Assembly (NCBI RefSeq): GCF_001675285.1
Contig: NZ_LSGQ01000030.1
Location: forward strand, 186,001 to 250,000
Direction of reading: 5' to 3'
From: Elizabethkingia miricola
Lineage (GTDB): Bacteria; Bacteroidota; Bacteroidia; Flavobacteriales; Weeksellaceae
Length of the DNA: 64,000 nt
The notes beneath the pieces are model-generated. The model was not told where the DNA came from, ran no database searches, and worked only from the letters and a program-made list of their open reading frames with translations. Positions 1 to 64,000 of the stretch are shown in pieces (positions within the stretch are counted from its first letter, which is position 1; the number at the start of each line of letters is the position of its first letter). Position numbers and translations under genes: made by a program.

Positions 1-1244
1 TTACCATATTTATACAAATCCTTAGAGTTTGCAAAAGGAGATATTACCGGAATTTTCTTTGAAGAAACATAAGACATAAGCTCTACAACATCAGACTTGA
101 AGAATGGTCCTACAATAAGATCGGTATTGTCCTTATTAATGGAAGTCAGTGCTTTCTGGAATGAAGATTCGCTCCCCTCGTCAATAACATTAATATTTAA
201 CTTTTGTCCTTTCGCTACATTTCTCTGGATTGCCAGTTTAGCACCTGTTAAAAAGTCTAATGCAGCAGTTCTGTATTTCGCATCATTGGTATCGAATCCA
301 AACGGCAACAACAGAACAACGTTCAGTGCATCACCTGAAGACTTGATAAATGAGCTATCGTTAGATTTTTTAATTTTAAGTACCATTCCGGCTTTTAATC
401 CGTTTGAAAGCTGAGGATTCAGTTCTATTAACTGATCCAGACTTACACCGAATTTATTCAGAATACCAAAAATAGTATCACCCGGCTGAACGGTATAAGT
501 AATATCGTCGGCCGCAGCTTCAGTTTTTACAGTTTCACGTTTAGGCTGTTCTACAGAAGTGTCATCTATTTTTGAAACCTTTGGTTTTTCTTCAGGTTTT
601 ATAGCTTCAGCTACAACGCTTCCACTTCCTACAATAATTGGCACTCCGGGCTGAAGTCCTTTTTCTTCCAACCCAGGATTCATACGGAATAAATCTTTCT
701 GAGAAATATTGAATTTCTTGGTAATCTTATAATAAGTATCTTTTAGCTGTACCAGATAATTTTCTGCTTTAGCAGATGTTTCCACAGGCTTTTCTTCGTG
801 CTTTCTCTCCTGAACTACAGGCTCAGCAGTAACTTCAGCAACACCATATTTCTTAATATTTGCAGCAGGCAGATTAATCTTCTGTCCGATTTGCAGTCCT
901 TCTCCTAATTCAGGATTCAGTTTTTTAATATCTGCTAATGAAACATGATAATCTCTTGAAATAGCATACAATGATTGTCCTTGTTTTACAGCTATCTGTC
1001 CTGTAGTTGTTTTGGTTGTTACTGTTTCAGTAACATTTTTTCCTGTTTTGGATATCACTACGATATCTCCAATATCCAAAGTTTTGTTTTTTACATCCGG
1101 ATTCAGTGCATAGAACTGATCCAGCGTAAGACCATATTTTTTGGAAATGCTATACGGATTATCTTTAGCTATTACTGTATGTGTCTTTTGTGCGGATGCA
1201 GAAAGCCAAAAAACAGATAATGCTGATATAAATAATTTCTTCAT
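1..1244 (-). CDS. LysM-repeat protein with C-terminal periplasmic-binding-protein fold (5' part only)
   Basis: The reading frame starts at the ATG at 1244 and runs open off the left edge, so only the first 414 or so residues are visible. A signal peptide (residues 1-18, ending SASAQ) is followed by four LysM-like modules at about residues 20-65, 80-125, 155-205 and 240-285, each with the typical pattern of a GD/GQ turn, an Y.I...Y/F helix and a LNP motif. LysM modules bind peptidoglycan. After them the chain turns into a region with motifs such as VVLLLPFGFD, DLIVGPFF and IPVISPFAN, typical of type-1 periplasmic-binding folds (LeuABC-like). It is probably a periplasmic, wall-bound protein; no ligand can be named. 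It lies 38 bp after bshC and has its own -7 box in that gap. Confidence 0.85.
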   Translation of the reverse strand, partial: MKKLFISALSVFWLSASAQKTHTVIAKDNPYSISKKYGLTLDQFYALNPDVKNKTLDIGDIVVISKTGKNVTETVTTKTTTGQIAVKQGQSLYAISRDYHVSLADIKKLNPELGEGLQIGQKINLPAANIKKYGVAEVTAEPVVQERKHEEKPVETSAKAENYLVQLKDTYYKITKKFNISQKDLFRMNPGLEEKGLQPGVPIIVGSGSVVAEAIKPEEKPKVSKIDDTSVEQPKRETVKTEAAADDITYTVQPGDTIFGILNKFGVSLDQLIELNPQLSNGLKAGMVLKIKKSNDSSFIKSSGDALNVVLLLPFGFDTNDAKYRTAALDFLTGAKLAIQRNVAKGQKLNINVIDEGSESSFQKALTSINKDNTDLIVGPFFKSDVVELMSYVSSKKIPVISPFANSKDLYKYG

Positions 1245-1261
1245 TAGCGTATATTATTATG

Positions 1262-1269
1262 CAAAAATA
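1262..1269 (-). promoter_or_regulatory. Candidate -7 box for the LysM gene
   Basis: On the minus strand the sequence reads TATTTTTG, a full match to the Bacteroidota -7 consensus TAnnTTTG, 17 bp before the start codon at 1244. No clear -33 TTTG is present upstream, where the bshC 3' end lies. This suggests the gene can be transcribed independently of bshC. Confidence 0.45.
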
Positions 1270-1282
1270 AACTTTTTTGTTT

Positions 1283-2875
1283 TTATAAAACCACCACTGT
1301 TAATTCAGGGTGGGCAACTTCGATATTCTCGTAACAAGTATTAAGCCAGTCGCGTCCATTTTCAGCATAGAAGTTACTAAAATTAATTTTACGTTCCTGC
1401 CATACTCCGGCAGGGTTTACTACTTCATATAACTGGTTGTATCGCTGATAGAGATCTGCCTGTACAATCTTTTCTGCACGAAGCAATCTTTTATGCATTC
1501 TTTCAAAAGATTTAAGCTGACGGACTTCTTCTGCTGCTACAAGGTTACCAAATGTTTTATCGGTTGTTTCAGCTTGCTTTTTCAGCTCGCTGAACATAGA
1601 TTTAATATTTTCTTCTTTTTCTTCCAGCAATGGCTGCAGAGATGTTTTCCCGAGCAGTTTACTATGAACAACTTCCTGATAATTTCCAAAGAAGTCTTCT
1701 ACACATAAGTCCAGTTTTTGAATCTTACGAAGTGTTTTTTCTGTGATAAAGGCCAGTGAATTTCTGGGTACTAAAATCGGAAACTCTACATCTATTGCTT
1801 CAAAGAATTTCTTAAGTTCCAGCCAGTACATAATCTCTGCATTTCCACCTATATAAATAATATTAGGCAAAACAGTTTCCTGATATACTGGTCTCAGAAC
1901 TGCATTTGGGCTAAACCGCTGAGGATTAGTATTCAGTTCTGCTAATATTTCTTCTTCACTAAAACTAATCTCTGTATCTACAACATGATAAGATTCACTA
2001 GTCTTTTCAATCCTGTCTCTGGACTCATCTCTAAGATAAAAGAGGTTTATTTCCCTTGGATTAACCTGAACCTTACCATATTTATTGATCAGAACATCAA
2101 CAGTTTCTTTAGAGTTCTCATAAAGACTATTTTCCAGCAGTTCTTTTCTGAAAACCGGAGCCGCCAATGCTTTTAGTTTCTTATCATCTCCATTAAGGAT
2201 AAGCAATCCTGAATCTCCAAAAATTCGGTTAACCAAAATTCTTGTAGCAAGGGTTAGCGATCTCCCTTCCTGATATGCCTCCTTTGCCCAGCGGACTAAT
2301 TCGGTTCCGTATGTGAAATCTTTAAATTCTTTTTCAAAAACATCCAGGAAAGAAAGATCAGAGGACTTGATCCGCCCTACTGCTCCACCTGATTTTTCCT
2401 GAATCTGATAGAAATTTCCTTCTGTTTTAAAATGGTTAATTTCATCAAAATCATGGTCTTCTGTTGCCATCCAGAATACCGGAACGAAGTTTTTCCCTTC
2501 ATTATTCTCATTCAGGTATTTGGCGGTTTTTATCGTCTGAAGAATTTTATAGATAAAGAATACCGGCCCGGTAAATAAGTTTAGCTGGTGTCCCGTGGTT
2601 ACAGTAAAAGTATTCTCCTTACGCAATAGCTCGATATTCTGCATCTGCTTGGCACTAATAGCTATATTTCGCATCTGCTTTGTCAGAACCTCTGTAAGAA
2701 CTTCTCTGTGCCCTGAAGGATAGTTTCTTGATTTTTTATTTGCCTGTGCTAAGGCATTATCTTTACTGAATTGTAATCCGTGGTACGCTGAAAGATTACC
2801 ATCCAGGTAATCCTTCAACATTTCAGGAATGCTTGGTATATCCCTGAAATCAATATTAAAACGACAATCTGCCAT
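1283..2875 (-). CDS. bshC: Bacillithiol biosynthesis cysteine-adding enzyme BshC
   Basis: A 530-residue protein that matches BshC in length and motifs. BshC is assigned to the last step of bacillithiol synthesis, adding cysteine to glucosaminyl-malate. The N-terminal half holds the family signature TVTTGHQLNLFTGP near residue 92, then FFIYKILQTIKTA and VFWMATEDHDFDEINHF, all part of the Rossmann-like core. The C-terminal third is rich in charged helices and fits the coiled-coil dimer domain of the family. There is no signal peptide, so it is cytosolic. bshA and bshB are not in this window. It follows the porin gene by 9 bp and precedes the LysM gene, so read-through from the porin gene is possible. 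Confidence 0.95.
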   Translation of the reverse strand: MADCRFNIDFRDIPSIPEMLKDYLDGNLSAYHGLQFSKDNALAQANKKSRNYPSGHREVLTEVLTKQMRNIAISAKQMQNIELLRKENTFTVTTGHQLNLFTGPVFFIYKILQTIKTAKYLNENNEGKNFVPVFWMATEDHDFDEINHFKTEGNFYQIQEKSGGAVGRIKSSDLSFLDVFEKEFKDFTYGTELVRWAKEAYQEGRSLTLATRILVNRIFGDSGLLILNGDDKKLKALAAPVFRKELLENSLYENSKETVDVLINKYGKVQVNPREINLFYLRDESRDRIEKTSESYHVVDTEISFSEEEILAELNTNPQRFSPNAVLRPVYQETVLPNIIYIGGNAEIMYWLELKKFFEAIDVEFPILVPRNSLAFITEKTLRKIQKLDLCVEDFFGNYQEVVHSKLLGKTSLQPLLEEKEENIKSMFSELKKQAETTDKTFGNLVAAEEVRQLKSFERMHKRLLRAEKIVQADLYQRYNQLYEVVNPAGVWQERKINFSNFYAENGRDWLNTCYENIEVAHPELTVVVL

Positions 2876-2879
2876 TCTT

Positions 2880-2887
2880 CAAATTTA
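2880..2887 (-). promoter_or_regulatory. Candidate -7 box just before bshC
   Basis: Minus-strand TAAATTTG fits TAnnTTTG and ends only 4 nt before the bshC ATG. It overlaps the TAA stop of the porin gene. If used, it would give a leaderless or nearly leaderless bshC mRNA. A TTTG at 2912-2915 lies 24 bp upstream, slightly beyond the usual -33 spacing, so this may be a chance match. Confidence 0.3.
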
Positions 2888-4825
2888 TGAAAAAATATAC
2901 CAAACTATACCCAAATTAAGCCTGAAATCGGCAACCGGATAATATGGTGCAGCAAAACCTTTGTTCCCTGATATTGTTGTATTAATCTGCTGTCCTTCTA
3001 TAAAGAACATCATGGTTTTTACTTTCAGATTAATATACAGGTCCATCATTGGTTTTCCACCGATAGAATAACCTGATGTTGCGCTTGGCAGCACAAACTC
3101 GTTAAGTACCGGGAAAAACTCTCTGGAAGCAAATTTACTGAAGTAATATGCTTTAACCCCTGCCTGAACTTCAGCCGCATCTTTGAATACTTTGGACTGG
3201 AAATATACATTTGCACGTCCAACAAAGCCTGGCATTGGCATAAGGTCTTTGTTATTAATTGCAGACTGGAATAATACTCTTCCGTTCAGATGGAATTTTC
3301 CATATTTAAAAGTTGCATCCCCTCCGGCCTGAGTAATATTAATGGATGAAGTTGACTGCTGCATTTGCTTATTAGCATCAATATAGGCATAGTTTCCAAT
3401 ACTGAAATAGTTAAGAAACGCTGATGCATCAAACCATTTTAGTCTTACAATACCTCCGGCTTCTAAAACACTCTGGTTTTTGAAACCTAAATTAACATAA
3501 TTGAAGTTTCTATATTGAGATCCGTTCAATAGCAAGTTAAATGATGGTGCTCCGGACTGGAAGTTTAGTTTTCCCTCTACAGCAAAACCTTCGGCAGGAA
3601 TAAAGGAAACTTTGTTATTGATACGAATAAAATTCCCGAACGTACTTCCTGTAGTATATTCTGCGGACGAATTAAGGTCGAATCTGTTCCATAGTTTAAC
3701 CTGTAAATTTCCTTCTACTCCTATTCTATTCTCTTTCCAAACAGTATTATTATCTACAACATTATTCGGCAGGAAGATCTGATTAGTCCCCAGAATTACA
3801 TTCTGATATTTCAGTCCGGCATCCAATTTAAATTTCTCTCTATCAAAAACCAAGCTTACAACATTCGTCAGCTTTTTAGAATATTTCTTTGTCGATGGTA
3901 AAAAACCACTGATAATATCTGCTGCATTAGTTGTGTAATAACTTTCCGCTCCGTTCTGAGCATAATAGTATTTATTCCCCTCATGCATCAACATATGTCT
4001 GATCTTTAGAGGAAAGGCATCATTGATTCTGAATAAACCAAAATCATGACTTAGGTAATACCTTCTGTAAGAAAAGAAACTTTCTGTATTATTAAGGTTA
4101 ACCTCCATGTTCAGCCTGTTATTAAAACGGGAATCCCCACCTAAAAACTGATCTAAAGTTTTGATACCACCGTTTTCTTCATTATTCACATTCTGATTAA
4201 GGTAATGTGCATAGAGTTCGTAGCGTCCTGTTTTATTCTTGTAGTGTGCTCCGGCATTAAAGTTATTGCTTGCTGAAAGGTTTCTCTGATAGATCCCCTT
4301 AGCACGCAATCCCATATAATTAACAAAGAAGTTAAAGTCTTTCCCTATATTTTGGGTATAAGTAGAGCTTAGTACATTTCCGCTTCCAGGAGCTGTATGG
4401 TATATAAATGTAGTTGTAGGTGTTTTTACATCATAGTATTTAATATCATCTACACCTAATATACTAAAGGATTTTCCTGTTGGTAATACAGCAAGATTCT
4501 GCTGAAGATTAGTTTCGTATACTAATGGATTAAAAGTCTGTCCGGAGTTAGCAAACTGAACTTTTCCAAAGTTGTCTTTGTTATTATACTGTGAAAAGAT
4601 ATATGTTTTTTCATGTGAAAAAACCGTATCAAATATCTTTGCTTCCCCTCTCTGCGTTTTGAATTTATAGTCGCTAATTACAGGTTTAAAGATTTTCATA
4701 GAATCTTTTTTACCATTATCTACAATAACAGAATCTTCTGCAATCCTATTATTATCAGTCTTATTAACAACCTGTGCCGATATCGTTCCCGACACCAAAA
4801 CTACCCATAAAAAAAAGTACCTCAT
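2885..4825 (-). CDS. Putative outer-membrane beta-barrel porin (Porin_10-like)
   Basis: A 646-residue protein with a signal peptide (residues 1-17, ending TISAQ) and a long series of alternating polar and hydrophobic strands rich in aromatic and Asn residues. It ends in VWYIFS, compatible with a beta-barrel insertion signal. Length and layout fit the putative porin family common in Flavobacteriia, PF14121-like; I infer this from flavour, and substrate is unknown. An N-terminal extension of about 60 residues with a run of Asp and Lys precedes the barrel. The start codon at 4825 sits inside a terminator hairpin (see 4809-4843), and a -7 box at 4843-4850 supports this start. Confidence 0.8.
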   Translation of the reverse strand: MRYFFLWVVLVSGTISAQVVNKTDNNRIAEDSVIVDNGKKDSMKIFKPVISDYKFKTQRGEAKIFDTVFSHEKTYIFSQYNNKDNFGKVQFANSGQTFNPLVYETNLQQNLAVLPTGKSFSILGVDDIKYYDVKTPTTTFIYHTAPGSGNVLSSTYTQNIGKDFNFFVNYMGLRAKGIYQRNLSASNNFNAGAHYKNKTGRYELYAHYLNQNVNNEENGGIKTLDQFLGGDSRFNNRLNMEVNLNNTESFFSYRRYYLSHDFGLFRINDAFPLKIRHMLMHEGNKYYYAQNGAESYYTTNAADIISGFLPSTKKYSKKLTNVVSLVFDREKFKLDAGLKYQNVILGTNQIFLPNNVVDNNTVWKENRIGVEGNLQVKLWNRFDLNSSAEYTTGSTFGNFIRINNKVSFIPAEGFAVEGKLNFQSGAPSFNLLLNGSQYRNFNYVNLGFKNQSVLEAGGIVRLKWFDASAFLNYFSIGNYAYIDANKQMQQSTSSINITQAGGDATFKYGKFHLNGRVLFQSAINNKDLMPMPGFVGRANVYFQSKVFKDAAEVQAGVKAYYFSKFASREFFPVLNEFVLPSATSGYSIGGKPMMDLYINLKVKTMMFFIEGQQINTTISGNKGFAAPYYPVADFRLNLGIVWYIFS

Positions 4826-4843
4826 CTTGTTGGAATGAGGTAC
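4809..4843 (-). terminator. Terminator of SusCD operon A that overlaps the porin start codon
   Basis: A perfect 9-bp stem, GTACCTCAT (4817-4825) with ATGAGGTAC (4835-4843), encloses a 9-nt loop. On the minus strand it is followed by eight T residues (4816-4809). This is a standard Rho-independent terminator for transcripts arriving from the susD gene ending at 5030. The distal stem arm begins with the ATG of the porin gene and the T-run forms its Phe and Leu codons. Confidence 0.75.
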
Positions 4844-4850
4844 AAAAGTA
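4843..4850 (-). promoter_or_regulatory. -7 box for the porin gene
   Basis: Minus-strand TACTTTTG matches TAnnTTTG 17 bp before the ATG at 4825. Its last base is the first base of the terminator stem, so a transcript begun from it would start inside the proximal arm of the hairpin. No convincing -33 box was seen. Confidence 0.45.
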
Positions 4851-4870
4851 GAGATTTTTTTGATAAAGAA

Positions 4871-4927
4871 TTACTGATTCTTAAAGTCAACCAATTTCAC
4901 TATATGATCTTCTTTACTGAGGTCTAT
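4871..4927 (-). pseudogene. C-terminal remnant of a small exported protein related to the 20325-20999 gene
   Basis: Read on the minus strand, 18 codons ending in TAA give a tail that aligns without gaps to the last 18 residues of the protein at 20325-20999, with 9 identities including the endings KLV.F.NQ. The tail of the protein at 25872-26528 aligns in the same register with 6 identities. An in-frame TAG stands immediately before the fragment and no open frame extends further upstream. I read it as the decayed 3' end of a third family member beside SusCD locus A. Confidence 0.55.
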
Positions 4928-5029
4928 CTATATCCTAATAATAACCTTTTTGCTCAAAGACAATCTCCTTTTTCAGCATATCAGGTAAACACCTGTTCTC
5001 CTCTCACTAGTACTACTTTTGGATTTATA

Positions 5030-6460
5030 TTATCTGTTATTATTTATATCTTTAGGAATATTGGGATTTGCATCAATTTCTGATTGTGGAATTTTCAGAA
5101 AGAAGCGCTTATCATCTGGTAACATCGGATTATTTGTCAGGTTAACTCTATGCCAGATATCTCTTGAAAGCCCTCTTCTCAATCTTTTAGCATCATACCA
5201 TTCCACTCCTATTTCTCCGTACAGCTCCTTTTTCCGTTCTGTCAAAATTTCTTCATATAGTGCTACTCCTGCGTTTGATGACTTCACAGCCTGAGCATCT
5301 CTATTCTTTTGTAGTTTGTATAACAAGCTATGAGCTCCACTCTCATCTCCTTGTTTATACATTGCCTCGGCCTCGATCAAAATCATCTCAGGAGTTCTCA
5401 TTAAAACCAAATGGGAGGTAAAAGCAAATTTAAATTTTCTGGTATACCATTCTCTGTAATCCGTAATCCCAGCACCAGTTTTAAAAAATTGATTCCGAAC
5501 ATCGCTTGGAGAGAAAAGCGCTACAAAGGACTTATTGATAAAGGTATTATTGTAAGCACTCTCCGTTCGGGTATAAAAGGCATGTGGTGCCAGCCAATAA
5601 TAACTGGATTGATCTGCTTGCTGCGGATCTGCCAGCAACCATTCATTACCTCTATTCATATCATCAAAACCTGATGCATAAAATTGAGGACTTAGGACTA
5701 CATCTACATTTCCTCCGTATGCTTTATTAGCATATTCCTGGGCTTTAGGCCAATTGCCCATCACCTGATATACTCTGGCAGCTGTACCATATGAAACCGC
5801 TTTACTGAAATAAGACCTGTTATCTCTATTTAATGAACCAATAGCAATAGCCCTTTCCAAATCATCCGTAATTAATTTATACATATCCTTCATCGTACTC
5901 ATTGGCTGACCTGCTGTAGCATTCGATTTTGTATATATCGGTGGAGCTTGCAGATTAGGGTCATAAGTATAAGTATGCTGAAACTCTAAACTAAGTTCAA
6001 AATAAAAATAGGCTCTCATGGTATAAGCTTGTCCTAATAATATTTTCTTATTATCTTCTGATATAGCCGTACTTGTCTCCACACCTTCAATAAATGAGTT
6101 CACCTGATTAATAAGATAATATGGGAAATTCCAGCTGAATTGTGACCTGTTAGAGTTTGGCTCTCTAAAATTATTTTCATAATCATTTCTGAACCAACTA
6201 CCACTAAGTGCACTGATATTCCCCTTCACCTCTCTGGCAAAATACATAGAACCCAGATTTCCGTTTTCGGTATTTAAAAACTGACCTCTGGTTCGTCTTA
6301 ATATCCCTGCAATGTGAGCTTTGGCTCCTTCATATGATCCATATACCACATCCGGAGACACAACATCTGTTGGTTTAGGTTCATTCAGGTATTCTTCGCT
6401 ACAAGATAACATGGTAACGAAAAGTCCAATAATCGCTATTATATGTCTAATATTTTTCAT
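5030..6460 (-). CDS. SusD/RagB family nutrient-binding lipoprotein, locus A
   Basis: A 476-residue lipoprotein. The signal ends in LSC with Cys20, followed by SEE, which fits the Bacteroidota lipoprotein export signal for surface display. The SusD core shows the usual features: GQAYTMRAYFYFELS at about residues 145-160 (TPR helix), ATAARVYQVMGNW, RTPEMILIEAEAMYKQGD, and the C-terminal ELYGEIGVEWYDAKRLRRG segment. SusD proteins cap their SusC partner and deliver ligand to it. Its partner is the susC 11 bp upstream (6472-9399). The ligand cannot be deduced because no enzyme genes accompany it. Confidence 0.95.
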   Translation of the reverse strand: MKNIRHIIAIIGLFVTMLSCSEEYLNEPKPTDVVSPDVVYGSYEGAKAHIAGILRRTRGQFLNTENGNLGSMYFAREVKGNISALSGSWFRNDYENNFREPNSNRSQFSWNFPYYLINQVNSFIEGVETSTAISEDNKKILLGQAYTMRAYFYFELSLEFQHTYTYDPNLQAPPIYTKSNATAGQPMSTMKDMYKLITDDLERAIAIGSLNRDNRSYFSKAVSYGTAARVYQVMGNWPKAQEYANKAYGGNVDVVLSPQFYASGFDDMNRGNEWLLADPQQADQSSYYWLAPHAFYTRTESAYNNTFINKSFVALFSPSDVRNQFFKTGAGITDYREWYTRKFKFAFTSHLVLMRTPEMILIEAEAMYKQGDESGAHSLLYKLQKNRDAQAVKSSNAGVALYEEILTERKKELYGEIGVEWYDAKRLRRGLSRDIWHRVNLTNNPMLPDDKRFFLKIPQSEIDANPNIPKDINNNR

Positions 6461-6471
6461 TGTTTTTTATT

Positions 6472-9399
6472 TTAAAATCCTATACTAAATCCTAAAGAAA
6501 TGGTTCTTAAATTATATGATCTACTGTTTGTTGTCCCTGCCAAGCTTTGCTCCGGATCAATTCCTTTGTGACTCTGCCACGTCCATACATTATCTCCCTG
6601 TAGAAAAATTCTCATACTAGACACCCCCATTTTCCCAAGTAAATCTTCACTTACATTATACCCAAGCGTTAACGATTTTAGTCTTATAAAGTCGTTCTTA
6701 AACAAAAACCTTGAGGAGAGTGCATTATTTTGATTATTAGCCATGATATTAATGGGCACATCTGTAATATCTCCAGGCTTTTGCCATGCATTCTTTACAT
6801 CCACAGACTGTTGATTTCCGGGCGATGAGAATCCCGACATTAATGATGCATAGGAAGAATCATATATATAAGATCCAAATGAAAAGTTAAACAACACATT
6901 CAAATCGAAACTTCCGTATTTGAAAGAATTGGTAAAGCCACCTCTGAATTTAGGCAAAGAGCTTCCCATATACCTTTTACTAGCTTCTGCATTAGCCAAA
7001 TTATAATTGGCAGTTTTCTCTCTTGTCATATTTCCTTGTGCATCTTTCTTATCATACCACCAAGTACCCATTCCGGTATCAGCATCAACTCCCGCCCATT
7101 CGACCAAAAAGAAATCATACAACGACGAACCAACTTCCCACCTCTTGGTTCCATTGATAAATGATTCCTGAGTAAGTTTTGTTATTTTATTTTTTTCAAA
7201 TGTGAGATTAAGACTTGTTCTCCACTGGAATTTATCAGAACTGATATTTAATGAGGAAATATCGAATTCCCATCCAGAATTCCTCAGCGCTCCTACATTA
7301 GTTGTAATAGAAGTATTTCCGGTAGAGCCTGGTAAAGGCTTAGCATATATTAAGTCTATAGATCTTTTGTTAAAGTAATCTACATTTACCGTTATTCGGT
7401 TTTTTAAAAGGCCCATTTCTGCACCTGCATTTAAGGAAGCAGTCTTCTCCCATGTAAGAAAATAGTCTCTTGCCCCACCCAATAAAACACCTGTTTGCCC
7501 AAGTTGATTCCAACCCGTTGCAAAGGACATCATGTAAGGAAAATATCCATCCGTTCCATTATTCCCTAATTCTCCATAAGAAGATTTAAGCTTTAAGTAA
7601 TTGACAATCTTATTTTTGAAAAAATTTTCCTGACTAACAACCCAGGCTCCTCCTACAGAATAAAAAGTTCCCCACCTGACCTCAGAGGCAAATCTTGTTG
7701 AACCATCATTTCTGACGGATCCTTCAATAAAATATTTATTGGCATAATTATATCCTAGTCGTCCCAAATAACCTACCAGTCTTTCCTGATTAATATACCC
7801 TCCAACTCCCTCTGAAACCGTTTTCCCATTTAAAACATATACTTCTGGTAAAAACCCTGTTCCCTGTGCACTAAGAGCATCATATCTATAATCCATCAAC
7901 TCAAATATGGCTTGGGCATTAACATTATGCTTCCCAAAACTTTTATTGAAGTCTAAACTATTTGTCCAGTTTATGGTTTTCACCAAATCCCTGCTTTGAG
8001 AAACTCTTCCCTTTACACTTGCAGCAGCTCCATAAGCATAATGTGTATAAGAGTAACTATCATAATTATATAACTGAAATGATCCCTGAGATCTTAGCTT
8101 TAGATAATCTGTAAGGGTAACTTCTGCATATCCGTTAATAAAGGTATCATATCTGTTATACCGGATTTTATTATTATATAATGCTCCAAGAGCATTTTCA
8201 TTTGCCAGCAAAGGACGCTGTGCATTTACTGGTCTCCCCGAAACAGCATTATCTCCATAATCGTATTGTGATCTGCCAAAAGCATCTAAAATAATATTCC
8301 CTTTTTCATCTCTCATATAAACAGGATAAATACCCGACAAAGTATAAACCCATTGTATTGGACTTTGAAATGCACTTCCTGATTGCATTGGATAATTTTG
8401 AGAAGATGCACTAAATGACGTATTCAATCCTACCTTCAGCCATGTATTAACTTTTGAGTCAACATTAGCCCTGAAACCTAAACGCTCAAATCTTGACGTT
8501 TTAATATTCCCATACATATCCAGATAATCTGCACCTATAAAATAGGTTGTATTCTCACTACCCCCTGAAATATTCAGTCTGTGTTCCTGCTTGAGAGCTG
8601 AATTATTGATAAGCTCTTTTTCCCAATCAGTATCCCATAACAATTTAGCATCAGCTATGACATTACCTTTATTATCAATAGGATTGACAACATTATAGAG
8701 ATTATACCCTAATGTATTTATTATATTATTTGTAGCATATTGTGCAGCCGCATCTGGCGTTTGTCCATTACTCACAATTCTTGCATTTCTTATTGCTTGC
8801 CAGGTATATTTCATGAAGTCTTCTGCCTTAAGTACTTCATGAAATTTCACTGCCGATGAAGAGACCCCGATTAAAGAAGTAACATTAACTTTAGGCTTCG
8901 CATTGAGCCTTCCTTTTTTAGTCGTTATAATAATAACACCATTAGCACCTCTTGATCCATACAAAGCAGTAGCAGATGCATCCTTCAGCACGCTCATTGA
9001 CTCTACCTGATCTTGTGGAATAGAGTTGATATTTCCACCATAAGGTGACCCGTCTACAATAATTAAAGGTTGAGTACTAGCATTAATGGATGAAACCCCT
9101 CTTATATAAATAGAAGGATTATCACCAGGCATACCGCCTGCGGCTATTACATTCACACCTGTTACAGTTCCCTGAAGTGCTCCCAAAATACTTGTTGCTT
9201 GCTGGGTTTCAATTATTCTTTTATCAACAGTTGCTACAGAACCTACTATTGCCTCTTTCTTTTGTTTGCCAAAGGCTACAACTACAACTTCTTCTATATC
9301 TTTAATGGAAGTTGTATCCGGTTTTCTCTTTTGTGCCAGCAGTCCTTGTCCTATAAAAAACAGAACACCTACACTAAGCATGTGTAATTTTACTTTCAT
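6472..9399 (-). CDS. SusC/RagA family TonB-linked outer-membrane transporter, locus A
   Basis: A 975-residue TonB-dependent transporter. A signal peptide (about 1-23) is followed within 15 residues by the TonB box region EEVVVVAFG, then the plug domain with IYIRGVSSINAS, PLIIVDGSPYGG and the SusC hallmark GSRGANGVIIITTKKG near residue 150. The rest is the 22-strand barrel, ending in SLGFSIGF with a terminal Phe. The N-terminal carboxypeptidase-regulatory-like domain found in many SusC proteins is absent. It forms an operon with the susD 11 bp downstream. Its signal peptide resembles those of the other four SusC proteins here, but its 5' flank lacks the motif shared by loci C, D and E. Confidence 0.95.
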   Translation of the reverse strand: MKVKLHMLSVGVLFFIGQGLLAQKRKPDTTSIKDIEEVVVVAFGKQKKEAIVGSVATVDKRIIETQQATSILGALQGTVTGVNVIAAGGMPGDNPSIYIRGVSSINASTQPLIIVDGSPYGGNINSIPQDQVESMSVLKDASATALYGSRGANGVIIITTKKGRLNAKPKVNVTSLIGVSSSAVKFHEVLKAEDFMKYTWQAIRNARIVSNGQTPDAAAQYATNNIINTLGYNLYNVVNPIDNKGNVIADAKLLWDTDWEKELINNSALKQEHRLNISGGSENTTYFIGADYLDMYGNIKTSRFERLGFRANVDSKVNTWLKVGLNTSFSASSQNYPMQSGSAFQSPIQWVYTLSGIYPVYMRDEKGNIILDAFGRSQYDYGDNAVSGRPVNAQRPLLANENALGALYNNKIRYNRYDTFINGYAEVTLTDYLKLRSQGSFQLYNYDSYSYTHYAYGAAASVKGRVSQSRDLVKTINWTNSLDFNKSFGKHNVNAQAIFELMDYRYDALSAQGTGFLPEVYVLNGKTVSEGVGGYINQERLVGYLGRLGYNYANKYFIEGSVRNDGSTRFASEVRWGTFYSVGGAWVVSQENFFKNKIVNYLKLKSSYGELGNNGTDGYFPYMMSFATGWNQLGQTGVLLGGARDYFLTWEKTASLNAGAEMGLLKNRITVNVDYFNKRSIDLIYAKPLPGSTGNTSITTNVGALRNSGWEFDISSLNISSDKFQWRTSLNLTFEKNKITKLTQESFINGTKRWEVGSSLYDFFLVEWAGVDADTGMGTWWYDKKDAQGNMTREKTANYNLANAEASKRYMGSSLPKFRGGFTNSFKYGSFDLNVLFNFSFGSYIYDSSYASLMSGFSSPGNQQSVDVKNAWQKPGDITDVPINIMANNQNNALSSRFLFKNDFIRLKSLTLGYNVSEDLLGKMGVSSMRIFLQGDNVWTWQSHKGIDPEQSLAGTTNSRSYNLRTISLGFSIGF

Positions 9400-9859
9400 A
9401 TTAATTAAGATTTATTTCATTATTAAAGCAACATGAGTCTGGAGTAGTAATAATTAGCACTCTATTCGAAGTAAATAGCAATGATTGAATATCTGCTGAA
9501 ACTAATTTGTTTAATTATAAATGTGCCATGAGCATACAACCGAGAGAGTATCAAACTATTGAATACTATCCGGACTCTGTTGCAGTATATTGTCGGGAGT
9601 ATTATCACCATTGTAGATTCACAATGGCAATTCCCTGTCAGGAAATAAGAAACAGCTGATGTTTTTTGTTATTTGTGAGCGATCGTACATGTACTATAGC
9701 ACATCAATACTGTTTCCGGGAATGTCACACTATCATTGTTCGTAATTATTGTACTCTTGATAGCAGTTTTTCGTACAGTAGTTATAGCTAAAAAGCGTAA
9801 TCGGAATACCTGTACATTTTTTTAGATCCGGATTTCCGGATTCCATTCATTTTGTAAAA
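9400..9859. other. Intergenic region upstream of locus A
   Basis: This 460-bp gap must hold the susC promoter of locus A on the minus strand, but I could not find a convincing TAnnTTTG box. It contains a 7-bp inverted repeat (CCATTGT 9608-9614, ACAATGG 9621-9627), the palindrome GTACATGTAC at 9685-9694, and two abutting TCCGGAT copies near 9829-9842. A plus-strand ORF of 43 codons (9528-9659) is discussed as a weak candidate. Confidence 0.5.
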
Positions 9860-10066
9860 CTAATGACCAGTTCTAAAATCATTTATAGCTCTTTCTGAAG
9901 GACCTGCTAATTCGTAATATTTCTTACGTATAGCATCTGCGGTAAGACTGTATTTTTCTTTACGAATACATTGTCTAACAAATTGAGGTGTCACCCCAAA
10001 CTCATCCGCCAGAACTTTTACAGCTTCAGTATTGTAGGTCTGCCTTTTTTTTGTAGGTTTGTTCAT
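9860..10066 (-). CDS. Small basic putative DNA-binding protein, 68 residues
   Basis: A 68-residue protein, basic at the N-terminus (KPTKKRQ). The segment VKVLADEFGVTPQFVRQCIRK has the spacing of a helix-turn-helix, with FGVTPQFVRQ as turn plus recognition helix. A charged tail follows. I do not recognise a named family; small proteins like this are common near phage-type repressors in Flavobacteriia. It is transcribed divergently from the XRE regulator gene, whose likely start lies 89 bp away, and palindromic sites lie between them. A TATACTTG box (10092-10099, one mismatch to the -7 consensus) sits 26 bp before its ATG. Confidence 0.7.
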   Translation of the reverse strand: MNKPTKKRQTYNTEAVKVLADEFGVTPQFVRQCIRKEKYSLTADAIRKKYYELAGPSERAINDFRTGH

Positions 10067-10099
10067 TGCTCTTTTTGTTTCAATTAAGAAACAAGTATA

Positions 10100-10118
10100 T
10101 AGAGTATTTTCTAGAAAA
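10100..10118. promoter_or_regulatory. Palindromic operator candidate between the divergent regulators
   Basis: TAGAGTATTTTCTA (10100-10113) matches 12 of 14 bases of the two copies found just after the XRE gene. It overlaps a perfect 12-bp palindrome TTTTCTAGAAAA at 10107-10118. The location midway between two divergent putative DNA-binding genes suggests an autoregulatory site. Confidence 0.45.
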
Positions 10119-10155
10119 CCAAATTTTTATAGTAAATAATCTAAACTTTAACATT

Positions 10156-10554
10156 TTGATCATTGACAGAATTCTACAGATTATCGATTTTAAGGGAATT
10201 AATAAGAACAAATTCTATAAAGAAGCAGGTCTATCTAATGGCTTTTTAGATAAGGTAAGGAAAGATATTGGGTCTTCGAAGATAGAGCAGATACTAAAGG
10301 CATATCCTGAAATAAATCCTGACTGGTTTCTGACAGGAGAGGGGAAAATGTTGAAAAAAGACATTCCCAGCACAAGTGTAAAAGAGTCTTTAAAAGCCTA
10401 CAGTCAGGAAGATGAGAAAAACATCATCAATGAACTGGAGAAAAGGTACAAAGAAGACAAGGAACTCTATGAAAAATTAATTTTGTCGTACAAAGAGAGA
10501 ATATCTGAACTTAAGGAAGAGATCGTTTTCCTGAGAGAACAATTAAAAAAATAG
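10156..10554 (+). CDS. XRE-type HTH transcriptional regulator with C-terminal coiled coil
   Basis: The family start is best placed at the TTG at 10156, giving 132 residues beginning IIDRILQIIDFKG; the frame is open further upstream to 10066 but those residues look non-coding. Residues 1-60 form a Cro/CI-like HTH with KNKFYKEAGLSNGFLDKV as the DNA-binding part, then the conserved PEINPDWFLTGEG segment seen in phage-type repressors of Flavobacteriia. The last 60 residues are Lys/Glu rich and predict a coiled coil for dimerisation. No peptidase domain is present. Two copies of a 14-bp near-palindrome overlap and follow its stop codon. It may regulate itself and the 68-residue gene; a link to SusCD loci A or B is possible but unproven. 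Confidence 0.8.
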   Translation: MIIDRILQIIDFKGINKNKFYKEAGLSNGFLDKVRKDIGSSKIEQILKAYPEINPDWFLTGEGKMLKKDIPSTSVKESLKAYSQEDEKNIINELEKRYKEDKELYEKLILSYKERISELKEEIVFLREQLKK

Positions 10555-10585
10555 TGAATTTTCTAAAAATATAGTGAATTTGCTA
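10552..10585. repeat. Two 14-bp near-palindromic repeats after the XRE gene
   Basis: TAGTGAATTTTCTA (10552-10565) and TAGTGAATTTGCTA (10572-10585) are spaced exactly 20 bp apart, about two helical turns, and share the arms TAG and CTA around AATT. The first includes the TAG stop codon of the regulator gene. A third copy with two changes lies upstream at 10100-10113. Confidence 0.55.
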
Positions 10586-10694
10586 TACAATTTTTCTCGT
10601 TTTGGTATCAGTTGAAAAAGTAAATAAAATCACTTTTACTTTTCAACATATCTTTTTGGATATTAAATACTTATTTAATTATAGAATAAAAAAA

Positions 10695-10714
10695 CCGAAA
10701 GAAATTTCTTTCGG
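10695..10714. terminator. Bidirectional terminator between the XRE gene and locus B
   Basis: A perfect 20-bp palindrome CCGAAAGAAA/TTTCTTTCGG is flanked by A-rich sequence on the left and T-rich sequence on the right. It can end the XRE transcript on the plus strand and the susCD operon B transcript on the minus strand. Confidence 0.8.
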
Positions 10715-10748
10715 TTTTTTTATTAGTAACTATAAAATTATAATCAAT

Positions 10749-12194
10749 TTACTGGTCCCACCAAACTTTGGCCTTAAGGGACTCGAATGGGACAGGTATC
10801 CCCGGTCCATTTTGTAATGAACTTGTATTGACATTAATCTCTATCTGCGGATAGGAAAGCCTTCTTGGAATCGTATTACCCGTCATATTGAATGATGGCA
10901 TGGTCGTAAAGACCGGAAATCCTGTTCTTCTCCAATCTACCCAGGATTCGTAAGCTCCCTGAAACATTGTAATCCATTTCTGTTCCATAATCCTTCCCAG
11001 TGAGTTGTTATAAGCCACTTTTGAACTTCCAATATATGCTGATGCTTTATTTGCAATTCCCAAAGCTGTAAAATCCTGTGTAATCGCAGCCACATAAGAT
11101 TCTTTGGATTTAACATTATTACCGGATCTAAAATAGATCTCTGATTTTATAAAATTTACTTCAGCCGCGCTCATTAATACTACAGGAGAATCTGTAGACG
11201 CATAAGCAGATCCTACTCTGGAAAACAAATTTTCACCGGAATCATCAGTATCCTGCCCTGGAACATTCCCTCTATATTGCCCCTGAAATCCTGCTCCATT
11301 ATTTACTACTTTCTTAAAATACACATCTATTCTCGGATCATTTAATAATTTCATTTTATCAACAATCGTAGAGGCTACAGCATTATCTTTTCTACCGGAT
11401 AGAACATCAAACTGATAAATGGGATTTGCATTAGATGCAGCTGTTCCGAACTTTACCGTTGCATTGGTATCATAGACATCTATTAAAGCAGGGTTAGTCG
11501 CCAAAAATGCAGCTGATTCCCCAGGGCTTCTCTTACTCAAATGATTAAGTAATCTTAGCTTTAATGAATTTGCAAACCTAATCCAGCTATCTGTATTTCC
11601 GTTATAGATAACATCATCAGTCCCAGGCTTCATACCTGTCAAAGAATTAATATTAACAATTCCGTCTTCTATCATCTTTATTAATGCCGGATATATAGTT
11701 TCCTGTTTATCATATGCTGGTGTAATATTCCCAGTCCCCTGCAATGCCGTGGAAAAAGGGATATCTCCAAAAACATCCGTTGTGACACTAAATACATAAG
11801 CCTGTAATACCTGAGAAATACCCACATAAATCCGATCTCCATCTGTAGTTCCTTTATTCTGAATTTCTTTCAGATCCATTAAAGCATCATAAACATTTCT
11901 CCAAAGCCCGTCTGCAGAAGAAGACGTTATATTATATCTCGAATAGTCCAGTGGCTGCCCTCTATGTCCACCATAATACTGAACAATGCTTGCAGGCATC
12001 CTTGTTGCCTCCCCTCCCATAATATATCCCATATTAACCTGAGAAGAAGTAAGCAAAGTATAAATTGGTACATTCGTAGGATTATTAGGATCTTTATTTA
12101 TATCCAATTCCTGGCGGCAGGATTGTATTACTGTAAGAGATAATACTCCTAAAGTAAAAATAAAATATCTGAAAGTATTATTTATTATTCTCAT
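10749..12194 (-). CDS. SusD-like lipoprotein of the SusD/RagB-like 2 type, locus B
   Basis: The start is taken at the ATG at 12194, giving 481 residues with a clean lipoprotein signal ending in Cys26 (VIQSC); the open frame extends further upstream but that part overlaps the 3' end of susC. The protein differs from the four other SusD proteins in the window and looks like the second SusD-like family (PF12771): DINKDPNNPTNVP after the lipid anchor, then YALMDLKEIQNKG-type and SVTTDVFGDIPFS motifs near residue 150, and GAYESWVDWRRTGFP near the C-terminus. It should act as the surface lid of the locus B SusC, 11 bp upstream. Proteins of this subtype often pair with transporters for peptides or other non-starch ligands, so the substrate may not be a glycan. 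Confidence 0.92.
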   Translation of the reverse strand: MRIINNTFRYFIFTLGVLSLTVIQSCRQELDINKDPNNPTNVPIYTLLTSSQVNMGYIMGGEATRMPASIVQYYGGHRGQPLDYSRYNITSSSADGLWRNVYDALMDLKEIQNKGTTDGDRIYVGISQVLQAYVFSVTTDVFGDIPFSTALQGTGNITPAYDKQETIYPALIKMIEDGIVNINSLTGMKPGTDDVIYNGNTDSWIRFANSLKLRLLNHLSKRSPGESAAFLATNPALIDVYDTNATVKFGTAASNANPIYQFDVLSGRKDNAVASTIVDKMKLLNDPRIDVYFKKVVNNGAGFQGQYRGNVPGQDTDDSGENLFSRVGSAYASTDSPVVLMSAAEVNFIKSEIYFRSGNNVKSKESYVAAITQDFTALGIANKASAYIGSSKVAYNNSLGRIMEQKWITMFQGAYESWVDWRRTGFPVFTTMPSFNMTGNTIPRRLSYPQIEINVNTSSLQNGPGIPVPFESLKAKVWWDQ

Positions 12195-12205
12195 TTTTCT
12201 GATTA

Positions 12206-15091
12206 TTAAAATTGAACTTTTAAACTGAAACCAAAGCTGCGGGTAGAAGGAAAAGCCATACGTGAAACTCCCTGTGCATTGCCTGTCCCAAAAGAACTGG
12301 ATTCCGGGTCTATATGAGGGATTTTTGTCCACAAATAAAGATTTCGTCCATACAGCCCCAGATCCACATTTCTTACATAGTCAATTCCAGGTAATTTAAA
12401 GCTATATCCTATAGACAATTCTCTTAGTTTTACCCAGTTGTTTTTATAAACATATTCTTCATTAGGATAAGCACTTCCATACCATGCAGAACCTCTTTTG
12501 ACAACAACATTATTAGAAATACCTGTAGTACTGTTTACACCTGGGAATTTGTAATTAAGATCTCTATTAAGTGTTTTTTTAGAAACCCCATAAACATCTA
12601 ACAGTTCTTCGGTTCCATTATACAAGTATCCACCCTGTCTTATATCTAACAATGCATTAAGATATACTCCTTTGTATTTAAATGATGTGTTAACACCTCC
12701 TGTCCAGTCAGGTTCCACATAACCTAAATTTGCTCCATCCTGCCTAAGAGGAATCCCATTATTACCAACCAGAATTTCTCCTTTCTCATTCCTAGCATAC
12801 TTGGTCCCTATAATAGAACCATATCGCTCTCCTTTAACCGCATAAATTGCAGGATTTCCGGAAAAACCACCCAAGTATATCTTATCTACACCGGGATAAA
12901 TTTCGTCAACCAGTGAACGTATTCTACTAAAGTTAAACCCCACCTCCCAGGTAAAATCTGTTGTTTTTATCGGAATAACTTTAAACATAACCTCAATTCC
13001 GTTAGAAGAAGTTTTACCGCTATTTATTATTGTCCTACGAGCTCCTGTTGCCGGGGATATTTCCAACGGAATAATACCATCTGTATTTATATTTCTGAAA
13101 TAAGTAAAGTCCAGGCTTACTCTGTCTTTAAAAAATCTCAGATCCGCGCCTATCTCGTATTCGTTTGTAAACTCTGGTTTTAAGTTTAGATTATTAAGTG
13201 TATTGGCAACCGTATATCCCGGCAGACCTATAAACGGAAAGGTTATACCATTTGTAAAACCATCACTAAATACTCCATTATTATAAGTATTATAGACAGA
13301 ATATGGAGAAGCATCTCTTGCTGTCCGGGAAGCACCTATTCTTACTTTACCATAATTCATAACTTTTTTATTAACACCGAAAGCATCAGTAAAGATGAAT
13401 GACAAACTTCCGCCAGGATAAAAATAACTTCTGTTATTCTCAGGGAGTGTTGAACTCCATTCCTGTCGACCGACAAGATTTAAATACAGATAATTTCTAT
13501 AACCCAATGTTAAATCTGCAAACGCACCAAAAAGTGTTCTTTTGGAATTATAGTTGTACCCCGGATCAAAAGTTCTTATATTATTGGTATTAGCGATCCC
13601 CGGCAGCACTAATGCTGATCCAGCGATTATATTATTTCTGAGCTTCCTTATATTATAATCCTGTCCCAGATTCAGCGTTACGTTCAAATCATTCGTGATA
13701 TCTTTATTGATATTTGCCATAAATGTTGACGTTAGCTCCTCCCTTGCAATATCGTTAAAGCTCAATGCTCCATTCGGATTTCCTCCTGAATAAATATCCC
13801 TGAACAAAACCCTGTTGTCCGTAGAATAATCATTCCCTACACGGTAGCTTAACTTTAGCCAATCCGTAAGATCATACCCCAGATTAACTCCCATAATAAA
13901 ACGATCACTATTCGTTTTAGCAAAATTTTTATAAACCGACCATAGCGGATTATCAAAAGAACCCCCTCTGAAATTTATTTGCCTACCATTATCTGGCCGC
14001 TCATAGCCATATCCTGAAAGATCCCAACTGACAGGTGCATGAAGTATTGAAAAAATGGGATTATTTCCGTCTTGTCCCGCAAAAGGAACATTTCCCCACG
14101 AACGGCTATAAGCAGTATTTATACCTGCACTGAAACGATCAGTTAATTTAAAATTCCCATTAAATCTAAAGTTCACTTTTTCATATTCCTGATTCGGAAC
14201 AATAGAGGTTTGGCTATTATGACCTGCTGAAAAAAATAGGTTTGTATTATTTATAGTATGAGCTAAGGAAATATTATTTTCTTTTGTAATTCCGGATCCA
14301 AAAAATGCTTTACGCGGATCATATACTTTTAATTGTACAGCCTGTGCCCCCATTCCAAGAATAGCTCCTGCAGCAACACTTTGTACTGTCTGACCTTCAA
14401 TTTTAGGTCCGAATGATAATGAAGTACCTTCCGCATACACCCCATTATTTCCTTGGGCATATACTGTCTGATAATCCGGTAATTTTAAAACATTATCTGT
14501 TCCGATCCTTGTTGTAAAAGTAATCACTGGTTTACCTCCTCTCACTTTTCCTGATTTTGTTGTAATCACTACAACACCATTAGAGCCTCTATTACCATAA
14601 AGCACAGCTCCAGCTGCGCCTTTTAGTATTGTAACATTCTCTATATCATCCGGATTAATATCTGCAGCCCGATTAGGTGAAGCAATTCCTGAAACCGTAT
14701 TAGCATTTCCATCATTTGCATTGCTAATTGGAATACCATCTATAACATACAAAGGTTCATTCGAATTTGTTAAAGATTTATTACCTCCCCGTATAACCAA
14801 GCGACTCGCTTGCCCCGGAGCCCCTCCGGAGGATATTACCTGCAATCCGGACACCTTTCCACTAAGTGAATTCACAAAATTCTGACTGGCAACCTGTGTA
14901 AGATCTTCACTTTTCACCTTGGAAGTTGCATAGCCTAATGATTTCTCTTCTCTCTTAATACCAAGAGCCGTTACAACAACTCCTTCAATATCTCGTATTG
15001 AAGAAGTGTCTTTCTTTGCTTTCTGAGCTGTAACATTTTGTCCTATAAAGAACAAAACGCCTGCACCAAGCATACGTAATTTCACATTCAT
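12206..15091 (-). CDS. SusC/RagA family TonB-linked outer-membrane transporter, locus B
   Basis: A 961-residue transporter with signal peptide, TonB box region EGVVVTALG and a plug with RLVIRGGNKSL, PLYVIDGIPISNAND and GNRGSNGVVVITTKSG. The barrel ends in FGFSLKVQF with a terminal Phe. The plug resembles the TALGI-type SusC subgroup that travels with SusD-like 2 proteins, consistent with its partner. Like the others here it lacks the N-terminal regulatory-like domain. The 3' end stops 11 bp before the susD start. Confidence 0.95.
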   Translation of the reverse strand: MNVKLRMLGAGVLFFIGQNVTAQKAKKDTSSIRDIEGVVVTALGIKREEKSLGYATSKVKSEDLTQVASQNFVNSLSGKVSGLQVISSGGAPGQASRLVIRGGNKSLTNSNEPLYVIDGIPISNANDGNANTVSGIASPNRAADINPDDIENVTILKGAAGAVLYGNRGSNGVVVITTKSGKVRGGKPVITFTTRIGTDNVLKLPDYQTVYAQGNNGVYAEGTSLSFGPKIEGQTVQSVAAGAILGMGAQAVQLKVYDPRKAFFGSGITKENNISLAHTINNTNLFFSAGHNSQTSIVPNQEYEKVNFRFNGNFKLTDRFSAGINTAYSRSWGNVPFAGQDGNNPIFSILHAPVSWDLSGYGYERPDNGRQINFRGGSFDNPLWSVYKNFAKTNSDRFIMGVNLGYDLTDWLKLSYRVGNDYSTDNRVLFRDIYSGGNPNGALSFNDIAREELTSTFMANINKDITNDLNVTLNLGQDYNIRKLRNNIIAGSALVLPGIANTNNIRTFDPGYNYNSKRTLFGAFADLTLGYRNYLYLNLVGRQEWSSTLPENNRSYFYPGGSLSFIFTDAFGVNKKVMNYGKVRIGASRTARDASPYSVYNTYNNGVFSDGFTNGITFPFIGLPGYTVANTLNNLNLKPEFTNEYEIGADLRFFKDRVSLDFTYFRNINTDGIIPLEISPATGARRTIINSGKTSSNGIEVMFKVIPIKTTDFTWEVGFNFSRIRSLVDEIYPGVDKIYLGGFSGNPAIYAVKGERYGSIIGTKYARNEKGEILVGNNGIPLRQDGANLGYVEPDWTGGVNTSFKYKGVYLNALLDIRQGGYLYNGTEELLDVYGVSKKTLNRDLNYKFPGVNSTTGISNNVVVKRGSAWYGSAYPNEEYVYKNNWVKLRELSIGYSFKLPGIDYVRNVDLGLYGRNLYLWTKIPHIDPESSSFGTGNAQGVSRMAFPSTRSFGFSLKVQF

Positions 15092-15570
15092 ATTTAAACA
15101 AATTTTAGTTTCAGATTTTTTCTTACTACTTAAAAAGAGTTTGGCACATGAAACAGTTGATTACCTATCCTTAAATATTTATGACAAAAAGGTGAAAAGA
15201 AACTTTAGTTGAAAAATAATTTGCTTTATGAATGTCATATAAATACAGAAAACCTGCTAAGAACCAAATGCACAGTACCAAACTCTATAGTGTTTACTGT
15301 ATCAGAAGTAATAATGTGCTAAAGGTAATTTCGCCTCTTCAACCTTCATAAAAATCCATATTCCGTTACCTTACAGGTACACATACGATTTCTTACTCAT
15401 TCAATAAAACATTATCAAATGAGCATTTCAGAGAATACTAAAAAATATAAACCGAAGGGAATTTATAAGGAATAACAACGTATTTGTTGTTTAAAAAATG
15501 TTATCGTAGGGGAATGTATGGACATTTTATGGTTCTATAAATCAACATACATTTCAGACAAATAAAAAAA
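15092..15570. other. Intergenic region between loci B and C
   Basis: About 480 bp without a supported gene. It should carry the promoter for susC of locus B on the minus strand, but no clear TAnnTTTG box or long repeat is visible, and translated frames on both strands show no SusC or SusD remnants. A weak 6-bp inverted repeat (AACAAC 15474-15479, GTTGTT 15486-15491) is the only structure noted. Confidence 0.4.
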
Positions 15571-15590
15571 GCGACAGAAAAATCTGTCGC
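15571..15590 (-). terminator. Terminator of SusCD operon C
   Basis: An 8-bp GC-containing stem GCGACAGA/TCTGTCGC with a 4-nt loop is flanked by A7 and T7 runs, 10 bp after the susD stop at 15600. It is a good Rho-independent terminator on the minus strand and could also act on the plus strand. Confidence 0.85.
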
Positions 15591-15599
15591 TTTTTTTAT

Positions 15600-17135
15600 T
15601 TATTGTTGTGGGTTCTGTGTCACTAATCCTTGAGAAGCATTAATTTCTGCTCTAGGAATTTGCCATTGCCATCTGTAATCAGTTTCAGTTACTTTCATCA
15701 ATCCATTAATTACTACGTCTGATTGATTAGTTCCTGTTCTGTCCATCCCTTGACCCAATCTCTTAAGATCAAACCATCTGAAGCCTTCTCCCCAAAGCTC
15801 AAGTCTTCTGGAAGTTAAAATCTCAGTAATATAACTTGCTCCAGAAGTAGTTGCTCCAGCATACGAAGGGTTTCTATTTTTCTGTAGTTCATTAAATACA
15901 GCTTTAGATCCAGCTTCATCCCCTAGTCTAGCTAAAGCTTCTGCTTGAATCAGGTACATTTCAGCAGCTCTCATATAAGGTACGTCAGCAGTTGACTCTC
16001 CCTGGTCTTTCACCATATATTTTTGACTGGTATATGGGAACACTGAATAATTACTATATGCATTTGTTCTTACAACCTTACCTTGAGCATTAGTTGTTGA
16101 AAGCCATGGTAAATGATTTCCTGTTGGATCAACAACTTGTGTTCTAACATCTGTAGCAGGAAATTGTTTAACCAACGACGAGTTCATTACTTTAGGAGCT
16201 TGTCTGATCTGAGTTGAACTATAGTTTCTTGACATATATGCAGAGAAGTTAGCAAAACCATCGGACTGATCCGGAACCATTATTGTAGCCCACATCCATT
16301 CGATATTAGCTGCGGAATTAAATCCAGATTTATAAGCTGCATTATCCATAAGTGGGTAACCCGCTCTTGCTTCTTTCGCATAGTTTGCAGCCTCAGAGTA
16401 CTTCCCTTGAGTTAGCGCTACTCTAGCTAAAAGTCCTTTTACAATATTTACATCAAAATGAGACTTGCTATATCTGCCAACTCCATTAAGTTTTGTTAGG
16501 GCTAGTTGAAGATCTTTATTAATCTGAGTATATACATCTTCTACAGAAGCTCTCGCCATTGGCTTTTCGTCTGCCTCTAATCTAATAGGCACTCCGTCTT
16601 GCGTATTTACTTTTCCAGATTCATATCTCTTACCATAGAATTGCACAAGATTAAAATAGCTAAACGCTCTATAAGTCAATGCCTCTCCTACAGCTGTATC
16701 AATTGTTTGTTGATCACCAGTTACTTTACCAGCATTATTAATAACCAAGTTGGCATTTCTGATCATAGAGAAGTAAAACTGATAAGGGTAGTATGTATAA
16801 CTTGAAGTATCATTACTTTGATCAAGCCATCTAACTGAGCTAATATACCAGTTATTACCTGTAGAAGGCCAGATGACATCATCACCTGCTGCTTCTGTCA
16901 TAATAATAATTCCCTGTTGTCCGCTCTGTCCTTGAGAATCATTCTGACGGTAATACATATTACGATGCATACCATTAACAAGGGCTTTTAAGTTATCTGC
17001 CGTTGATAAAGCCATTTCCTGATTAACATTATCAGTCGGCGAAGTCTCTAAATAATCTGAATTACATGATGCAAGTGCAACAGATGTCCCAAAAATCAGA
17101 GCAAAAGTTTTTATATTAAATTTTATTTTTTTCAT
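15600..17135 (-). CDS. SusD/RagB family nutrient-binding lipoprotein, locus C
   Basis: A 511-residue lipoprotein with Cys24 (LASC) followed by NSDYLETSPTD, a common SusD start. The core shows GEALTYRAFSYFNLVQFYG near residue 150, LLARVALTQGKYSEAANYAKEA, YMRAAEMYLIQAEALARLGDEAG and RRLELWGEGFRWFDLKRLGQG near the C-terminus. Many Asn, Tyr and Trp residues are exposed in the ligand-binding half. Partner is the susC 13 bp upstream. It resembles carbohydrate-type SusD more than the locus B protein does. Confidence 0.95.
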   Translation of the reverse strand: MKKIKFNIKTFALIFGTSVALASCNSDYLETSPTDNVNQEMALSTADNLKALVNGMHRNMYYRQNDSQGQSGQQGIIIMTEAAGDDVIWPSTGNNWYISSVRWLDQSNDTSSYTYYPYQFYFSMIRNANLVINNAGKVTGDQQTIDTAVGEALTYRAFSYFNLVQFYGKRYESGKVNTQDGVPIRLEADEKPMARASVEDVYTQINKDLQLALTKLNGVGRYSKSHFDVNIVKGLLARVALTQGKYSEAANYAKEARAGYPLMDNAAYKSGFNSAANIEWMWATIMVPDQSDGFANFSAYMSRNYSSTQIRQAPKVMNSSLVKQFPATDVRTQVVDPTGNHLPWLSTTNAQGKVVRTNAYSNYSVFPYTSQKYMVKDQGESTADVPYMRAAEMYLIQAEALARLGDEAGSKAVFNELQKNRNPSYAGATTSGASYITEILTSRRLELWGEGFRWFDLKRLGQGMDRTGTNQSDVVINGLMKVTETDYRWQWQIPRAEINASQGLVTQNPQQ

Positions 17136-17148
17136 TGTTTAGACAAAA

Positions 17149-20091
17149 TTAGAATGAAACATTAAGACCTAAAGAAACAATTCTTGCAGGTGTATACCTT
17201 GGTGCAACTGTCCCGTTAAAGTTTCCACCACCTGGCTCCAATCCTTTTCTTGCAGATTTGTACCAAAGGTTTTCTCCAGACACATAAAGACGTAAATTAT
17301 CTACACCAATATCTTTAAGAGATTCTTTATTAAATGTATAACCGAAAGTAGCATTCCTCAACTGGATATAACTCGCACTTACCAACCATCTTGTACTAGC
17401 TTGTCCTGCAGAATTATAAGTAGCTGTATTCATAGCCGGAACATCTGTAATTTGTCCAGGTGTAGTCCATCTGTTTAAAATATCTGTACTAAGTGCCCCC
17501 CCTTGCGGATAAGCAGTCATTAAGCCAGCATAATTTGAATCATAAATCTTACCGCCTATCTGGTACGTGAATAATACGTTTAAATCCCAATTTTTATACT
17601 TAAAGCTTGATCCAAAACCACCATACCAATCCGGAATTGCGGAACCAGACCAATCATATTTAGCCTTATTATGGTTAGTTGTAACAGCTTGTCCATCAAC
17701 CATTCTCACATCGGAAGCTAAATTATTAGGATTTACAAATTGTGAATCAGCAAGAAATAGTGGAGCACCATCTTTAGGATCTACACCATACCATTGTCTC
17801 ATCCAGTAATCATAGATACTTCTGCCTTCAACAATTCTCTTACTTCCGTTAATAATTTCAGTTTGTCCCGGAGTTAATCTCTTCAGCGTATTTTTATAAG
17901 TTGATGCATTTATATTTACATTCCACTTGAAGTTCTGATTTTTAATGATATCTGCTGATAATTGGAATTCCCAACCGATATTCTGCATATCTCCAACATT
18001 TTTGGCATATCCATCACCTGGAACCCCCGCTGATACTGGCACAGGAACTTTAAAGAGCATATCTTTGGTATATCTCTTATACCAACCTGCACTACCAGTA
18101 ATTCTATTTTTCAGTAAACCAAACTCTAAAGAAACATCTGTCTGGTTGTTAGATTCCCATGTCAATTTAGGATCTGATAACTGATTGAATAAAATACCAC
18201 CTTCAGTTACGTTTGGATAACCAATACTATATAATGTCTGGTATGGATAGAATCCACCTAAAGCATCATTACCTACCTGACCATAAGAAGCCATTAATTT
18301 TAAGTAATTAACAACTGAACTTCCTTTCAGGAATGATTCATTTGAGATAACCCAGTTTCCTCCTACAGACCAGAAAGCATGCCATCTTACATCTTTTGCA
18401 AATCTGGAAGAAGCATCCCATCTAATGGATCCTTGTAAGTGATATCTGTCTTTGTATCCATAACTTAAATTACCAAACCAGCTCTCTTTTGTGTAAAGAT
18501 TATAATAACCATTAATGCTCTTTGGCGTAACGAAATTGACCATTTCACTATTATTGTCAACAGTTTGTCCAGTCTTATATGCATACAAATAGTCATATGA
18601 GTATCTGTAATTTTCATGTGCAAAGAATGCGTCTAACGCATGATTACCAAACTTTCTTGTATAAGATAATTTCTGGTTCCAGTTTAATGTCTGATAGAAA
18701 TTTGTATACCTTTCAGCACTTCCTAATCCAGCAGCATCTCCAATTAATTTATTGGTATATGTCTTACGGAATGTATTCTGATAACCATATGCAACGTTCG
18801 TAGTAAATTTCAAATATGGATCAATCGCAATTTCCGCATAAACAATAGAGTTTACATTATAATCTCTTGTAAAGTTTCTATTCCATAATGTTTCAGCAAT
18901 AACATTTCTACCTGCCGCCGCATCTGTACCTCTCCTGTCTCCCGGATCAAACATCTCCAAACCAGTTTCAGGATCAATTACACGTCTTCCAGTAACAGCA
19001 TCATGCATATACGGGCTATAAATAGGTCCCATATTACGAGTCCATCTGTAAGGGTTTACATAGGATGTTGGGCTACTTACACCATCTACCCCATTGTTTC
19101 TTGTAATTGCCGCTCCAGATAAGTTAGCACCAATCTTCAACCATGATTTTACCTGAGAATCAATAGACACACGAAGAGTAAATCTTTCAAAATCTGTAGT
19201 TTTCAAATATCCATCTTCTTTGGTATAACCTAAGGACGTACGGTATATTGTCTTATCATTACCACCACTAATACCAAGGTTATATTCATTTCTGATACCA
19301 GTACCAATTAATGGTTTTGCCCAGTCGAAATCATTATACTTAAGTTGCGCATTAGGATTTAACACGCCATTTACAACCAGTTGATTATCTGGTACATTAA
19401 ATACATTTGATTTAAGAAGGCTTATAAGATTATTAGTTGCATATGCATTTGCAACATCTACACCCTGAGCAATACGGCCATTTCTCAATGCTTCCCATGC
19501 TAAAGGATAATACTGTGCAGCATCTACTCTATCATATTCAGGAACAGCACGAGCAGAGATACCAGTCGTCGCAGAAAAATCAATTCTGTCTCTTCCTCTT
19601 TTACCTTTCTTGGTAGTCAATAGTACCACACCATTTGCAGCACTAGATCCATATAAAGATGTAGCAGCAGCATCTTTCAGTACATTTATTGACTCTATAT
19701 CAGAAGGGTTAAGTGCTGAAAGTGGACCATTATAAATAGCACCATCTAAAACATAAAGAGGAGTATTGCTATAGCTATACGAGCTAATACCTCTAATACG
19801 AACCGATAATCCCTCTCCAGGCTGTCCACTACTTGCAGAAACCTGAATACCAGGACCTGCTCCGTCTAGTGCCTGAGAAACATCACTAATTGGTCTTTCA
19901 GCTAATTTTTCTGATTTTATTTGTAAGTTAGATCCTACAACAGCATTTTTCTTCTGCTTTCCATAAGCAACAACGACAACTTCTTCAATTTCTTTTGTAG
20001 CAGTCGTATCTTTTTTGGCCTTTTGAGCCATAGCCCCCTGTCCTATAAAAAATAGCACACCGGCGCTCAACACGCGGAATTTTACATTCAT
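17149..20091 (-). CDS. SusC/RagA family TonB-linked outer-membrane transporter, locus C
   Basis: A 980-residue SusC with a 23-residue signal peptide, TonB box region EEVVVVAYG, and a plug showing VRIRGISSYSYS, PLYVLDGAIYNG and GSSAANGVVLLTTKKG. The barrel ends SLGLNVSF. The N-terminal 60 residues are very close to those of loci A and D. The 5' flank has CAAATATGTTAA 29 bp upstream of the start, a motif shared with loci D and E. No regulatory-like N-terminal domain and no signalling domain for an anti-sigma factor are present, so regulation is probably not by an ECF trans-envelope system. Confidence 0.95.
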   Translation of the reverse strand: MNVKFRVLSAGVLFFIGQGAMAQKAKKDTTATKEIEEVVVVAYGKQKKNAVVGSNLQIKSEKLAERPISDVSQALDGAGPGIQVSASSGQPGEGLSVRIRGISSYSYSNTPLYVLDGAIYNGPLSALNPSDIESINVLKDAAATSLYGSSAANGVVLLTTKKGKRGRDRIDFSATTGISARAVPEYDRVDAAQYYPLAWEALRNGRIAQGVDVANAYATNNLISLLKSNVFNVPDNQLVVNGVLNPNAQLKYNDFDWAKPLIGTGIRNEYNLGISGGNDKTIYRTSLGYTKEDGYLKTTDFERFTLRVSIDSQVKSWLKIGANLSGAAITRNNGVDGVSSPTSYVNPYRWTRNMGPIYSPYMHDAVTGRRVIDPETGLEMFDPGDRRGTDAAAGRNVIAETLWNRNFTRDYNVNSIVYAEIAIDPYLKFTTNVAYGYQNTFRKTYTNKLIGDAAGLGSAERYTNFYQTLNWNQKLSYTRKFGNHALDAFFAHENYRYSYDYLYAYKTGQTVDNNSEMVNFVTPKSINGYYNLYTKESWFGNLSYGYKDRYHLQGSIRWDASSRFAKDVRWHAFWSVGGNWVISNESFLKGSSVVNYLKLMASYGQVGNDALGGFYPYQTLYSIGYPNVTEGGILFNQLSDPKLTWESNNQTDVSLEFGLLKNRITGSAGWYKRYTKDMLFKVPVPVSAGVPGDGYAKNVGDMQNIGWEFQLSADIIKNQNFKWNVNINASTYKNTLKRLTPGQTEIINGSKRIVEGRSIYDYWMRQWYGVDPKDGAPLFLADSQFVNPNNLASDVRMVDGQAVTTNHNKAKYDWSGSAIPDWYGGFGSSFKYKNWDLNVLFTYQIGGKIYDSNYAGLMTAYPQGGALSTDILNRWTTPGQITDVPAMNTATYNSAGQASTRWLVSASYIQLRNATFGYTFNKESLKDIGVDNLRLYVSGENLWYKSARKGLEPGGGNFNGTVAPRYTPARIVSLGLNVSF

Positions 20092-20119
20092 ATTAACAAA
20101 TTTTAACTTTTGAGGATTG

Positions 20120-20131
20120 CAAATATGTTAA
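20120..20131 (-). promoter_or_regulatory. Shared motif upstream of susC, locus C
   Basis: On the minus strand TTAACATATTTG ends 28 nt before the susC ATG. CATATTTG is one mismatch from the -7 consensus. The same 12 bases occur at equal distance in loci D and E. Confidence 0.5.
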
Positions 20132-20273
20132 TATTAATTAATATGACCAAATTAAATTCCGAATAAAGTTAAAAAATAGATTATTTAACCGCTATTGCTT
20201 ATCCATAAAACAATTAATTAGATTAAATATCTACTATCTCATAATATAAGCTATTAGATTAAAGTTAAAAATT

Positions 20274-20301
20274 AGAAGCTCCATCAATTGATGGAGCTTC
20301 T
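20274..20301 (-). terminator. Hairpin terminator after the small exported protein gene
   Basis: A perfect 28-bp palindrome with arms AGAAGCTCCATCAA and TTGATGGAGCTTCT lies 24 bp after the stop of the gene ending at 20325. The following minus-strand sequence is T-rich (AATTTTTAAC). The U-tract is weaker than in other terminators of this window. Confidence 0.65.
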
Positions 20302-20324
20302 ATGCTATTTTATATAAACGGAAA

Positions 20325-20999
20325 TTACTGATTCACAAAATTAACCAGCTTAATCATATCTTCTTCTTTATTAACATTAATCTTCTGATTCTTAATAAAT
20401 TCAGCCACATCATTTTTCACTGGAGAAAATAAAGCAATTGCTTCTTTGGTTGTTTTAGGAAATTTATCTAATACTTTTTTATTTCCTATTAAATAAAGAT
20501 CTTTAGCCCTGGTAAAATAGTCGTTTGCATCTTTTCCATAGGCACTTGGACTTTTTTCTCCTTTTAAAAGTTCTATACTTTCTTTCTTATAAAGATTGAA
20601 TTTACTTCCCAAAGATAATGCAACTAGATAATTAAAATAAGATTTGTCATTATATAAATACTTAATAGCCTTATAAGTCTTGTTAATTTCTGGCATTTTT
20701 ATAACAATCCCTTCTTCTTTGTTTGCAAAATAATTTTTACCATCCTGCATAAACTCCATTTCATCTTCGTAAGCATTATATCTTAGATTTTGAACATTTT
20801 TACTATATCCGTCTATAGCTACTTTTCTAAACTCCTTACCATTAATATATGGATTACCATCCATAGTATATTCAATATTTGTAGGCCTGTTTGCTCTTGT
20901 AAAAAAGAAACCGTTTGAGTAAGAAACATTATCATTTCCCATTTGAGAAAATGCAAACAATGAAATAAACATTGTTATGATTGATAGTATATTTTTCAT
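20325..20999 (-). CDS. Small exported protein of unknown function, SusCD-associated family
   Basis: A 224-residue protein with a signal peptide (residues 1-18, ending FAFSQ). I do not recognise a named domain. It shares a pattern with the 25872-26528 protein: a G(N/S)P(Y/F) motif near residue 49, then RYN.Y.D..E near residue 74, a Lys/Tyr-rich beta-type middle, and a C-terminal helix aligned without gaps to the last residue. Similar proteins are widespread as hypotheticals in Flavobacteriia. It sits alone between loci C and D, has its own -7 box (21017-21024) and its own terminator, so it is a separate transcription unit. Likely periplasmic or secreted. Role is unknown. Confidence 0.85.
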   Translation of the reverse strand: MKNILSIITMFISLFAFSQMGNDNVSYSNGFFFTRANRPTNIEYTMDGNPYINGKEFRKVAIDGYSKNVQNLRYNAYEDEMEFMQDGKNYFANKEEGIVIKMPEINKTYKAIKYLYNDKSYFNYLVALSLGSKFNLYKKESIELLKGEKSPSAYGKDANDYFTRAKDLYLIGNKKVLDKFPKTTKEAIALFSPVKNDVAEFIKNQKINVNKEEDMIKLVNFVNQ

Positions 21000-21016
21000 T
21001 TGATCAGGTATTTGTA

Positions 21017-21024
21017 CAAAAATA
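21017..21024 (-). promoter_or_regulatory. -7 box for the 224-residue exported protein
   Basis: Minus-strand TATTTTTG fits TAnnTTTG 17 bp before the ATG at 20999, directly after the terminator of locus D. No clear -33 box is seen, since the terminator stem occupies that position. Confidence 0.5.
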
Positions 21025-21031
21025 AATAAAA

Positions 21032-21050
21032 AACCACTTTAAAAGTGGTT
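21032..21050 (-). terminator. Terminator of SusCD operon D
   Basis: An 8-bp stem AACCACTT/AAGTGGTT with a 3-nt loop, flanked by A and T runs, lies 12 bp after the susD stop at 21062. Rho-independent type on the minus strand. Confidence 0.8.
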
Positions 21051-21061
21051 TTTTATTTGAA

Positions 21062-22522
21062 TTATTTAGAATTATCATATCCAGGATTAGGCAAAATTGG
21101 TGAATTTGCCAAATCTGTTTCTTTTCTTGGAATAGGGAACGCATTAAGATTTGGATCCGTTTTCGCAGTACCAGCTCTAGGTACAGGATCTCCCCAACGT
21201 CTCAAATCCCATTGCCTAAGCCCCTCGCCTATAAGCTCTTTCATTCTTTCAGTTTTCAGCATTGTAATATTCACAGATGTAATAGCATCCATTTGTTGTT
21301 GAACAGTTTGCGTTATATTACCACTTCCATCTTTAATATCCGCCAATCTCTCTCTTAAGATATTCTTATAATAAGTAAGAGCCTTCGCTGCACTTCCTCC
21401 ATTTAACTCAGCTTCAACACCATTAAGAAGTATTTCTTCATAACGTAACATTTTAACATTATCAGCTCCCCCTGTTTGAGTATATTTACCTATTCCATTA
21501 TTTGTCGTTAAATAAGAAAGATATTTAAATCCTGTAGAAGCAAGAGGTGTTATTAAACTTCTTCTTACATCATTTGCTGCATATGAATTATAAGCTGCAT
21601 CAGACACAACAACAGTTGCATAACCTGCTGAATTATATCTTTGTCTTAATGAACCTGTTCCTAATGAAGCTGTAGTTCCTACAGCCAATTCAAAAATAGA
21701 ATTAGTAGAAGCTCCATTCAATGCATATCTATATGAAACCTGTAATAAATCTCTGCTAGCTACTGAATATCCTCCTGTTGCAACAATATCATTAGTATAA
21801 GTTCTTACTTTCGCATAATCACCTTTATAAAGATAGAACCTTGACATTAATCCTTTTAAGGAATTTATTGTCAATTCTGTCTTAACACTACTTACCGCAC
21901 CATTAGCCGTCATTAACTGTAATCCTTTTTGGAAATCAGCATCAATTTGAGTTTCTGTGTCAGCAATTGTAGCACGAGGCTGCAATGCTGTTGGATCATA
22001 CTTAAGAGGTAAAACAATACCTAATCCCGTACCTCCTGGTATATATTTTTGACCATACAATCTAAATGCATCAAAGAATGCCATGGCTCTTAGTGCATAA
22101 GCTTGTCCTTGAGCATATAGTGCCTTTTGCCTATCTGCAGCAGGTAAAGTATTGACATCAACACCAATAACTCGGTTGACTTTAGCTACCGTCTCGTAAA
22201 TCCTGTTATAGGTATCATTTGCATACCCATCATTAGAAGTCTGCGAATAATTAACAATATTAGTATAATAACCACCAGCTAGATTCCCAAACATCTCATC
22301 TGAACGAGCTTCACCAAAAACAATGAAATCCGCTCCATAATAGCTAGTATTCCTCATACTAGCATAAGCTCCAAGAATGAAAGAGTTCATTTCGTTAATA
22401 CTTGCAAGAGGAGCATCTGGTAAACTCTGATAGAATTGTGTATCGACAAAATCATTTGAACAAGAGCCTGCACTTAATAGCATGATAAAAGCTGCGGCTC
22501 CGATTTTTATATTATTTTTCAT
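21062..22522 (-). CDS. SusD/RagB family nutrient-binding lipoprotein, locus D
   Basis: A 486-residue lipoprotein with Cys21 (AGSC) followed by SNDF. Typical SusD motifs are FILGAYASMRN near residue 48, FGEARSDEMFGN near 70, GQAYALRAMAFFDAFRLYG near 140, MSRFYLYKGDYAKVRTY near 230, and ERMKELIGEGLRQWDLRRWGDP near the C-terminus. The FILGAYASMR...RSDEMF segment is the part that matches the decayed susD fragment at 25619-25777. Partner is the susC 12 bp upstream. Confidence 0.95.
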   Translation of the reverse strand: MKNNIKIGAAAFIMLLSAGSCSNDFVDTQFYQSLPDAPLASINEMNSFILGAYASMRNTSYYGADFIVFGEARSDEMFGNLAGGYYTNIVNYSQTSNDGYANDTYNRIYETVAKVNRVIGVDVNTLPAADRQKALYAQGQAYALRAMAFFDAFRLYGQKYIPGGTGLGIVLPLKYDPTALQPRATIADTETQIDADFQKGLQLMTANGAVSSVKTELTINSLKGLMSRFYLYKGDYAKVRTYTNDIVATGGYSVASRDLLQVSYRYALNGASTNSIFELAVGTTASLGTGSLRQRYNSAGYATVVVSDAAYNSYAANDVRRSLITPLASTGFKYLSYLTTNNGIGKYTQTGGADNVKMLRYEEILLNGVEAELNGGSAAKALTYYKNILRERLADIKDGSGNITQTVQQQMDAITSVNITMLKTERMKELIGEGLRQWDLRRWGDPVPRAGTAKTDPNLNAFPIPRKETDLANSPILPNPGYDNSK

Positions 22523-22534
22523 TTTTTCTAAATT

Positions 22535-25369
22535 TTAAAAGCTAATGTTAACACCCATCAAATAAGATTTAAGTACCGGAAGTGATAGATTTGAATATCC
22601 TGCTACATTTGTTTCCGGATCAACTTTCAGATTTTTATCAAACTTGTATGTCCAAGCATTATTAGCCATCACATATATCTGCACTGAAGACAGTCCTGTT
22701 CCTTGTAAAAAGTTACCATCAAATGTGTAAGCCAATCTCGCATTACTTAATCTTATGAAATCTCCTTTATAAAGAAATCTTGTTGATGCATTATTAGAGA
22801 GCTTATTCCCTCCATAAATTGGTTTTGGATTCGATACATTTGTATTTGTAGGCGTCCAATAATCTCCCATAACATCACCATAACCAGGGTAATTAAGATT
22901 ATATTGCCCGTCACTGTAGGTATAAATAGCCCAATCATCATATATTTTGCCCCCAAATCCATACGTAAACTGTGCATCTAAAGTAAATCCTTTATAGGAC
23001 AGGGAAGTATTTGCACCACCATAGACATTACTTAGGAAAGAGCCTTGTACTGCCTGCTGGGCTTGGTTATAATTATTAGTTGTAGCCCCATCTTTCCCGT
23101 TTATGTACCACAATGGATCACCATTAGCAGGATCTACACCAGCCCATTTTCTTAAATAATATGTTCTTGCCCCTTCTCCAACACGCAATGTAGTTGTATT
23201 TCCGTTAACAGTTCCTCCATAAAGATCTGTGATTTCATTCTTAAGCGTAGATAAATTGAAACCTAAAGTCCAGTTCAACTGATCTCTATTACCTCTAAGA
23301 ATATCAGCATTTAAGGTAAATTCAAAACCTTTATTTACTAAACTTCCAATATTAGAAACCATTACACCATAACTTGATCCATCTGTACTACCCTGAGATG
23401 ATGATAATGGCATATTATAAATAAGATCTTTTGTTTTCTTATTATAATATTCCGCAGTAAAACGAATTCTATCTTTAAGGAAGCCTAAATCTAATCCAAC
23501 ATTAAAAGGATTAACTGTTTCCCATGACAAATCCGGACGATTAATATATCTGTAATAAGCAGCAGCCATATCATTATAGTTCAAGGTATAGAATATTTGC
23601 CCATAAGGATTAGCTGTTACTTGATTCCCCAGTTTACCATAAGAAGCCCTAAGTTTCATCATAGAAATAGCACTAATATTTTTCAAATAGTTTATCCTTG
23701 CTAAATCAACACCGACACCCACTGACCAGAAGTTACCGGCTTTCTTACCCGGCATAAACTGCGAAAGAACATCTCGTCTGTATGAAGCATCTATGATGAA
23801 CAACTTATCATAATCATAATGACCCATTACTGCATAACCATATCGGGAAGTAATATATTTATCCCCGTATTGCTTGCCAAAAGGCACAACAAAATTAGTC
23901 AAAGATTCTAAAGCTGCACTACCAACAGTTATCGCTGTAGACTGCATGTACCTTCTATCTGTTTTATAAGCTTCTTGAATTGCAGTAGCAGTAAAATTAT
24001 GCATTCCAGTTCTAAACTTATAATCTAAAATATTTTGAACGTTAAAGTTAAAATATCTGTTTGCGCCTTCTCTCTTAAAACCTCCATAATTAAGCCCATC
24101 CCCATGGATTGGATTATAATATTGATTTTCCTCAAGATTAATAAACTCTGGTGAGAAAACAAATCTATATGTTAAGTCTTTTAAAATTTTATATTCAAGC
24201 CCAATATTTGCAAAAACCCTAGCAGTTTGTACCTGTTGATAGTTATGCTCTAAAATATATCCTGAGTTAAACAGACCATTACTCAATTGGCTATTGGAGT
24301 TATACCACCAACTACCATCTGGATTTCTTGCTGGATCTGTTGGTCTATTAAACCATTGTGCTAAAATCGGATTAGCAAATCCCCCACCATCTGGCAACGC
24401 TCTCATATTACCATATGAAAATTGAAAATCTGTACTAATTTTCAATTTATCAGTAGCCTGATATGTTAGTTTTGTTGTTTGGGATAATCTCTTATAGAAA
24501 GAGTTCTTAATAATACTATTTTGCTCGAACATATTAGCAGAAGCATAATAAGTAAACTTATCATTTCCTCCTGTAATACTAAAATCGGCATTGCTTTGGT
24601 ACCCATCACGTCTTGCAACTGACATCCAATCTGTATTATATGGAGATTTAAAAACATTTGCAAATGTTGTATTTACTTTTCCTGCAGCAATATCATCAAT
24701 GGAATAACTGGTTCCTAAGTAGTTATTTACAGCATCTCTTAAGTAAACTTTATATTCATCACTAGTAAATCCTCTTCTGGAATCAACAGCTTGCTGGTTA
24801 ACACCACTGTTAAAAGATAAATTGAATCTAGCTTTGCCTTTCTTACCATTCTTAGTTGTTATAACAATAACTCCCGCTCCGGCATCAGCACCATAAACAG
24901 CAGTGGACACGGCATCTTTTAAAACGGTTACACTTTCAATATCATCAGGATTCATTTGAGCCAAGATATTACCCGTAGTTGCCTGAGTTGTCAAATCACC
25001 ATTGGCTACCCTTACTCCATCTACAATGTAAATAGGAGAAGTCACTCCGTTAATAGAAGAGATCCCTCTTACTCTTACACTGGCAAATCCTCCAGGTTGT
25101 CCTGATGCGTTTCCTGTTTGAACTCCACTAACTCTACCCTGAAGCATTTTATCCACTGAAGCAACGGGTACATCTTCAATTGCCTTAGAAGTCATAGTAC
25201 TGGCAGCTCCGGTCATTTCTTGAACAGTCTTCTTCTGTCCAAAACCAACAACAACAACTTCTTCAATCTCTTTTGTTGAAGTTGTGTCTTTTTTCACCTT
25301 TTGTGCCATAGCGCTGTGCCCAATAAAGAACAGAACACCTGCACTAAGCACGCGTAATTTTACATTCAT
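22535..25369 (-). CDS. SusC/RagA family TonB-linked outer-membrane transporter, locus D
   Basis: The start is placed at the ATG at 25369, giving 944 residues beginning MNVKLRVLSAGVLFFIG, like the other SusC proteins; the open frame continues 20 codons upstream but that part covers the promoter motif. TonB box region EEVVVVGFG; plug with VRVRGISSINGV, PIYIVDGVRVANGD and GADAGAGVIVITTKNG, where Asp-Ala-Gly replaces the usual Arg-Gly-Ala-Asn. The barrel ends LMGVNISF. No regulatory-like N-terminal domain. The shared motif lies 30 bp upstream. Confidence 0.95.
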   Translation of the reverse strand: MNVKLRVLSAGVLFFIGHSAMAQKVKKDTTSTKEIEEVVVVGFGQKKTVQEMTGAASTMTSKAIEDVPVASVDKMLQGRVSGVQTGNASGQPGGFASVRVRGISSINGVTSPIYIVDGVRVANGDLTTQATTGNILAQMNPDDIESVTVLKDAVSTAVYGADAGAGVIVITTKNGKKGKARFNLSFNSGVNQQAVDSRRGFTSDEYKVYLRDAVNNYLGTSYSIDDIAAGKVNTTFANVFKSPYNTDWMSVARRDGYQSNADFSITGGNDKFTYYASANMFEQNSIIKNSFYKRLSQTTKLTYQATDKLKISTDFQFSYGNMRALPDGGGFANPILAQWFNRPTDPARNPDGSWWYNSNSQLSNGLFNSGYILEHNYQQVQTARVFANIGLEYKILKDLTYRFVFSPEFINLEENQYYNPIHGDGLNYGGFKREGANRYFNFNVQNILDYKFRTGMHNFTATAIQEAYKTDRRYMQSTAITVGSAALESLTNFVVPFGKQYGDKYITSRYGYAVMGHYDYDKLFIIDASYRRDVLSQFMPGKKAGNFWSVGVGVDLARINYLKNISAISMMKLRASYGKLGNQVTANPYGQIFYTLNYNDMAAAYYRYINRPDLSWETVNPFNVGLDLGFLKDRIRFTAEYYNKKTKDLIYNMPLSSSQGSTDGSSYGVMVSNIGSLVNKGFEFTLNADILRGNRDQLNWTLGFNLSTLKNEITDLYGGTVNGNTTTLRVGEGARTYYLRKWAGVDPANGDPLWYINGKDGATTNNYNQAQQAVQGSFLSNVYGGANTSLSYKGFTLDAQFTYGFGGKIYDDWAIYTYSDGQYNLNYPGYGDVMGDYWTPTNTNVSNPKPIYGGNKLSNNASTRFLYKGDFIRLSNARLAYTFDGNFLQGTGLSSVQIYVMANNAWTYKFDKNLKVDPETNVAGYSNLSLPVLKSYLMGVNISF

Positions 25370-25398
25370 ATTAACAAATTTTAATATTTCAACTATTA

Positions 25399-25410
25399 CA
25401 AATATGTTAA
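25399..25410 (-). promoter_or_regulatory. Shared motif upstream of susC, locus D
   Basis: Minus-strand TTAACATATTTG, identical to the copies in loci C and E, ends 29 nt before the ATG at 25369. Confidence 0.5.
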
Positions 25411-25871
25411 TAATTTTTAACACTTCCAAAAAAAATAATAATCTATAAGCATTTATAATAATCTAAAACTACAAAAACCATTATTATCAGGAGGATTGTT
25501 TAAATTATATTTTTTTTATAATTTAAATAATAAATAAAATACAATCAAAACAATTAAAAAATAATCTCAAGAAAGTGAATTAAATTATTCATTCTTCATA
25601 TTCAAACATATCATAAACCTAATAGTTATACACTGTTTGGTAATATCCAAATGCACTATTGGAGAACATTTCATCAGATCTAACTTCCACAAACAACTGA
25701 AAGTCTTTCCCGTAATAATACTCCTGTCTCATATCAATATAAGCACCACTAACAAGGATATTAAGTAATTTATATTTTTTTAAAAAACAAAAAAAATCAA
25801 CACAATCCAGTGCCTTATCACTATATTTTTATTACTTTTAATCAAAACAACTTTTCAATTTTTATATTCAA
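25411..25871. other. Intergenic region between locus D and the 218-residue gene
   Basis: This 460-bp AT-rich gap contains the susD fragment at 25619-25777 and otherwise long A/T runs. Two plus-strand boxes ending in A rather than G (TATTTTTA and TACTTTTA, about 25824-25840) may serve the gene that starts at 25872. No other coding signal was seen. Confidence 0.5.
25619..25777 (-). pseudogene. Decayed susD fragment
   Basis: On the minus strand an open frame of about 52 codons ending in TAG reads like an internal SusD segment: SGAYIDMR, then YYGKDF, then VRSDEMFSNSA and GYYQ. Over 43 residues it has 25 identities, without gaps, to residues around 50-92 of the locus D SusD. There is no start codon with a lipoprotein signal and no continuation on either side in any frame that I could find. 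It is the residue of a further susD gene, oriented like the other five. Confidence 0.75.
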
Positions 25872-26528
25872 ATGAAAAAAATAATAATCACAGCAATATT
25901 TATAAACTGCTATGGAACAATCTTATACGCACAATCAAGTCAGTTAGGTTTTTTGAGTGCACTACAGGGCTCTTCAGATGCAACCGGAACAATCAACAGA
26001 AATAAAATGATTGATGCAAAAGGAGAGAAAGAAAGTTCAATATCCGGAAGTCCATTTTTAGATGATAAATTTACTACATCTTCAACTCCAAATTTTCCCG
26101 ACAAATTCACTGCCAGATATAATATATATAGTGATATAATAGAAGTTAATATTCAGAATAAAATTTATACCATCCCTAAAAACGATCAATTTAAAGAATT
26201 AACAATCGGTAATACAAAACTAAAATTGATTAAAGACAAATATTATATTGAACTATACAAACAAAACAATTTTAGTCTTTTAAAAGTGGAAAATATAAAA
26301 TTTACAAAAGCAAAATCTGCGAATAATACATTTGATTTTGATTCACCAGCAAAGTATACATTACAAAAACCTATATATTTTATTTATAAAGAGAACGAAG
26401 AAATAACAGAAATTAATAAAAAAGCCTTCAAAGACAATTTGGATATAAATAAATTTATTGAAAATGCACATATAAATTTAAATTCTGAAACTGATCTAAA
26501 AAAACTTATACAACATATAGCACAATAA
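25872..26528 (+). CDS. Small exported protein of unknown function, SusCD-associated family
   Basis: A 218-residue protein with a signal peptide (residues 1-20, ending ILYAQ). It is the only plus-strand gene among loci C to E. It shares with the 20325-20999 protein the order signal peptide, GSPF motif (near residue 58), ARYN.YSD.IE (near 84), a beta-type and Lys-rich middle, and a C-terminal helix ending three residues from HI-A-Q. The middle region is diverged. Codon use is more AT-rich than in the SusCD genes. It shares a bidirectional terminator with locus E. Function unknown; probably periplasmic or surface. Confidence 0.82.
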   Translation: MKKIIITAIFINCYGTILYAQSSQLGFLSALQGSSDATGTINRNKMIDAKGEKESSISGSPFLDDKFTTSSTPNFPDKFTARYNIYSDIIEVNIQNKIYTIPKNDQFKELTIGNTKLKLIKDKYYIELYKQNNFSLLKVENIKFTKAKSANNTFDFDSPAKYTLQKPIYFIYKENEEITEINKKAFKDNLDINKFIENAHINLNSETDLKKLIQHIAQ

Positions 26529-26530
26529 AA

Positions 26531-26555
26531 AAAAGGAGCTCTTGGAGCTCCTTTT
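26531..26555. terminator. Bidirectional terminator between the 218-residue gene and locus E
   Basis: An 11-bp stem AAAAGGAGCTC/GAGCTCCTTTT with loop TTG is bordered by A and T runs. It lies 2 bp after the plus-strand stop at 26528 and 19 bp after the susD stop at 26575 on the minus strand. Confidence 0.85.
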
Positions 26556-26574
26556 TTTTATTACCGCTTATATA

Positions 26575-28131
26575 TTATTTAGCGTAACCATCATTTTGAA
26601 TGATACCTCTATTCCCTTGAATTTCACTATTTGGAATTGGGAATGTATATTTATAACTATTATTAGGTAAATTAGTTACATCTACAATATCATCAGTCTT
26701 ATTTCGATCCATAGTTACACCAGCATCATTAGCCAATCTCTTAAGATCAATATATCGATGCCCCTCCAAAGCCAGTTCGACTCTTCTTTCTAATAAAATA
26801 TCTTTAAGAGCATCCTGCTTACTAGCATAGTTAGGCATAGCAGCTGAACCTTGGTAATTTCTAGCATCTCTAACCTGCTTAATATATTTTGCAGATTCTG
26901 CTAATTGTCCTTGCTGTGCAGTTGTCTCAGCCAATATAAAATACATTTCAGACAATCTGAACACTTTGAAATCATTTCTTAATGGCCCATTTGCTTTACC
27001 TGGGTATTTATCAATAATCAACTGATCTTCTCTTGTATTTGATATTGTTTCATAGCTGGCATTTGGCTTAGAAGAAGGATCTACATATGCATATTTACGA
27101 ATATCTCCAGGAGTATTCGCAAATATATTATATAAATTCCTACCCCAGAACCACATTGGATTTCCATTGATATTAGAAGCATTTGTATTCCACAAGCTGT
27201 TAATTGTTGAGTTAGAGCCTCTTGCCGGTCTTGCTAACGCAAACACAACTTCTCCCCTGTTAACATCTCCCCATAACTGTCTATAAGGATTAAATGAACT
27301 ATCAGCATAGAATGCCGTATTCCATGCAGAAGATCCAATTGGAGTCTTATCATCCGGAACAATTGGAGTAGCTTTTGTCAACGCTAACCCAGAATTACTC
27401 ACCACTGCTTGCGCATATTTTTGTGCAAGATCATATTTCCCTCTATATAAATAAAATCTAGCTCTAATAGCATCAACAACAGTTTTATCAACATAATACT
27501 GATTAGCACCTTTTGCCAGAACATTATCTGATGCGAAGTTTAAGTCTTCCTCAATAAAAGCATAAACTTCAGCATTCTTACTCCTCGGAAGCTTTTGACT
27601 TATTGAAGGAACATCTTTAAAGATAATAGCTCCAAGCGCATTATCATCTTTCATATTTGGGGAGAAATAAGTCTCTAACTGTAAATAAGCGAATGCTCTA
27701 AGCGCCCTAGCCTGACCTACAATCTGATTATATTTTGCCTGATCTCTGGTAGCATCTACATTTTTGGCTCCTTCCAAAATCCTGTTAACCCTGTTAATAA
27801 CAGTATTATATATTAACCAGGTATTGGTAGCAAATTTATCTGAGCTGTCAAAGAAAAAACGGTGTTGTTGAAACTCTTGTCCACCACTACCTTTTCCAGG
27901 TTTAACTTCATCAGACAGAATAGCTGATATATAAACTTCATTAGTAGGGTCAACAATATTATAAATACCATTTAAGTACAAATCTAAATCTGAAATACTT
28001 TTAAAAGTACTTTCATCATCTAATTGTCCAGGCTGTACAATATCAACCGCATCTTGGCAAGAGGTAACGCTGACACCTGCAAATACTAAGCTCGCAACTC
28101 CTAATGCGATTTTGTATATATTATTTTTCAT
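26575..28131 (-). CDS. SusD/RagB family nutrient-binding lipoprotein, locus E
   Basis: The ATG at 28131 gives a 518-residue lipoprotein with Cys25 (VTSC); a TTG at 28143 is in frame but adds only four residues. SusD motifs: FKSISDLDLYLNGIY near residue 45, GQARALRAFAYLQLETYFS near 145, RARFYLYRGKYDLAQKYAQA, RLSEMYFILAETTAQQGQLAES and ERRVELALEGHRYIDLKRLAND near the C-terminus. Partner is the susC 14 bp upstream. Confidence 0.95.
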   Translation of the reverse strand: MKNNIYKIALGVASLVFAGVSVTSCQDAVDIVQPGQLDDESTFKSISDLDLYLNGIYNIVDPTNEVYISAILSDEVKPGKGSGGQEFQQHRFFFDSSDKFATNTWLIYNTVINRVNRILEGAKNVDATRDQAKYNQIVGQARALRAFAYLQLETYFSPNMKDDNALGAIIFKDVPSISQKLPRSKNAEVYAFIEEDLNFASDNVLAKGANQYYVDKTVVDAIRARFYLYRGKYDLAQKYAQAVVSNSGLALTKATPIVPDDKTPIGSSAWNTAFYADSSFNPYRQLWGDVNRGEVVFALARPARGSNSTINSLWNTNASNINGNPMWFWGRNLYNIFANTPGDIRKYAYVDPSSKPNASYETISNTREDQLIIDKYPGKANGPLRNDFKVFRLSEMYFILAETTAQQGQLAESAKYIKQVRDARNYQGSAAMPNYASKQDALKDILLERRVELALEGHRYIDLKRLANDAGVTMDRNKTDDIVDVTNLPNNSYKYTFPIPNSEIQGNRGIIQNDGYAK

Positions 28132-28145
28132 TTCAATTCTCAATT

Positions 28146-31001
28146 TTAAAATTCAACATTTACACCAAATGAAACAGTTCTAGGATTTGGATAAACACTT
28201 AAGCTATATCTATTAATTCCTTCAGGATCTAAACCTCTCCACTTAGACCATGTTACAAGGTTTTCCCCCTGTAAGAATACTTTTAATGATTTCACAGGCA
28301 TATTCCCTAAAACAGATCTAGGTACTGTATAACCTATTGTTAATGATTTTAGTTTTACAAATGCAGTACTTTTTAAATATCTATCAGAAGAACCGTCTAC
28401 CCCAGTATTATTTGCATTTAATGATGGCATAGAAGCATTCTTATTATCAGGCGTCCAAGAATCTAACATATCTGATGAAAGATTTGTAACTCCAATTGCA
28501 CTCGCATCATACAACCAAGCCAAAGTATTATCAAATTGCCAAGCAGCAGCCTGCCATGAGAATAAAGCATCTAAATAGAAGCCTTTATAATTAGCATTTA
28601 AGCCAAAACCTCCTTGATATTTAGGAAAATAACTTTTACCTGTCTTAACTCTATCCTGATCTGTTGGAGCTTCTGTAATACTGCCATCCTTTGCATAAAA
28701 TTGCATTTCTCCGGTTTCTTTATTAACTCCTGCATATCGATATAGATTCCATTGATACGCCATATCTCCGACTGCATTAATAAGATCACCATTAGCCAAT
28801 AAAGCATCACCTTCCGCTAGCTGCACAATCTTATTTTTATTATATGCCGCATTAGCAAAAACTGACAATCTGTAATCTTTATTATTCAAAATATTGTATC
28901 TCAACATCAATTCGACACCGGTATTTCTTAACTTACCATTATTAGCATCTAATTCATATTGCCCTGTAACTGAAGACAGCTTCAATTTATTGAACATATT
29001 ATCAGTATTCTTGATATAATAATCAACTGTACCTTCTAATTTTCTGTTTAGCAATCTAAAATCTACCCCTACATCTAAATGAGAGATTTTTTCCCACTGA
29101 AGATTAGGATTACCTAATTGATTGAAGAAGTAGCTAGGAATATTAAGATATCCCGAACCAAAACCATTCAAATCTAAACCAAGGTTAATTGCCGTAAACA
29201 TTGGATTTAGATTATTAATTGGCGGTATTAGATTCTGATTTCCTTGCGTACCATAAGAAGCTCTAAGTTTCAACATATCAAATGTAGACCCCTCCATAAA
29301 AGATTCCTTATCAACATTCCATCGACCTGCTACCGACCAAAAAGTACCCCATTTATTTCCTTCAGTAAATCTATATGTACCATCTCTCCTTACAACTCCA
29401 CTGAACCCATATTTTCCATCATAGTCATAATCCAGAGTAAGGAAATATGCTAAAGATCCTGCATTGATTTTCTGAGCTCCAATCTGAGGAACATATTGAT
29501 TGGGATTATCAGGATTGAAAGGAACATAACCAGTTCCCGCACCTGGCAGCCAGTTAGTAGGGTTCAATCCGGTCTGAACCTGTCTTTTCCACAGATAATG
29601 AGCCTTAATATACTCTAAATAAGCACCTACATCTAAACTATGATCACCAAAACTTTTCTTATAAGAAACATTTAGTACATTATTAAATGTAAAATCTTTT
29701 ATACTTGTGAGAGCTTCAGATCCTGCAAAATCAGTTCTATTTCTTGCCTTATCATTAAGTGCCAGATACGACCAAGGAGCTCTTGCAAATACTACATCAG
29801 ATTGCTTATAATCAAATCCTGTCTTGTTTCCAATTGAAAACTCATCAGTAATTTTATAATTTAAAGCAACGTTTGCCAGTATACTATTTTCATCTGTATA
29901 TGATGGAAAATTATTTGGTCTTAAATAATCCTCAAGCAACCATGCAAATCGATTTCCGTTTGTGTTTGTTCCAATTTTATCGAACATATTCTGACTACTC
30001 GTAAATAGTCCACTTGCAAGTGTTGGATCCCCCAATAAATATCCATGTAATGGATTCTGAGCTATATTTGAATTAAGCCCTGTATTAGTTTCCTGTTGAA
30101 GCTCATGTCTTCTGGAGTATCCTAAAGCTATCTGAGTACTATATGTAAACTTACCGTTATCCGATCTACCATTAATATTATTTCTGAAAGTAAATCTTTT
30201 AAAGTCAGTTGTCGGAACCATACCTTCCTGTTCCAAATAACCCAATGAAGAATATACAGAAACATTTTTACCTCCAAATTTAAACCCAAGATTATGCTGC
30301 TGGGTTAAACCTGCCCTGAAAAAAACTTTTTTCCAATTGGTATCAACAGTATTTGCTGCTATTTCCTCATCTGTAATTCCTGTACCTGCTATCTGTCCAA
30401 TTTTAAGGTACTGATTAGCATTTGACAAATGATACTTTTCCGATGGCATAGTAGAAATACCAGTAGTAGCATCATAACTAATTGTAAGGGCAGAGTTATA
30501 TTTCCCCACCTTCGTAGTAATTACTACAACACCATTAGCACCCCTATTACCATAAATAGAAGTCGCTGCAGCATCTCTCAAAACAGAAATAGTTTCAATA
30601 TCATTCGTATTTAAGTTTCTAAACTGCGTTGCACTAGTTGCCAAACCATCGATTACATATAATGGGTCTGTAGAAGCATTTAAAGAAGACAGCCCTCTAA
30701 CCATTACATCAATCTTACCCGAACCTGGAGTTCCTGATGAAGAATTAATACTGATTCCCGGAGCCTGTCCTTGCAATGAATTCAAGAAAGAAGCATTAGG
30801 CCTATTTTCTAAAGTCTCCGCAGAAACCGTTGTAGAAGCAGCCGTAGACTTTGCTTTAGTTGCCGTTTTACTGTACCCTAATACAACCACCTCCTGAATA
30901 TTTTTGGTAGTAGCCGTATCCTTTTTAGTTTTTTGTGCCATTACACTTTGCCCAATAAAGAACAAAACCCCTGCACTCAGCACTTTAAATTTTACATTCA
31001 T
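28146..31001 (-). CDS. SusC/RagA family TonB-linked outer-membrane transporter, locus E
   Basis: Start taken at the ATG at 31001 (951 residues, MNVKFKVLSAGVLFFIG), because the ten codons upstream overlap the shared promoter motif. TonB box region QEVVVLGYSKTA, which differs from the VVVVA/GFG of the others; plug with VMVRGLSSLNAS, PLYVIDGLATSATQ and GNRGANGVVVITTKVG. Barrel end SFGVNVEF. Again no regulatory-like N-terminal domain. The shared motif TTAACATATTTG lies 28 bp upstream. Confidence 0.95.
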   Translation of the reverse strand: MNVKFKVLSAGVLFFIGQSVMAQKTKKDTATTKNIQEVVVLGYSKTATKAKSTAASTTVSAETLENRPNASFLNSLQGQAPGISINSSSGTPGSGKIDVMVRGLSSLNASTDPLYVIDGLATSATQFRNLNTNDIETISVLRDAAATSIYGNRGANGVVVITTKVGKYNSALTISYDATTGISTMPSEKYHLSNANQYLKIGQIAGTGITDEEIAANTVDTNWKKVFFRAGLTQQHNLGFKFGGKNVSVYSSLGYLEQEGMVPTTDFKRFTFRNNINGRSDNGKFTYSTQIALGYSRRHELQQETNTGLNSNIAQNPLHGYLLGDPTLASGLFTSSQNMFDKIGTNTNGNRFAWLLEDYLRPNNFPSYTDENSILANVALNYKITDEFSIGNKTGFDYKQSDVVFARAPWSYLALNDKARNRTDFAGSEALTSIKDFTFNNVLNVSYKKSFGDHSLDVGAYLEYIKAHYLWKRQVQTGLNPTNWLPGAGTGYVPFNPDNPNQYVPQIGAQKINAGSLAYFLTLDYDYDGKYGFSGVVRRDGTYRFTEGNKWGTFWSVAGRWNVDKESFMEGSTFDMLKLRASYGTQGNQNLIPPINNLNPMFTAINLGLDLNGFGSGYLNIPSYFFNQLGNPNLQWEKISHLDVGVDFRLLNRKLEGTVDYYIKNTDNMFNKLKLSSVTGQYELDANNGKLRNTGVELMLRYNILNNKDYRLSVFANAAYNKNKIVQLAEGDALLANGDLINAVGDMAYQWNLYRYAGVNKETGEMQFYAKDGSITEAPTDQDRVKTGKSYFPKYQGGFGLNANYKGFYLDALFSWQAAAWQFDNTLAWLYDASAIGVTNLSSDMLDSWTPDNKNASMPSLNANNTGVDGSSDRYLKSTAFVKLKSLTIGYTVPRSVLGNMPVKSLKVFLQGENLVTWSKWRGLDPEGINRYSLSVYPNPRTVSFGVNVEF

Positions 31002-31028
31002 ATTAACAATATTTAATATTTCAACAGA

Positions 31029-31040
31029 CAAATATGTTAA
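31029..31040 (-). promoter_or_regulatory. Shared motif upstream of susC, locus E
   Basis: Minus-strand TTAACATATTTG, identical to the copies in loci C and D, ends 27 nt before the ATG at 31001. Confidence 0.5.
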
Positions 31041-31448
31041 AAAATATTAATACGCATAAAATTCATTTTTTTTATATCATTATTTTATATTATTAATAAT
31101 ATATTTAGTAAATATTTTATTAAATCAATAAACACAAACGGTAAATAAATAAAAATAAATCAACAAAACATGAAATAAATAAATAAATACACTAAACAAA
31201 TCTAAAATACCCATAAACACTACATTTTAACAAATAACAAATGACTGAATATTTTTCATAATAAAATAAACAGTCAACATAATTAAAAACGAAGCATTAA
31301 AAGTCAACAAGCCTCATTAAAACGTTTAAAAAGACATATTAAACACGAAAAAGCCTATTAATAGGCGCATAAAACCTATTATCGACATATCCTTAAAAAG
31401 TTTAAATTTTTCTTAATATAGACTAAAATTAAATTTTCATAAAAAAAA
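31041..31448. other. Very AT-rich intergenic region between locus E and infB
   Basis: About 400 bp, strongly A-rich on the plus strand, with short AAAT-type runs near 31160-31190. No coding remnant was found on either strand. The only structured element is the palindrome at 31353-31366. Upstream control sites for susC of locus E may be here but cannot be recognised. Confidence 0.5.
31353..31366 (-). terminator. Second, weaker terminator after infB
   Basis: The perfect 14-bp palindrome GCCTATTAATAGGC is followed on the minus strand by TTTTT. It lies about 85 bp beyond the main infB terminator and could catch read-through before locus E. Confidence 0.45.
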
Positions 31449-31474
31449 AGCCCCTGTTAACAATAACAGGGGCT
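31449..31474 (-). terminator. Terminator of the rimP-nusA-infB operon
   Basis: An 11-bp stem AGCCCCTGTTA/TAACAGGGGCT with loop ACAA, preceded by nine A and followed by T5 on the plus strand, lies 18 bp after the infB stop. On the minus strand the T-run is long, so this is a strong Rho-independent terminator. Confidence 0.9.
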
Positions 31475-31492
31475 TTTTATATATAAATTGAA

Positions 31493-34378
31493 TTATTTCA
31501 ATTTCTTCTTAACAGCTACTTCTTCGTAAACCTCGAGTATATCGCCAATTTCGATGTCATTATAGCCTTTAATGTTAAGACCACATTCGTAACCTTTAGT
31601 TACTTCTTTAACATCATCTTTGAAACGTTTTAAACTCTCTAGCTCTCCTGTATGCTGTACAATTCCATCACGGATTAATCTGATCTTAGAGTTTCTGGTT
31701 ATCTTACCTGTTAATACCATACAACCTGCAATGGTTCCAACTTTGGAAATCTTGAAAGTTTCACGGATCTCAACGTTACCAATAACCTGCTCTTTAATCT
31801 CAGGAGAAAGCATTCCCTCCATCGCTTCTTTAACCTCGTCAATGGCATCATAGATTACAGAATAAGTTCTGATCTCAATCTCTTCCTTATCAGCAAGTTC
31901 TTTTGCATTACCACCAGCTCTAACGTTAAAGCCAATAATAATTGCATCAGATGCGGAAGCTAATAATACATCAGATTCGGTAATCTGTCCTACACCTTTA
32001 TGAAGGATATTAATATGGATCTCTTCAGTAGATAATCTTGCTAACATATCAGAAAGAGCCTCTACAGATCCATCCACATCCCCTTTAAGGATAATATTCA
32101 ATTCTTTAAAGTCTCCCAATGCAATACGACGACCAATTTCGTCAAGCGTAAGATGCTTCTTAGTTCTGATTGTCTGCTCACGCTGAAGTTGCTCACGTTT
32201 AGTTGCAATTGACTTCGCTTCACGTTCATCTTCAAAAACTCTGAATTTATCACCCGCTGTAGGCGCACCATCAAGACCAAGTATAGTTACAGGGATAGAA
32301 GGTCCGGCTTCTTGCATAGGCTTACCTCTTTCATCAAGCATTGCCTTCACCTTACCATGGTTTTTACCTGCTAATACATAGTCACCAATTTTAAGTGTAC
32401 CATTTTGTACTAACATAGTAGCCACATAACCTCTTCCTTTATCCAAAGCTGCTTCAATAACTACTCCGGAAGCTTTTCTATCTGCATTCGCTTTTAATTC
32501 TAATAGCTCTGCCTGGATTAATACTTTTTCTAAAAGTGTATCTACGTTGTTACCAAACTTAGCAGAAATTTCCTGAGCCTGAACATTACCACCCCACTCT
32601 TCTACAAGGATATTCATCCCTGAAAGTTGCTGGCGGATATTATCAGGATTTGCTCCTGGTTTATCTACTTTGTTAATTGCAATAATCATTGGTACACCTG
32701 CTGCCTGAGCATGAGCAATTGCTTCTTTTGTTTGTGGCATTACGTCATCATCCGCTGCAATTACAATAATTGCAATATCAGTTACCTGAGCACCACGCGC
32801 TCTCATCGCTGTAAAGGCCTCGTGACCAGGCGTATCTAAGAATGTAATTTTCTCACCATTATCAAGCTTCACATTGTAAGCTCCGATGTGCTGTGTAATA
32901 CCTCCGGATTCCCCTGCAATTACGTTCGTCTTACGAATGTAGTCCAATAGGGATGTTTTACCGTGGTCTACGTGTCCCATTACTGTAACAATAGGAGCTC
33001 TTTTTGATAAATCTTCTTCTGCATCCGGTTCTTCTTCTAATGAAGCATCATCGATATCTGCATCCGAAAATTCAACTTTATAACCAAATTCGTCAGCAAC
33101 TAATGTAAGTGTATCAGCTTCCAGACGCTGGTTCATTGTAACCATTACACCTAAAGAGAAACAAGCAGAAATTACCTCAGTAGCACTTACATTCATAAGG
33201 CTCGCTAATTCGCTTACCGTAATAAATTCAGTTACCTTAAGAGTTCTGTCTTGTGCTTCCATTTCTTGCTGAAGCTCGTCCTGCTCTCTTCTGAAAGATC
33301 TTTTTTCTCTTCTGTGTTTAGCTCCTTTAGATTTACCACCTTTATTGGTAAGCTTCTCTAAAGTTTCTTTAATTTGGTTTTTAACTTGTTCGTCAGTTAA
33401 TTCAACAGGCATAACCTTATTCCTGTTGTTATTACCACCACGGTTATTATTGTTACCCCCACGGTTGTTATTGTTACCACCGCGGTTGTTGTTATTACCA
33501 CCTTGTTGGTTACCACCTCTGTTAAAAGGCTTTCTGTCGGAATTATTATTGTTATTATTATTTCCGCCCTGGTTGTTATTTTGTCCCTGGTTATTGTTGT
33601 TATTCTGCCCTTGGTTTCCTCCTTCCTTGGTTATTCTCTTTCTTTTCTTTTTGAAAGAGTTATCTCCACTTTCTTTCTTAGGCTTTTGTTGGAACTGTGA
33701 TAAATCCACTTTCTCCTTAAGGATCTTTGGACCATCCAATTTCTGATAAACAGTTTCAATTTTCTGTGGCTCTTGCGGAGTTTCCGGCTGAGCAGGTTTT
33801 ACTTCTTCCACTTTTTTCTCAACAGGTTTTACTTCCGCTTTCGGTGCTTCAGCTTGTACCTTCGGCTCTTCTTTTTTAGGAGCTTCTGGTTTTTTATCTT
33901 TTTTATCAGAATGTTTAGGTCTGTCTGATCTGATCTGAGACAAATCGATTTTACCTAAAACTTTGAATTCCTGCTCCTGAGGCTCCTCTGTTTTTTCAAC
34001 AACAGGCTGGGCAGGTTCTTTTACAGGTTCTGGTTTAGGAGCTTCTTCTACTTCTTTTGGCTTCTCTTCTCCCAAATCAATTTTCCCTAAAATTTTGGCA
34101 CCAGTTTGTGGTGCAGCTTTGGCTCTTATCACCTCAGGTTTAACCTCTTCAATTTCCAGTTTTTCATCCGGAACTTTAGAGATCACAACCTCATGGGAAG
34201 CTTTCTTCTGTTCGCCATCTTTACGGAACTCAGCCTCCAATGCAGAAAATGCCTCGCTTTCTAATAGAGCGTTAGGATTACTTTCCACTTCGATCCCTTT
34301 AGACTGTAGATATTCTACAGCTCTGGAGATAGAGATGTTAAGTTCCTTTACCGCTTTATTCAATCTAATTTTTGGCAT
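31493..34378 (-). CDS. infB: Translation initiation factor IF-2
   Basis: A 961-residue IF-2. The N-terminal IF2_N motif (residues 1-50, [21 protein letters not shown]) is followed by a long linker rich in Pro, Glu and Lys, then an Asn/Gly/Arg repeat ([13 protein letters not shown] type, about residues 255-320), a second IF2_N domain and the GTPase with G1 GHVDHGKTS near residue 468, DTPGHEAF (G3) and NKVDKP (G4). The C-terminal domains bind fMet-tRNA and the ribosome. The linker is longer than in Escherichia coli and typical of Flavobacteriia. Last gene of the operon with rimP and nusA. Confidence 0.98.
33425..33625. repeat. Low-complexity Asn/Gly/Arg-coding repeat inside infB
   Basis: A degenerate repeat of about 21 bp, encoding GGNNNNR units, occurs in tandem at about 33425-33515, followed by Asn-rich and GQNNNNQ stretches to about 33625. 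The opposite strand gives a spurious Leu/Pro ORF. Such repeats are prone to length change by slippage. Confidence 0.75.
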
Positions 34379-34444
34379 AAAAAATATTCGTTCTTTTGAA
34401 TTTTTAAATTCGTAATTATTATAAAAATTGGGTTAAGATCCAGA

Positions 34445-35692
34445 TTAGTCGTCTAATTCGTCTCTCAATATTTGTTTTACTTCCTCAATGGTTTCTAACT
34501 CAAGATCAGTCATCCCTACCAATGCAGCCGTTTCCTTATCCAGTACACTTCTAGCAGTATCAAGACCAACTTTTTTAAACTCATTAATGATCCATTCTTC
34601 GATCTCGTCAGCAAATTCTACTAACTCAACATCGTCACCTTCTTCCTTATCTCTGTATACATCGATATTATATCCTGTTAACCAAGATGCAAGACGTATA
34701 TTCTGTCCTTGTTTCCCAATGATTTTAGAGATCTCTTCTGCCGGAGCATATACTAAAGCATGTGACTGCTCTTCGTTCATATCAGCTTTCTGAATATTAA
34801 CATTTCCAAGAGCTCTTTTTACTAAGATCTCAGGGTTCTTAGACCACTGAATCACATCAATATTTTCGTTACGAAGCTCTCTTACTACTCCATGAATTCT
34901 TGATCCTTTCACCCCTACACAAGCTCCTACAGGGTCAATTCTGTCATCATAAGCATCAACAGCAATCTTCGCCTTTTCGCCTGGAATTCTCACTACTTTC
35001 TTAAGGATAATAGTTCCGTCCTGGATTTCAGGAATTTCAAGTTCTAATAATTTCTCTAAGAATTTAGGAGCAGTTCTGGAAACAATAATCTGAGGTTTAG
35101 AACCTTTAAAGTCTACACTTTCGATTACTGCACGTACGCTATCTCCTTTTCTGAAGAAGTCTGAAGGAATCTGATTTTCTTTTGGTAAAATAAATTCATT
35201 CCCTTCATCATCTAACAAAATTACATGTTTATGACGAATATGGTGTACTTCTCCTACTGCTATTTCACCAATTCTATCACGGAACTGATCGTACAGCATT
35301 GCATTATTGTGTTCCTGAAGCTTAGTTGCCAGGATTTGTTTTAATGTAAGAATATTTCTTCTTCCTAACTGTGCAACTGGAATTTCCTGAGTAAATTCTT
35401 CTCCTACTTCGAAAGTCGGGTCTATTTTCTTAGCTTCAGAAATTTCAATTTCCAAATCATCATCTTCAGACATTTCATCTTCAACAATTCTCTTGTTTAA
35501 GAAAATCTGGAAATCTCCTTTATCAGGATTTACAATAACATCAAAGTGATCATCCGAGTCATATCTTTTTCTCAAAAGAGTCTTAAGAGAATCCTCAATG
35601 ATTGCCATAAGGTCAATCTTACTGATTCCTTTTTCATCTTTAAAATCCCCAAAGGATTCGATTAATGCTATATTATTGATTATATTGCTCAT
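34445..35692 (-). CDS. nusA: Transcription termination/antitermination factor NusA
   Basis: A 415-residue NusA: N-terminal RNA-polymerase-binding domain (residues 1-125), S1 domain around 130-200 with AVGEVHHIRHKHVILLD, and the KH1/KH2 pair with DRIDPVGACVGVKGSRI near 255-270 and ISKIIGKQGQNIRLASWL near 335. The two C-terminal acidic repeats of the Escherichia coli protein are absent, as expected outside the Gammaproteobacteria; a short acidic tail replaces them. It controls pausing, termination and rRNA antitermination. It lies between rimP (22 bp gap) and infB (66 bp gap). The leader hairpin upstream of rimP could be an autoregulatory site. Confidence 0.98.
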   Translation of the reverse strand: MSNIINNIALIESFGDFKDEKGISKIDLMAIIEDSLKTLLRKRYDSDDHFDVIVNPDKGDFQIFLNKRIVEDEMSEDDDLEIEISEAKKIDPTFEVGEEFTQEIPVAQLGRRNILTLKQILATKLQEHNNAMLYDQFRDRIGEIAVGEVHHIRHKHVILLDDEGNEFILPKENQIPSDFFRKGDSVRAVIESVDFKGSKPQIIVSRTAPKFLEKLLELEIPEIQDGTIILKKVVRIPGEKAKIAVDAYDDRIDPVGACVGVKGSRIHGVVRELRNENIDVIQWSKNPEILVKRALGNVNIQKADMNEEQSHALVYAPAEEISKIIGKQGQNIRLASWLTGYNIDVYRDKEEGDDVELVEFADEIEEWIINEFKKVGLDTARSVLDKETAALVGMTDLELETIEEVKQILRDELDD

Positions 35693-35714
35693 TTTTTTTA
35701 TTTTTCTTTTTCAA

Positions 35715-36182
35715 TCAAAATTTAATTACCACAAGGGCTTTTTTAATTTCAGTCAATGGAATTATCCGGTCTTCAACTACATCTTCTTTCCCTTTTCCTA
35801 CAAGCTTAGGACGTCTGTATTTAAGCTCTAAGGTAATTGAATCTTCTCCAGCAATCTTTAGTTCTCCTTGGATTTTTGTATCATCATTCAACAATACATC
35901 CAGCTCTCTTCCTATGTTTTTAGCAAATTGCCTTGGCAATTTTAACGGTTCTGAAAGTCCTGGTGACATTACCTGAAGACTAAAATCATGCTCTTCTCTG
36001 TCTAACTGAAACTCCACTGCACGGCTAACATCCAGGCAATCCTGAAGACTTACACTCTGGTCTCCATCAATAATAACTGTAATATTGCTATCCGCAGAAA
36101 TTTTAAGTTCAATTAAAAACAAATCTTCCCTTGTCTCAAGGTACTGATCTACTAATTCTTGTACGCGCTCCCTAAATTCCAT
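35715..36182 (-). CDS. rimP: Ribosome maturation factor RimP
   Basis: A 155-residue RimP, the 30S subunit assembly factor. The N-terminal domain contains SADSNITVIIDGDQSVSLQDC near residues 27-48, then EFQLDREEHDFSLQVMSPGLSEPL (about 52-76), the conserved V(M)SPGL motif; the C-terminal domain is a small SH3-like barrel. First gene of the rimP-nusA-infB operon, the order conserved across bacteria. A good promoter lies about 75 bp upstream. Confidence 0.95.
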   Translation of the reverse strand: MEFRERVQELVDQYLETREDLFLIELKISADSNITVIIDGDQSVSLQDCLDVSRAVEFQLDREEHDFSLQVMSPGLSEPLKLPRQFAKNIGRELDVLLNDDTKIQGELKIAGEDSITLELKYRRPKLVGKGKEDVVEDRIIPLTEIKKALVVIKF

Positions 36183-36202
36183 ATTTCATTGTTATGTCTA
36201 CG

Positions 36203-36229
36203 AAAAAAGGCTTTCTTCCGAAGGCCTTT
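36203..36229 (-). terminator. Terminator-like hairpin in the rimP-nusA-infB leader
   Basis: Minus-strand AAAGGC (36229-36224) pairs with GCCTTT (36211-36206), with an inner CTT/AAG extension, and is followed by more T to make a six-T run (36208-36203). It lies about 20 nt after the predicted transcription start and 20 nt before the rimP ATG. No gene ends here, so it fits an attenuator rather than an end-of-operon terminator. Confidence 0.5.
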
Positions 36230-36253
36230 GCATTGAATTCCGTAAAACTTCTG

Positions 36254-36285
36254 CAAATATAGTTTTTTATTTTGAAAATCACAAA
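36254..36285 (-). promoter_or_regulatory. Promoter of the rimP-nusA-infB operon
   Basis: Minus strand: TTTG (36285-36282), 20-bp spacer, then TATATTTG (36261-36254). Both boxes and the spacing match the Bacteroidota housekeeping promoter TTTG-N17-23-TAnnTTTG. Transcription would start near 36248, giving a leader of about 66 nt. Confidence 0.75.
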
Positions 36286-36414
36286 CATACACGCAGAAAA
36301 CCAACATTTTAATGAAAAATATCTGCACGAAAAACATTCAAAACCAAACAATTATTCTTCAAAAGGCTTTTTTTGTAACTTCACCCATCTAATTAACCAC
36401 AAACAGAAAACCTT

Positions 36415-38523
36415 ATGAAGCATTTTACAGCCTGCTTTCTCATACTATTTATTCCAGTTTTTATTCAAGCTCAAAAGCTGAAATCACCCGACAAGAATCT
36501 TACCCTCAGTTTTTTACTAAACGAAAAAGGTGAAGCTTATTACGGATTGAAGTATAAAAACAAAGATGTAATAAAAAATAGCCAGCTTGGTTTTTTAATC
36601 AGCAGCCCAACTCCTTTTGCAGAGGGCTTTAAAATAACCAACACACAGTTTTCCTCCTCCGATACATCATGGACTCCTGTATTGGGAGAGCAAAAAACAA
36701 TCCGGGACAATCACAATGAAATGCTGATTTCTTTACAGCAAGCCAAAACCGGATATCAGCTCAACATCAGATTCAGGCTTTTTAATGATGGCATGGGATT
36801 CAGATATGAATTTCCAATTCAAAAAAACTTAAGACACTTCCGTATAGATGAAGAGCTTACAGAATTCAATCTGGCACATAACTGTAAAGCGTTCTGGATT
36901 CCCGCAGATTACGACACTAACGAATTCCGAATCACCACTTCCCGGATTTCAGAAATATCTTCGTTAATAACGACGGCAAGAGATGAGCCTTTAGCAGCAA
37001 AAGCACCATCAAAAAACCTTGCTGTACAAACGCCGCTCATGCTAAAATCTGATAATGGCTTATACATCAATATTCATGAAGCAGCGTTGGTCGACTATCC
37101 CGCCATGCACCTAAATGTAGATGATAAGAACTACAAATTAAGCAGTCATCTCACCCCAAATAAAAATGGAGAAAAAGCTTATATGCAAACTCAAATGGAA
37201 ACTCCATGGAGAACTATTGTAGTCAGTGACGATGCACGCGATATACTTGCTTCCAAACTTATCTTAAATTTAAACGATTCAAGTAAAATTGAAGACACAT
37301 CATGGATAAAGCCCACAAAATACATTGGTGTCTGGTGGGAATACTTTACAGGAGGAGGCTCTACCTGGGCTTACAGTGACAATCAGGATATTATAATTGG
37401 AGAAACGAATTATGCCCAACTAAAACCTAATCAACACCATGGAGCCAATACCCAGCACGTGAAAGAATACATAGACTTTGCCGCTGAAAATGGTTTTGAT
37501 GCCGTACTCGTAGAAGGCTGGAATGAAGGCTGGGAAGACAACTGGGCTTATGGAAAAGAAAAAATATACAGCTTTACAAAAGCCTATCCGGATTTTAATG
37601 TAGAAGAATTACAGACTTATGCAAAAGCAAAGGGCATAAAGATAATCATGCATCACGAGACAACCTCTTCAGCAGTTGACTATGAAAGACAATTGGATGA
37701 CGCATTTTCTTTCATGAATAAGCATGGGTATACAGCTGTAAAAACAGGATATGTTGGCCCAATTATTCCAAGAAGTGAATATCATGACGGGCAATGGATG
37801 GTAAATCACTATAACATTGTAGCCCAAAAGGCGGCACAGTACAAAATCATGGTAAACTCTCATGAAGCGGTAAGACCTACCGGACGATCCCGAACCTATC
37901 CTAACTGGATAGCTCAGGAGTCTGCAAGGGGAACTGAGTTTGAGTCTTTCAACGGAAACAACCCCGATCACACAACAATCCTGCCTTTCACAAGATTAAT
38001 GGGTGGACCTATGGATTATACACCAGGAATTTTCCAGGGAGATCTTTCCATATATGGTAAAAACAAAGCCAGACTTAGTACAACCTTAGTAAAGCAATTA
38101 GCGCTCTATGTAACTTTATACAGTCCGTTACAAATGGCAGCCGACCTTCCGGAAAATTACAAAAAACGCATGGATGCTTTCCAGTTCATCAAAGATGTAG
38201 CAGCAGACTGGGATAACACTTACATTCTGGAAGCTGAGCCTGGAGATTACATTACGATTGCGCGTAAGGCAAAAAACAAAAACGAATGGTTCATTGGTGG
38301 TATCACTGATGAAAACGAAAGAACAGCAACAATTAATCTCAGCTTTTTACCAAAAGAAAAAAAATTTGAAGCTGTTATTTACGAAGACGGAAAGAATGCT
38401 GACTGGAAAACCAGTACAATAGATTATAAAATAAATAAACAGAAAGTATCCTCCTCTACTATTCTAAAAAAAAGACTGGCTCCAAGCGGAGGTATTGCAA
38501 TAAGTATTAAAGAAATCAAATAA
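36415..38523 (+). CDS. Glycoside hydrolase family 97, SusB-type alpha-glucosidase
   Basis: A 702-residue protein with a signal peptide (residues 1-19, ending FIQAQ), a GH97 N-terminal beta domain (about 20-290), the (beta/alpha)8 catalytic domain (about 290-600) and the C-terminal beta domain. Glu415 (HHET), Glu484 (NSHEAVRPTG) and Glu508 (ARGTEFES) stand at a constant offset of 24 from Glu439, Glu508 and Glu532 of Bacteroides thetaiotaomicron SusB, which are general bases and acid of the inverting alpha-glucosidase. It should therefore release glucose from alpha-glucans in the periplasm. It is transcribed divergently from rimP and is the only glycosidase in the window; whether it serves any of the nearby SusCD loci is open. 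Confidence 0.95.
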   Translation: MKHFTACFLILFIPVFIQAQKLKSPDKNLTLSFLLNEKGEAYYGLKYKNKDVIKNSQLGFLISSPTPFAEGFKITNTQFSSSDTSWTPVLGEQKTIRDNHNEMLISLQQAKTGYQLNIRFRLFNDGMGFRYEFPIQKNLRHFRIDEELTEFNLAHNCKAFWIPADYDTNEFRITTSRISEISSLITTARDEPLAAKAPSKNLAVQTPLMLKSDNGLYINIHEAALVDYPAMHLNVDDKNYKLSSHLTPNKNGEKAYMQTQMETPWRTIVVSDDARDILASKLILNLNDSSKIEDTSWIKPTKYIGVWWEYFTGGGSTWAYSDNQDIIIGETNYAQLKPNQHHGANTQHVKEYIDFAAENGFDAVLVEGWNEGWEDNWAYGKEKIYSFTKAYPDFNVEELQTYAKAKGIKIIMHHETTSSAVDYERQLDDAFSFMNKHGYTAVKTGYVGPIIPRSEYHDGQWMVNHYNIVAQKAAQYKIMVNSHEAVRPTGRSRTYPNWIAQESARGTEFESFNGNNPDHTTILPFTRLMGGPMDYTPGIFQGDLSIYGKNKARLSTTLVKQLALYVTLYSPLQMAADLPENYKKRMDAFQFIKDVAADWDNTYILEAEPGDYITIARKAKNKNEWFIGGITDENERTATINLSFLPKEKKFEAVIYEDGKNADWKTSTIDYKINKQKVSSSTILKKRLAPSGGIAISIKEIK

Positions 38524-38558
38524 GCGCAAAAAAGCGAAATACAAATTAGTTTATTTAG

Positions 38559-38566
38559 TATTTTTG
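38559..38566 (+). promoter_or_regulatory. -7 box for the UDP-glucose dehydrogenase gene
   Basis: TATTTTTG matches TAnnTTTG 25 bp before the TTG start at 38592. It lies 35 bp after the GH97 stop. No clear TTTG box is present at -33. Confidence 0.5.
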
Positions 38567-38591
38567 CATATTATCTTTTAAAGACAAAACA

Positions 38592-39911
38592 TTGAATATT
38601 ACGATAGTTGGAACAGGCTATGTAGGCCTTGTTACCGGAACATGTCTGGCAGAATTGGGAAATTCGGTTTTCTGTGTAGACATTGACGAGAAGAAAGTAG
38701 AGGGGATGAAGAACGGAATTGTTCCGATTTATGAACCCAATCTGGAAGAAATGTTTCTGAGAAATATTCAGGCAGAACGTATACACTTTACAACTGAACT
38801 TAAGGAAGCTTTAGATCAGTCAGAAATTGTTTTCCTTGCACTTCCAACTCCTCCTGGAGAAGACGGATCAGCAGATCTTTCATACGTTCTTAATGTTTCT
38901 GAAAACATTGGCAAACTAATTACCGATTACAAAGTTATCGTAAATAAAAGTACTGTTCCGGTAGGAACTGCAGACAAAGTAAGAGAAACTATTGCAACTT
39001 TTGCATCCGTAGAATTTGATGTGGTTTCTAATCCTGAGTTTTTAAGAGAAGGCTATGCTGTTGAAGACTGTATGAATCCTTCCAGAGTTGTTATAGGCAC
39101 CAGTTCCGAAAGGGCAAAAAACATGATGGCAAACCTGTACGAACCATTCAGCAATATCGGTATTCCTATCATCTATATGGATGAAAAATCTTCCGAACTT
39201 ACCAAATATGCAGCTAATTCATTTTTAGCCGTAAAAATTACCTTCATGAATGAAATTGCCAATTTCTGTGAAATGGTAGGGGCCGATGTCGACAAAATAA
39301 GATTAGGAATGGGATCGGATAACAGAATTGGACATCGTTTCTTATTCCCGGGAATCGGATATGGAGGAAGTTGTTTCCCTAAAGACGTAAAAGCACTGAT
39401 AAAAAGTGGTAGCGAACAGGGCTTCGATTTCGAAATCTTAAAATCTACCGAAGAAACTAACCAAAAACAAAAAACAATTCTGGTTCCTGCTATCGAGGAG
39501 TATTTCAACGGAAGCATACAAGGTAAAAAAATTGCAGTATGGGGATTAGCTTTTAAAGCAAATACCGATGACATCCGTGAAGCTTCTTCTTTAGACAATA
39601 TCAGTTTATTACTTGAAAAGGGAGCTGAAGTTGTAGCCTTTGACAGCATTGCCGAAGGTAATGTACAAAAGATTCTTGGTGACAAAATTAGCTACGCAAA
39701 AGATATGTATTCCGCTCTGGAAGATGCAGATGCCTTACTAATCTGTACTGAATGGCCGGAATTTAAGAACCCGAACTTCGAATTAATAGCAAAAAAATTA
39801 AAAAACAAAGCTATATTCGATGGACGTAATATGTTCTCTACTGAGCTACCATCCAAACATGGTTTCTTCTACAAAAGTATTGGACGTAAAACTGTACAAT
39901 CAGAAAATTAG
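38592..39911 (+). CDS. ugd: UDP-glucose 6-dehydrogenase
   Basis: A 439-residue enzyme oxidising UDP-glucose to UDP-glucuronate, a precursor for capsule and envelope glycans. The Rossmann motif GTGYVGL starts at residue 7, the NAD-binding N-terminal domain ends near residue 190, and the catalytic Cys261 lies in GGSCFPKD. The C-terminal UDP-binding domain (about 310-430) includes GLAFKANTDDIREA. The start is a TTG codon: the first in-frame ATG lies beyond the Rossmann motif, so it cannot be used. It ends with its own terminator. Confidence 0.95.
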   Translation: MNITIVGTGYVGLVTGTCLAELGNSVFCVDIDEKKVEGMKNGIVPIYEPNLEEMFLRNIQAERIHFTTELKEALDQSEIVFLALPTPPGEDGSADLSYVLNVSENIGKLITDYKVIVNKSTVPVGTADKVRETIATFASVEFDVVSNPEFLREGYAVEDCMNPSRVVIGTSSERAKNMMANLYEPFSNIGIPIIYMDEKSSELTKYAANSFLAVKITFMNEIANFCEMVGADVDKIRLGMGSDNRIGHRFLFPGIGYGGSCFPKDVKALIKSGSEQGFDFEILKSTEETNQKQKTILVPAIEEYFNGSIQGKKIAVWGLAFKANTDDIREASSLDNISLLLEKGAEVVAFDSIAEGNVQKILGDKISYAKDMYSALEDADALLICTEWPEFKNPNFELIAKKLKNKAIFDGRNMFSTELPSKHGFFYKSIGRKTVQSEN

Positions 39912-39920
39912 ATAATTATA

Positions 39921-39942
39921 AAGCAACAATGTATTGTTGCTT
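39921..39942 (+). terminator. Terminator of ugd
   Basis: A 10-bp stem AAGCAACAAT/ATTGTTGCTT with a very short loop (GT) is followed by T7, 10 bp after the ugd stop. Rho-independent type, plus strand. Confidence 0.8.
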
Positions 39943-40068
39943 TTTTTATGCGAAATACTGACTGATAAAGCGATATCATGTTAAAAAAATATTAAACCTG
40001 ATAAATTATAGAATTTTTCTATCAGATTTTGCATATTTTTAGCCCCGATAAATTTTAATTTTTTATTT

Positions 40069-40731
40069 ATGTCAAATTCTTATGAACAAATTTTCGAGAA
40101 CAATCGGAAATGGGTAGAGAGCAAAATCTCTCAGGACCAGGATTTCTTTACAAATCTTGCTGCAACACAAACTCCGGAGTACCTTTACATTGGCTGCTCA
40201 GACAGTAGAGCTACTGCTGAAGAACTAATGGGAGCTAAACCAGGAGAAGTATTCGTTACACGTAACATTGCCAACGTTGTAAATACTTTGGACATGAGCT
40301 CTACTTCTGTTATTCAGTATGCTGTAGAACATTTAAAAGTAAAGCACATTATCGTATGTGGACACTACAACTGCGGAGGTGTTAAGGCTGCTATGACTCC
40401 TCAGGATTTAGGACTTTTAAATCCTTGGTTAAGAAACATTCGTGATGTTTACAGAATTCACCAGGCAGAACTAGATTCTATCGAGGACGAACACAAAAGA
40501 TACGATCGTCTTGTTGAACTAAACGTTCAGGAGCAGTGTATCAATGTTATCAAAATGGCTTGCGTACAGGAAAGATATATCACTGAAAACTTCCCTATTG
40601 TACACGGATGGGTATTCGATTTGAGAACAGGAAAATTAATTGATTTAGAGATTGATTTTGAAAACATCCTGAAAGACATCCAAAAAATCTACGATCTTAC
40701 CAACTCTGATTGGATGATGCGTAATAAATAA
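40069..40731 (+). CDS. Beta-class carbonic anhydrase
   Basis: A 220-residue enzyme interconverting CO2 and bicarbonate. Zinc ligands Cys43, His99 and Cys102 (CSDSR, HYNCGG) and the Asp45-Arg47 dyad are all present, as in beta-carbonic anhydrases. There is no signal peptide, so it is cytosolic. It is followed by a 93-residue exported protein and a SulP transporter in the same direction. The trio may supply bicarbonate. Full length for the family. Confidence 0.95.
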   Translation: MSNSYEQIFENNRKWVESKISQDQDFFTNLAATQTPEYLYIGCSDSRATAEELMGAKPGEVFVTRNIANVVNTLDMSSTSVIQYAVEHLKVKHIIVCGHYNCGGVKAAMTPQDLGLLNPWLRNIRDVYRIHQAELDSIEDEHKRYDRLVELNVQEQCINVIKMACVQERYITENFPIVHGWVFDLRTGKLIDLEIDFENILKDIQKIYDLTNSDWMMRNK

Positions 40732-40758
40732 TTAACATCAGTGAATTAATTTTTGCAT

Positions 40759-40766
40759 TATTTTTG
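40759..40766 (+). promoter_or_regulatory. -7 box for the 93-residue gene
   Basis: TATTTTTG fits TAnnTTTG, 26 bp before the GTG start at 40793. It sits in a partial direct repeat of TTTTTGCATTA (40750-40771). Confidence 0.45.
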
Positions 40767-40792
40767 CATTATAAAGTCTTCATTTTCAGAAA

Positions 40793-41074
40793 GTGAAATA
40801 TATAAGTATTATCATATTAGGAGTTTTCCTCAATTTCATGGCATTACCAAGTATTGCCAAGCTAATGGATTGGGATTTACCTACTATGTCACAAAACCTT
40901 TCTGAAGAAGAAGTAAAAGTTAAACGAATGAGTGAAGAGCAGTTACACAGCGAGCCTTTGCAAATTCAAAAAATACATTGGGATCACGACCTCGATAAAG
41001 CATTTGTCTTTTACGATGACAGTAAGCGCGTAGATCCCCTTCTTATGATATTCTCCCCTCCTCCGGAGATATAA
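40793..41074 (+). CDS. Small exported or membrane-anchored protein, 93 residues
   Basis: It begins with GTG and has a hydrophobic N-terminus (residues 1-22) that is either a signal peptide or a membrane anchor. The rest is charged, with VKRMSEEQLHSEP in the middle and a Pro-rich end (SPPPEI). No family is recognised. The placement between carbonic anhydrase and SulP, with its own -7 box, argues for a real gene, but coding evidence is limited to length, the hydrophobic start and the promoter. Confidence 0.6.
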   Translation: MKYISIIILGVFLNFMALPSIAKLMDWDLPTMSQNLSEEEVKVKRMSEEQLHSEPLQIQKIHWDHDLDKAFVFYDDSKRVDPLLMIFSPPPEI

Positions 41075-41254
41075 TTCCCTTCACAGCTTTTTACACAAAG
41101 CCATTTTATCTAAAATTTAATTTTCTTTTTATTGATTTATTGAGAATCGATCTTCATATCATTATTTTTCAAGCGAAAAAAAACTAACCCATGAATTCTC
41201 AAATTTTTCAATAAAAGTATACTTGTATTCAGTTCAGGTATAATGTATCAGTTA

Positions 41255-41277
41255 TTTCAATATCCAAAGTATTGAAA
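41255..41277. repeat. Inverted repeat upstream of the SulP gene
   Basis: TTTCAATA (41255-41262) and TATTGAAA (41270-41277) form a perfect 8-bp inverted repeat around a 7-nt spacer, 86 bp before the SulP start. No T-run follows, so an operator or RNA structure is more likely than a terminator. Confidence 0.4.
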
Positions 41278-41362
41278 CAATCTCTGGTTCAACATATTCT
41301 ATATGCTGGCAAATATTTTATGATTTTACATAAGATGTTAATCCATCATTAAAATCAATATT

Positions 41363-42955
41363 ATGAAACAAAATAAAACCAATATATTCAGCGACGCTAA
41401 ACCCAATTTTGCATCAGGTCTGGTTGTTTTTCTTGTCGCTCTTCCTCTTTGTTTAGGTATTGCTTTAGCCTCCGGAGCGCCCCCGTTATCAGGTATTATT
41501 GCCGGAATTATCGGTGGGATTGTAGTCGGATTCCTAAGCACATCTAACATTAGTGTAACCGGTCCTGCAGCAGGCCTCACAGCTATTATCCTGGCTTCAG
41601 TGACCGAATTAGGAGCATTTGACTTATTTCTTTGCGCCGGAATTATTGCCGGAGCTACTCAACTAATTCTAGGTTTCCTAAAAGCCGGAAGTATTTCCAA
41701 CTATATTCCTACAGCCGTTATCGAAGGAATGCTTGCCGGAATCGGAATTATTATTATTCTCACACAGTTGCCTCACGCCTTAGGTTTTGACAAGGACTAT
41801 GAAGGAAAACAAACTTTATTCGACAACGGGTTCAATTTGATTCCATATATCAATGAAATTGCTTCAGCAATTCATCCCGGAGCGATATTAATATTTGCTA
41901 TTTCAATAGCTATTTTGATTATATGGGACAAAATACCAGTTCTCAAAAAAATAAAAATGCTTCCTGCAGCACTTGTTGCAGTAGTAACAGGAATTGTGAT
42001 TAATCAACTGTTTACTTCTTCCGGAAGCTCTTTAGCTGTAACCACAGATCATCTGGTAAAGCTTCCTGTACCCAAATCAGCTGAAGATTTTAAAGCTTTG
42101 ATCACTTTCCCAAACTTCACGGGATTTGCAATGCCAGCAGTATGGGTAACAGGCATTACTATTGCGATTGTAGCCTCTATTGAGACTCTTCTCTGTATTG
42201 AAGCTTCGGACAGAATGGATTATAAAAAAAGAATTACAGATACCAATCAAGAGCTCCGTGCACAAGGGATAGGTAACCTTATCAGTTCATTTATTGGTGG
42301 ATTACCTATGACATCGGTAGTTGTAAGAAGTTCAGCAAATGCCAATGCAGGTGCTACCACCAAATTATCAGCCATAATCCACGGTGTACTGTTATTAGTT
42401 TGTGTACTAAGTATCCCGGCTGTTCTGAATATGATTCCGTTAGCAACCCTTGCTGCAGTTCTTATCCTTGTAGGATATAAACTGGCAAAACCTGCAACAA
42501 TAAAGCACTTTTGGGATAAAGGAAAATATCAGTTTATTCCATTTATAGCAACTATGCTTGCTGTTGTTTTCACAGACCTGTTAAAAGGCGTAGCTCTTGG
42601 TTTAGTAATCAGTATTATTTTCATCCTTCTTGGAAACATGAAACGTGCTTACTACCTAAGCCGCGAAGAACTGGAGGATGCAGATGCTATTACAATTGAA
42701 CTTGCTGAGGAAGTATCTTTCCTGAATAAAGCAGCAATCAAAAAGACCCTGAAGAATATCCAGCCAGGATCGCAGGTAACAATTAACGGAAAACGCACAT
42801 CTTACATTGCAACTGATGTTCTTGATCTTATTCAGGAATTCGCAAATATTACGGCGAAAGAAAATAATATATCCGTAAATCTGGTTGGCTTCCGAACAAA
42901 TTATGATAAGTCAAAAGAATCTCATGTTATAGTAAACCATAAAAGAGTTATTTAA
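41363..42955 (+). CDS. SulP family anion transporter (sulfate or bicarbonate)
   Basis: A 530-residue SulP protein. About 10-14 membrane segments fill residues 15-430, starting with the family motif VALPLCLGIALASGAPP and VTGPAAGLTAI. The C-terminal 90 residues are hydrophilic and fit a short STAS domain. SulP proteins carry sulfate, bicarbonate or related anions. The neighbour carbonic anhydrase suggests bicarbonate (BicA-like), but this is inference from context. It is transcribed with the same orientation as carbonic anhydrase, after a 288-bp gap that holds an inverted repeat. Confidence 0.92.
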   Translation: MKQNKTNIFSDAKPNFASGLVVFLVALPLCLGIALASGAPPLSGIIAGIIGGIVVGFLSTSNISVTGPAAGLTAIILASVTELGAFDLFLCAGIIAGATQLILGFLKAGSISNYIPTAVIEGMLAGIGIIIILTQLPHALGFDKDYEGKQTLFDNGFNLIPYINEIASAIHPGAILIFAISIAILIIWDKIPVLKKIKMLPAALVAVVTGIVINQLFTSSGSSLAVTTDHLVKLPVPKSAEDFKALITFPNFTGFAMPAVWVTGITIAIVASIETLLCIEASDRMDYKKRITDTNQELRAQGIGNLISSFIGGLPMTSVVVRSSANANAGATTKLSAIIHGVLLLVCVLSIPAVLNMIPLATLAAVLILVGYKLAKPATIKHFWDKGKYQFIPFIATMLAVVFTDLLKGVALGLVISIIFILLGNMKRAYYLSREELEDADAITIELAEEVSFLNKAAIKKTLKNIQPGSQVTINGKRTSYIATDVLDLIQEFANITAKENNISVNLVGFRTNYDKSKESHVIVNHKRVI

Positions 42956-43039
42956 GCCCTCCATATTTACATATATTCTATAAATTTATTTTTTTCTAAA
43001 AAGAAATTTAAATTTTGTGTAATATTACCAACAAAAGTT

Positions 43040-44275
43040 TTGGAGGTGATAAGAATATTTATCTTTTTTCTATTTTGTGCACCTTTTTTCGGAGGTGCAC
43101 AAAATGTTTCTGTTGCTAATAAGCCTGACACGCTGGTACGGCCTCATGAAGTTGAACAAAAAGATGTTCAGGATATAATTAGAAAAATATTTCACAAAAA
43201 TAAAAAAGAAGATACAACAACCGTAAAAAAATTTAACTGGGCTATCCTTCCTGCTGCCGGCTATACTCTGCAGACAGGATTCGCCGGTGTAGTGAGTGCT
43301 AATATCGGATTTTATGAAAGCAGGCTACCTGACCAGAAAATTTCAACAATTAATACCAGCTATACCTATTCGCAACACAAACAGAGTATCCTTCCCCTTT
43401 ACATCAACATTTGGACAAAAAACAATAAGATTAATCTTATTAGTGATTTCAAATATCTGAATTATCCCTCTGAAGTTTACGGTTTAGGAGGTAAAAAAGT
43501 TTCTGTAGACGCAAATTCCAATACAGGTTATACCGTTAATTTCCAATCGATAAAATTGCATCAGTCAATAATGTTCACCATCGGGAAAAATCTATATGCT
43601 GGTGGTGGGATCTTTTACGACCAATTCTGGAATATTAAAGTATCTGATACTTTGGGAAAACACGTTACACATCTTTTAAACAGGGATCTAAAGACAGCCG
43701 AACGTGCATCTGGCATAGCTTTAAAGTTTCTTTATGACAACAGATTAAACCAAATTAACCCCAAAAATGGTGAATACATAAGTATCACTTATCGTCCCAA
43801 TTTCACGTTCATAGGAAGTGATTCTAATTGGGCCTCTATACAGGTAGATGCACGAAAATATATACGATTTCCTGCCAATTCGCAAAACACATTGGCTTTT
43901 TGGGGATTTGCATGGTTAACAGCCAGCAAACAACCTCCACCTTATCTGATGTTGCCCAGTACAGCCTGGGACGACCAGTACAATACCGGACGGGGATATA
44001 TCCAAAGCCGCTTCAGAGGAAAAAATATGTTCTACTATGAAAACGAATATCGATTCGCCATTACTCGTAATGGGCTTATTGGAGGAGTAATCTTTGGCAA
44101 TATGGAAGCCTTCTCAGCCGAGCTTTCTTCTGAGTTTAAAAAGCCACAAATAGGTTATGGTGCAGGTATACGTATCAAACTAAACAAACACAGTGACACT
44201 AATCTTTGTATCGATTATGGATTTGGCCAGGGAAATTCACGTGGCTTTTTTGTTAATTTGGGAGAAGTATTCTAA
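43040..44275 (+). CDS. BamA/TamA-like outer-membrane beta-barrel protein
   Basis: A 411-residue protein with a signal peptide (about residues 1-21, ending FGGAQ). The barrel part begins near residue 70 (NWAILPAAGYTLQTGF) and includes GEYISITYRPNF and an omega-type RGKNMFYYENEYRF segment near residue 320, which resembles the VRGY-type motif of BamA-family barrels. POTRA domains are absent, so it is a short surface-antigen-type barrel. Start codon is uncertain: TTG at 43040 or GTG at 43046. It ends 4 bp from pth, which is convergent, with no room for a shared terminator. Confidence 0.75.
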   Translation: MEVIRIFIFFLFCAPFFGGAQNVSVANKPDTLVRPHEVEQKDVQDIIRKIFHKNKKEDTTTVKKFNWAILPAAGYTLQTGFAGVVSANIGFYESRLPDQKISTINTSYTYSQHKQSILPLYINIWTKNNKINLISDFKYLNYPSEVYGLGGKKVSVDANSNTGYTVNFQSIKLHQSIMFTIGKNLYAGGGIFYDQFWNIKVSDTLGKHVTHLLNRDLKTAERASGIALKFLYDNRLNQINPKNGEYISITYRPNFTFIGSDSNWASIQVDARKYIRFPANSQNTLAFWGFAWLTASKQPPPYLMLPSTAWDDQYNTGRGYIQSRFRGKNMFYYENEYRFAITRNGLIGGVIFGNMEAFSAELSSEFKKPQIGYGAGIRIKLNKHSDTNLCIDYGFGQGNSRGFFVNLGEVF

Positions 44276-44279
44276 AAAT

Positions 44280-44843
44280 TTATTTCCCGTTGAAACCAGA
44301 CATTGTATTCTGTATTCCTGCAAATACAAAAGATAGTGCTGCCTGAGAAAATTTATCAATCCTTTCCTGCAGTTTTTCTTTTTCTTCTTCACTCCATCCT
44401 CCCAAAACATAATCTACCTGTTGCCCATCTTTAAAATCTGCAGAAATTCCGAAACGAAGACGTGTATACTGACCTGTATTCAGTACAGCCTCAATATTGC
44501 GCAACCCGTTATGCCCGCCATGGCTCCCTTTCATTTTCATCCTTAACGTTCCAAAAGGCAACGCTAAATCATCGGTAATAACCAATAAATTTTCTAATGG
44601 AATATTTTCTTTCTGCATCCAGTAGCGTACGGCATTTCCACTAAGATTCATATAAGTATCCGGTTTTAGGACAAAGACTTTTCTTCCTTTATATTTTCCT
44701 TCAGCCATCCACCCAAAATTGGTGGTATTAAATGGTGCATCTATAGCTTCCGCAATCTTTTCAGCAACTTTAAAACCTATATTATGTCTTGTTTCTTTAT
44801 ATTCATCGCCTTTATTACCAAGGCCTACAATTAAGTATTTCAT
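44280..44843 (-). CDS. pth: Peptidyl-tRNA hydrolase
   Basis: A 187-residue Pth that frees tRNA from peptidyl-tRNA lost from stalled ribosomes. The key residues are in place: Asn10 (GLGNKG), His20 (TRHNIGF), Asp in VITDDLALPFG, and GSHGGHNGLRNI. It is the full family length. It lies downstream of the two NTR-like genes, 26 bp after the second, and may be cotranscribed with them. Confidence 0.97.
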   Translation of the reverse strand: MKYLIVGLGNKGDEYKETRHNIGFKVAEKIAEAIDAPFNTTNFGWMAEGKYKGRKVFVLKPDTYMNLSGNAVRYWMQKENIPLENLLVITDDLALPFGTLRMKMKGSHGGHNGLRNIEAVLNTGQYTRLRFGISADFKDGQQVDYVLGGWSEEEKEKLQERIDKFSQAALSFVFAGIQNTMSGFNGK

Positions 44844-44869
44844 TGTTTTTATTTAAATGATCAATCTCC

Positions 44870-45583
44870 TCAAGGAGTCACAGATATAACCTCCTTATTG
44901 GAGTCATTTCTATGATAAAAAAGGATAATGATAAATTCTTCATGCTCCGTACCCAAGCGAGTAAATTTACTAAGCAAAATCCCTTTTTCTTCAATTAATT
45001 TATATATTTCATCATCTTTAGATGTTCCAAATCTTCTCAGAACTCTTATTTTTTCAATTTTATCTGGATCATCAGCTGTTCTTATCTTCAAAACTGCAAA
45101 ATCACTTTTAGCATTCAATCCTCTATAACTTTCCACTAAAGCATTTTCTTTATCATCAAATAAAATCATTGCTCCTTCTTCACTAAAGTTTTTTTTCGAT
45201 AAATAACTTATGACTTTTTTCTCTTTTTTTATTTCTAACTTACTATTATCACCAATTTCCACTTTTCGGGTACAGGCATTTACTTTATATTTTCCCTGAT
45301 GAAAATTTAAATAGATAAGAAATTTTTCTCCCTTTTTGAAACGTATTCCACAAGAAGAAGCTACGTCTGCATAGAATCCTTCTGGCACATTTCCTTTATA
45401 CTTTTTAAGAGATTTTATTTTCACAAAAGCATCTCCATTAATAGGGTCTGCTACATTTACAATCTCAATTTCACCAACAAACTTAGCCCATTTATAATAC
45501 GTATATATTCCCTGCATACCACAGCGACAAGCGTAACTCCATCCAGAAAGCAGCACTAAAAAAAGTAATACGTATTTTTTCAT
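44870..45583 (-). CDS. NTR/TIMP-like secreted protein, second of a tandem pair
   Basis: Start taken at the ATG at 45583, giving 237 residues; an in-frame upstream start would overlap the previous gene. The signal peptide (LLSGWSYA) is followed at once by CRCGM, and further conserved cysteines occur in SSCGIRFKKGEKFLIYL and NACTRK. Cys-x-Cys at the mature start, then GxxYL, then Cys is the layout of netrin-like (NTR/TIMP) domains; this is an inference. The C-terminal 90 residues look like a distinct alpha-beta region. Its start is one base after the stop of its paralogue (TAATATG), which suggests coupled translation. Confidence 0.75.
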   Translation of the reverse strand: MKKYVLLFLVLLSGWSYACRCGMQGIYTYYKWAKFVGEIEIVNVADPINGDAFVKIKSLKKYKGNVPEGFYADVASSCGIRFKKGEKFLIYLNFHQGKYKVNACTRKVEIGDNSKLEIKKEKKVISYLSKKNFSEEGAMILFDDKENALVESYRGLNAKSDFAVLKIRTADDPDKIEKIRVLRRFGTSKDDEIYKLIEEKGILLSKFTRLGTEHEEFIIILFYHRNDSNKEVISVTP

Positions 45584-45584
45584 A

Positions 45585-46391
45585 TTACAAAATAAAATCA
45601 CTTATGATACTTGTTTGATTCTTCTTTCTTTTAGGATAATAATAGAGGAAAAAAATCTTTTTTTCTATCGTTACAGAAACTTCATCGGAAGATCGATTCT
45701 TTACTTTATAAGATTCCATTAAGTTTTCTAACAGCTTACTATCCAAATAATTATTTCCAAATCCTCTTATAATCTTTCCGTTAGTAATACTACCTTCCGC
45801 ATTATTTTCTATTTCAAAAACAGCAAATTTATTTTTAGCATCTATATTATTAAATTGATCAAAGCGGCTATAATCTCCTTTTTGTCTATTTTTTTTAACT
45901 ACTTCATAGTTATTCAATAATTCTGAAGAAATTTTATTCTTTTCTACAAAATCTAATGTTTCTTTTACTCTATTATATTGATCCCAATAAACCCCTTTTC
46001 TAATATAATGTGGATTACAAATTCCTATTGTATACTTTCCTGTTTTAAGGTTCGCAAAAACAATATAATTCTCACCTGGTATAACCTGAAAACTACAACT
46101 TGTCATACTCCCACTTCTAACAGATTTTTCTCCTATTTTTTTCCAAAGGCTCCCATCTACAAATAACTGTTTAACATTTCTGCCTTTATATAGCTTGTTA
46201 ATCTTAATATTGGCAATATAGTATTGTTTATCATATCCTTTAGGAGCAATATCAGTATCGGTTATTGTAATATTTGCAATAAAGTCATAATCATTAAACT
46301 GATCTACAGGATTAGGAATTATCATACAAACACATGCATAACTCCATCCGGACAGAAATACTAAAAAGAATAAGATTAACTTTTTCATCAT
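45585..46391 (-). CDS. NTR/TIMP-like secreted protein, first of a tandem pair
   Basis: A 268-residue protein starting at ATG 46391 or the adjacent ATG 46388. The signal peptide shares the segment LSGWSYAC with the downstream gene, and the mature chain opens with CVCM. The cysteines in TSCSFQVIPGENYIVFAN and GICNPHYIR match the downstream paralogue in spacing. The two proteins clearly arose by duplication. Function is unknown; in animals the NTR fold binds proteases or other proteins. It lies 7 bp after mfd and can be read through from it. Confidence 0.72.
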   Translation of the reverse strand: MMKKLILFFLVFLSGWSYACVCMIIPNPVDQFNDYDFIANITITDTDIAPKGYDKQYYIANIKINKLYKGRNVKQLFVDGSLWKKIGEKSVRSGSMTSCSFQVIPGENYIVFANLKTGKYTIGICNPHYIRKGVYWDQYNRVKETLDFVEKNKISSELLNNYEVVKKNRQKGDYSRFDQFNNIDAKNKFAVFEIENNAEGSITNGKIIRGFGNNYLDSKLLENLMESYKVKNRSSDEVSVTIEKKIFFLYYYPKRKKNQTSIISDFIL

Positions 46392-46398
46392 AAGAAAT

Positions 46399-49300
46399 TT
46401 AAGCCAATATACTATTTAGCAATGTATTAACCTCATCCACATTTGTTATTTTATCTTTACGCATCATTAACTGATTACCTTCTGGTGAATGTTTTTCTTT
46501 AAGTTGGGCATGTTGAGGATTGGATCCAAGATATTGAATAATCTTTTTAAATCTGTCGCTTTGATAAAACTTATCTTGTGGATTACCCGGAAAATACCCA
46601 AGGAAAATACCGTTTTTCATCACTATCTTATCAAAACCTATATCCGCTGCCAACCATTTCAGTTCAATACTCTTCAGTAAGTTAATCGCTTCTTTTGGCA
46701 ATGCTCCAAAACGGTCATTCAACTCATATTCGAAACGACTAAGCTCTACAGCGTTCCTTACATCCGCCAGTTTTTGATATAACAACAATCGCTCTTCCGT
46801 ACTATTTACATAATCATCCGGAAGCATCAGTTCTAAATCTGTATCAATATTCACATCTTTAACAGAGTTGAAAAGTTTTTTGCGCTCTTCTTCATTTTGG
46901 AAAAGGCCTTCCATATCTTCATCCTTCAGTTCTTCCAGAGCTTCCTGCATAATTTTCTGATAGGTATCGAAGCCCATTTCATTGATAAAGCCACTCTGAT
47001 CTCCCCCTAACAAATCTCCGGCGCCACGGATTTCCAAGTCCTTCATCGCAATATGGAAGCCACTACCCAAATCTGAAAACTGTTCAATAGCTTCCAGACG
47101 CTTACGGGAGTCTGAAGAAACCAAATCCATTGGTGGTGTAATAAGATAACAAAATGCTTTTCTGTTACTACGCCCCACACGTCCACGCATCTGGTGCAAA
47201 TCTGCCATACCGAAACGCTGAGCATCATTAATGAAAATTGTATTGGCATTAGGTACATCAAGTCCACTCTCCACAATCGTTGTAGAAACCAGTACATCGT
47301 ATTTACCTTCCATAAAATCCATCATATTTGCCTCCAATTGCTTACCATCCATCTGCCCGTGCCCTGTAATAACTCGAGCATCCGGAACCAATCTCTGGAT
47401 AAGACCTGCAATTTCTTTAAGGTTTTCTATTCTGTTGTTAATGAAATAAACCTGACCATCTCTTTGTAATTCGTAACTAATAGCATCTCTCAGAATTTCT
47501 TCGTTGAAGCCTACCAATTTGGTATCTACAGGCTGACGGTTAGGCGGTGGTGTTTTAATAACTGACAGATCTCTTGCAGCCATTAAAGAAAATTGTAATG
47601 TTCTCGGAATAGGTGTTGCCGTAAGCGTTAGTGTATCAATATTGGTTTTCATAGTCTTCAGCTTATCTTTTATCGCTACGCCGAATTTATGCTCTTCATC
47701 AATAATCAGTAATCCCAGGTCTTTAAACTTTACGCTGGCACCTACCAATTGATGTGTACCAATTACAATATCTATCTTACCAGAAACCAACCCTTCCAGT
47801 GTTTCTTTCTTTTGTTTTGCCGTTCTGAAGCGGTTAAGATAAGAAACCTCTACAGGGAAATCTTTAAGTCTTTCTTTAAAACTTCTGTAATGCTGAAATG
47901 CCAGAATCGTTGTAGGAACCAAAAGTGCTACCTGTTTTCCGTCTACAGCTGCTTTGAAGGCTGCACGGATAGCAACTTCTGTTTTTCCAAATCCTACATC
48001 TCCACAAATCAAACGATCCATAACCGTATCTGCCTGCATATCGGCTTTCACATCCATTGTCGCTTTCTCCTGATCCGGAGTATCTTCATAAATAAAGGAT
48101 GCTTCCAACTCATTCTGCATATACCCGTCTGGTGAATAAGCAAAGCCTTTTGCACTCTTCCTTTGAGCATAAAGCTTAATCAGATCAAATGCAATTTGTT
48201 TAACCCTCGCTTTGGTTTTCTGCTTCAGGGACTTCCATGCAGAAGATCCTAACTTACTCAATACAATATCTTTTCCGTCTGGCCCGTTATACTTTGATAT
48301 TTTATGAAGTGCATGTATGCTTACATACAATAAATCACCATTTTTATAAGACAATTTAAAACACTCCTGAACTTTACCGTTATTATTAACCTTTACCAGT
48401 CCCATAAATTTTCCTATACCATGATCAATATGGGTAATATAATCTCCAACTTTCAGAGACATCAGATCTTTTAAGGTAAGTTGCTCACTTTTGGCAAAAG
48501 CGTTTTTCGCTTTATATCGCTGGTATCTGTCGAATATCTGGTGATCGGTATAAACCGATATTTTATTTTCATTGTCTACAAAACCTTCGTGCAGCTCGGA
48601 AGCAAAACTTTTAAACGGGATATTCTTTTCAAGCTCTTCAAAAATGCTTTCCAGACGATCCTTTTGTTTTTCGGAAGAGAATGAAATCCATGCATCATAG
48701 CCTTTTTCCAATTTATCTTCCAGATCCTGAATCAGCCATTCAAAGTTTTTATTAAAAACTGGCTGCTGGGTGAGTTTCAGCTGAATTTCAGCTCGTGAAG
48801 ATTTTAATACTTCTGAAGTAAAGTCTGCCCATACAAAATGGTTTATTTCATTCAGAAACTCTTCTTCTGATACAAAAATAGCTTTAGGTTCACTGTATTT
48901 AATATCCTGATGCAGGGTTTTATATACTTCCTGTGCTTTTTCATAAAACTCGCGAATGTGCTTTACTCCCAAAAATGCATTTCGGGTAAACATGACGGTT
49001 TCTTTAGGTAAAATTCCCAATAAAGACGTTTTGGAAGTATCACCTGATATATCCTGAATAGCAGATACCAGCTGAAATTCTTCCACTTTTTCCTGTGTTA
49101 GCTGACTTTCTATGTCGAAAGTACGAATACTGTCTACTTCGTTTCCAAAGAAACTTATACGAAAAGGGAACTCATACGCATAAGAAAACACATCTATAAT
49201 ACCACCACGAACAGAAAATTCACCAGGCTCTGATACAAAATCTGTCCTGTTGAACTTATAATGGTTTAGTAATTCATCTATAAAATCAAAATCAAGTTGT

Positions 49301-49755
49301 TCTCCGACTTTTATGGTATGTGAAAACTTTCCAAACTCTTCCTTCTTAATTACCTTTTCCGAAAGTGCTGCCGCGTAAGCTACAATTACTTTGGGTGTTT
49401 TAGACGAATTCAACTGATTGATAACCTCTGTCCTCAATACTCTATTCGCATTCTGAGTTTTTTCTATCTGATAAGGCTCCAGAAAAGTCGCCGGAAAATA
49501 CAATACATGCTCTTTCCCACAAAGTTCTTCCAGTTCTGCCGTAGTGTATAAAGCATCTTCTTTATCATCCAGAATTACCAGCACAGGCTGATGAAACGAC
49601 ACAAAGTATTCTGCAGCAAGTAAGCTCAAAGAAGAGCCTGCAGCACCTTTTATACTAATCTTTTGCTTTTCACGCAGTGTATCGAACATTTCTTTACCCC
49701 ATTGTTTCTTTAACAAATCGGGCAGCAGCGTATTTTTTATAGAAGTTAATTGCAC
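46399..49755 (-). CDS. mfd: Transcription-repair coupling factor
   Basis: A 1118-residue Mfd, which displaces stalled RNA polymerase and recruits UvrA. The order is UvrB-like N-terminal part with FRVSFFG-type motifs (FRISFFGNEVDSIRTFD near residue 195), the CarD-like RNA-polymerase-interaction domain (VGDYITHIDHGIGKFMGL near 435), helicase motor with Walker A GDVGFGKTEVA, DEEH box (IIDEEHKFG) and motif TATPIPRTLQFS, then motif VI (QMRGRVGRSNRKAF) and the TRCF C-terminal domain. The start codon is GTG: an in-frame stop lies 2 codons upstream, so no ATG is available. Confidence 0.97.
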   Translation of the reverse strand: MQLTSIKNTLLPDLLKKQWGKEMFDTLREKQKISIKGAAGSSLSLLAAEYFVSFHQPVLVILDDKEDALYTTAELEELCGKEHVLYFPATFLEPYQIEKTQNANRVLRTEVINQLNSSKTPKVIVAYAAALSEKVIKKEEFGKFSHTIKVGEQLDFDFIDELLNHYKFNRTDFVSEPGEFSVRGGIIDVFSYAYEFPFRISFFGNEVDSIRTFDIESQLTQEKVEEFQLVSAIQDISGDTSKTSLLGILPKETVMFTRNAFLGVKHIREFYEKAQEVYKTLHQDIKYSEPKAIFVSEEEFLNEINHFVWADFTSEVLKSSRAEIQLKLTQQPVFNKNFEWLIQDLEDKLEKGYDAWISFSSEKQKDRLESIFEELEKNIPFKSFASELHEGFVDNENKISVYTDHQIFDRYQRYKAKNAFAKSEQLTLKDLMSLKVGDYITHIDHGIGKFMGLVKVNNNGKVQECFKLSYKNGDLLYVSIHALHKISKYNGPDGKDIVLSKLGSSAWKSLKQKTKARVKQIAFDLIKLYAQRKSAKGFAYSPDGYMQNELEASFIYEDTPDQEKATMDVKADMQADTVMDRLICGDVGFGKTEVAIRAAFKAAVDGKQVALLVPTTILAFQHYRSFKERLKDFPVEVSYLNRFRTAKQKKETLEGLVSGKIDIVIGTHQLVGASVKFKDLGLLIIDEEHKFGVAIKDKLKTMKTNIDTLTLTATPIPRTLQFSLMAARDLSVIKTPPPNRQPVDTKLVGFNEEILRDAISYELQRDGQVYFINNRIENLKEIAGLIQRLVPDARVITGHGQMDGKQLEANMMDFMEGKYDVLVSTTIVESGLDVPNANTIFINDAQRFGMADLHQMRGRVGRSNRKAFCYLITPPMDLVSSDSRKRLEAIEQFSDLGSGFHIAMKDLEIRGAGDLLGGDQSGFINEMGFDTYQKIMQEALEELKDEDMEGLFQNEEERKKLFNSVKDVNIDTDLELMLPDDYVNSTEERLLLYQKLADVRNAVELSRFEYELNDRFGALPKEAINLLKSIELKWLAADIGFDKIVMKNGIFLGYFPGNPQDKFYQSDRFKKIIQYLGSNPQHAQLKEKHSPEGNQLMMRKDKITNVDEVNTLLNSILA

Positions 49756-50069
49756 TTGGTATCAAATTTCATTTAAACGACGAAAAACGGATTCAGTACT
49801 TCCTGAAACCGTTATCAAACTGCAAATTTACAAATAATATAGTTATTCTATAACAGATAATTGAAAATGAGGCTATAAGCCAATATATCCTGTTACAGAA
49901 CCAGAAAACCTGCTATTATAGCCTTATCCCATTTAAGCCCGTTTTAAACTGTGATAAAGTTTTGTTAAATTAATTGTCACCGTAATTTTTAGCACGCAAG
50001 TTGATAGTTTTTTAGTGTAACTTCACAGAAGTAAAAATTTAAATTACACATACAAAAAACCATTAAAAA
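49756..50069. other. Intergenic region between mfd and the Lys/Thr-rich protein gene
   Basis: This 314-bp gap between divergent genes holds the mfd -7 box (49823-49830), an inverted repeat GGCTATAA/TTATAGCC with a spacer of about 30 nt (49874-49925), and a weak plus-strand pair TTTG (49961-49964) with TAATTTTT (49983-49990), which may serve the gene at 50070. Nothing coding is visible. Confidence 0.5.
49823..49830 (-). promoter_or_regulatory. -7 box for mfd
   Basis: Minus-strand TAAATTTG matches TAnnTTTG about 67 bp before the GTG start at 49755. No -33 box was found. Confidence 0.4.
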
Positions 50070-50417
50070 ATGAAAAATCTATTATCAGCATTATCTCTGG
50101 CTTTAGGACTAGGATTTGCAACTGCTCAGACCACTACACCACGTCAGACTACACCTGTTACACCGGTAAAAAAAGAAGTTAAATCTTCAGTAAAAGAGGT
50201 TAAATCAACTGCAAAAGACACCAAGACTACAGCGGTAAAAGAGACAAAAGCGACTTCTAAAGACGCTAAAGGAGCAGTGAAGGAAGTAAAATCTACAACA
50301 ACTACACAAGGTGTAAAGCTAAAAAAAGACGGAACTCCTGACAAAAGATACAAATCTTCACAACATCTTAAAAAAGACGGAACTCCTGATATGAGATATA
50401 AAGAAAACAAAAAGTAA
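50070..50417 (+). CDS. Lys/Thr-rich exported protein with repeated LKKDGTPD motif
   Basis: A 115-residue protein with a signal peptide (residues 1-19, ending FATAQ). The mature part is low-complexity, very basic, with repeated VK(S/T)(S/T)-(V/A)K-type segments, then two copies of LKKDGTPD.RYK (about residues 85-97 and 101-113). At DNA level the 20-mer beginning AAAAAAGACGGAACTC is repeated at 50322-50341 and 50370-50389, 48 bp apart. I know the LKKDGTPDxRYK unit only as a feature of hypotheticals in Bacteroidota. A role in binding nucleic acid or polyanions is possible but not shown. The terminator directly after it supports a real gene. Confidence 0.8.
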   Translation: MKNLLSALSLALGLGFATAQTTTPRQTTPVTPVKKEVKSSVKEVKSTAKDTKTTAVKETKATSKDAKGAVKEVKSTTTTQGVKLKKDGTPDKRYKSSQHLKKDGTPDMRYKENKK

Positions 50418-50442
50418 TAATAATCAATCCAAATTCTCTATA

Positions 50443-50474
50443 AAGCAGCTTAGCATTAGTGCTAAGCTGCTTTT
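50443..50474 (+). terminator. Terminator of the Lys/Thr-rich protein gene
   Basis: A perfect 14-bp stem (AAAGCAGCTTAGCA with TGCTAAGCTGCTTT), 4-nt loop TTAG and T7 tract, 25 bp after the stop. Rho-independent, plus strand. Confidence 0.9.
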
Positions 50475-50603
50475 TTTGTTCATCTATCAAACTTCAATTC
50501 TGTCCTGCCTGACATATCTTCACACCATTGTCAAACAGAATTCAAAATAGACACTTGTCTTTCCAATAGAAAATATCTTCCGATCATTCTCAATTTTACA
50601 ACG

Positions 50604-50632
50604 TTGGTTTCAAGTGGAATTACGTAATTTTG
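50604..50632 (+). promoter_or_regulatory. Promoter of the GH3-MFS unit
   Basis: TTG (50604-50606) and TAATTTTG (50625-50632), 18 bp apart, fit the Bacteroidota promoter. The ATG at 50642 lies 9 bp after the -7 box, so the leader is very short. This placement excludes an in-frame TTG at 50630, which overlaps the -7 box. Confidence 0.65.
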
Positions 50633-50641
50633 CTCACGATT

Positions 50642-52156
50642 ATGTTGGACATCTTAAAGAAAGCTGTTGCCAAAATCTGGGCAAAGCAATATGTAAAATC
50701 ATCGGAAAAGTTCACCCGAAATGCAGTTTCTGACCAGGAAGGCTTATTAAAAGACCTGATCTCAAAAGCTGAAAACACAAAATTCGGAAAAGAGCATGAC
50801 TTTGGAAGCATCCGCAATATTCAGGATTTTCAGGAAAAAGTTCCTTTAGCTGATTATGAGGATCTGAAAAATTATATTGAAGAAATAAAAGAAGGGAAAA
50901 AGGATATCTTGTGGCCAGGACAGCCAGAATACTTTGCAAAAACATCCGGAACAACATCCGGCAGCAAATATATCCCGATTTCCAAGGAAGGAATGCCTTA
51001 TCAGGTTGACGCTGCCAGAAGTGCACTATTTTTCTATATTGTAAAGAGAGACAATGCTGATTTTGTAAATGGAAAAATGATTTTCTTACAGGGATCTCCT
51101 GAACTTACAGATTTGCATGGAATAAAAACAGGCCGCCTTTCCGGAATTGTAGCCCATCACATTCCAAATTACCTGCAAAAAAACAGACTGCCAAGCTGGG
51201 AAACCAATACAATAGAAGACTGGGAAACTAAAGTTGATAAAATTATTGCCGAAACGGAAAAAGAAAATATGACACTTATTTCCGGTATACCACCTTGGCT
51301 AATTATGTATTTTGAAAAACTTACAGAAAAATCCGGCAAAAAAATAAAAGAAATATTCCCAAATCTTCAGCTTATTGTTACCGGCGGGGTCAATTACGAA
51401 CCCTATCGGGAAAAGATGAACAGCCTCTTAGGCGGTACTGTAGATATTGTCCAAACATTTCCGGCATCAGAGGGATTCTTTGCATATCAGAATAATTATA
51501 AAGAAGACGGGCTTCTTCTATTAACCAATCATGGTATATTTTACGAGTTCATTCCTCAGGAAGATCTTGGAAAAGAAAAACCAAGAAGGTTAACCCTTGG
51601 AGAAATAGAACTTCATAAAGATTATGCCCTTGTCATTACAACTAATTCCGGGCTTTGGGCTTATATGATTGGTGATATGATAAGATTTATTTCTAAAGAT
51701 CCATATAAAATTCTGGTAAGCGGAAGAACCAAACATTTCACTTCAGCATTTGGTGAGCATGTTATTGCCTATGAAGTAGAAGAAGCTATGAAAGAGACTA
51801 TTTTAAAACATCCGGCACAAATTTCCGAATTTCATTTGGCTCCACAGGTAAATCCGGAAAATGGACTCCCATATCATGAATGGTTTATAGAATTTGAAAA
51901 AGAGCCTGAGAATATGGAAGCGTTCCGACAAAGCCTGGATTTAGCATTAAGAAATAAAAATACTTATTACAACGATTTGATTACAGGTAATATTCTCCAG
52001 ACACTTGTTATATCCCGATTGAGAAAAGACAGCTTCCTGGAATATGCAAAATCACAAGGTAAACTGGGGGGGCAGAATAAGATTCCGCGTTTAGCAAATA
52101 ACCGTGATATTGCAGACTTCTTTCATCAGCCAGATTTAAATCTCATTATACAATAA
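50642..52156 (+). CDS. GH3 auxin-responsive promoter family protein (acyl-adenylating enzyme)
   Basis: About 504 residues from ATG 50642. The ANL-superfamily adenylation motifs are clear: AKTSGTTSGSKYIPIS near residue 105 (ATP phosphate binding), the TGGVNYEPY loop near 260, and the C-terminal GRTKHFTSAFGEHV motif near 360. Plant GH3 enzymes join amino acids to jasmonate or auxin; bacterial relatives are broadly spread in Bacteroidota and their acyl and amine substrates are unknown. No signal peptide. The MFS transporter 37 bp downstream may export the product or belong to the same pathway. Confidence 0.9.
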   Translation: MLDILKKAVAKIWAKQYVKSSEKFTRNAVSDQEGLLKDLISKAENTKFGKEHDFGSIRNIQDFQEKVPLADYEDLKNYIEEIKEGKKDILWPGQPEYFAKTSGTTSGSKYIPISKEGMPYQVDAARSALFFYIVKRDNADFVNGKMIFLQGSPELTDLHGIKTGRLSGIVAHHIPNYLQKNRLPSWETNTIEDWETKVDKIIAETEKENMTLISGIPPWLIMYFEKLTEKSGKKIKEIFPNLQLIVTGGVNYEPYREKMNSLLGGTVDIVQTFPASEGFFAYQNNYKEDGLLLLTNHGIFYEFIPQEDLGKEKPRRLTLGEIELHKDYALVITTNSGLWAYMIGDMIRFISKDPYKILVSGRTKHFTSAFGEHVIAYEVEEAMKETILKHPAQISEFHLAPQVNPENGLPYHEWFIEFEKEPENMEAFRQSLDLALRNKNTYYNDLITGNILQTLVISRLRKDSFLEYAKSQGKLGGQNKIPRLANNRDIADFFHQPDLNLIIQ

Positions 52157-52193
52157 TTAATAAAACTAACTTCCTCTATATTTTCACTATATT

Positions 52194-53429
52194 ATGATAT
52201 CACTGGCTCCCCTCCAAACACTAAGAAATACTGAATACAGAAGTCTTCTTATTGGACGGTTCTTTCTGATCATTGCTTTCCGAATGCTTGCAACCTTACT
52301 TGGCTGGTGGGTATATCACTTAACCAAAGATCCTTTCTCTATTGGACTTATTGGTTTATCCGAAGTAATCCCCGCTGTTGGCTGTGCCTTATACGCCGGA
52401 CACATTATAGATATGAGTGAAAAGAAAAAGTTATTACTAATCTGTAACTATGCTTATTTTTTCCTTTTATGTTGTTTATTAATACCGGCATTCTGGGGTC
52501 ATAGACTTAGCTTTAGCAACCATCAGATCACTTATTATATCTATGGCATTATTTTCCTTTCCGGAATCTGCAGGGCATTTTTATCGCCTTTAGTTCCTGC
52601 TCTAATTCCTAATATTGTTAAAAGAGAAGAACTACCAAATGCCATTACACTTAATCAGGCAACATTTCTTACAGCATCAGTATCAGGTCATGCACTGGGA
52701 GGCTTTTTAATTGCATGGCTGGGAATCAGCGGTACTCTTGTCGTTATATTATGCTTTTTATTTATCGGATCATTATTTTTCTGGACACTGAACAAACACA
52801 GATCTGAATACGAAGGACAAGAGGTAAATGTCTGGGAAAGTATGCGTGAAGGTGTTGTTTACATCTATAAAACGAAAGAAATTCTCGGTGCTCTTACACT
52901 CGATCTTTTTGCAGTTTTATTTGGAGGTGCTGTAGCAATGATCCCTGTTTATGCTACAGATATTCTAAAAGTTGGCTCCGAAGGATTTGGACTACTAAAT
53001 GCGGCATCAGATATTGGTTCCATGTGTATTATTATTACACTATCATTTATACAGCTTAAAAAGAATCAGGGGAAAATCCTTATTGCTGCCGTAAGTGGAT
53101 TTGGGCTTTGCATTATAGGTTTCGGATTGTCTCATTTATATTGGCTGTCTTTTGGATTCCTTGTTCTAAGCGGTATGTTGGATGGCATTAGTGTTGTAAT
53201 CCGTGGTACTATTGTTCAGTTAAAAACTCCAGACAAAATCCGCGGCCGAGTATTGAGTGTCAATACCATATTTATTACTTCCAGTAATGAGCTTGGCCAG
53301 TTTGAAAGTGGTCTTGCGGCAAAAATGATGGGCGTAATACGTTCTGTTGTTTTTGGTGGCAGCATGACGCTTTTGGTAGCATTAATGGTAGGAACATTTG
53401 CGCCAAAACTCCGTAAAATGGAATATTAA
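52194..53429 (+). CDS. MFS transporter (EntS/MFS_3-like)
   Basis: A 411-residue major facilitator protein with about 12 hydrophobic segments. It shows the MFS_3-type pattern seen in EntS-like exporters: NTEYRSLLIGRFFLIIAFRM at the N-terminus, LVPALIPNIVKREELPNAITLNQATF in the middle (near 135-160), and TPDKIRGRVLSVNTIFI near residue 355. No cargo can be named. It follows the GH3 gene by 37 bp without an intervening terminator, so the two are probably one unit. Confidence 0.88.
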   Translation: MISLAPLQTLRNTEYRSLLIGRFFLIIAFRMLATLLGWWVYHLTKDPFSIGLIGLSEVIPAVGCALYAGHIIDMSEKKKLLLICNYAYFFLLCCLLIPAFWGHRLSFSNHQITYYIYGIIFLSGICRAFLSPLVPALIPNIVKREELPNAITLNQATFLTASVSGHALGGFLIAWLGISGTLVVILCFLFIGSLFFWTLNKHRSEYEGQEVNVWESMREGVVYIYKTKEILGALTLDLFAVLFGGAVAMIPVYATDILKVGSEGFGLLNAASDIGSMCIIITLSFIQLKKNQGKILIAAVSGFGLCIIGFGLSHLYWLSFGFLVLSGMLDGISVVIRGTIVQLKTPDKIRGRVLSVNTIFITSSNELGQFESGLAAKMMGVIRSVVFGGSMTLLVALMVGTFAPKLRKMEY

Positions 53430-53630
53430 CACCAATCATATAAGCTGCAATAGCTCTGTAGAACAATCAAAACTATTGCAACTCATATAAGACATAATAA
53501 ATATGATGTACAGAACATTAACGCATAATATTTATATTTCTTAACACGATTTTTTCCTAATTTAGAGGAGAAATCGTTACTTAAAATTTATTTGTGAATA
53601 AAGCAATTATGCTTTTAGTTTTTTAAAATT

Positions 53631-53638
53631 TATCTTTG
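53631..53638 (+). promoter_or_regulatory. -7 box for dnaB
   Basis: TATCTTTG fits TAnnTTTG and ends 4 bp before the dnaB ATG at 53643. The mRNA would be leaderless or have a leader of a few bases. TTTTAG at 53613-53618 might act as a poor -33 box. Confidence 0.5.
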
Positions 53639-53642
53639 CCAC

Positions 53643-55220
53643 ATGGCTCAAAAGGAAACATTATCATCATTAACGCAAGGGAATTTTGCCAAGGAATTAT
53701 CTATTTCACAAGGTAAAATGCCTCCTAATGCAGTGGAATTTGAAAAGCTGGTTATCGGAACTTTTCTCATAGACAAGAAGGCTTTAGACTTTTCTATAGA
53801 CCTTCTCACCGAGAAGGTTTTTTATGATCCCCGCCATCAGGAAATCTATTCTGCTATTCTGAAGTTATATCAGGACAACCATCCTGTAGATATGATGACC
53901 GTTATTCAGGAACTGAAACGTGAAGACAGATTAAATCTGGCGGGTGGAGACTCTTACATCATAGAGCTTACCCTTGGAGTATCTTCTTCTGCACATATAG
54001 AATATCATGTAAGAATTGTTCTGGAAAAATTCATTCTGAGATCCCTTATCAATGTATCCGGAAATGTTATAGACCAGTCTTACAAAGAATCTACCGATGT
54101 ATTCGAACTTTTAGATGAAGCTGAAAAAAGCTTCTTCGAGATTACTAATGGTACGATTAAAAAAGGTTTTGACACGGCGAACTCCTTAGTAAAGGAAGCT
54201 TTGGACAAAGTAAAATCTTTAAGAGGAAAACAGGGACTTTCAGGTGTTCCTTCTGGATTTAAGGCTGTAGACAAAGAGACAGGAGGCTGGCAACCGTCCG
54301 ACCTTATTATTATCGCAGCACGTCCGGCGATGGGGAAAACCGCATTCATTCTGTCAATGGCCAGAAATATTGCTGTAGACCAAAATATACCTCTTGCCTT
54401 GTTCTCTCTGGAGATGGCATCAGTACAGTTAATTATGAGGATGATATCCTCTGAAACCGGAATTTCTTCGGAAAAACTAAGAAAAGGAACGTTAACCGAT
54501 GAAGAGTGGGAAAGACTTTTTAGTAACGTTTCCAATCTGGAGAAGGCTCCTCTTTATATCGATGAAACACCTGCTCTTTCGATATTCGACTTTAGAGCGA
54601 AATGCCGTCGATTGGTTATGCAGCATGGTGTACGGATTATCATGGTCGACTATCTTCAGCTGATGACAGCTCAAAGTGGAAAAGGTGGCGGAAACCGTGA
54701 ACAGGAAATCTCAACCATTTCCCGTTCCCTTAAAGCGATTGCAAAAGAATTAAATGTACCGGTTATCGCTCTTTCTCAGTTATCGCGTTCCGTAGAAAAC
54801 AGACCCGGCAAAAGACCTCAGCTATCTGACCTTAGGGAATCCGGGGCTATTGAGCAGGATGCGGATATCGTATCCTTTATTTACCGTCCGGAATATTATA
54901 AAATTGAATATTGGGAAGATGAAACGCCTTCCGCAAATCAAGCCGAATTAATTATTGCAAAACACAGAAATGGTACAACAGAAGATGTCCGTTTAGCATT
55001 CCATGGTTCTATGGCAAGATTCGGAGATTTAGGTGAAGACACTTTCGGCGGCGGTATGGGAAGCCCTTCGCAGGTCAATAATGACAATTTCTATGATAAG
55101 ATAAAGACTACCATGGATCCAGGTTCTGCATTTGGTATGTCTCCTACTCCACCAAGCAGTAACAAAGTTTCAGGTTCGGCAATGAATGATGATGATGAAG
55201 ATGAAATGATGCCTTTCTAA
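53643..55220 (+). CDS. dnaB: Replicative DNA helicase DnaB
   Basis: A 525-residue DnaB with the N-terminal DnaG-interaction domain (about 25-125, PPNAVEFEKLVIGTFLIDK), a linker, and the RecA-like motor (about 195-480). Walker A is ARPAMGKTAF with Lys232, Walker B is IIMVDYLQLM, and SQLSRSVENRPGKRPQLSDLRESGAIEQDAD is the conserved C-terminal motif with the arginine finger region. The acidic Gly/Ser-rich tail ends DDDEDEMMPF. Its stop shares its last base with the rnhA start (TAATG), so translation is likely coupled. Confidence 0.98.
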   Translation: MAQKETLSSLTQGNFAKELSISQGKMPPNAVEFEKLVIGTFLIDKKALDFSIDLLTEKVFYDPRHQEIYSAILKLYQDNHPVDMMTVIQELKREDRLNLAGGDSYIIELTLGVSSSAHIEYHVRIVLEKFILRSLINVSGNVIDQSYKESTDVFELLDEAEKSFFEITNGTIKKGFDTANSLVKEALDKVKSLRGKQGLSGVPSGFKAVDKETGGWQPSDLIIIAARPAMGKTAFILSMARNIAVDQNIPLALFSLEMASVQLIMRMISSETGISSEKLRKGTLTDEEWERLFSNVSNLEKAPLYIDETPALSIFDFRAKCRRLVMQHGVRIIMVDYLQLMTAQSGKGGGNREQEISTISRSLKAIAKELNVPVIALSQLSRSVENRPGKRPQLSDLRESGAIEQDADIVSFIYRPEYYKIEYWEDETPSANQAELIIAKHRNGTTEDVRLAFHGSMARFGDLGEDTFGGGMGSPSQVNNDNFYDKIKTTMDPGSAFGMSPTPPSSNKVSGSAMNDDDEDEMMPF

Positions 55221-55687
55221 TGAAAATAGACATCTATACAGACGGAGCATGCAGTGGTAATCCCGGAAAGGGCGGATACGGAATCGTAATGAAGGTTGTT
55301 GAAAAGAAATATGAAAAACAATTTTCTGAAGGTTTTCGTCTAACAACCAACAATCGTATGGAGCTTTTAGCTGTTATCGTTGCATTGGAAAAGCTCAACA
55401 CTCCACAAAATAATGTCCACATCTACACCGATTCCAAATATGTTTCGGATGCTATCAATCAGAACTGGATATTCGGATGGATTAAAAAAGATTTCAAAAA
55501 AGTAAAGAATGATGATCTTTGGCGCAGATTCATCCCATTAATGAGGATGCACAAGCTCCAATTCCACTGGATAAAAGGACATGCCGGACACCCGGAAAAT
55601 GAACGCTGTGATCAGTTAGCTGTAAAAGCAACTCAATCTCAGCAATTATCTGTTGATGTTGTCTTCGAACAGCTACAAAATTCGTAA
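55220..55687 (+). CDS. rnhA: Ribonuclease HI
   Basis: A 155-residue RNase HI degrading RNA in RNA-DNA hybrids. The catalytic set is Asp8 (YTDGACSGNPG), Glu48 (NNRMELL), Asp71 (IYTDSKYV) and Asp131 (ERCDQLA), with His124 nearby in GHAGHPEN. Overlap with dnaB by one base indicates cotranscription and coupled translation, so replication and hybrid removal are expressed together. Confidence 0.97.
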   Translation: MKIDIYTDGACSGNPGKGGYGIVMKVVEKKYEKQFSEGFRLTTNNRMELLAVIVALEKLNTPQNNVHIYTDSKYVSDAINQNWIFGWIKKDFKKVKNDDLWRRFIPLMRMHKLQFHWIKGHAGHPENERCDQLAVKATQSQQLSVDVVFEQLQNS

Positions 55688-55737
55688 GTTTATACTTTAT
55701 TAACGAGAAGGAATATAGACTTCAAATTTTATAAGCT

Positions 55738-57315
55738 ATGATTAAAGCGGATGTTTTAGTTATTGGTTCCGGAATATCAGGCCTGTCTTATGCTATTAAG
55801 ATTGCAGAGACGCTGCCGGATGCACAAATTACTATTGTCACCAAGTCGGATGAAGATGAAAGCAATACCAAATATGCACAAGGCGGACTAGCCGTTGTCA
55901 CTGATTTTTCAAAAGATAATTTCGAAAAACACATAGAAGACACCATGCGTGCCGGAGACGGGGAAAACAAACGCAATGTTGTCGAAATGGTAGTAAAGGA
56001 AGGTCCACACCGCTTCAGAGAACTTGTAGAATGGGGAACCCGTTTTGATAAAGAAAAAGACGGTGACTTCAAACTGGGAAGAGAGGGGGGACATACCGAA
56101 AACAGAATTGTTCACCATAAGGACATTACTGGTTTCGAAATTGAGCGAGCACTTCTGGAAACCGTTAATAAGCTTCCAAATATTGAAGTTCTGGATCACC
56201 ATTATGTGATCGACTTACTTACTCAGCACCATGTTCCCGGCAAGGAACTGAATCATGATAACATCCATTGTTACGGTGCTTATATTCTGGATCAGAAAAA
56301 TAAAAAAATAAAGAAAATTACGGCCAAGATCACCCTTGTTGCTACAGGAGGTGCCGGGCATGTTTATAAAAATACTACAAATCCAATTATTGCAACCGGA
56401 GACGGAATTGCCTTTGTTCACCGCGCACGTGGCAAAGTATCCAATATGCAGTATTACCAATTCCACCCTACTGCTATGTTTTCAAAAAGAAGCGGCATGC
56501 TGTTTTTGATCTCGGAAGCTGTACGTGGTGATGGTGCAAAGCTGAGGACTAAAGACGGTCAGCCCTTTATGCAAAAATATGATGAACGTGAAGAATTAGC
56601 TTCGCGTGACATTGTAGCCAGAGCTATAGATAATGAAATGAAAATTTCCGGAGACGACTACGTTGGCTTAGATTGCCGCCACATGGATCAGGAAAAATTC
56701 AAAGAACATTTCCCTAATATTTATAAGAAATGTCTTGAAGAAGGTATAGATCCTTTCGAGCAGCTTATTCCCGTTGTACCTGCCTGTCATTATTTAATGG
56801 GGGGGATAGATGTGGATATAGACGGACAGTCTTCCATTAAGAATCTTTTTGCTGTAGGCGAATGTACCAATTCAGGATTACACGGAGCCAATCGATTAGC
56901 TTCCAACTCTTTGCTGGAAGGTTTAGTATTCGGACATGAAGCTGCCGTAAAAACAGTAGAATTGCTGAAACAGAATGAATTTAATTTCAATGATCTAAAA
57001 GCTATTCCTGAATGGAATCAGGAAGGAATGAAGCTAATGGATGAAATGGTAATGGTCTCTTATTTCAGAAAACAGTTACAGGAAATGATGAGTGATCTTG
57101 TAGGAATTGTAAGAAGCAATTCCCGCTTAAAAATAGCACAGCAGAAACAGAGAGAAATTTATGAAGCTGTAACAGCTCTTTATAATAATTCTATTCTTTC
57201 ACCACAGCTATCTGAACTTAGAAATCTTGTGAATGTTTCCTATTTAATTATCAAACATTCCATGGAAATGAAGGAAAATAAAGGTGCCTTTTTTAATAAA
57301 GATTTAGTAAAATAA
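55738..57315 (+). CDS. nadB: L-aspartate oxidase
   Basis: A 525-residue flavoprotein for the first step of de novo NAD synthesis, aspartate to iminoaspartate. FAD motif GSGISGL at residues 10-16, then GREGGHTENRIVHHKD near residue 118, ATGGAGHVYKNTTNP near 205, and NRLASNSLLEGLVFGHEA near 385. The C-terminal helical domain is complete. It starts a tight operon with the sulfurtransferase and nadC genes, spaced by one base each. nadA is not in the window. Confidence 0.97.
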   Translation: MIKADVLVIGSGISGLSYAIKIAETLPDAQITIVTKSDEDESNTKYAQGGLAVVTDFSKDNFEKHIEDTMRAGDGENKRNVVEMVVKEGPHRFRELVEWGTRFDKEKDGDFKLGREGGHTENRIVHHKDITGFEIERALLETVNKLPNIEVLDHHYVIDLLTQHHVPGKELNHDNIHCYGAYILDQKNKKIKKITAKITLVATGGAGHVYKNTTNPIIATGDGIAFVHRARGKVSNMQYYQFHPTAMFSKRSGMLFLISEAVRGDGAKLRTKDGQPFMQKYDEREELASRDIVARAIDNEMKISGDDYVGLDCRHMDQEKFKEHFPNIYKKCLEEGIDPFEQLIPVVPACHYLMGGIDVDIDGQSSIKNLFAVGECTNSGLHGANRLASNSLLEGLVFGHEAAVKTVELLKQNEFNFNDLKAIPEWNQEGMKLMDEMVMVSYFRKQLQEMMSDLVGIVRSNSRLKIAQQKQREIYEAVTALYNNSILSPQLSELRNLVNVSYLIIKHSMEMKENKGAFFNKDLVK

Positions 57316-57316
57316 A

Positions 57317-58156
57317 ATGAATTCTATTATTAATTCTGATGAACTAGCTAGCATCCTGCACTATCCGGAGCTCATCATCATCCATGCTGGAAACAATGCT
57401 AAGAATATATATGATAACGGACATATAACTAATGCCTATTATCTGGAACTAAGCACTGATATGTCTGATATTCCCCAGGATTATAAAAACGGAGGCCGCC
57501 ATCCGCTTCCCCAAATAGAAAATTTCATAAAAGTACTGCAGGAAACTGGTATCGAAAAAGACTCTCATATTGTTATATATGATGATAAAAACGCATCGAA
57601 CGCTGCTGCCCGGTTATGGTGGATGCTTCGTTCTGCGGAACTTGAGAAGGTACAGGTACTGAACGGAGGCTTGCAGGCAGCTATCAGCAATGCTATTCCT
57701 ATCACAACAGAGGCTTCACCGGAAAGGACGCCTGGAAATTATACTTTTACAGAATGGCAACTACCCATTGCTGATATTCAGGAAGCTGAAGCATTTACCC
57801 AACAGGATAAAACCCTGATTATTGATGTTAGAGAAACACCTCGTTACAATGGAGAAACAGAACCTATAGATATCATTGCAGGACATATTCCAACAGCAAA
57901 GAACTACCCTTTTGCCAACAATCTTAATTCGGACGGAACGTATAAAGATCCGGAGGAGTTAAAACAATATTTTACAAAAATATTAGAAGGTTATGAACCT
58001 GGAAATATTATGGTACATTGCGGCTCTGGTGTTACAGCCTGCCACACATTATTGGCAATAGACTATGCCGGACTCAATATTCCAAAACTTTATGTAGGTT
58101 CCTGGAGTGAATGGTCCAGAAACGATAAACCGATTGAAACAACAAGAACAATATAA
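57317..58156 (+). CDS. Tandem-rhodanese sulfurtransferase
   Basis: A 279-residue protein with two rhodanese domains. The second carries the active-site loop HCGSGVTACHT with Cys235, the CGSGVT type found in 3-mercaptopyruvate sulfurtransferases; the first is inactive by position. It lies one base after nadB and one base before nadC. No signal peptide. A role supplying persulfide sulfur, perhaps for the Fe-S cluster of the absent NadA, is only inference from the operon context. Confidence 0.9.
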   Translation: MNSIINSDELASILHYPELIIIHAGNNAKNIYDNGHITNAYYLELSTDMSDIPQDYKNGGRHPLPQIENFIKVLQETGIEKDSHIVIYDDKNASNAAARLWWMLRSAELEKVQVLNGGLQAAISNAIPITTEASPERTPGNYTFTEWQLPIADIQEAEAFTQQDKTLIIDVRETPRYNGETEPIDIIAGHIPTAKNYPFANNLNSDGTYKDPEELKQYFTKILEGYEPGNIMVHCGSGVTACHTLLAIDYAGLNIPKLYVGSWSEWSRNDKPIETTRTI

Positions 58157-58157
58157 A

Positions 58158-59024
58158 ATGAACCGTCCAAGTTATATTACAGACAAAGCACTAAATACTT
58201 TTATTAAAAATGCTCTGGCAGAAGATCTTCAGAAAGGAGATCATTCTACCCTGGCAACTATTCCTGCTACATTACAACAGTCTGCAAAATTATTGGTAAA
58301 AGAAGATTGTATTCTTGCAGGTGTTGAACTGGCAAAATACATCTTTAAATATTATGATAAAGATCTTACTGTCGATGTCAAAATTAAAGATGGTGAACAA
58401 GCCAAAGTTGGTGATGTCGCATTTATTGTAACCGGTTCAGCTCAATCTATATTGTCTACAGAAAGATTTGTACTAAACTGTATGCAGCGCATGAGTGGTA
58501 TTGCAACTCTTACTCATGATTGGGATTCCCGATTGGTAGGAACCAAAACCAAACTTTTGGATACCCGTAAGACTACACCTAATTTCCGTTTGTGCGAAAA
58601 ATGGGCAGTAGCTATTGGTGGCGGAACCAATCACAGATTTGGGTTATATGATATGATTATGCTGAAAGATAATCACATTGATTACAATGGCAGTATTTCC
58701 AATGCTGTAAAAATGGCCAGAGAATATGTAGAAAAAAATAAACTCAATCTGAAAATTGAAGTTGAAACCAGAAACCTAAAAGAGGTTCAGGAAGCTATCA
58801 ATACTCCGGGAATAGACCGTATTATGCTGGACAATATGGACAACGAAACCATGACAGAAGCAGTAATTCTCATTAACAAAATTTGTGAAACTGAGGCTTC
58901 CGGCAATGTTACAAGGGAAAGACTTAAAGATATTGCAAAAACTGGTGTAGACTATATCTCAGTAGGTGCATTAACCCATTCCGCGAAAAATATTGATCTG
59001 AGTCTCAAGGCATTGAAAATTTAA
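58158..59024 (+). CDS. nadC: Nicotinate-nucleotide diphosphorylase (carboxylating)
   Basis: Start at ATG 58158, one base after the preceding stop, giving 288 residues; an upstream in-frame ATG at 58107 lies inside the sulfurtransferase gene. NadC (quinolinate phosphoribosyltransferase) makes nicotinate mononucleotide. The family motifs are DTRKTTPNFRLCEKWAV near residue 138, GGGTNHRFGLYDMIMLKDNH near 158-177 and IMLDNMDNETM near 235. It closes the nad operon; no terminator was identified after it. Confidence 0.97.
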   Translation: MNRPSYITDKALNTFIKNALAEDLQKGDHSTLATIPATLQQSAKLLVKEDCILAGVELAKYIFKYYDKDLTVDVKIKDGEQAKVGDVAFIVTGSAQSILSTERFVLNCMQRMSGIATLTHDWDSRLVGTKTKLLDTRKTTPNFRLCEKWAVAIGGGTNHRFGLYDMIMLKDNHIDYNGSISNAVKMAREYVEKNKLNLKIEVETRNLKEVQEAINTPGIDRIMLDNMDNETMTEAVILINKICETEASGNVTRERLKDIAKTGVDYISVGALTHSAKNIDLSLKALKI

Positions 59025-59030
59025 CATTTT

Positions 59031-59065
59031 GTTAAACTACGTTAAAAAAAATTTGTGCATTTTTG
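59031..59065 (+). promoter_or_regulatory. Promoter region of the first TonB receptor with paired GTTAAA boxes
   Basis: GTTAAA at 59031 and 59041, then CATTTTTGCA from 59058. The spacing (10 and 17 bp) is identical to that in front of the second receptor at 61833-61867. CATTTTTG is one base off the -7 consensus. The leader to the ATG at 59112 is about 45 bp. Confidence 0.55.
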
Positions 59066-59111
59066 CAATCTGAAACTATCTACTTATATAAAAGTAAAGT
59101 AAATCAATAAT

Positions 59112-61745
59112 ATGAAGATCAATTTTAGAAAGCCAATGCTTGCGGCTGTAATTACATTAACTACAGCCAGCGTGTATTATGCACAGCAAACAAAGGACAC
59201 TACAGATGCTAAATCCAAAGAGATTGAGGCAGTAATTCTGAAAGGTGTAACCGATATTGCTAAAGACAGAAAAACTCCGGTTGCTGTTTCTACAATTAAG
59301 GCTGCGCAAATTGTAGAAAGATTAGGAAATCAGGAACTTCCTGAAATCCTAAACACAACTCCATCTGTTTATGCCACTAAAGGTGGCGGTGGTTTTGGTG
59401 ACTCGGGACTTGTAATGCGAGGTTTTGAATCAAGAAATATCGCTGTAATGGTTAATGGTATGCCTGTAAATGACATGGAGGGTGGTACTGTTTATTTTTC
59501 TAACTGGACAGGTTTAGCAGATGTTACTAGTGCTGTTCAATCACAAAGAGGTCTTGGTTCTTCTAAATTAGCTATTGCTTCTGTTGGTGGTACCATCAAC
59601 TATTTAACACGTTCTGCTGATATGAAGCAAGGAGGTGTTATCCGTTTAGGCGTTGGTAACAATGACTTCCAGAAATCTTCATTTGCTTATAATACAGGTA
59701 AGACTCAAAATGGTTGGTCTTCTTCTATTCTAATGAGCAGACAAGCTGGTAATATGTATGTACAGAACCAGGCATATGAAGCTTATACTTACTTTTTTGC
59801 TTTAGGTTACCAACCAAGCAAAAAGCATAACTTACAGTTCATGATCACTTCATCTCCACAATGGCACGATCAGAGAACTTTTGCTCCTACAATTTCTGAC
59901 TATATTAAATATAATCCAGATCATGACGGAAGCCCAGATAGAACGTACAATTCAGACTTTGGTTTCTACACAAGACCTGATGGCAAAAGAGTTGCAATAT
60001 CTAACAGATCTAACTACTACAGTAAGCCGGTAATTATGCTGAACTGGGACTGGACAATTAGTGACAAGTCTACTTTAAGTACTGTAGCTTATATGTCAAA
60101 TGGCCGTGGTGGTGGTACAGGAGATCTTGGTAAAGTTGCTTACAACGGTGCCAGCTACGGAATCAATGGTACAGATAAAAACGGGGTTCCTGTTTTTAAA
60201 GATGCTGAGGGGCATTATGACTTCAACAAAATATTCGGAGCAAATGGTGCTGTAAATGTTAACAGTGCTGCAGCAGGAAATACATTAATTAGAAGATCTA
60301 GTATCAATTCTCACAACTGGTATGGAATCTTAATGAACTTCCAACACAAGATTAATGATAACTGGAACTTCTCTGTAGGTACTGATGACAGATATTACTA
60401 CGGTTACCATTATCAGGTTGTTTCTGATTTATATGGTGCTGCTGGTTATAAAGATAATACCAACAAAAACATAGCTCCTAATATCGTTAGCAATTCATAC
60501 GATTATAAAAAATTACCTTGGAATCCTTTTGGAGGTTCACTAGCTCCAATGCAGGACAGAATCGGATATAGTAATGATGGTGAAGTTCTATGGTACAGTG
60601 GATTTGGACAGGTAGAATATACCTCTGAAAAATTGACAGCTTACTTACAAGGATCTATTTCAAACCAAGGTTTCCAAAGAATTGATAACTTTATTATAGA
60701 TGGTGTTACCAAGCAGGCAGGGCAAGTTGTTAATACAAAAACTGGCTTTAAAAATGTATTCGGTTATAACATCAAAGGGGGATTAAACTATAACATTGAT
60801 AACCATCATAATGTTTTTGCTAATGTTGGTTATTATAGCAAGCAACCTTTCTTTACGGCAGTATATCCTAGTAACCAACAAGTTGTTAACCCTTCATTAA
60901 GCAACGAGAAAATTTTCTCTGCAGAATTAGGTTACGGCTTCAGATCTGCTAAGTTCAATGCAAATGTTAACGTTTATAGAACTCAGTGGAAAGACAGATG
61001 GTTAAGAAGAGGTTCTATTCCTTTAGTAAACGCTCCAACAACAACTGGATATGCTGAAATGAACGGTATTACTGAAATTCACCAGGGAGTTGAATTTGAT
61101 GCAGTTTACAAACCATTCAGATTCTTAGAATTCAACGGTATGTTCTCTTGGGGGGATTACTTCTACAAAGGAAATGCATATGCTACAACGTTTGATGACA
61201 ACAACAACCCTGTAACTATTGCGGGAAGTAGTAATTCAAATGAACTTTACATTGATAAAGTTAAAGTTGGTGGAACTGGAAATAACAGTATTCCTCAGTT
61301 GACAGCTGCTTTAGGAGCAACAGTAAGACCTGTAGAAGACTTAAGTATCTATGGAACATGGAGATATGTAGGTAAAATTTACTCTGCTTTAGATATCTCT
61401 TCATTTACTACTCCTGGTAAACAAGCTCTGCAATTACCTAACTTCAACTTATTTGATATAGGTGCTTCTTACAAAATCAGATTAAACGATAAGGCTAAAT
61501 ACTTCACTATTGGAGCTAACGTATATAACTTATTTGATACTACCTATATTTCTGACGGAGCAACGAGTATTCAGGCTAAGCAGTTAGGAGACTTTAAGGA
61601 TATTAATGTTAACGGGACTGTGGTTAGTGCACAGCAACAGTACAACACGTATCAGAGTACTCTATATAAAGGTATTGATCCTTCTAACAGAGTTTACTTT
61701 GGTTTCGGAAGAACTTGGGCAGCAACCCTATCTTTCAACTTCTAA
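59112..61745 (+). CDS. TonB-dependent outer-membrane receptor
   Basis: An 877-residue TonB receptor with signal peptide (residues 1-24, ending VYYAQ), a plug domain around residues 45-165 with MRGFESRNIAVMVNGMPVND and SVGGTINYLTRS, and a 22-strand barrel ending in TLSFNF with the terminal Phe. It is not SusC: there is no SusC-type plug signature and no susD neighbour. Substrate is not apparent. A near relative follows in tandem 149 bp downstream, and both promoters share the same box layout. Confidence 0.93.
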   Translation: MKINFRKPMLAAVITLTTASVYYAQQTKDTTDAKSKEIEAVILKGVTDIAKDRKTPVAVSTIKAAQIVERLGNQELPEILNTTPSVYATKGGGGFGDSGLVMRGFESRNIAVMVNGMPVNDMEGGTVYFSNWTGLADVTSAVQSQRGLGSSKLAIASVGGTINYLTRSADMKQGGVIRLGVGNNDFQKSSFAYNTGKTQNGWSSSILMSRQAGNMYVQNQAYEAYTYFFALGYQPSKKHNLQFMITSSPQWHDQRTFAPTISDYIKYNPDHDGSPDRTYNSDFGFYTRPDGKRVAISNRSNYYSKPVIMLNWDWTISDKSTLSTVAYMSNGRGGGTGDLGKVAYNGASYGINGTDKNGVPVFKDAEGHYDFNKIFGANGAVNVNSAAAGNTLIRRSSINSHNWYGILMNFQHKINDNWNFSVGTDDRYYYGYHYQVVSDLYGAAGYKDNTNKNIAPNIVSNSYDYKKLPWNPFGGSLAPMQDRIGYSNDGEVLWYSGFGQVEYTSEKLTAYLQGSISNQGFQRIDNFIIDGVTKQAGQVVNTKTGFKNVFGYNIKGGLNYNIDNHHNVFANVGYYSKQPFFTAVYPSNQQVVNPSLSNEKIFSAELGYGFRSAKFNANVNVYRTQWKDRWLRRGSIPLVNAPTTTGYAEMNGITEIHQGVEFDAVYKPFRFLEFNGMFSWGDYFYKGNAYATTFDDNNNPVTIAGSSNSNELYIDKVKVGGTGNNSIPQLTAALGATVRPVEDLSIYGTWRYVGKIYSALDISSFTTPGKQALQLPNFNLFDIGASYKIRLNDKAKYFTIGANVYNLFDTTYISDGATSIQAKQLGDFKDINVNGTVVSAQQQYNTYQSTLYKGIDPSNRVYFGFGRTWAATLSFNF

Positions 61746-61770
61746 TCAAAACAACATTAGAATATATAAA

Positions 61771-61800
61771 AATAAAACCCGCCAAATGGCGGGTTTTATT
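61771..61800 (+). terminator. Terminator of the first TonB receptor
   Basis: A 13-bp stem AATAAAACCCGCC/GGCGGGTTTTATT with loop AAAT is followed by T-rich sequence. Rho-independent, 25 bp after the stop. Confidence 0.9.
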
Positions 61801-61832
61801 TTTTGCTGTTTTCTTAAAAAAATTAACATCAT

Positions 61833-61867
61833 GTTAAAGAATGTTAAAGAATAAATACTCATATTTG
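61833..61867 (+). promoter_or_regulatory. Promoter region of the second TonB receptor with paired GTTAAA boxes
   Basis: GTTAAA at 61833 and 61843 (within an exact duplication of ATGTTAAAGA, 61831-61850) and CATATTTGCA from 61860. The order and the 10- and 17-bp offsets equal those of the first receptor. The ATG is 27 nt after the -7 box, the distance seen also in susC loci C to E. Confidence 0.6.
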
Positions 61868-61894
61868 CAGCGTTAAAAATCAACACTGTTATTT

Positions 61895-64000
61895 ATGAAC
61901 ATTAATTTCAAAAAGCCGCTTATAACGGCTCTTGTATTATCCACAGCCAGTGTGTATTATGCACAAAAAACTAAGGATTCTCTAGAAAAACCCAAGTCTA
62001 TTGACGAGGTTGTTTTAGTAGGAAGAAACCTTACACAGGTTGCTAAAGAAAGAAAAACACCTGTTGCAGTTTCCACAATTAAGGCAACGGAAATTCAGGA
62101 AAAATTAGGAAACAGAGAGTTTCCTGAAATTATGAAGTCAACTCCATCTGTTTACGTAACAAAAGTAGGTGGTGGATTCGGCGACAGCAGAATTAACATG
62201 AGAGGTTTTGATGCTACCAACATTGCGGTAATCATCAATGGACAACCTGTAAATGATATGCAGAGTGGCGCTGTATACTGGTCTAACTGGACTGGTTTAG
62301 CAGATATTGCCAGCTCTATCCAGATTCAGAGAGGTCTTGGAGCATCTAAATTTGTTGTTCCTTCTGTAGGAGGAACCATTAACATTGTAACCAAAGCCAC
62401 AGATGCTGAACAAAAAGCAATGATAAAAGCTGAGGCAGGTAACGATAACTATTCAAGATTATCGGCCATGTACTCTTCAGGTCTAAAAAACAAATGGGGA
62501 ACAACTGTATTACTTTCTCGTTGGCAAGGTGACGGTTACATTAACGGAACAAAAGGAGAAGGTTATTCTTGGTTCTTCTCTGTTGGTTATAAACCAAATG
62601 AAAAGCATGCTTTCAACATTATTGCAACAGGAGCCCCACAGGTACACGATACCAGAAGATCTTCTGCAACGGGAGCAAATGTAGCAACACTACGTCAATT
62701 AGATACATACGGAAGAAGATACAATCCACAAACAGGGATACTAAACGGATCACAGTTCAATCTAGCACCTAACTTCTATCACAAACCAATTGCTTCACTT
62801 AACTGGGACTGGACTATCAATGATGCTTTAAAGCTTTCAACTGTAGTTTACGCTTCATGGGGCCGCGGTGGTGGTGGTACCGGATTAAATGGTACAATCA
62901 AAAATGCTAACAACCAGACCATGAATTTCATGAACTATGGTCCGGGTGGAGATGGTACAATCAACTGGGATATGATCTACCGCTACAACAGAGGTGGTTC
63001 GGTAACCGATTACAACGGAAATACATTCCAGAAAGGAACATTTACTGCGCAACCAGGACAACCAACCGATTATAACGGACGATATGTAGCAACGTTGAAT
63101 GGTACAAGTGGTATTGTAAGAAAGCAAAGTATCAATGCACACGATTGGTATGGCGCTATTGCTGACCTTAACTACAAGAAAAACAACTGGACTTTCAACG
63201 GAGGGATTGATCTAAAAACTTATAAAGGAGCTCTTTACGACATCGTTACTGACATGTTAGGTTCTGATGCATTTTTTGTAAAAAGTACAGTTAATTCACC
63301 AAATGGATATTTTATCAATAAAATAGTAAAACCGGAAGCAATCACAAACCTTAATAATGCCCAAAAGGTATCCATATACAACGAAGGATTGGTAAGATGG
63401 GCTGGAGCATACGGAATGGTTGAGTATTCTGATGAAAAACTAAGTGCATCACTTCAAGGTTCCGTTTCCAAGCAGTACTACAAGCGAAGAGATTACATGT
63501 TGTACACTCCGGAAAACCAGGAAACAAAATGGTATAACAAAACAGGTTATATTGTAAAAGGAGGAGCAAACTATAACATTGATCAACATCATAATGTATT
63601 CTTCAATACAGGCGTTATTTCCAGACAACCATTGTTCAGTGCTTTATTCCCGACTAACCAGAATGTCTACAAAGATGTAAAGAATGAGAGAATTTTCTCA
63701 ATAGAACTAGGTTATGGATTCAAATCCCGTTATGTAGATGTTAATATTAATGCTTACAGAACACAGTGGGATGACAGATTTATTACAAGAACATTCAATG
63801 CCACTGCTGGAGATGTTGCAAATTTCTCTCAGCTACAGTTAGGAAATACTTATTTCTACAATGCTTTAAATGTAGGACAACTTCACCAGGGAGTTGAATT
63901 AGAGGCTAAAGCAAGACCATTCTCTAACCTTAGACTTAGAGGTATGCTTTCTGTTGGTAACTGGAAGTACAAAGGAAATGCAAACTTCAACATCATCGAT
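61895..64000 (+). CDS. TonB-dependent outer-membrane receptor, paralogue (cut by window edge)
   Basis: The frame from ATG 61895 is open to the right edge for 702 codons. The signal peptide (ending VYYAQ), the plug (MRGFDATNIAVIINGQPVND, SVGGTINIVTK) and many barrel strands align with the receptor just upstream, so the two are a tandem duplication that has diverged. About 150-200 C-terminal residues are missing from the window. No SusD partner is visible. Substrate unknown. Confidence 0.93.
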   Translation, partial: MNINFKKPLITALVLSTASVYYAQKTKDSLEKPKSIDEVVLVGRNLTQVAKERKTPVAVSTIKATEIQEKLGNREFPEIMKSTPSVYVTKVGGGFGDSRINMRGFDATNIAVIINGQPVNDMQSGAVYWSNWTGLADIASSIQIQRGLGASKFVVPSVGGTINIVTKATDAEQKAMIKAEAGNDNYSRLSAMYSSGLKNKWGTTVLLSRWQGDGYINGTKGEGYSWFFSVGYKPNEKHAFNIIATGAPQVHDTRRSSATGANVATLRQLDTYGRRYNPQTGILNGSQFNLAPNFYHKPIASLNWDWTINDALKLSTVVYASWGRGGGGTGLNGTIKNANNQTMNFMNYGPGGDGTINWDMIYRYNRGGSVTDYNGNTFQKGTFTAQPGQPTDYNGRYVATLNGTSGIVRKQSINAHDWYGAIADLNYKKNNWTFNGGIDLKTYKGALYDIVTDMLGSDAFFVKSTVNSPNGYFINKIVKPEAITNLNNAQKVSIYNEGLVRWAGAYGMVEYSDEKLSASLQGSVSKQYYKRRDYMLYTPENQETKWYNKTGYIVKGGANYNIDQHHNVFFNTGVISRQPLFSALFPTNQNVYKDVKNERIFSIELGYGFKSRYVDVNINAYRTQWDDRFITRTFNATAGDVANFSQLQLGNTYFYNALNVGQLHQGVELEAKARPFSNLRLRGMLSVGNWKYKGNANFNIID

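Follow-up and report, generated by a model that had tools for sequence, protein, structure and literature searches.

The stretch of Elizabethkingia miricola DNA analysed here (the window, 64,000 nucleotides) carries on its minus strand a gene for a Porin_10 protein (2885-4825; PF14121, E 7.6e-117) that lies downstream of a SusCD operon composed of a SusC-type TonB-dependent receptor with a Plug domain (6472-9399, minus strand) and SusD (5030-6460, minus strand; PF14322 and PF07980). After the porin gene, 9 bases on, comes bshC for bacillithiol biosynthesis (1283-2875, minus strand; PF10079 and PF24850). A hairpin covers the porin start (4843-4817) on the same strand as SusD, whose stop is at 5030, and is hence downstream of a co-directional transcription unit. 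Pfam identified no insertion sequence around it, its neighbours being SusC, SusD, the porin and bshC.

Read on the minus strand, the hairpin consists of a proximal arm, GTACCTCAT (4843-4835), nine bases of spacer, and a distal arm, ATGAGGTAC (4825-4817), followed directly by eight T (4816-4809), so that a stable, GC-containing stem runs straight into a U tract in the RNA as in an intrinsic terminator. The proximal arm was recovered by inspection of the sequence, by a terminator scan and by folding, and its exact match recurs in relatives. With the porin ATG at 4825, the distal arm reads as the codons ATG AGG TAC (Met-Arg-Tyr) and the T8 tract as TTT TTT TT(A), that is, Phe-Phe and the first two bases of a Leu codon. 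The -7 promoter element of the porin gene, TACTTTTG (4850-4843, minus strand; consensus TAHHTTTG), ends with a G at 4843 that is also the outermost base of the stem. The initial annotation had placed hairpin, T tract and -7 box exactly here, and was right both that the T8 encodes early Phe/Leu residues of the porin and that the box ends on the outer stem base. Its statement that the distal arm starts exactly at the ATG holds for the 9-base arm but is off by one base if one G-T pair is counted, since the stem then has 10 bp with a 7-nt loop and its distal arm begins one base before the ATG.

The 61 nt around the hairpin fold at -15.9 kcal/mol, against a mean of -8.6 for shuffled sequences (z -3.2; none of 200 shuffles as good), and the hairpin is the second of 17 terminator-like sites listed for the first 20 kb, where shuffles predict 10.5. 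Its stem energy of -12.2 is close to the median (-12.35) of 932 terminator-like sites in a 2.0-Mb census of the genus (contig C30 and parts of C32 of the E. miricola genome itself, G000, and 1.17 Mb of genome G004), only 0.5% of which have a run of eight T straight after the stem. Among 371 contig ORFs of at least 250 aa, a T8 tract occurs within the first 10 codons in just two, and AGG and TAC make up 8.8% of Arg and 26.6% of Tyr codons, respectively. Rfam at gathering thresholds gave no match in the window. Between the SusD stop (5030) and the porin-start hairpin, the scan detected no other terminator-like site on the minus strand. This SusD gene has no ordinary hairpin soon after its stop, unlike the four other SusD-family genes assigned by Pfam in the window (ends at 10749, 15600, 21062 and 26575), each of which is followed, by eye, by a hairpin and T tract within 90 bases. 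An ordinary layout is seen just after 21062 (minus strand), where the SusD terminator is followed directly by a TATTTTTG box and an ATG.

Promoter and predicted folding at the porin start

Of the 142 loci for which a porin start was called (duplicates included), 109 have a TAnnTTTG box no more than 40 nt from the ATG, mostly beginning at -24/-25, and TACTTTTG agrees with the primary-promoter consensus of Bacteroidota, TAHHTTTG, at a position conserved in relatives. By eye, no -33 TTTG element is evident in the porin promoter of the window; as far as the portion of the F. johnsoniae paper considered here goes, this element is weak there too (PMC6847099). In the corresponding portions of the published maps for two Flavobacterium species, the G of the box is at -5 (PMC6847099, PMC9723704), RNA starts taken as probable in F. 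johnsoniae being 4-5 nt after the box (PMC6847099) and the box in F. psychrophilum spanning -12 to -5, with 5.5% of the examined mRNAs leaderless (PMC9723704). The literature matches listed include no map of transcription start sites in Elizabethkingia. With the box-to-start spacing given in the F. johnsoniae paper (PMC6847099), the porin mRNA is predicted to begin at 4838 or 4837 (minus strand), inside the proximal arm, with a leader of 12-13 nt. It would then lack the outer 5-6 bases of the stem, and the complete hairpin would not be part of its leader if the spacing rule gives the true start.

The claim of a terminator for the upstream operon that is nested with the porin promoter, both arms being present in read-through RNA only, is supported by our comparison, in which the porin start inside the proximal arm is predicted from the published spacing. 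In the window, the hairpin left in the predicted own RNA has -1.4 kcal/mol compared to -12.2 for the full one, and in the eight strong porin cases that were folded the values are -1.2 to -3.2 compared to -12.0 to -14.0 kcal/mol. The initial annotation had further proposed that the ribosome start is hidden in read-through RNA and free in the porin's own mRNA. Predicted accessibility of the ATG bears this out in the window, at 0.01 in read-through RNA and 0.67 in own RNA, and all eight folded cases have the ATG unpaired at just 0.00-0.03 in read-through RNA. In native RNA, however, the ATG is clearly freed only at locus L001 (0.67) and, if transcription starts 6 nt after the box G, at L009 (0.53), whereas five homologues from genus g2 give 0.02-0.16 for a start 5 nt after the box G and 0.11-0.36 for one at 6 nt. 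At the nucleotidase gene described below, folding often places the ATG in the loop of the hairpin. Hiding of translation as a general principle was hence rejected on the folding of genus g2 and the nucleotidase gene, and in these models the feature shared by the porin and nucleotidase loci would be termination, not translation control.

Conservation of the porin hairpin and its relation to separate terminators

Scanning 59 genomes for the exact repeat (GTACCTCA-N5..15-TGAGGTAC, with no T tract demanded) yielded one site in each of seven genomes, the E. miricola genome among them, and always at the porin start by coordinates; the reversed control pattern had no match in the 59. All seven sites are followed by at least eight T, and in one of the genomes (genus g15) the porin is only 33% identical. 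A wider pattern, which did demand seven T, matched 18 of 320 genomes of the family, five of them with poorer stems and 13 with exact arms at the porin start. The stem is therefore kept in related genomes, as the initial annotation had suggested checking, and in four genera: in five of six Elizabethkingia genomes, all six of genus g2, G037 (genus g33), where the site precedes the first aligned porin residue by 17 codons and is in frame with it, and G019 (genus g15). The 9-base arms are separated by 4, 8 or 9 bases, depending on the genome, and the end of the box coincides with the stem base in the strong cases. In both G006 and G019, just 34-36 nt lie between SusD stop and porin ATG, free of anything else, which leaves the start hairpin as the only place for a terminator.

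Compensatory changes at the porin stem, the other check suggested, were few and not significant (arm permutation, p 0.14) and were found in strength at the nucleotidase gene instead. The strong porin stems cannot provide covariation because their arms are identical in sequence. Two C-G to T-A changes occur in the GTATTTCA/TGAAATAC stems of loci L019, L119 and L120, and L021 has the same weaker stem with a G-U pair (TGAGATAC). These four start stems are weak (-4.6 to -6.3), with no full T tract, and are possibly ancestral or decayed forms. A single origin of the porin stem was rejected, given that a tree of 29 porins (of 36 named, the rest being too short or having no start, and with the long L060 branch unsurely placed) needs four changes of the stem trait, at least two of them forced by starred branches. 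In the slot upstream of the porin (5030-9399 in the window, and in relatives), the SusD C-terminus of G004 differs from those of G000, G002 and G005, which looks as if SusCD cassettes had been exchanged in front of a constant porin.

We compared the start hairpin (counted at -8 kcal/mol or better with a T-rich tail) with separate terminators at 122 distinct porin loci with at least 300 nt upstream; loci with less upstream sequence or identical to another were left out, as were six of 148 with no porin start (L063 is not a porin locus). Start hairpins were present with no separate terminator at 10 loci and together with one at a single locus, while 97 had only a separate terminator and 14 had neither. 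In 10 of the 11 distinct strong cases, the start hairpin is thus the sole terminator-like structure found between the upstream gene and the porin, and 97 of the 111 distinct loci with no start hairpin have a separate terminator (Fisher 1.4e-7, for species that are related and with genus g21 over-represented). These counts did not change when only sites after the upstream stop were taken, and with stems of at least 7 required there were 93 loci with only a separate terminator and 18 with neither. A control scan of ~340 nt of porin coding strand matched at 4 of 73 loci, and at none with stems of at least 7. The locus with both structures is that of G001 (L009), which has an ordinary terminator plus the start hairpin. 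In G003 (L005), placed in the same genus as G000, the stem is broken and a separate terminator lies at -233 to -207. Six of the 14 loci with neither have the upstream gene on the other strand, and the other eight, with a co-directional ORF upstream, are unexplained by a nested terminator. Our scan requires a continuous stem with three GC pairs and a loop of at most 9, and therefore misses terminators that are AT-rich or broken; by eye, L029 has an AT-rich imperfect hairpin before the porin that falls outside these criteria.

A second gene and the genome-wide picture

The strongest support for a nested terminator comes from a gene outside the window. In the 2.0-Mb census, a terminator spanning a first ATG and having a -7 box at its stem base occurs twice, once at the porin and once at C30:715290 of G000 (plus strand), where an ECF-type sigma factor gene precedes a gene for a YjjG/YfnB-type pyrimidine nucleotidase (L249:1501-2196; TIGR02254, 178.7 bits, above cut-off). 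The anatomy is as at the porin, with the box G at the stem base, the stem across the start, and T8. A search with the nucleotidase N-terminus matched 45 of 59 genomes, and 30 loci were examined. The sequence reads TTTG-TGTCT...AGACACA-T8 in Elizabethkingia, TTTG-TGCTT...AAGCACA-T8 in G001, TTTG-TGCTG...CAGCACA-T8 in g21 (Chryseobacterium) and others, and TTTG-TGCCT...AGGCACA-T8 in g9 and g7. Its distal arm is a codon for Arg, Lys or Gln plus one for His, and its T8 encodes the Ile-Phe-Phe of the FFDLDNT motif, known as the HAD catalytic motif. For the 12 distinct arm pairs (18 loci), 93 of 96 positions pair, compared to a permutation mean of 78.9 and with none of 20000 permutations as good, in a test that does not remove relatedness.

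An ECF-sigma-type gene lies upstream at 20 of the 30 loci (by signature, and by Pfam for L249 only). Eighteen of these have box, stem and T8 (L268 with one mismatch); at the other two, L256 and L269, a separate terminator lies immediately upstream, and L269 keeps the T8. None of the 10 loci in other contexts has a box-anchored stem: six lack a box within 60 nt, and four pair at 3-5 of 8 positions with no mismatch-free run. Several of these 10 have a co-directional upstream ORF with no terminator found. A loose family pattern for the nucleotidase matched 206 of 320 genomes, which is an upper bound because chance matches are included (at least 11 among the matches listed). Also among the matches listed, the stem of G099 (genus g12) has a mismatch and folds at -6.7, and folding energies for the other 17 distinct strings are -8.6 to -15.6. 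A leader of 0-3 nt is predicted for the nucleotidase mRNA at 13 of 18 loci, and one of 12-15 nt in Elizabethkingia and G001; the residual stems in the predicted own RNA are at 0 to -3.1.

In anchored screens, boxes with a hairpin at -12 kcal/mol or better numbered 5 of 2151, two of the five being 5S rRNA ends, compared to 9 of 26472 control TTTG sites; the figures for 390 kb of G006 were 1 of 476 boxes and 1 of 6331 controls. Eight of the 932 terminators have the box G between -3 and +1 relative to the stem start, and five have an opposite-strand control box there. A broad genome-wide class was rejected on this weak excess over controls, whose small size points to a rare device at a few places and not to a general rule. 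Two further sites have a box at the base of a hairpin with no start overlap. At G000:C30:593712 (plus strand), a terminator, GGCCAGCCGGATTCCGGTTGGC, with a long T tract and the -7 box TACTTTTG at its base, lies 94 nt before an ORF that by eye is presumably MsrA-like, and in the first 390 kb of G004:C1 (minus strand, 98775) a box, TATATTTG, abuts a hairpin, TAAAACGATTGCAGCTATTGCAATCGTTTTA, 50 nt before an ORF that we take, also by eye, to be acyltransferase-like.

Alternative explanations, known systems and meaning

Our preferred reading of the sequence evidence, to which we assign a probability of roughly three in four, is that the hairpin and T8 are the intrinsic terminator of SusCD, folded into the porin promoter and the first porin codons. 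Polymerase arriving from SusCD would transcribe both arms and the T8 and terminate before the porin, and any remaining read-through RNA would carry the porin start inside the stem. Polymerase from the porin's own -7 box would begin inside the proximal arm, form no full hairpin and pass the T8, as only a weak residual stem would be left to it. One short sequence would then be terminator, promoter and translation start, and probably only transcripts that enter from upstream can form the full terminator, to the exclusion of the gene's own mRNA.

The overlap of the hairpin with the start codon, and the remaining short stem that still pairs the ATG in own RNA of genus g2, would also suit a structure that regulates the porin's own mRNA, as a leader attenuator or a translational switch. 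We consider this improbable given that, by the known -7 box spacing, own RNA would lack the outer 5-6 bases of the stem and keep only the weak residual hairpin noted above, and that presence of the hairpin tracks absence of a separate terminator. A palindrome exactly at the promoter, with identical arms in 13 of 320 genomes, might otherwise be a DNA operator bound by a dimeric regulator. This is still less probable and was rejected on the varying arm spacing (4, 8 or 9), which suits an RNA hairpin but not an operator of fixed spacing, and on the single exact site per genome where it is present, which leaves no regulon of exact sites; moreover, T8 followed in all seven genomes found with no T asked for, and the nucleotidase gene has different, covarying sequences. 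The least probable account, to which we give very little credence, is chance: T runs would come from the AT-rich codons of the signal peptide, and the match of Met-Arg-Tyr to the promoter-proximal sequence would be a coincidence. Signal peptides are indeed rich in Phe/Leu, many porin promoters have inherited the sequence TTTGTAnnTCA, and pairing is frequent among permuted arms too (a mean of 4.3 arms with at least 7 of 8 pairs, compared to 6 observed), but the rarity of T8 in early codons (2/371), the uncommon Arg and Tyr codons in the distal arm, recurrence in four genera and the covariation at the nucleotidase gene all argue against it.

The nested terminator that we favour resembles an ordinary Rho-independent terminator in having a stem of typical strength followed by a U tract, rightly placed for SusCD, but differs in that the next gene uses its distal arm and U tract as codons and in that its proximal arm covers the spacer between that gene's -7 box and the predicted transcription start. 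Leader attenuators likewise place a terminator at the start of a gene, but here the two arms would not both lie within the gene's own predicted transcript. In the transposase genes of IS10/IS50 (and IS200), external transcripts fold over the translation start, and the native transcript cannot do so as it starts inside the repeat. A native start inside the repeat is likewise predicted here (4838/4837), but a U tract adds a terminator, the gene encodes a porin or nucleotidase and is chromosomal, and no IS is seen nearby. The box matches the sigma-ABfr promoter, TAHHTTTG, for which the portions of the two papers considered here lead us to expect a start 4-5 nt downstream (PMC6847099, PMC9723704), with the difference that here the box G is at the same time the outermost base of a terminator stem. 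The separate ingredients are known already, terminators as well as the -7 box and read-through protection, and what appears new is their fusion with coding sequence; among the titles and abstract openings listed from the open-licence literature on this arrangement and on IS read-through protection, there is no description of such a fusion of box, terminator and codons.

For the family as a whole, we lean slightly towards the view that Weeksellaceae have recurrent self-excluding terminators, in which -7 box, stem, start codon and coding U tract are fused and which would stop only polymerase from outside; at the YjjG-type gene, the device would be family-wide, with the promoter spacer coevolving with the codon before His-Ile-Phe-Phe-Asp and the native mRNA nearly leaderless. 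At such sites, automatic terminator or start calls can clash, and a sequence of ~40 bases may be on offer as an insulator for engineering of Bacteroidota. The arrangement provides a rule open to testing, namely that the terminator can be made by incoming polymerase alone, and a clear case of noncoding promoter bases and coding bases constraining each other. If read correctly here, it would show that neighbouring operons can be separated without spending intergenic DNA.
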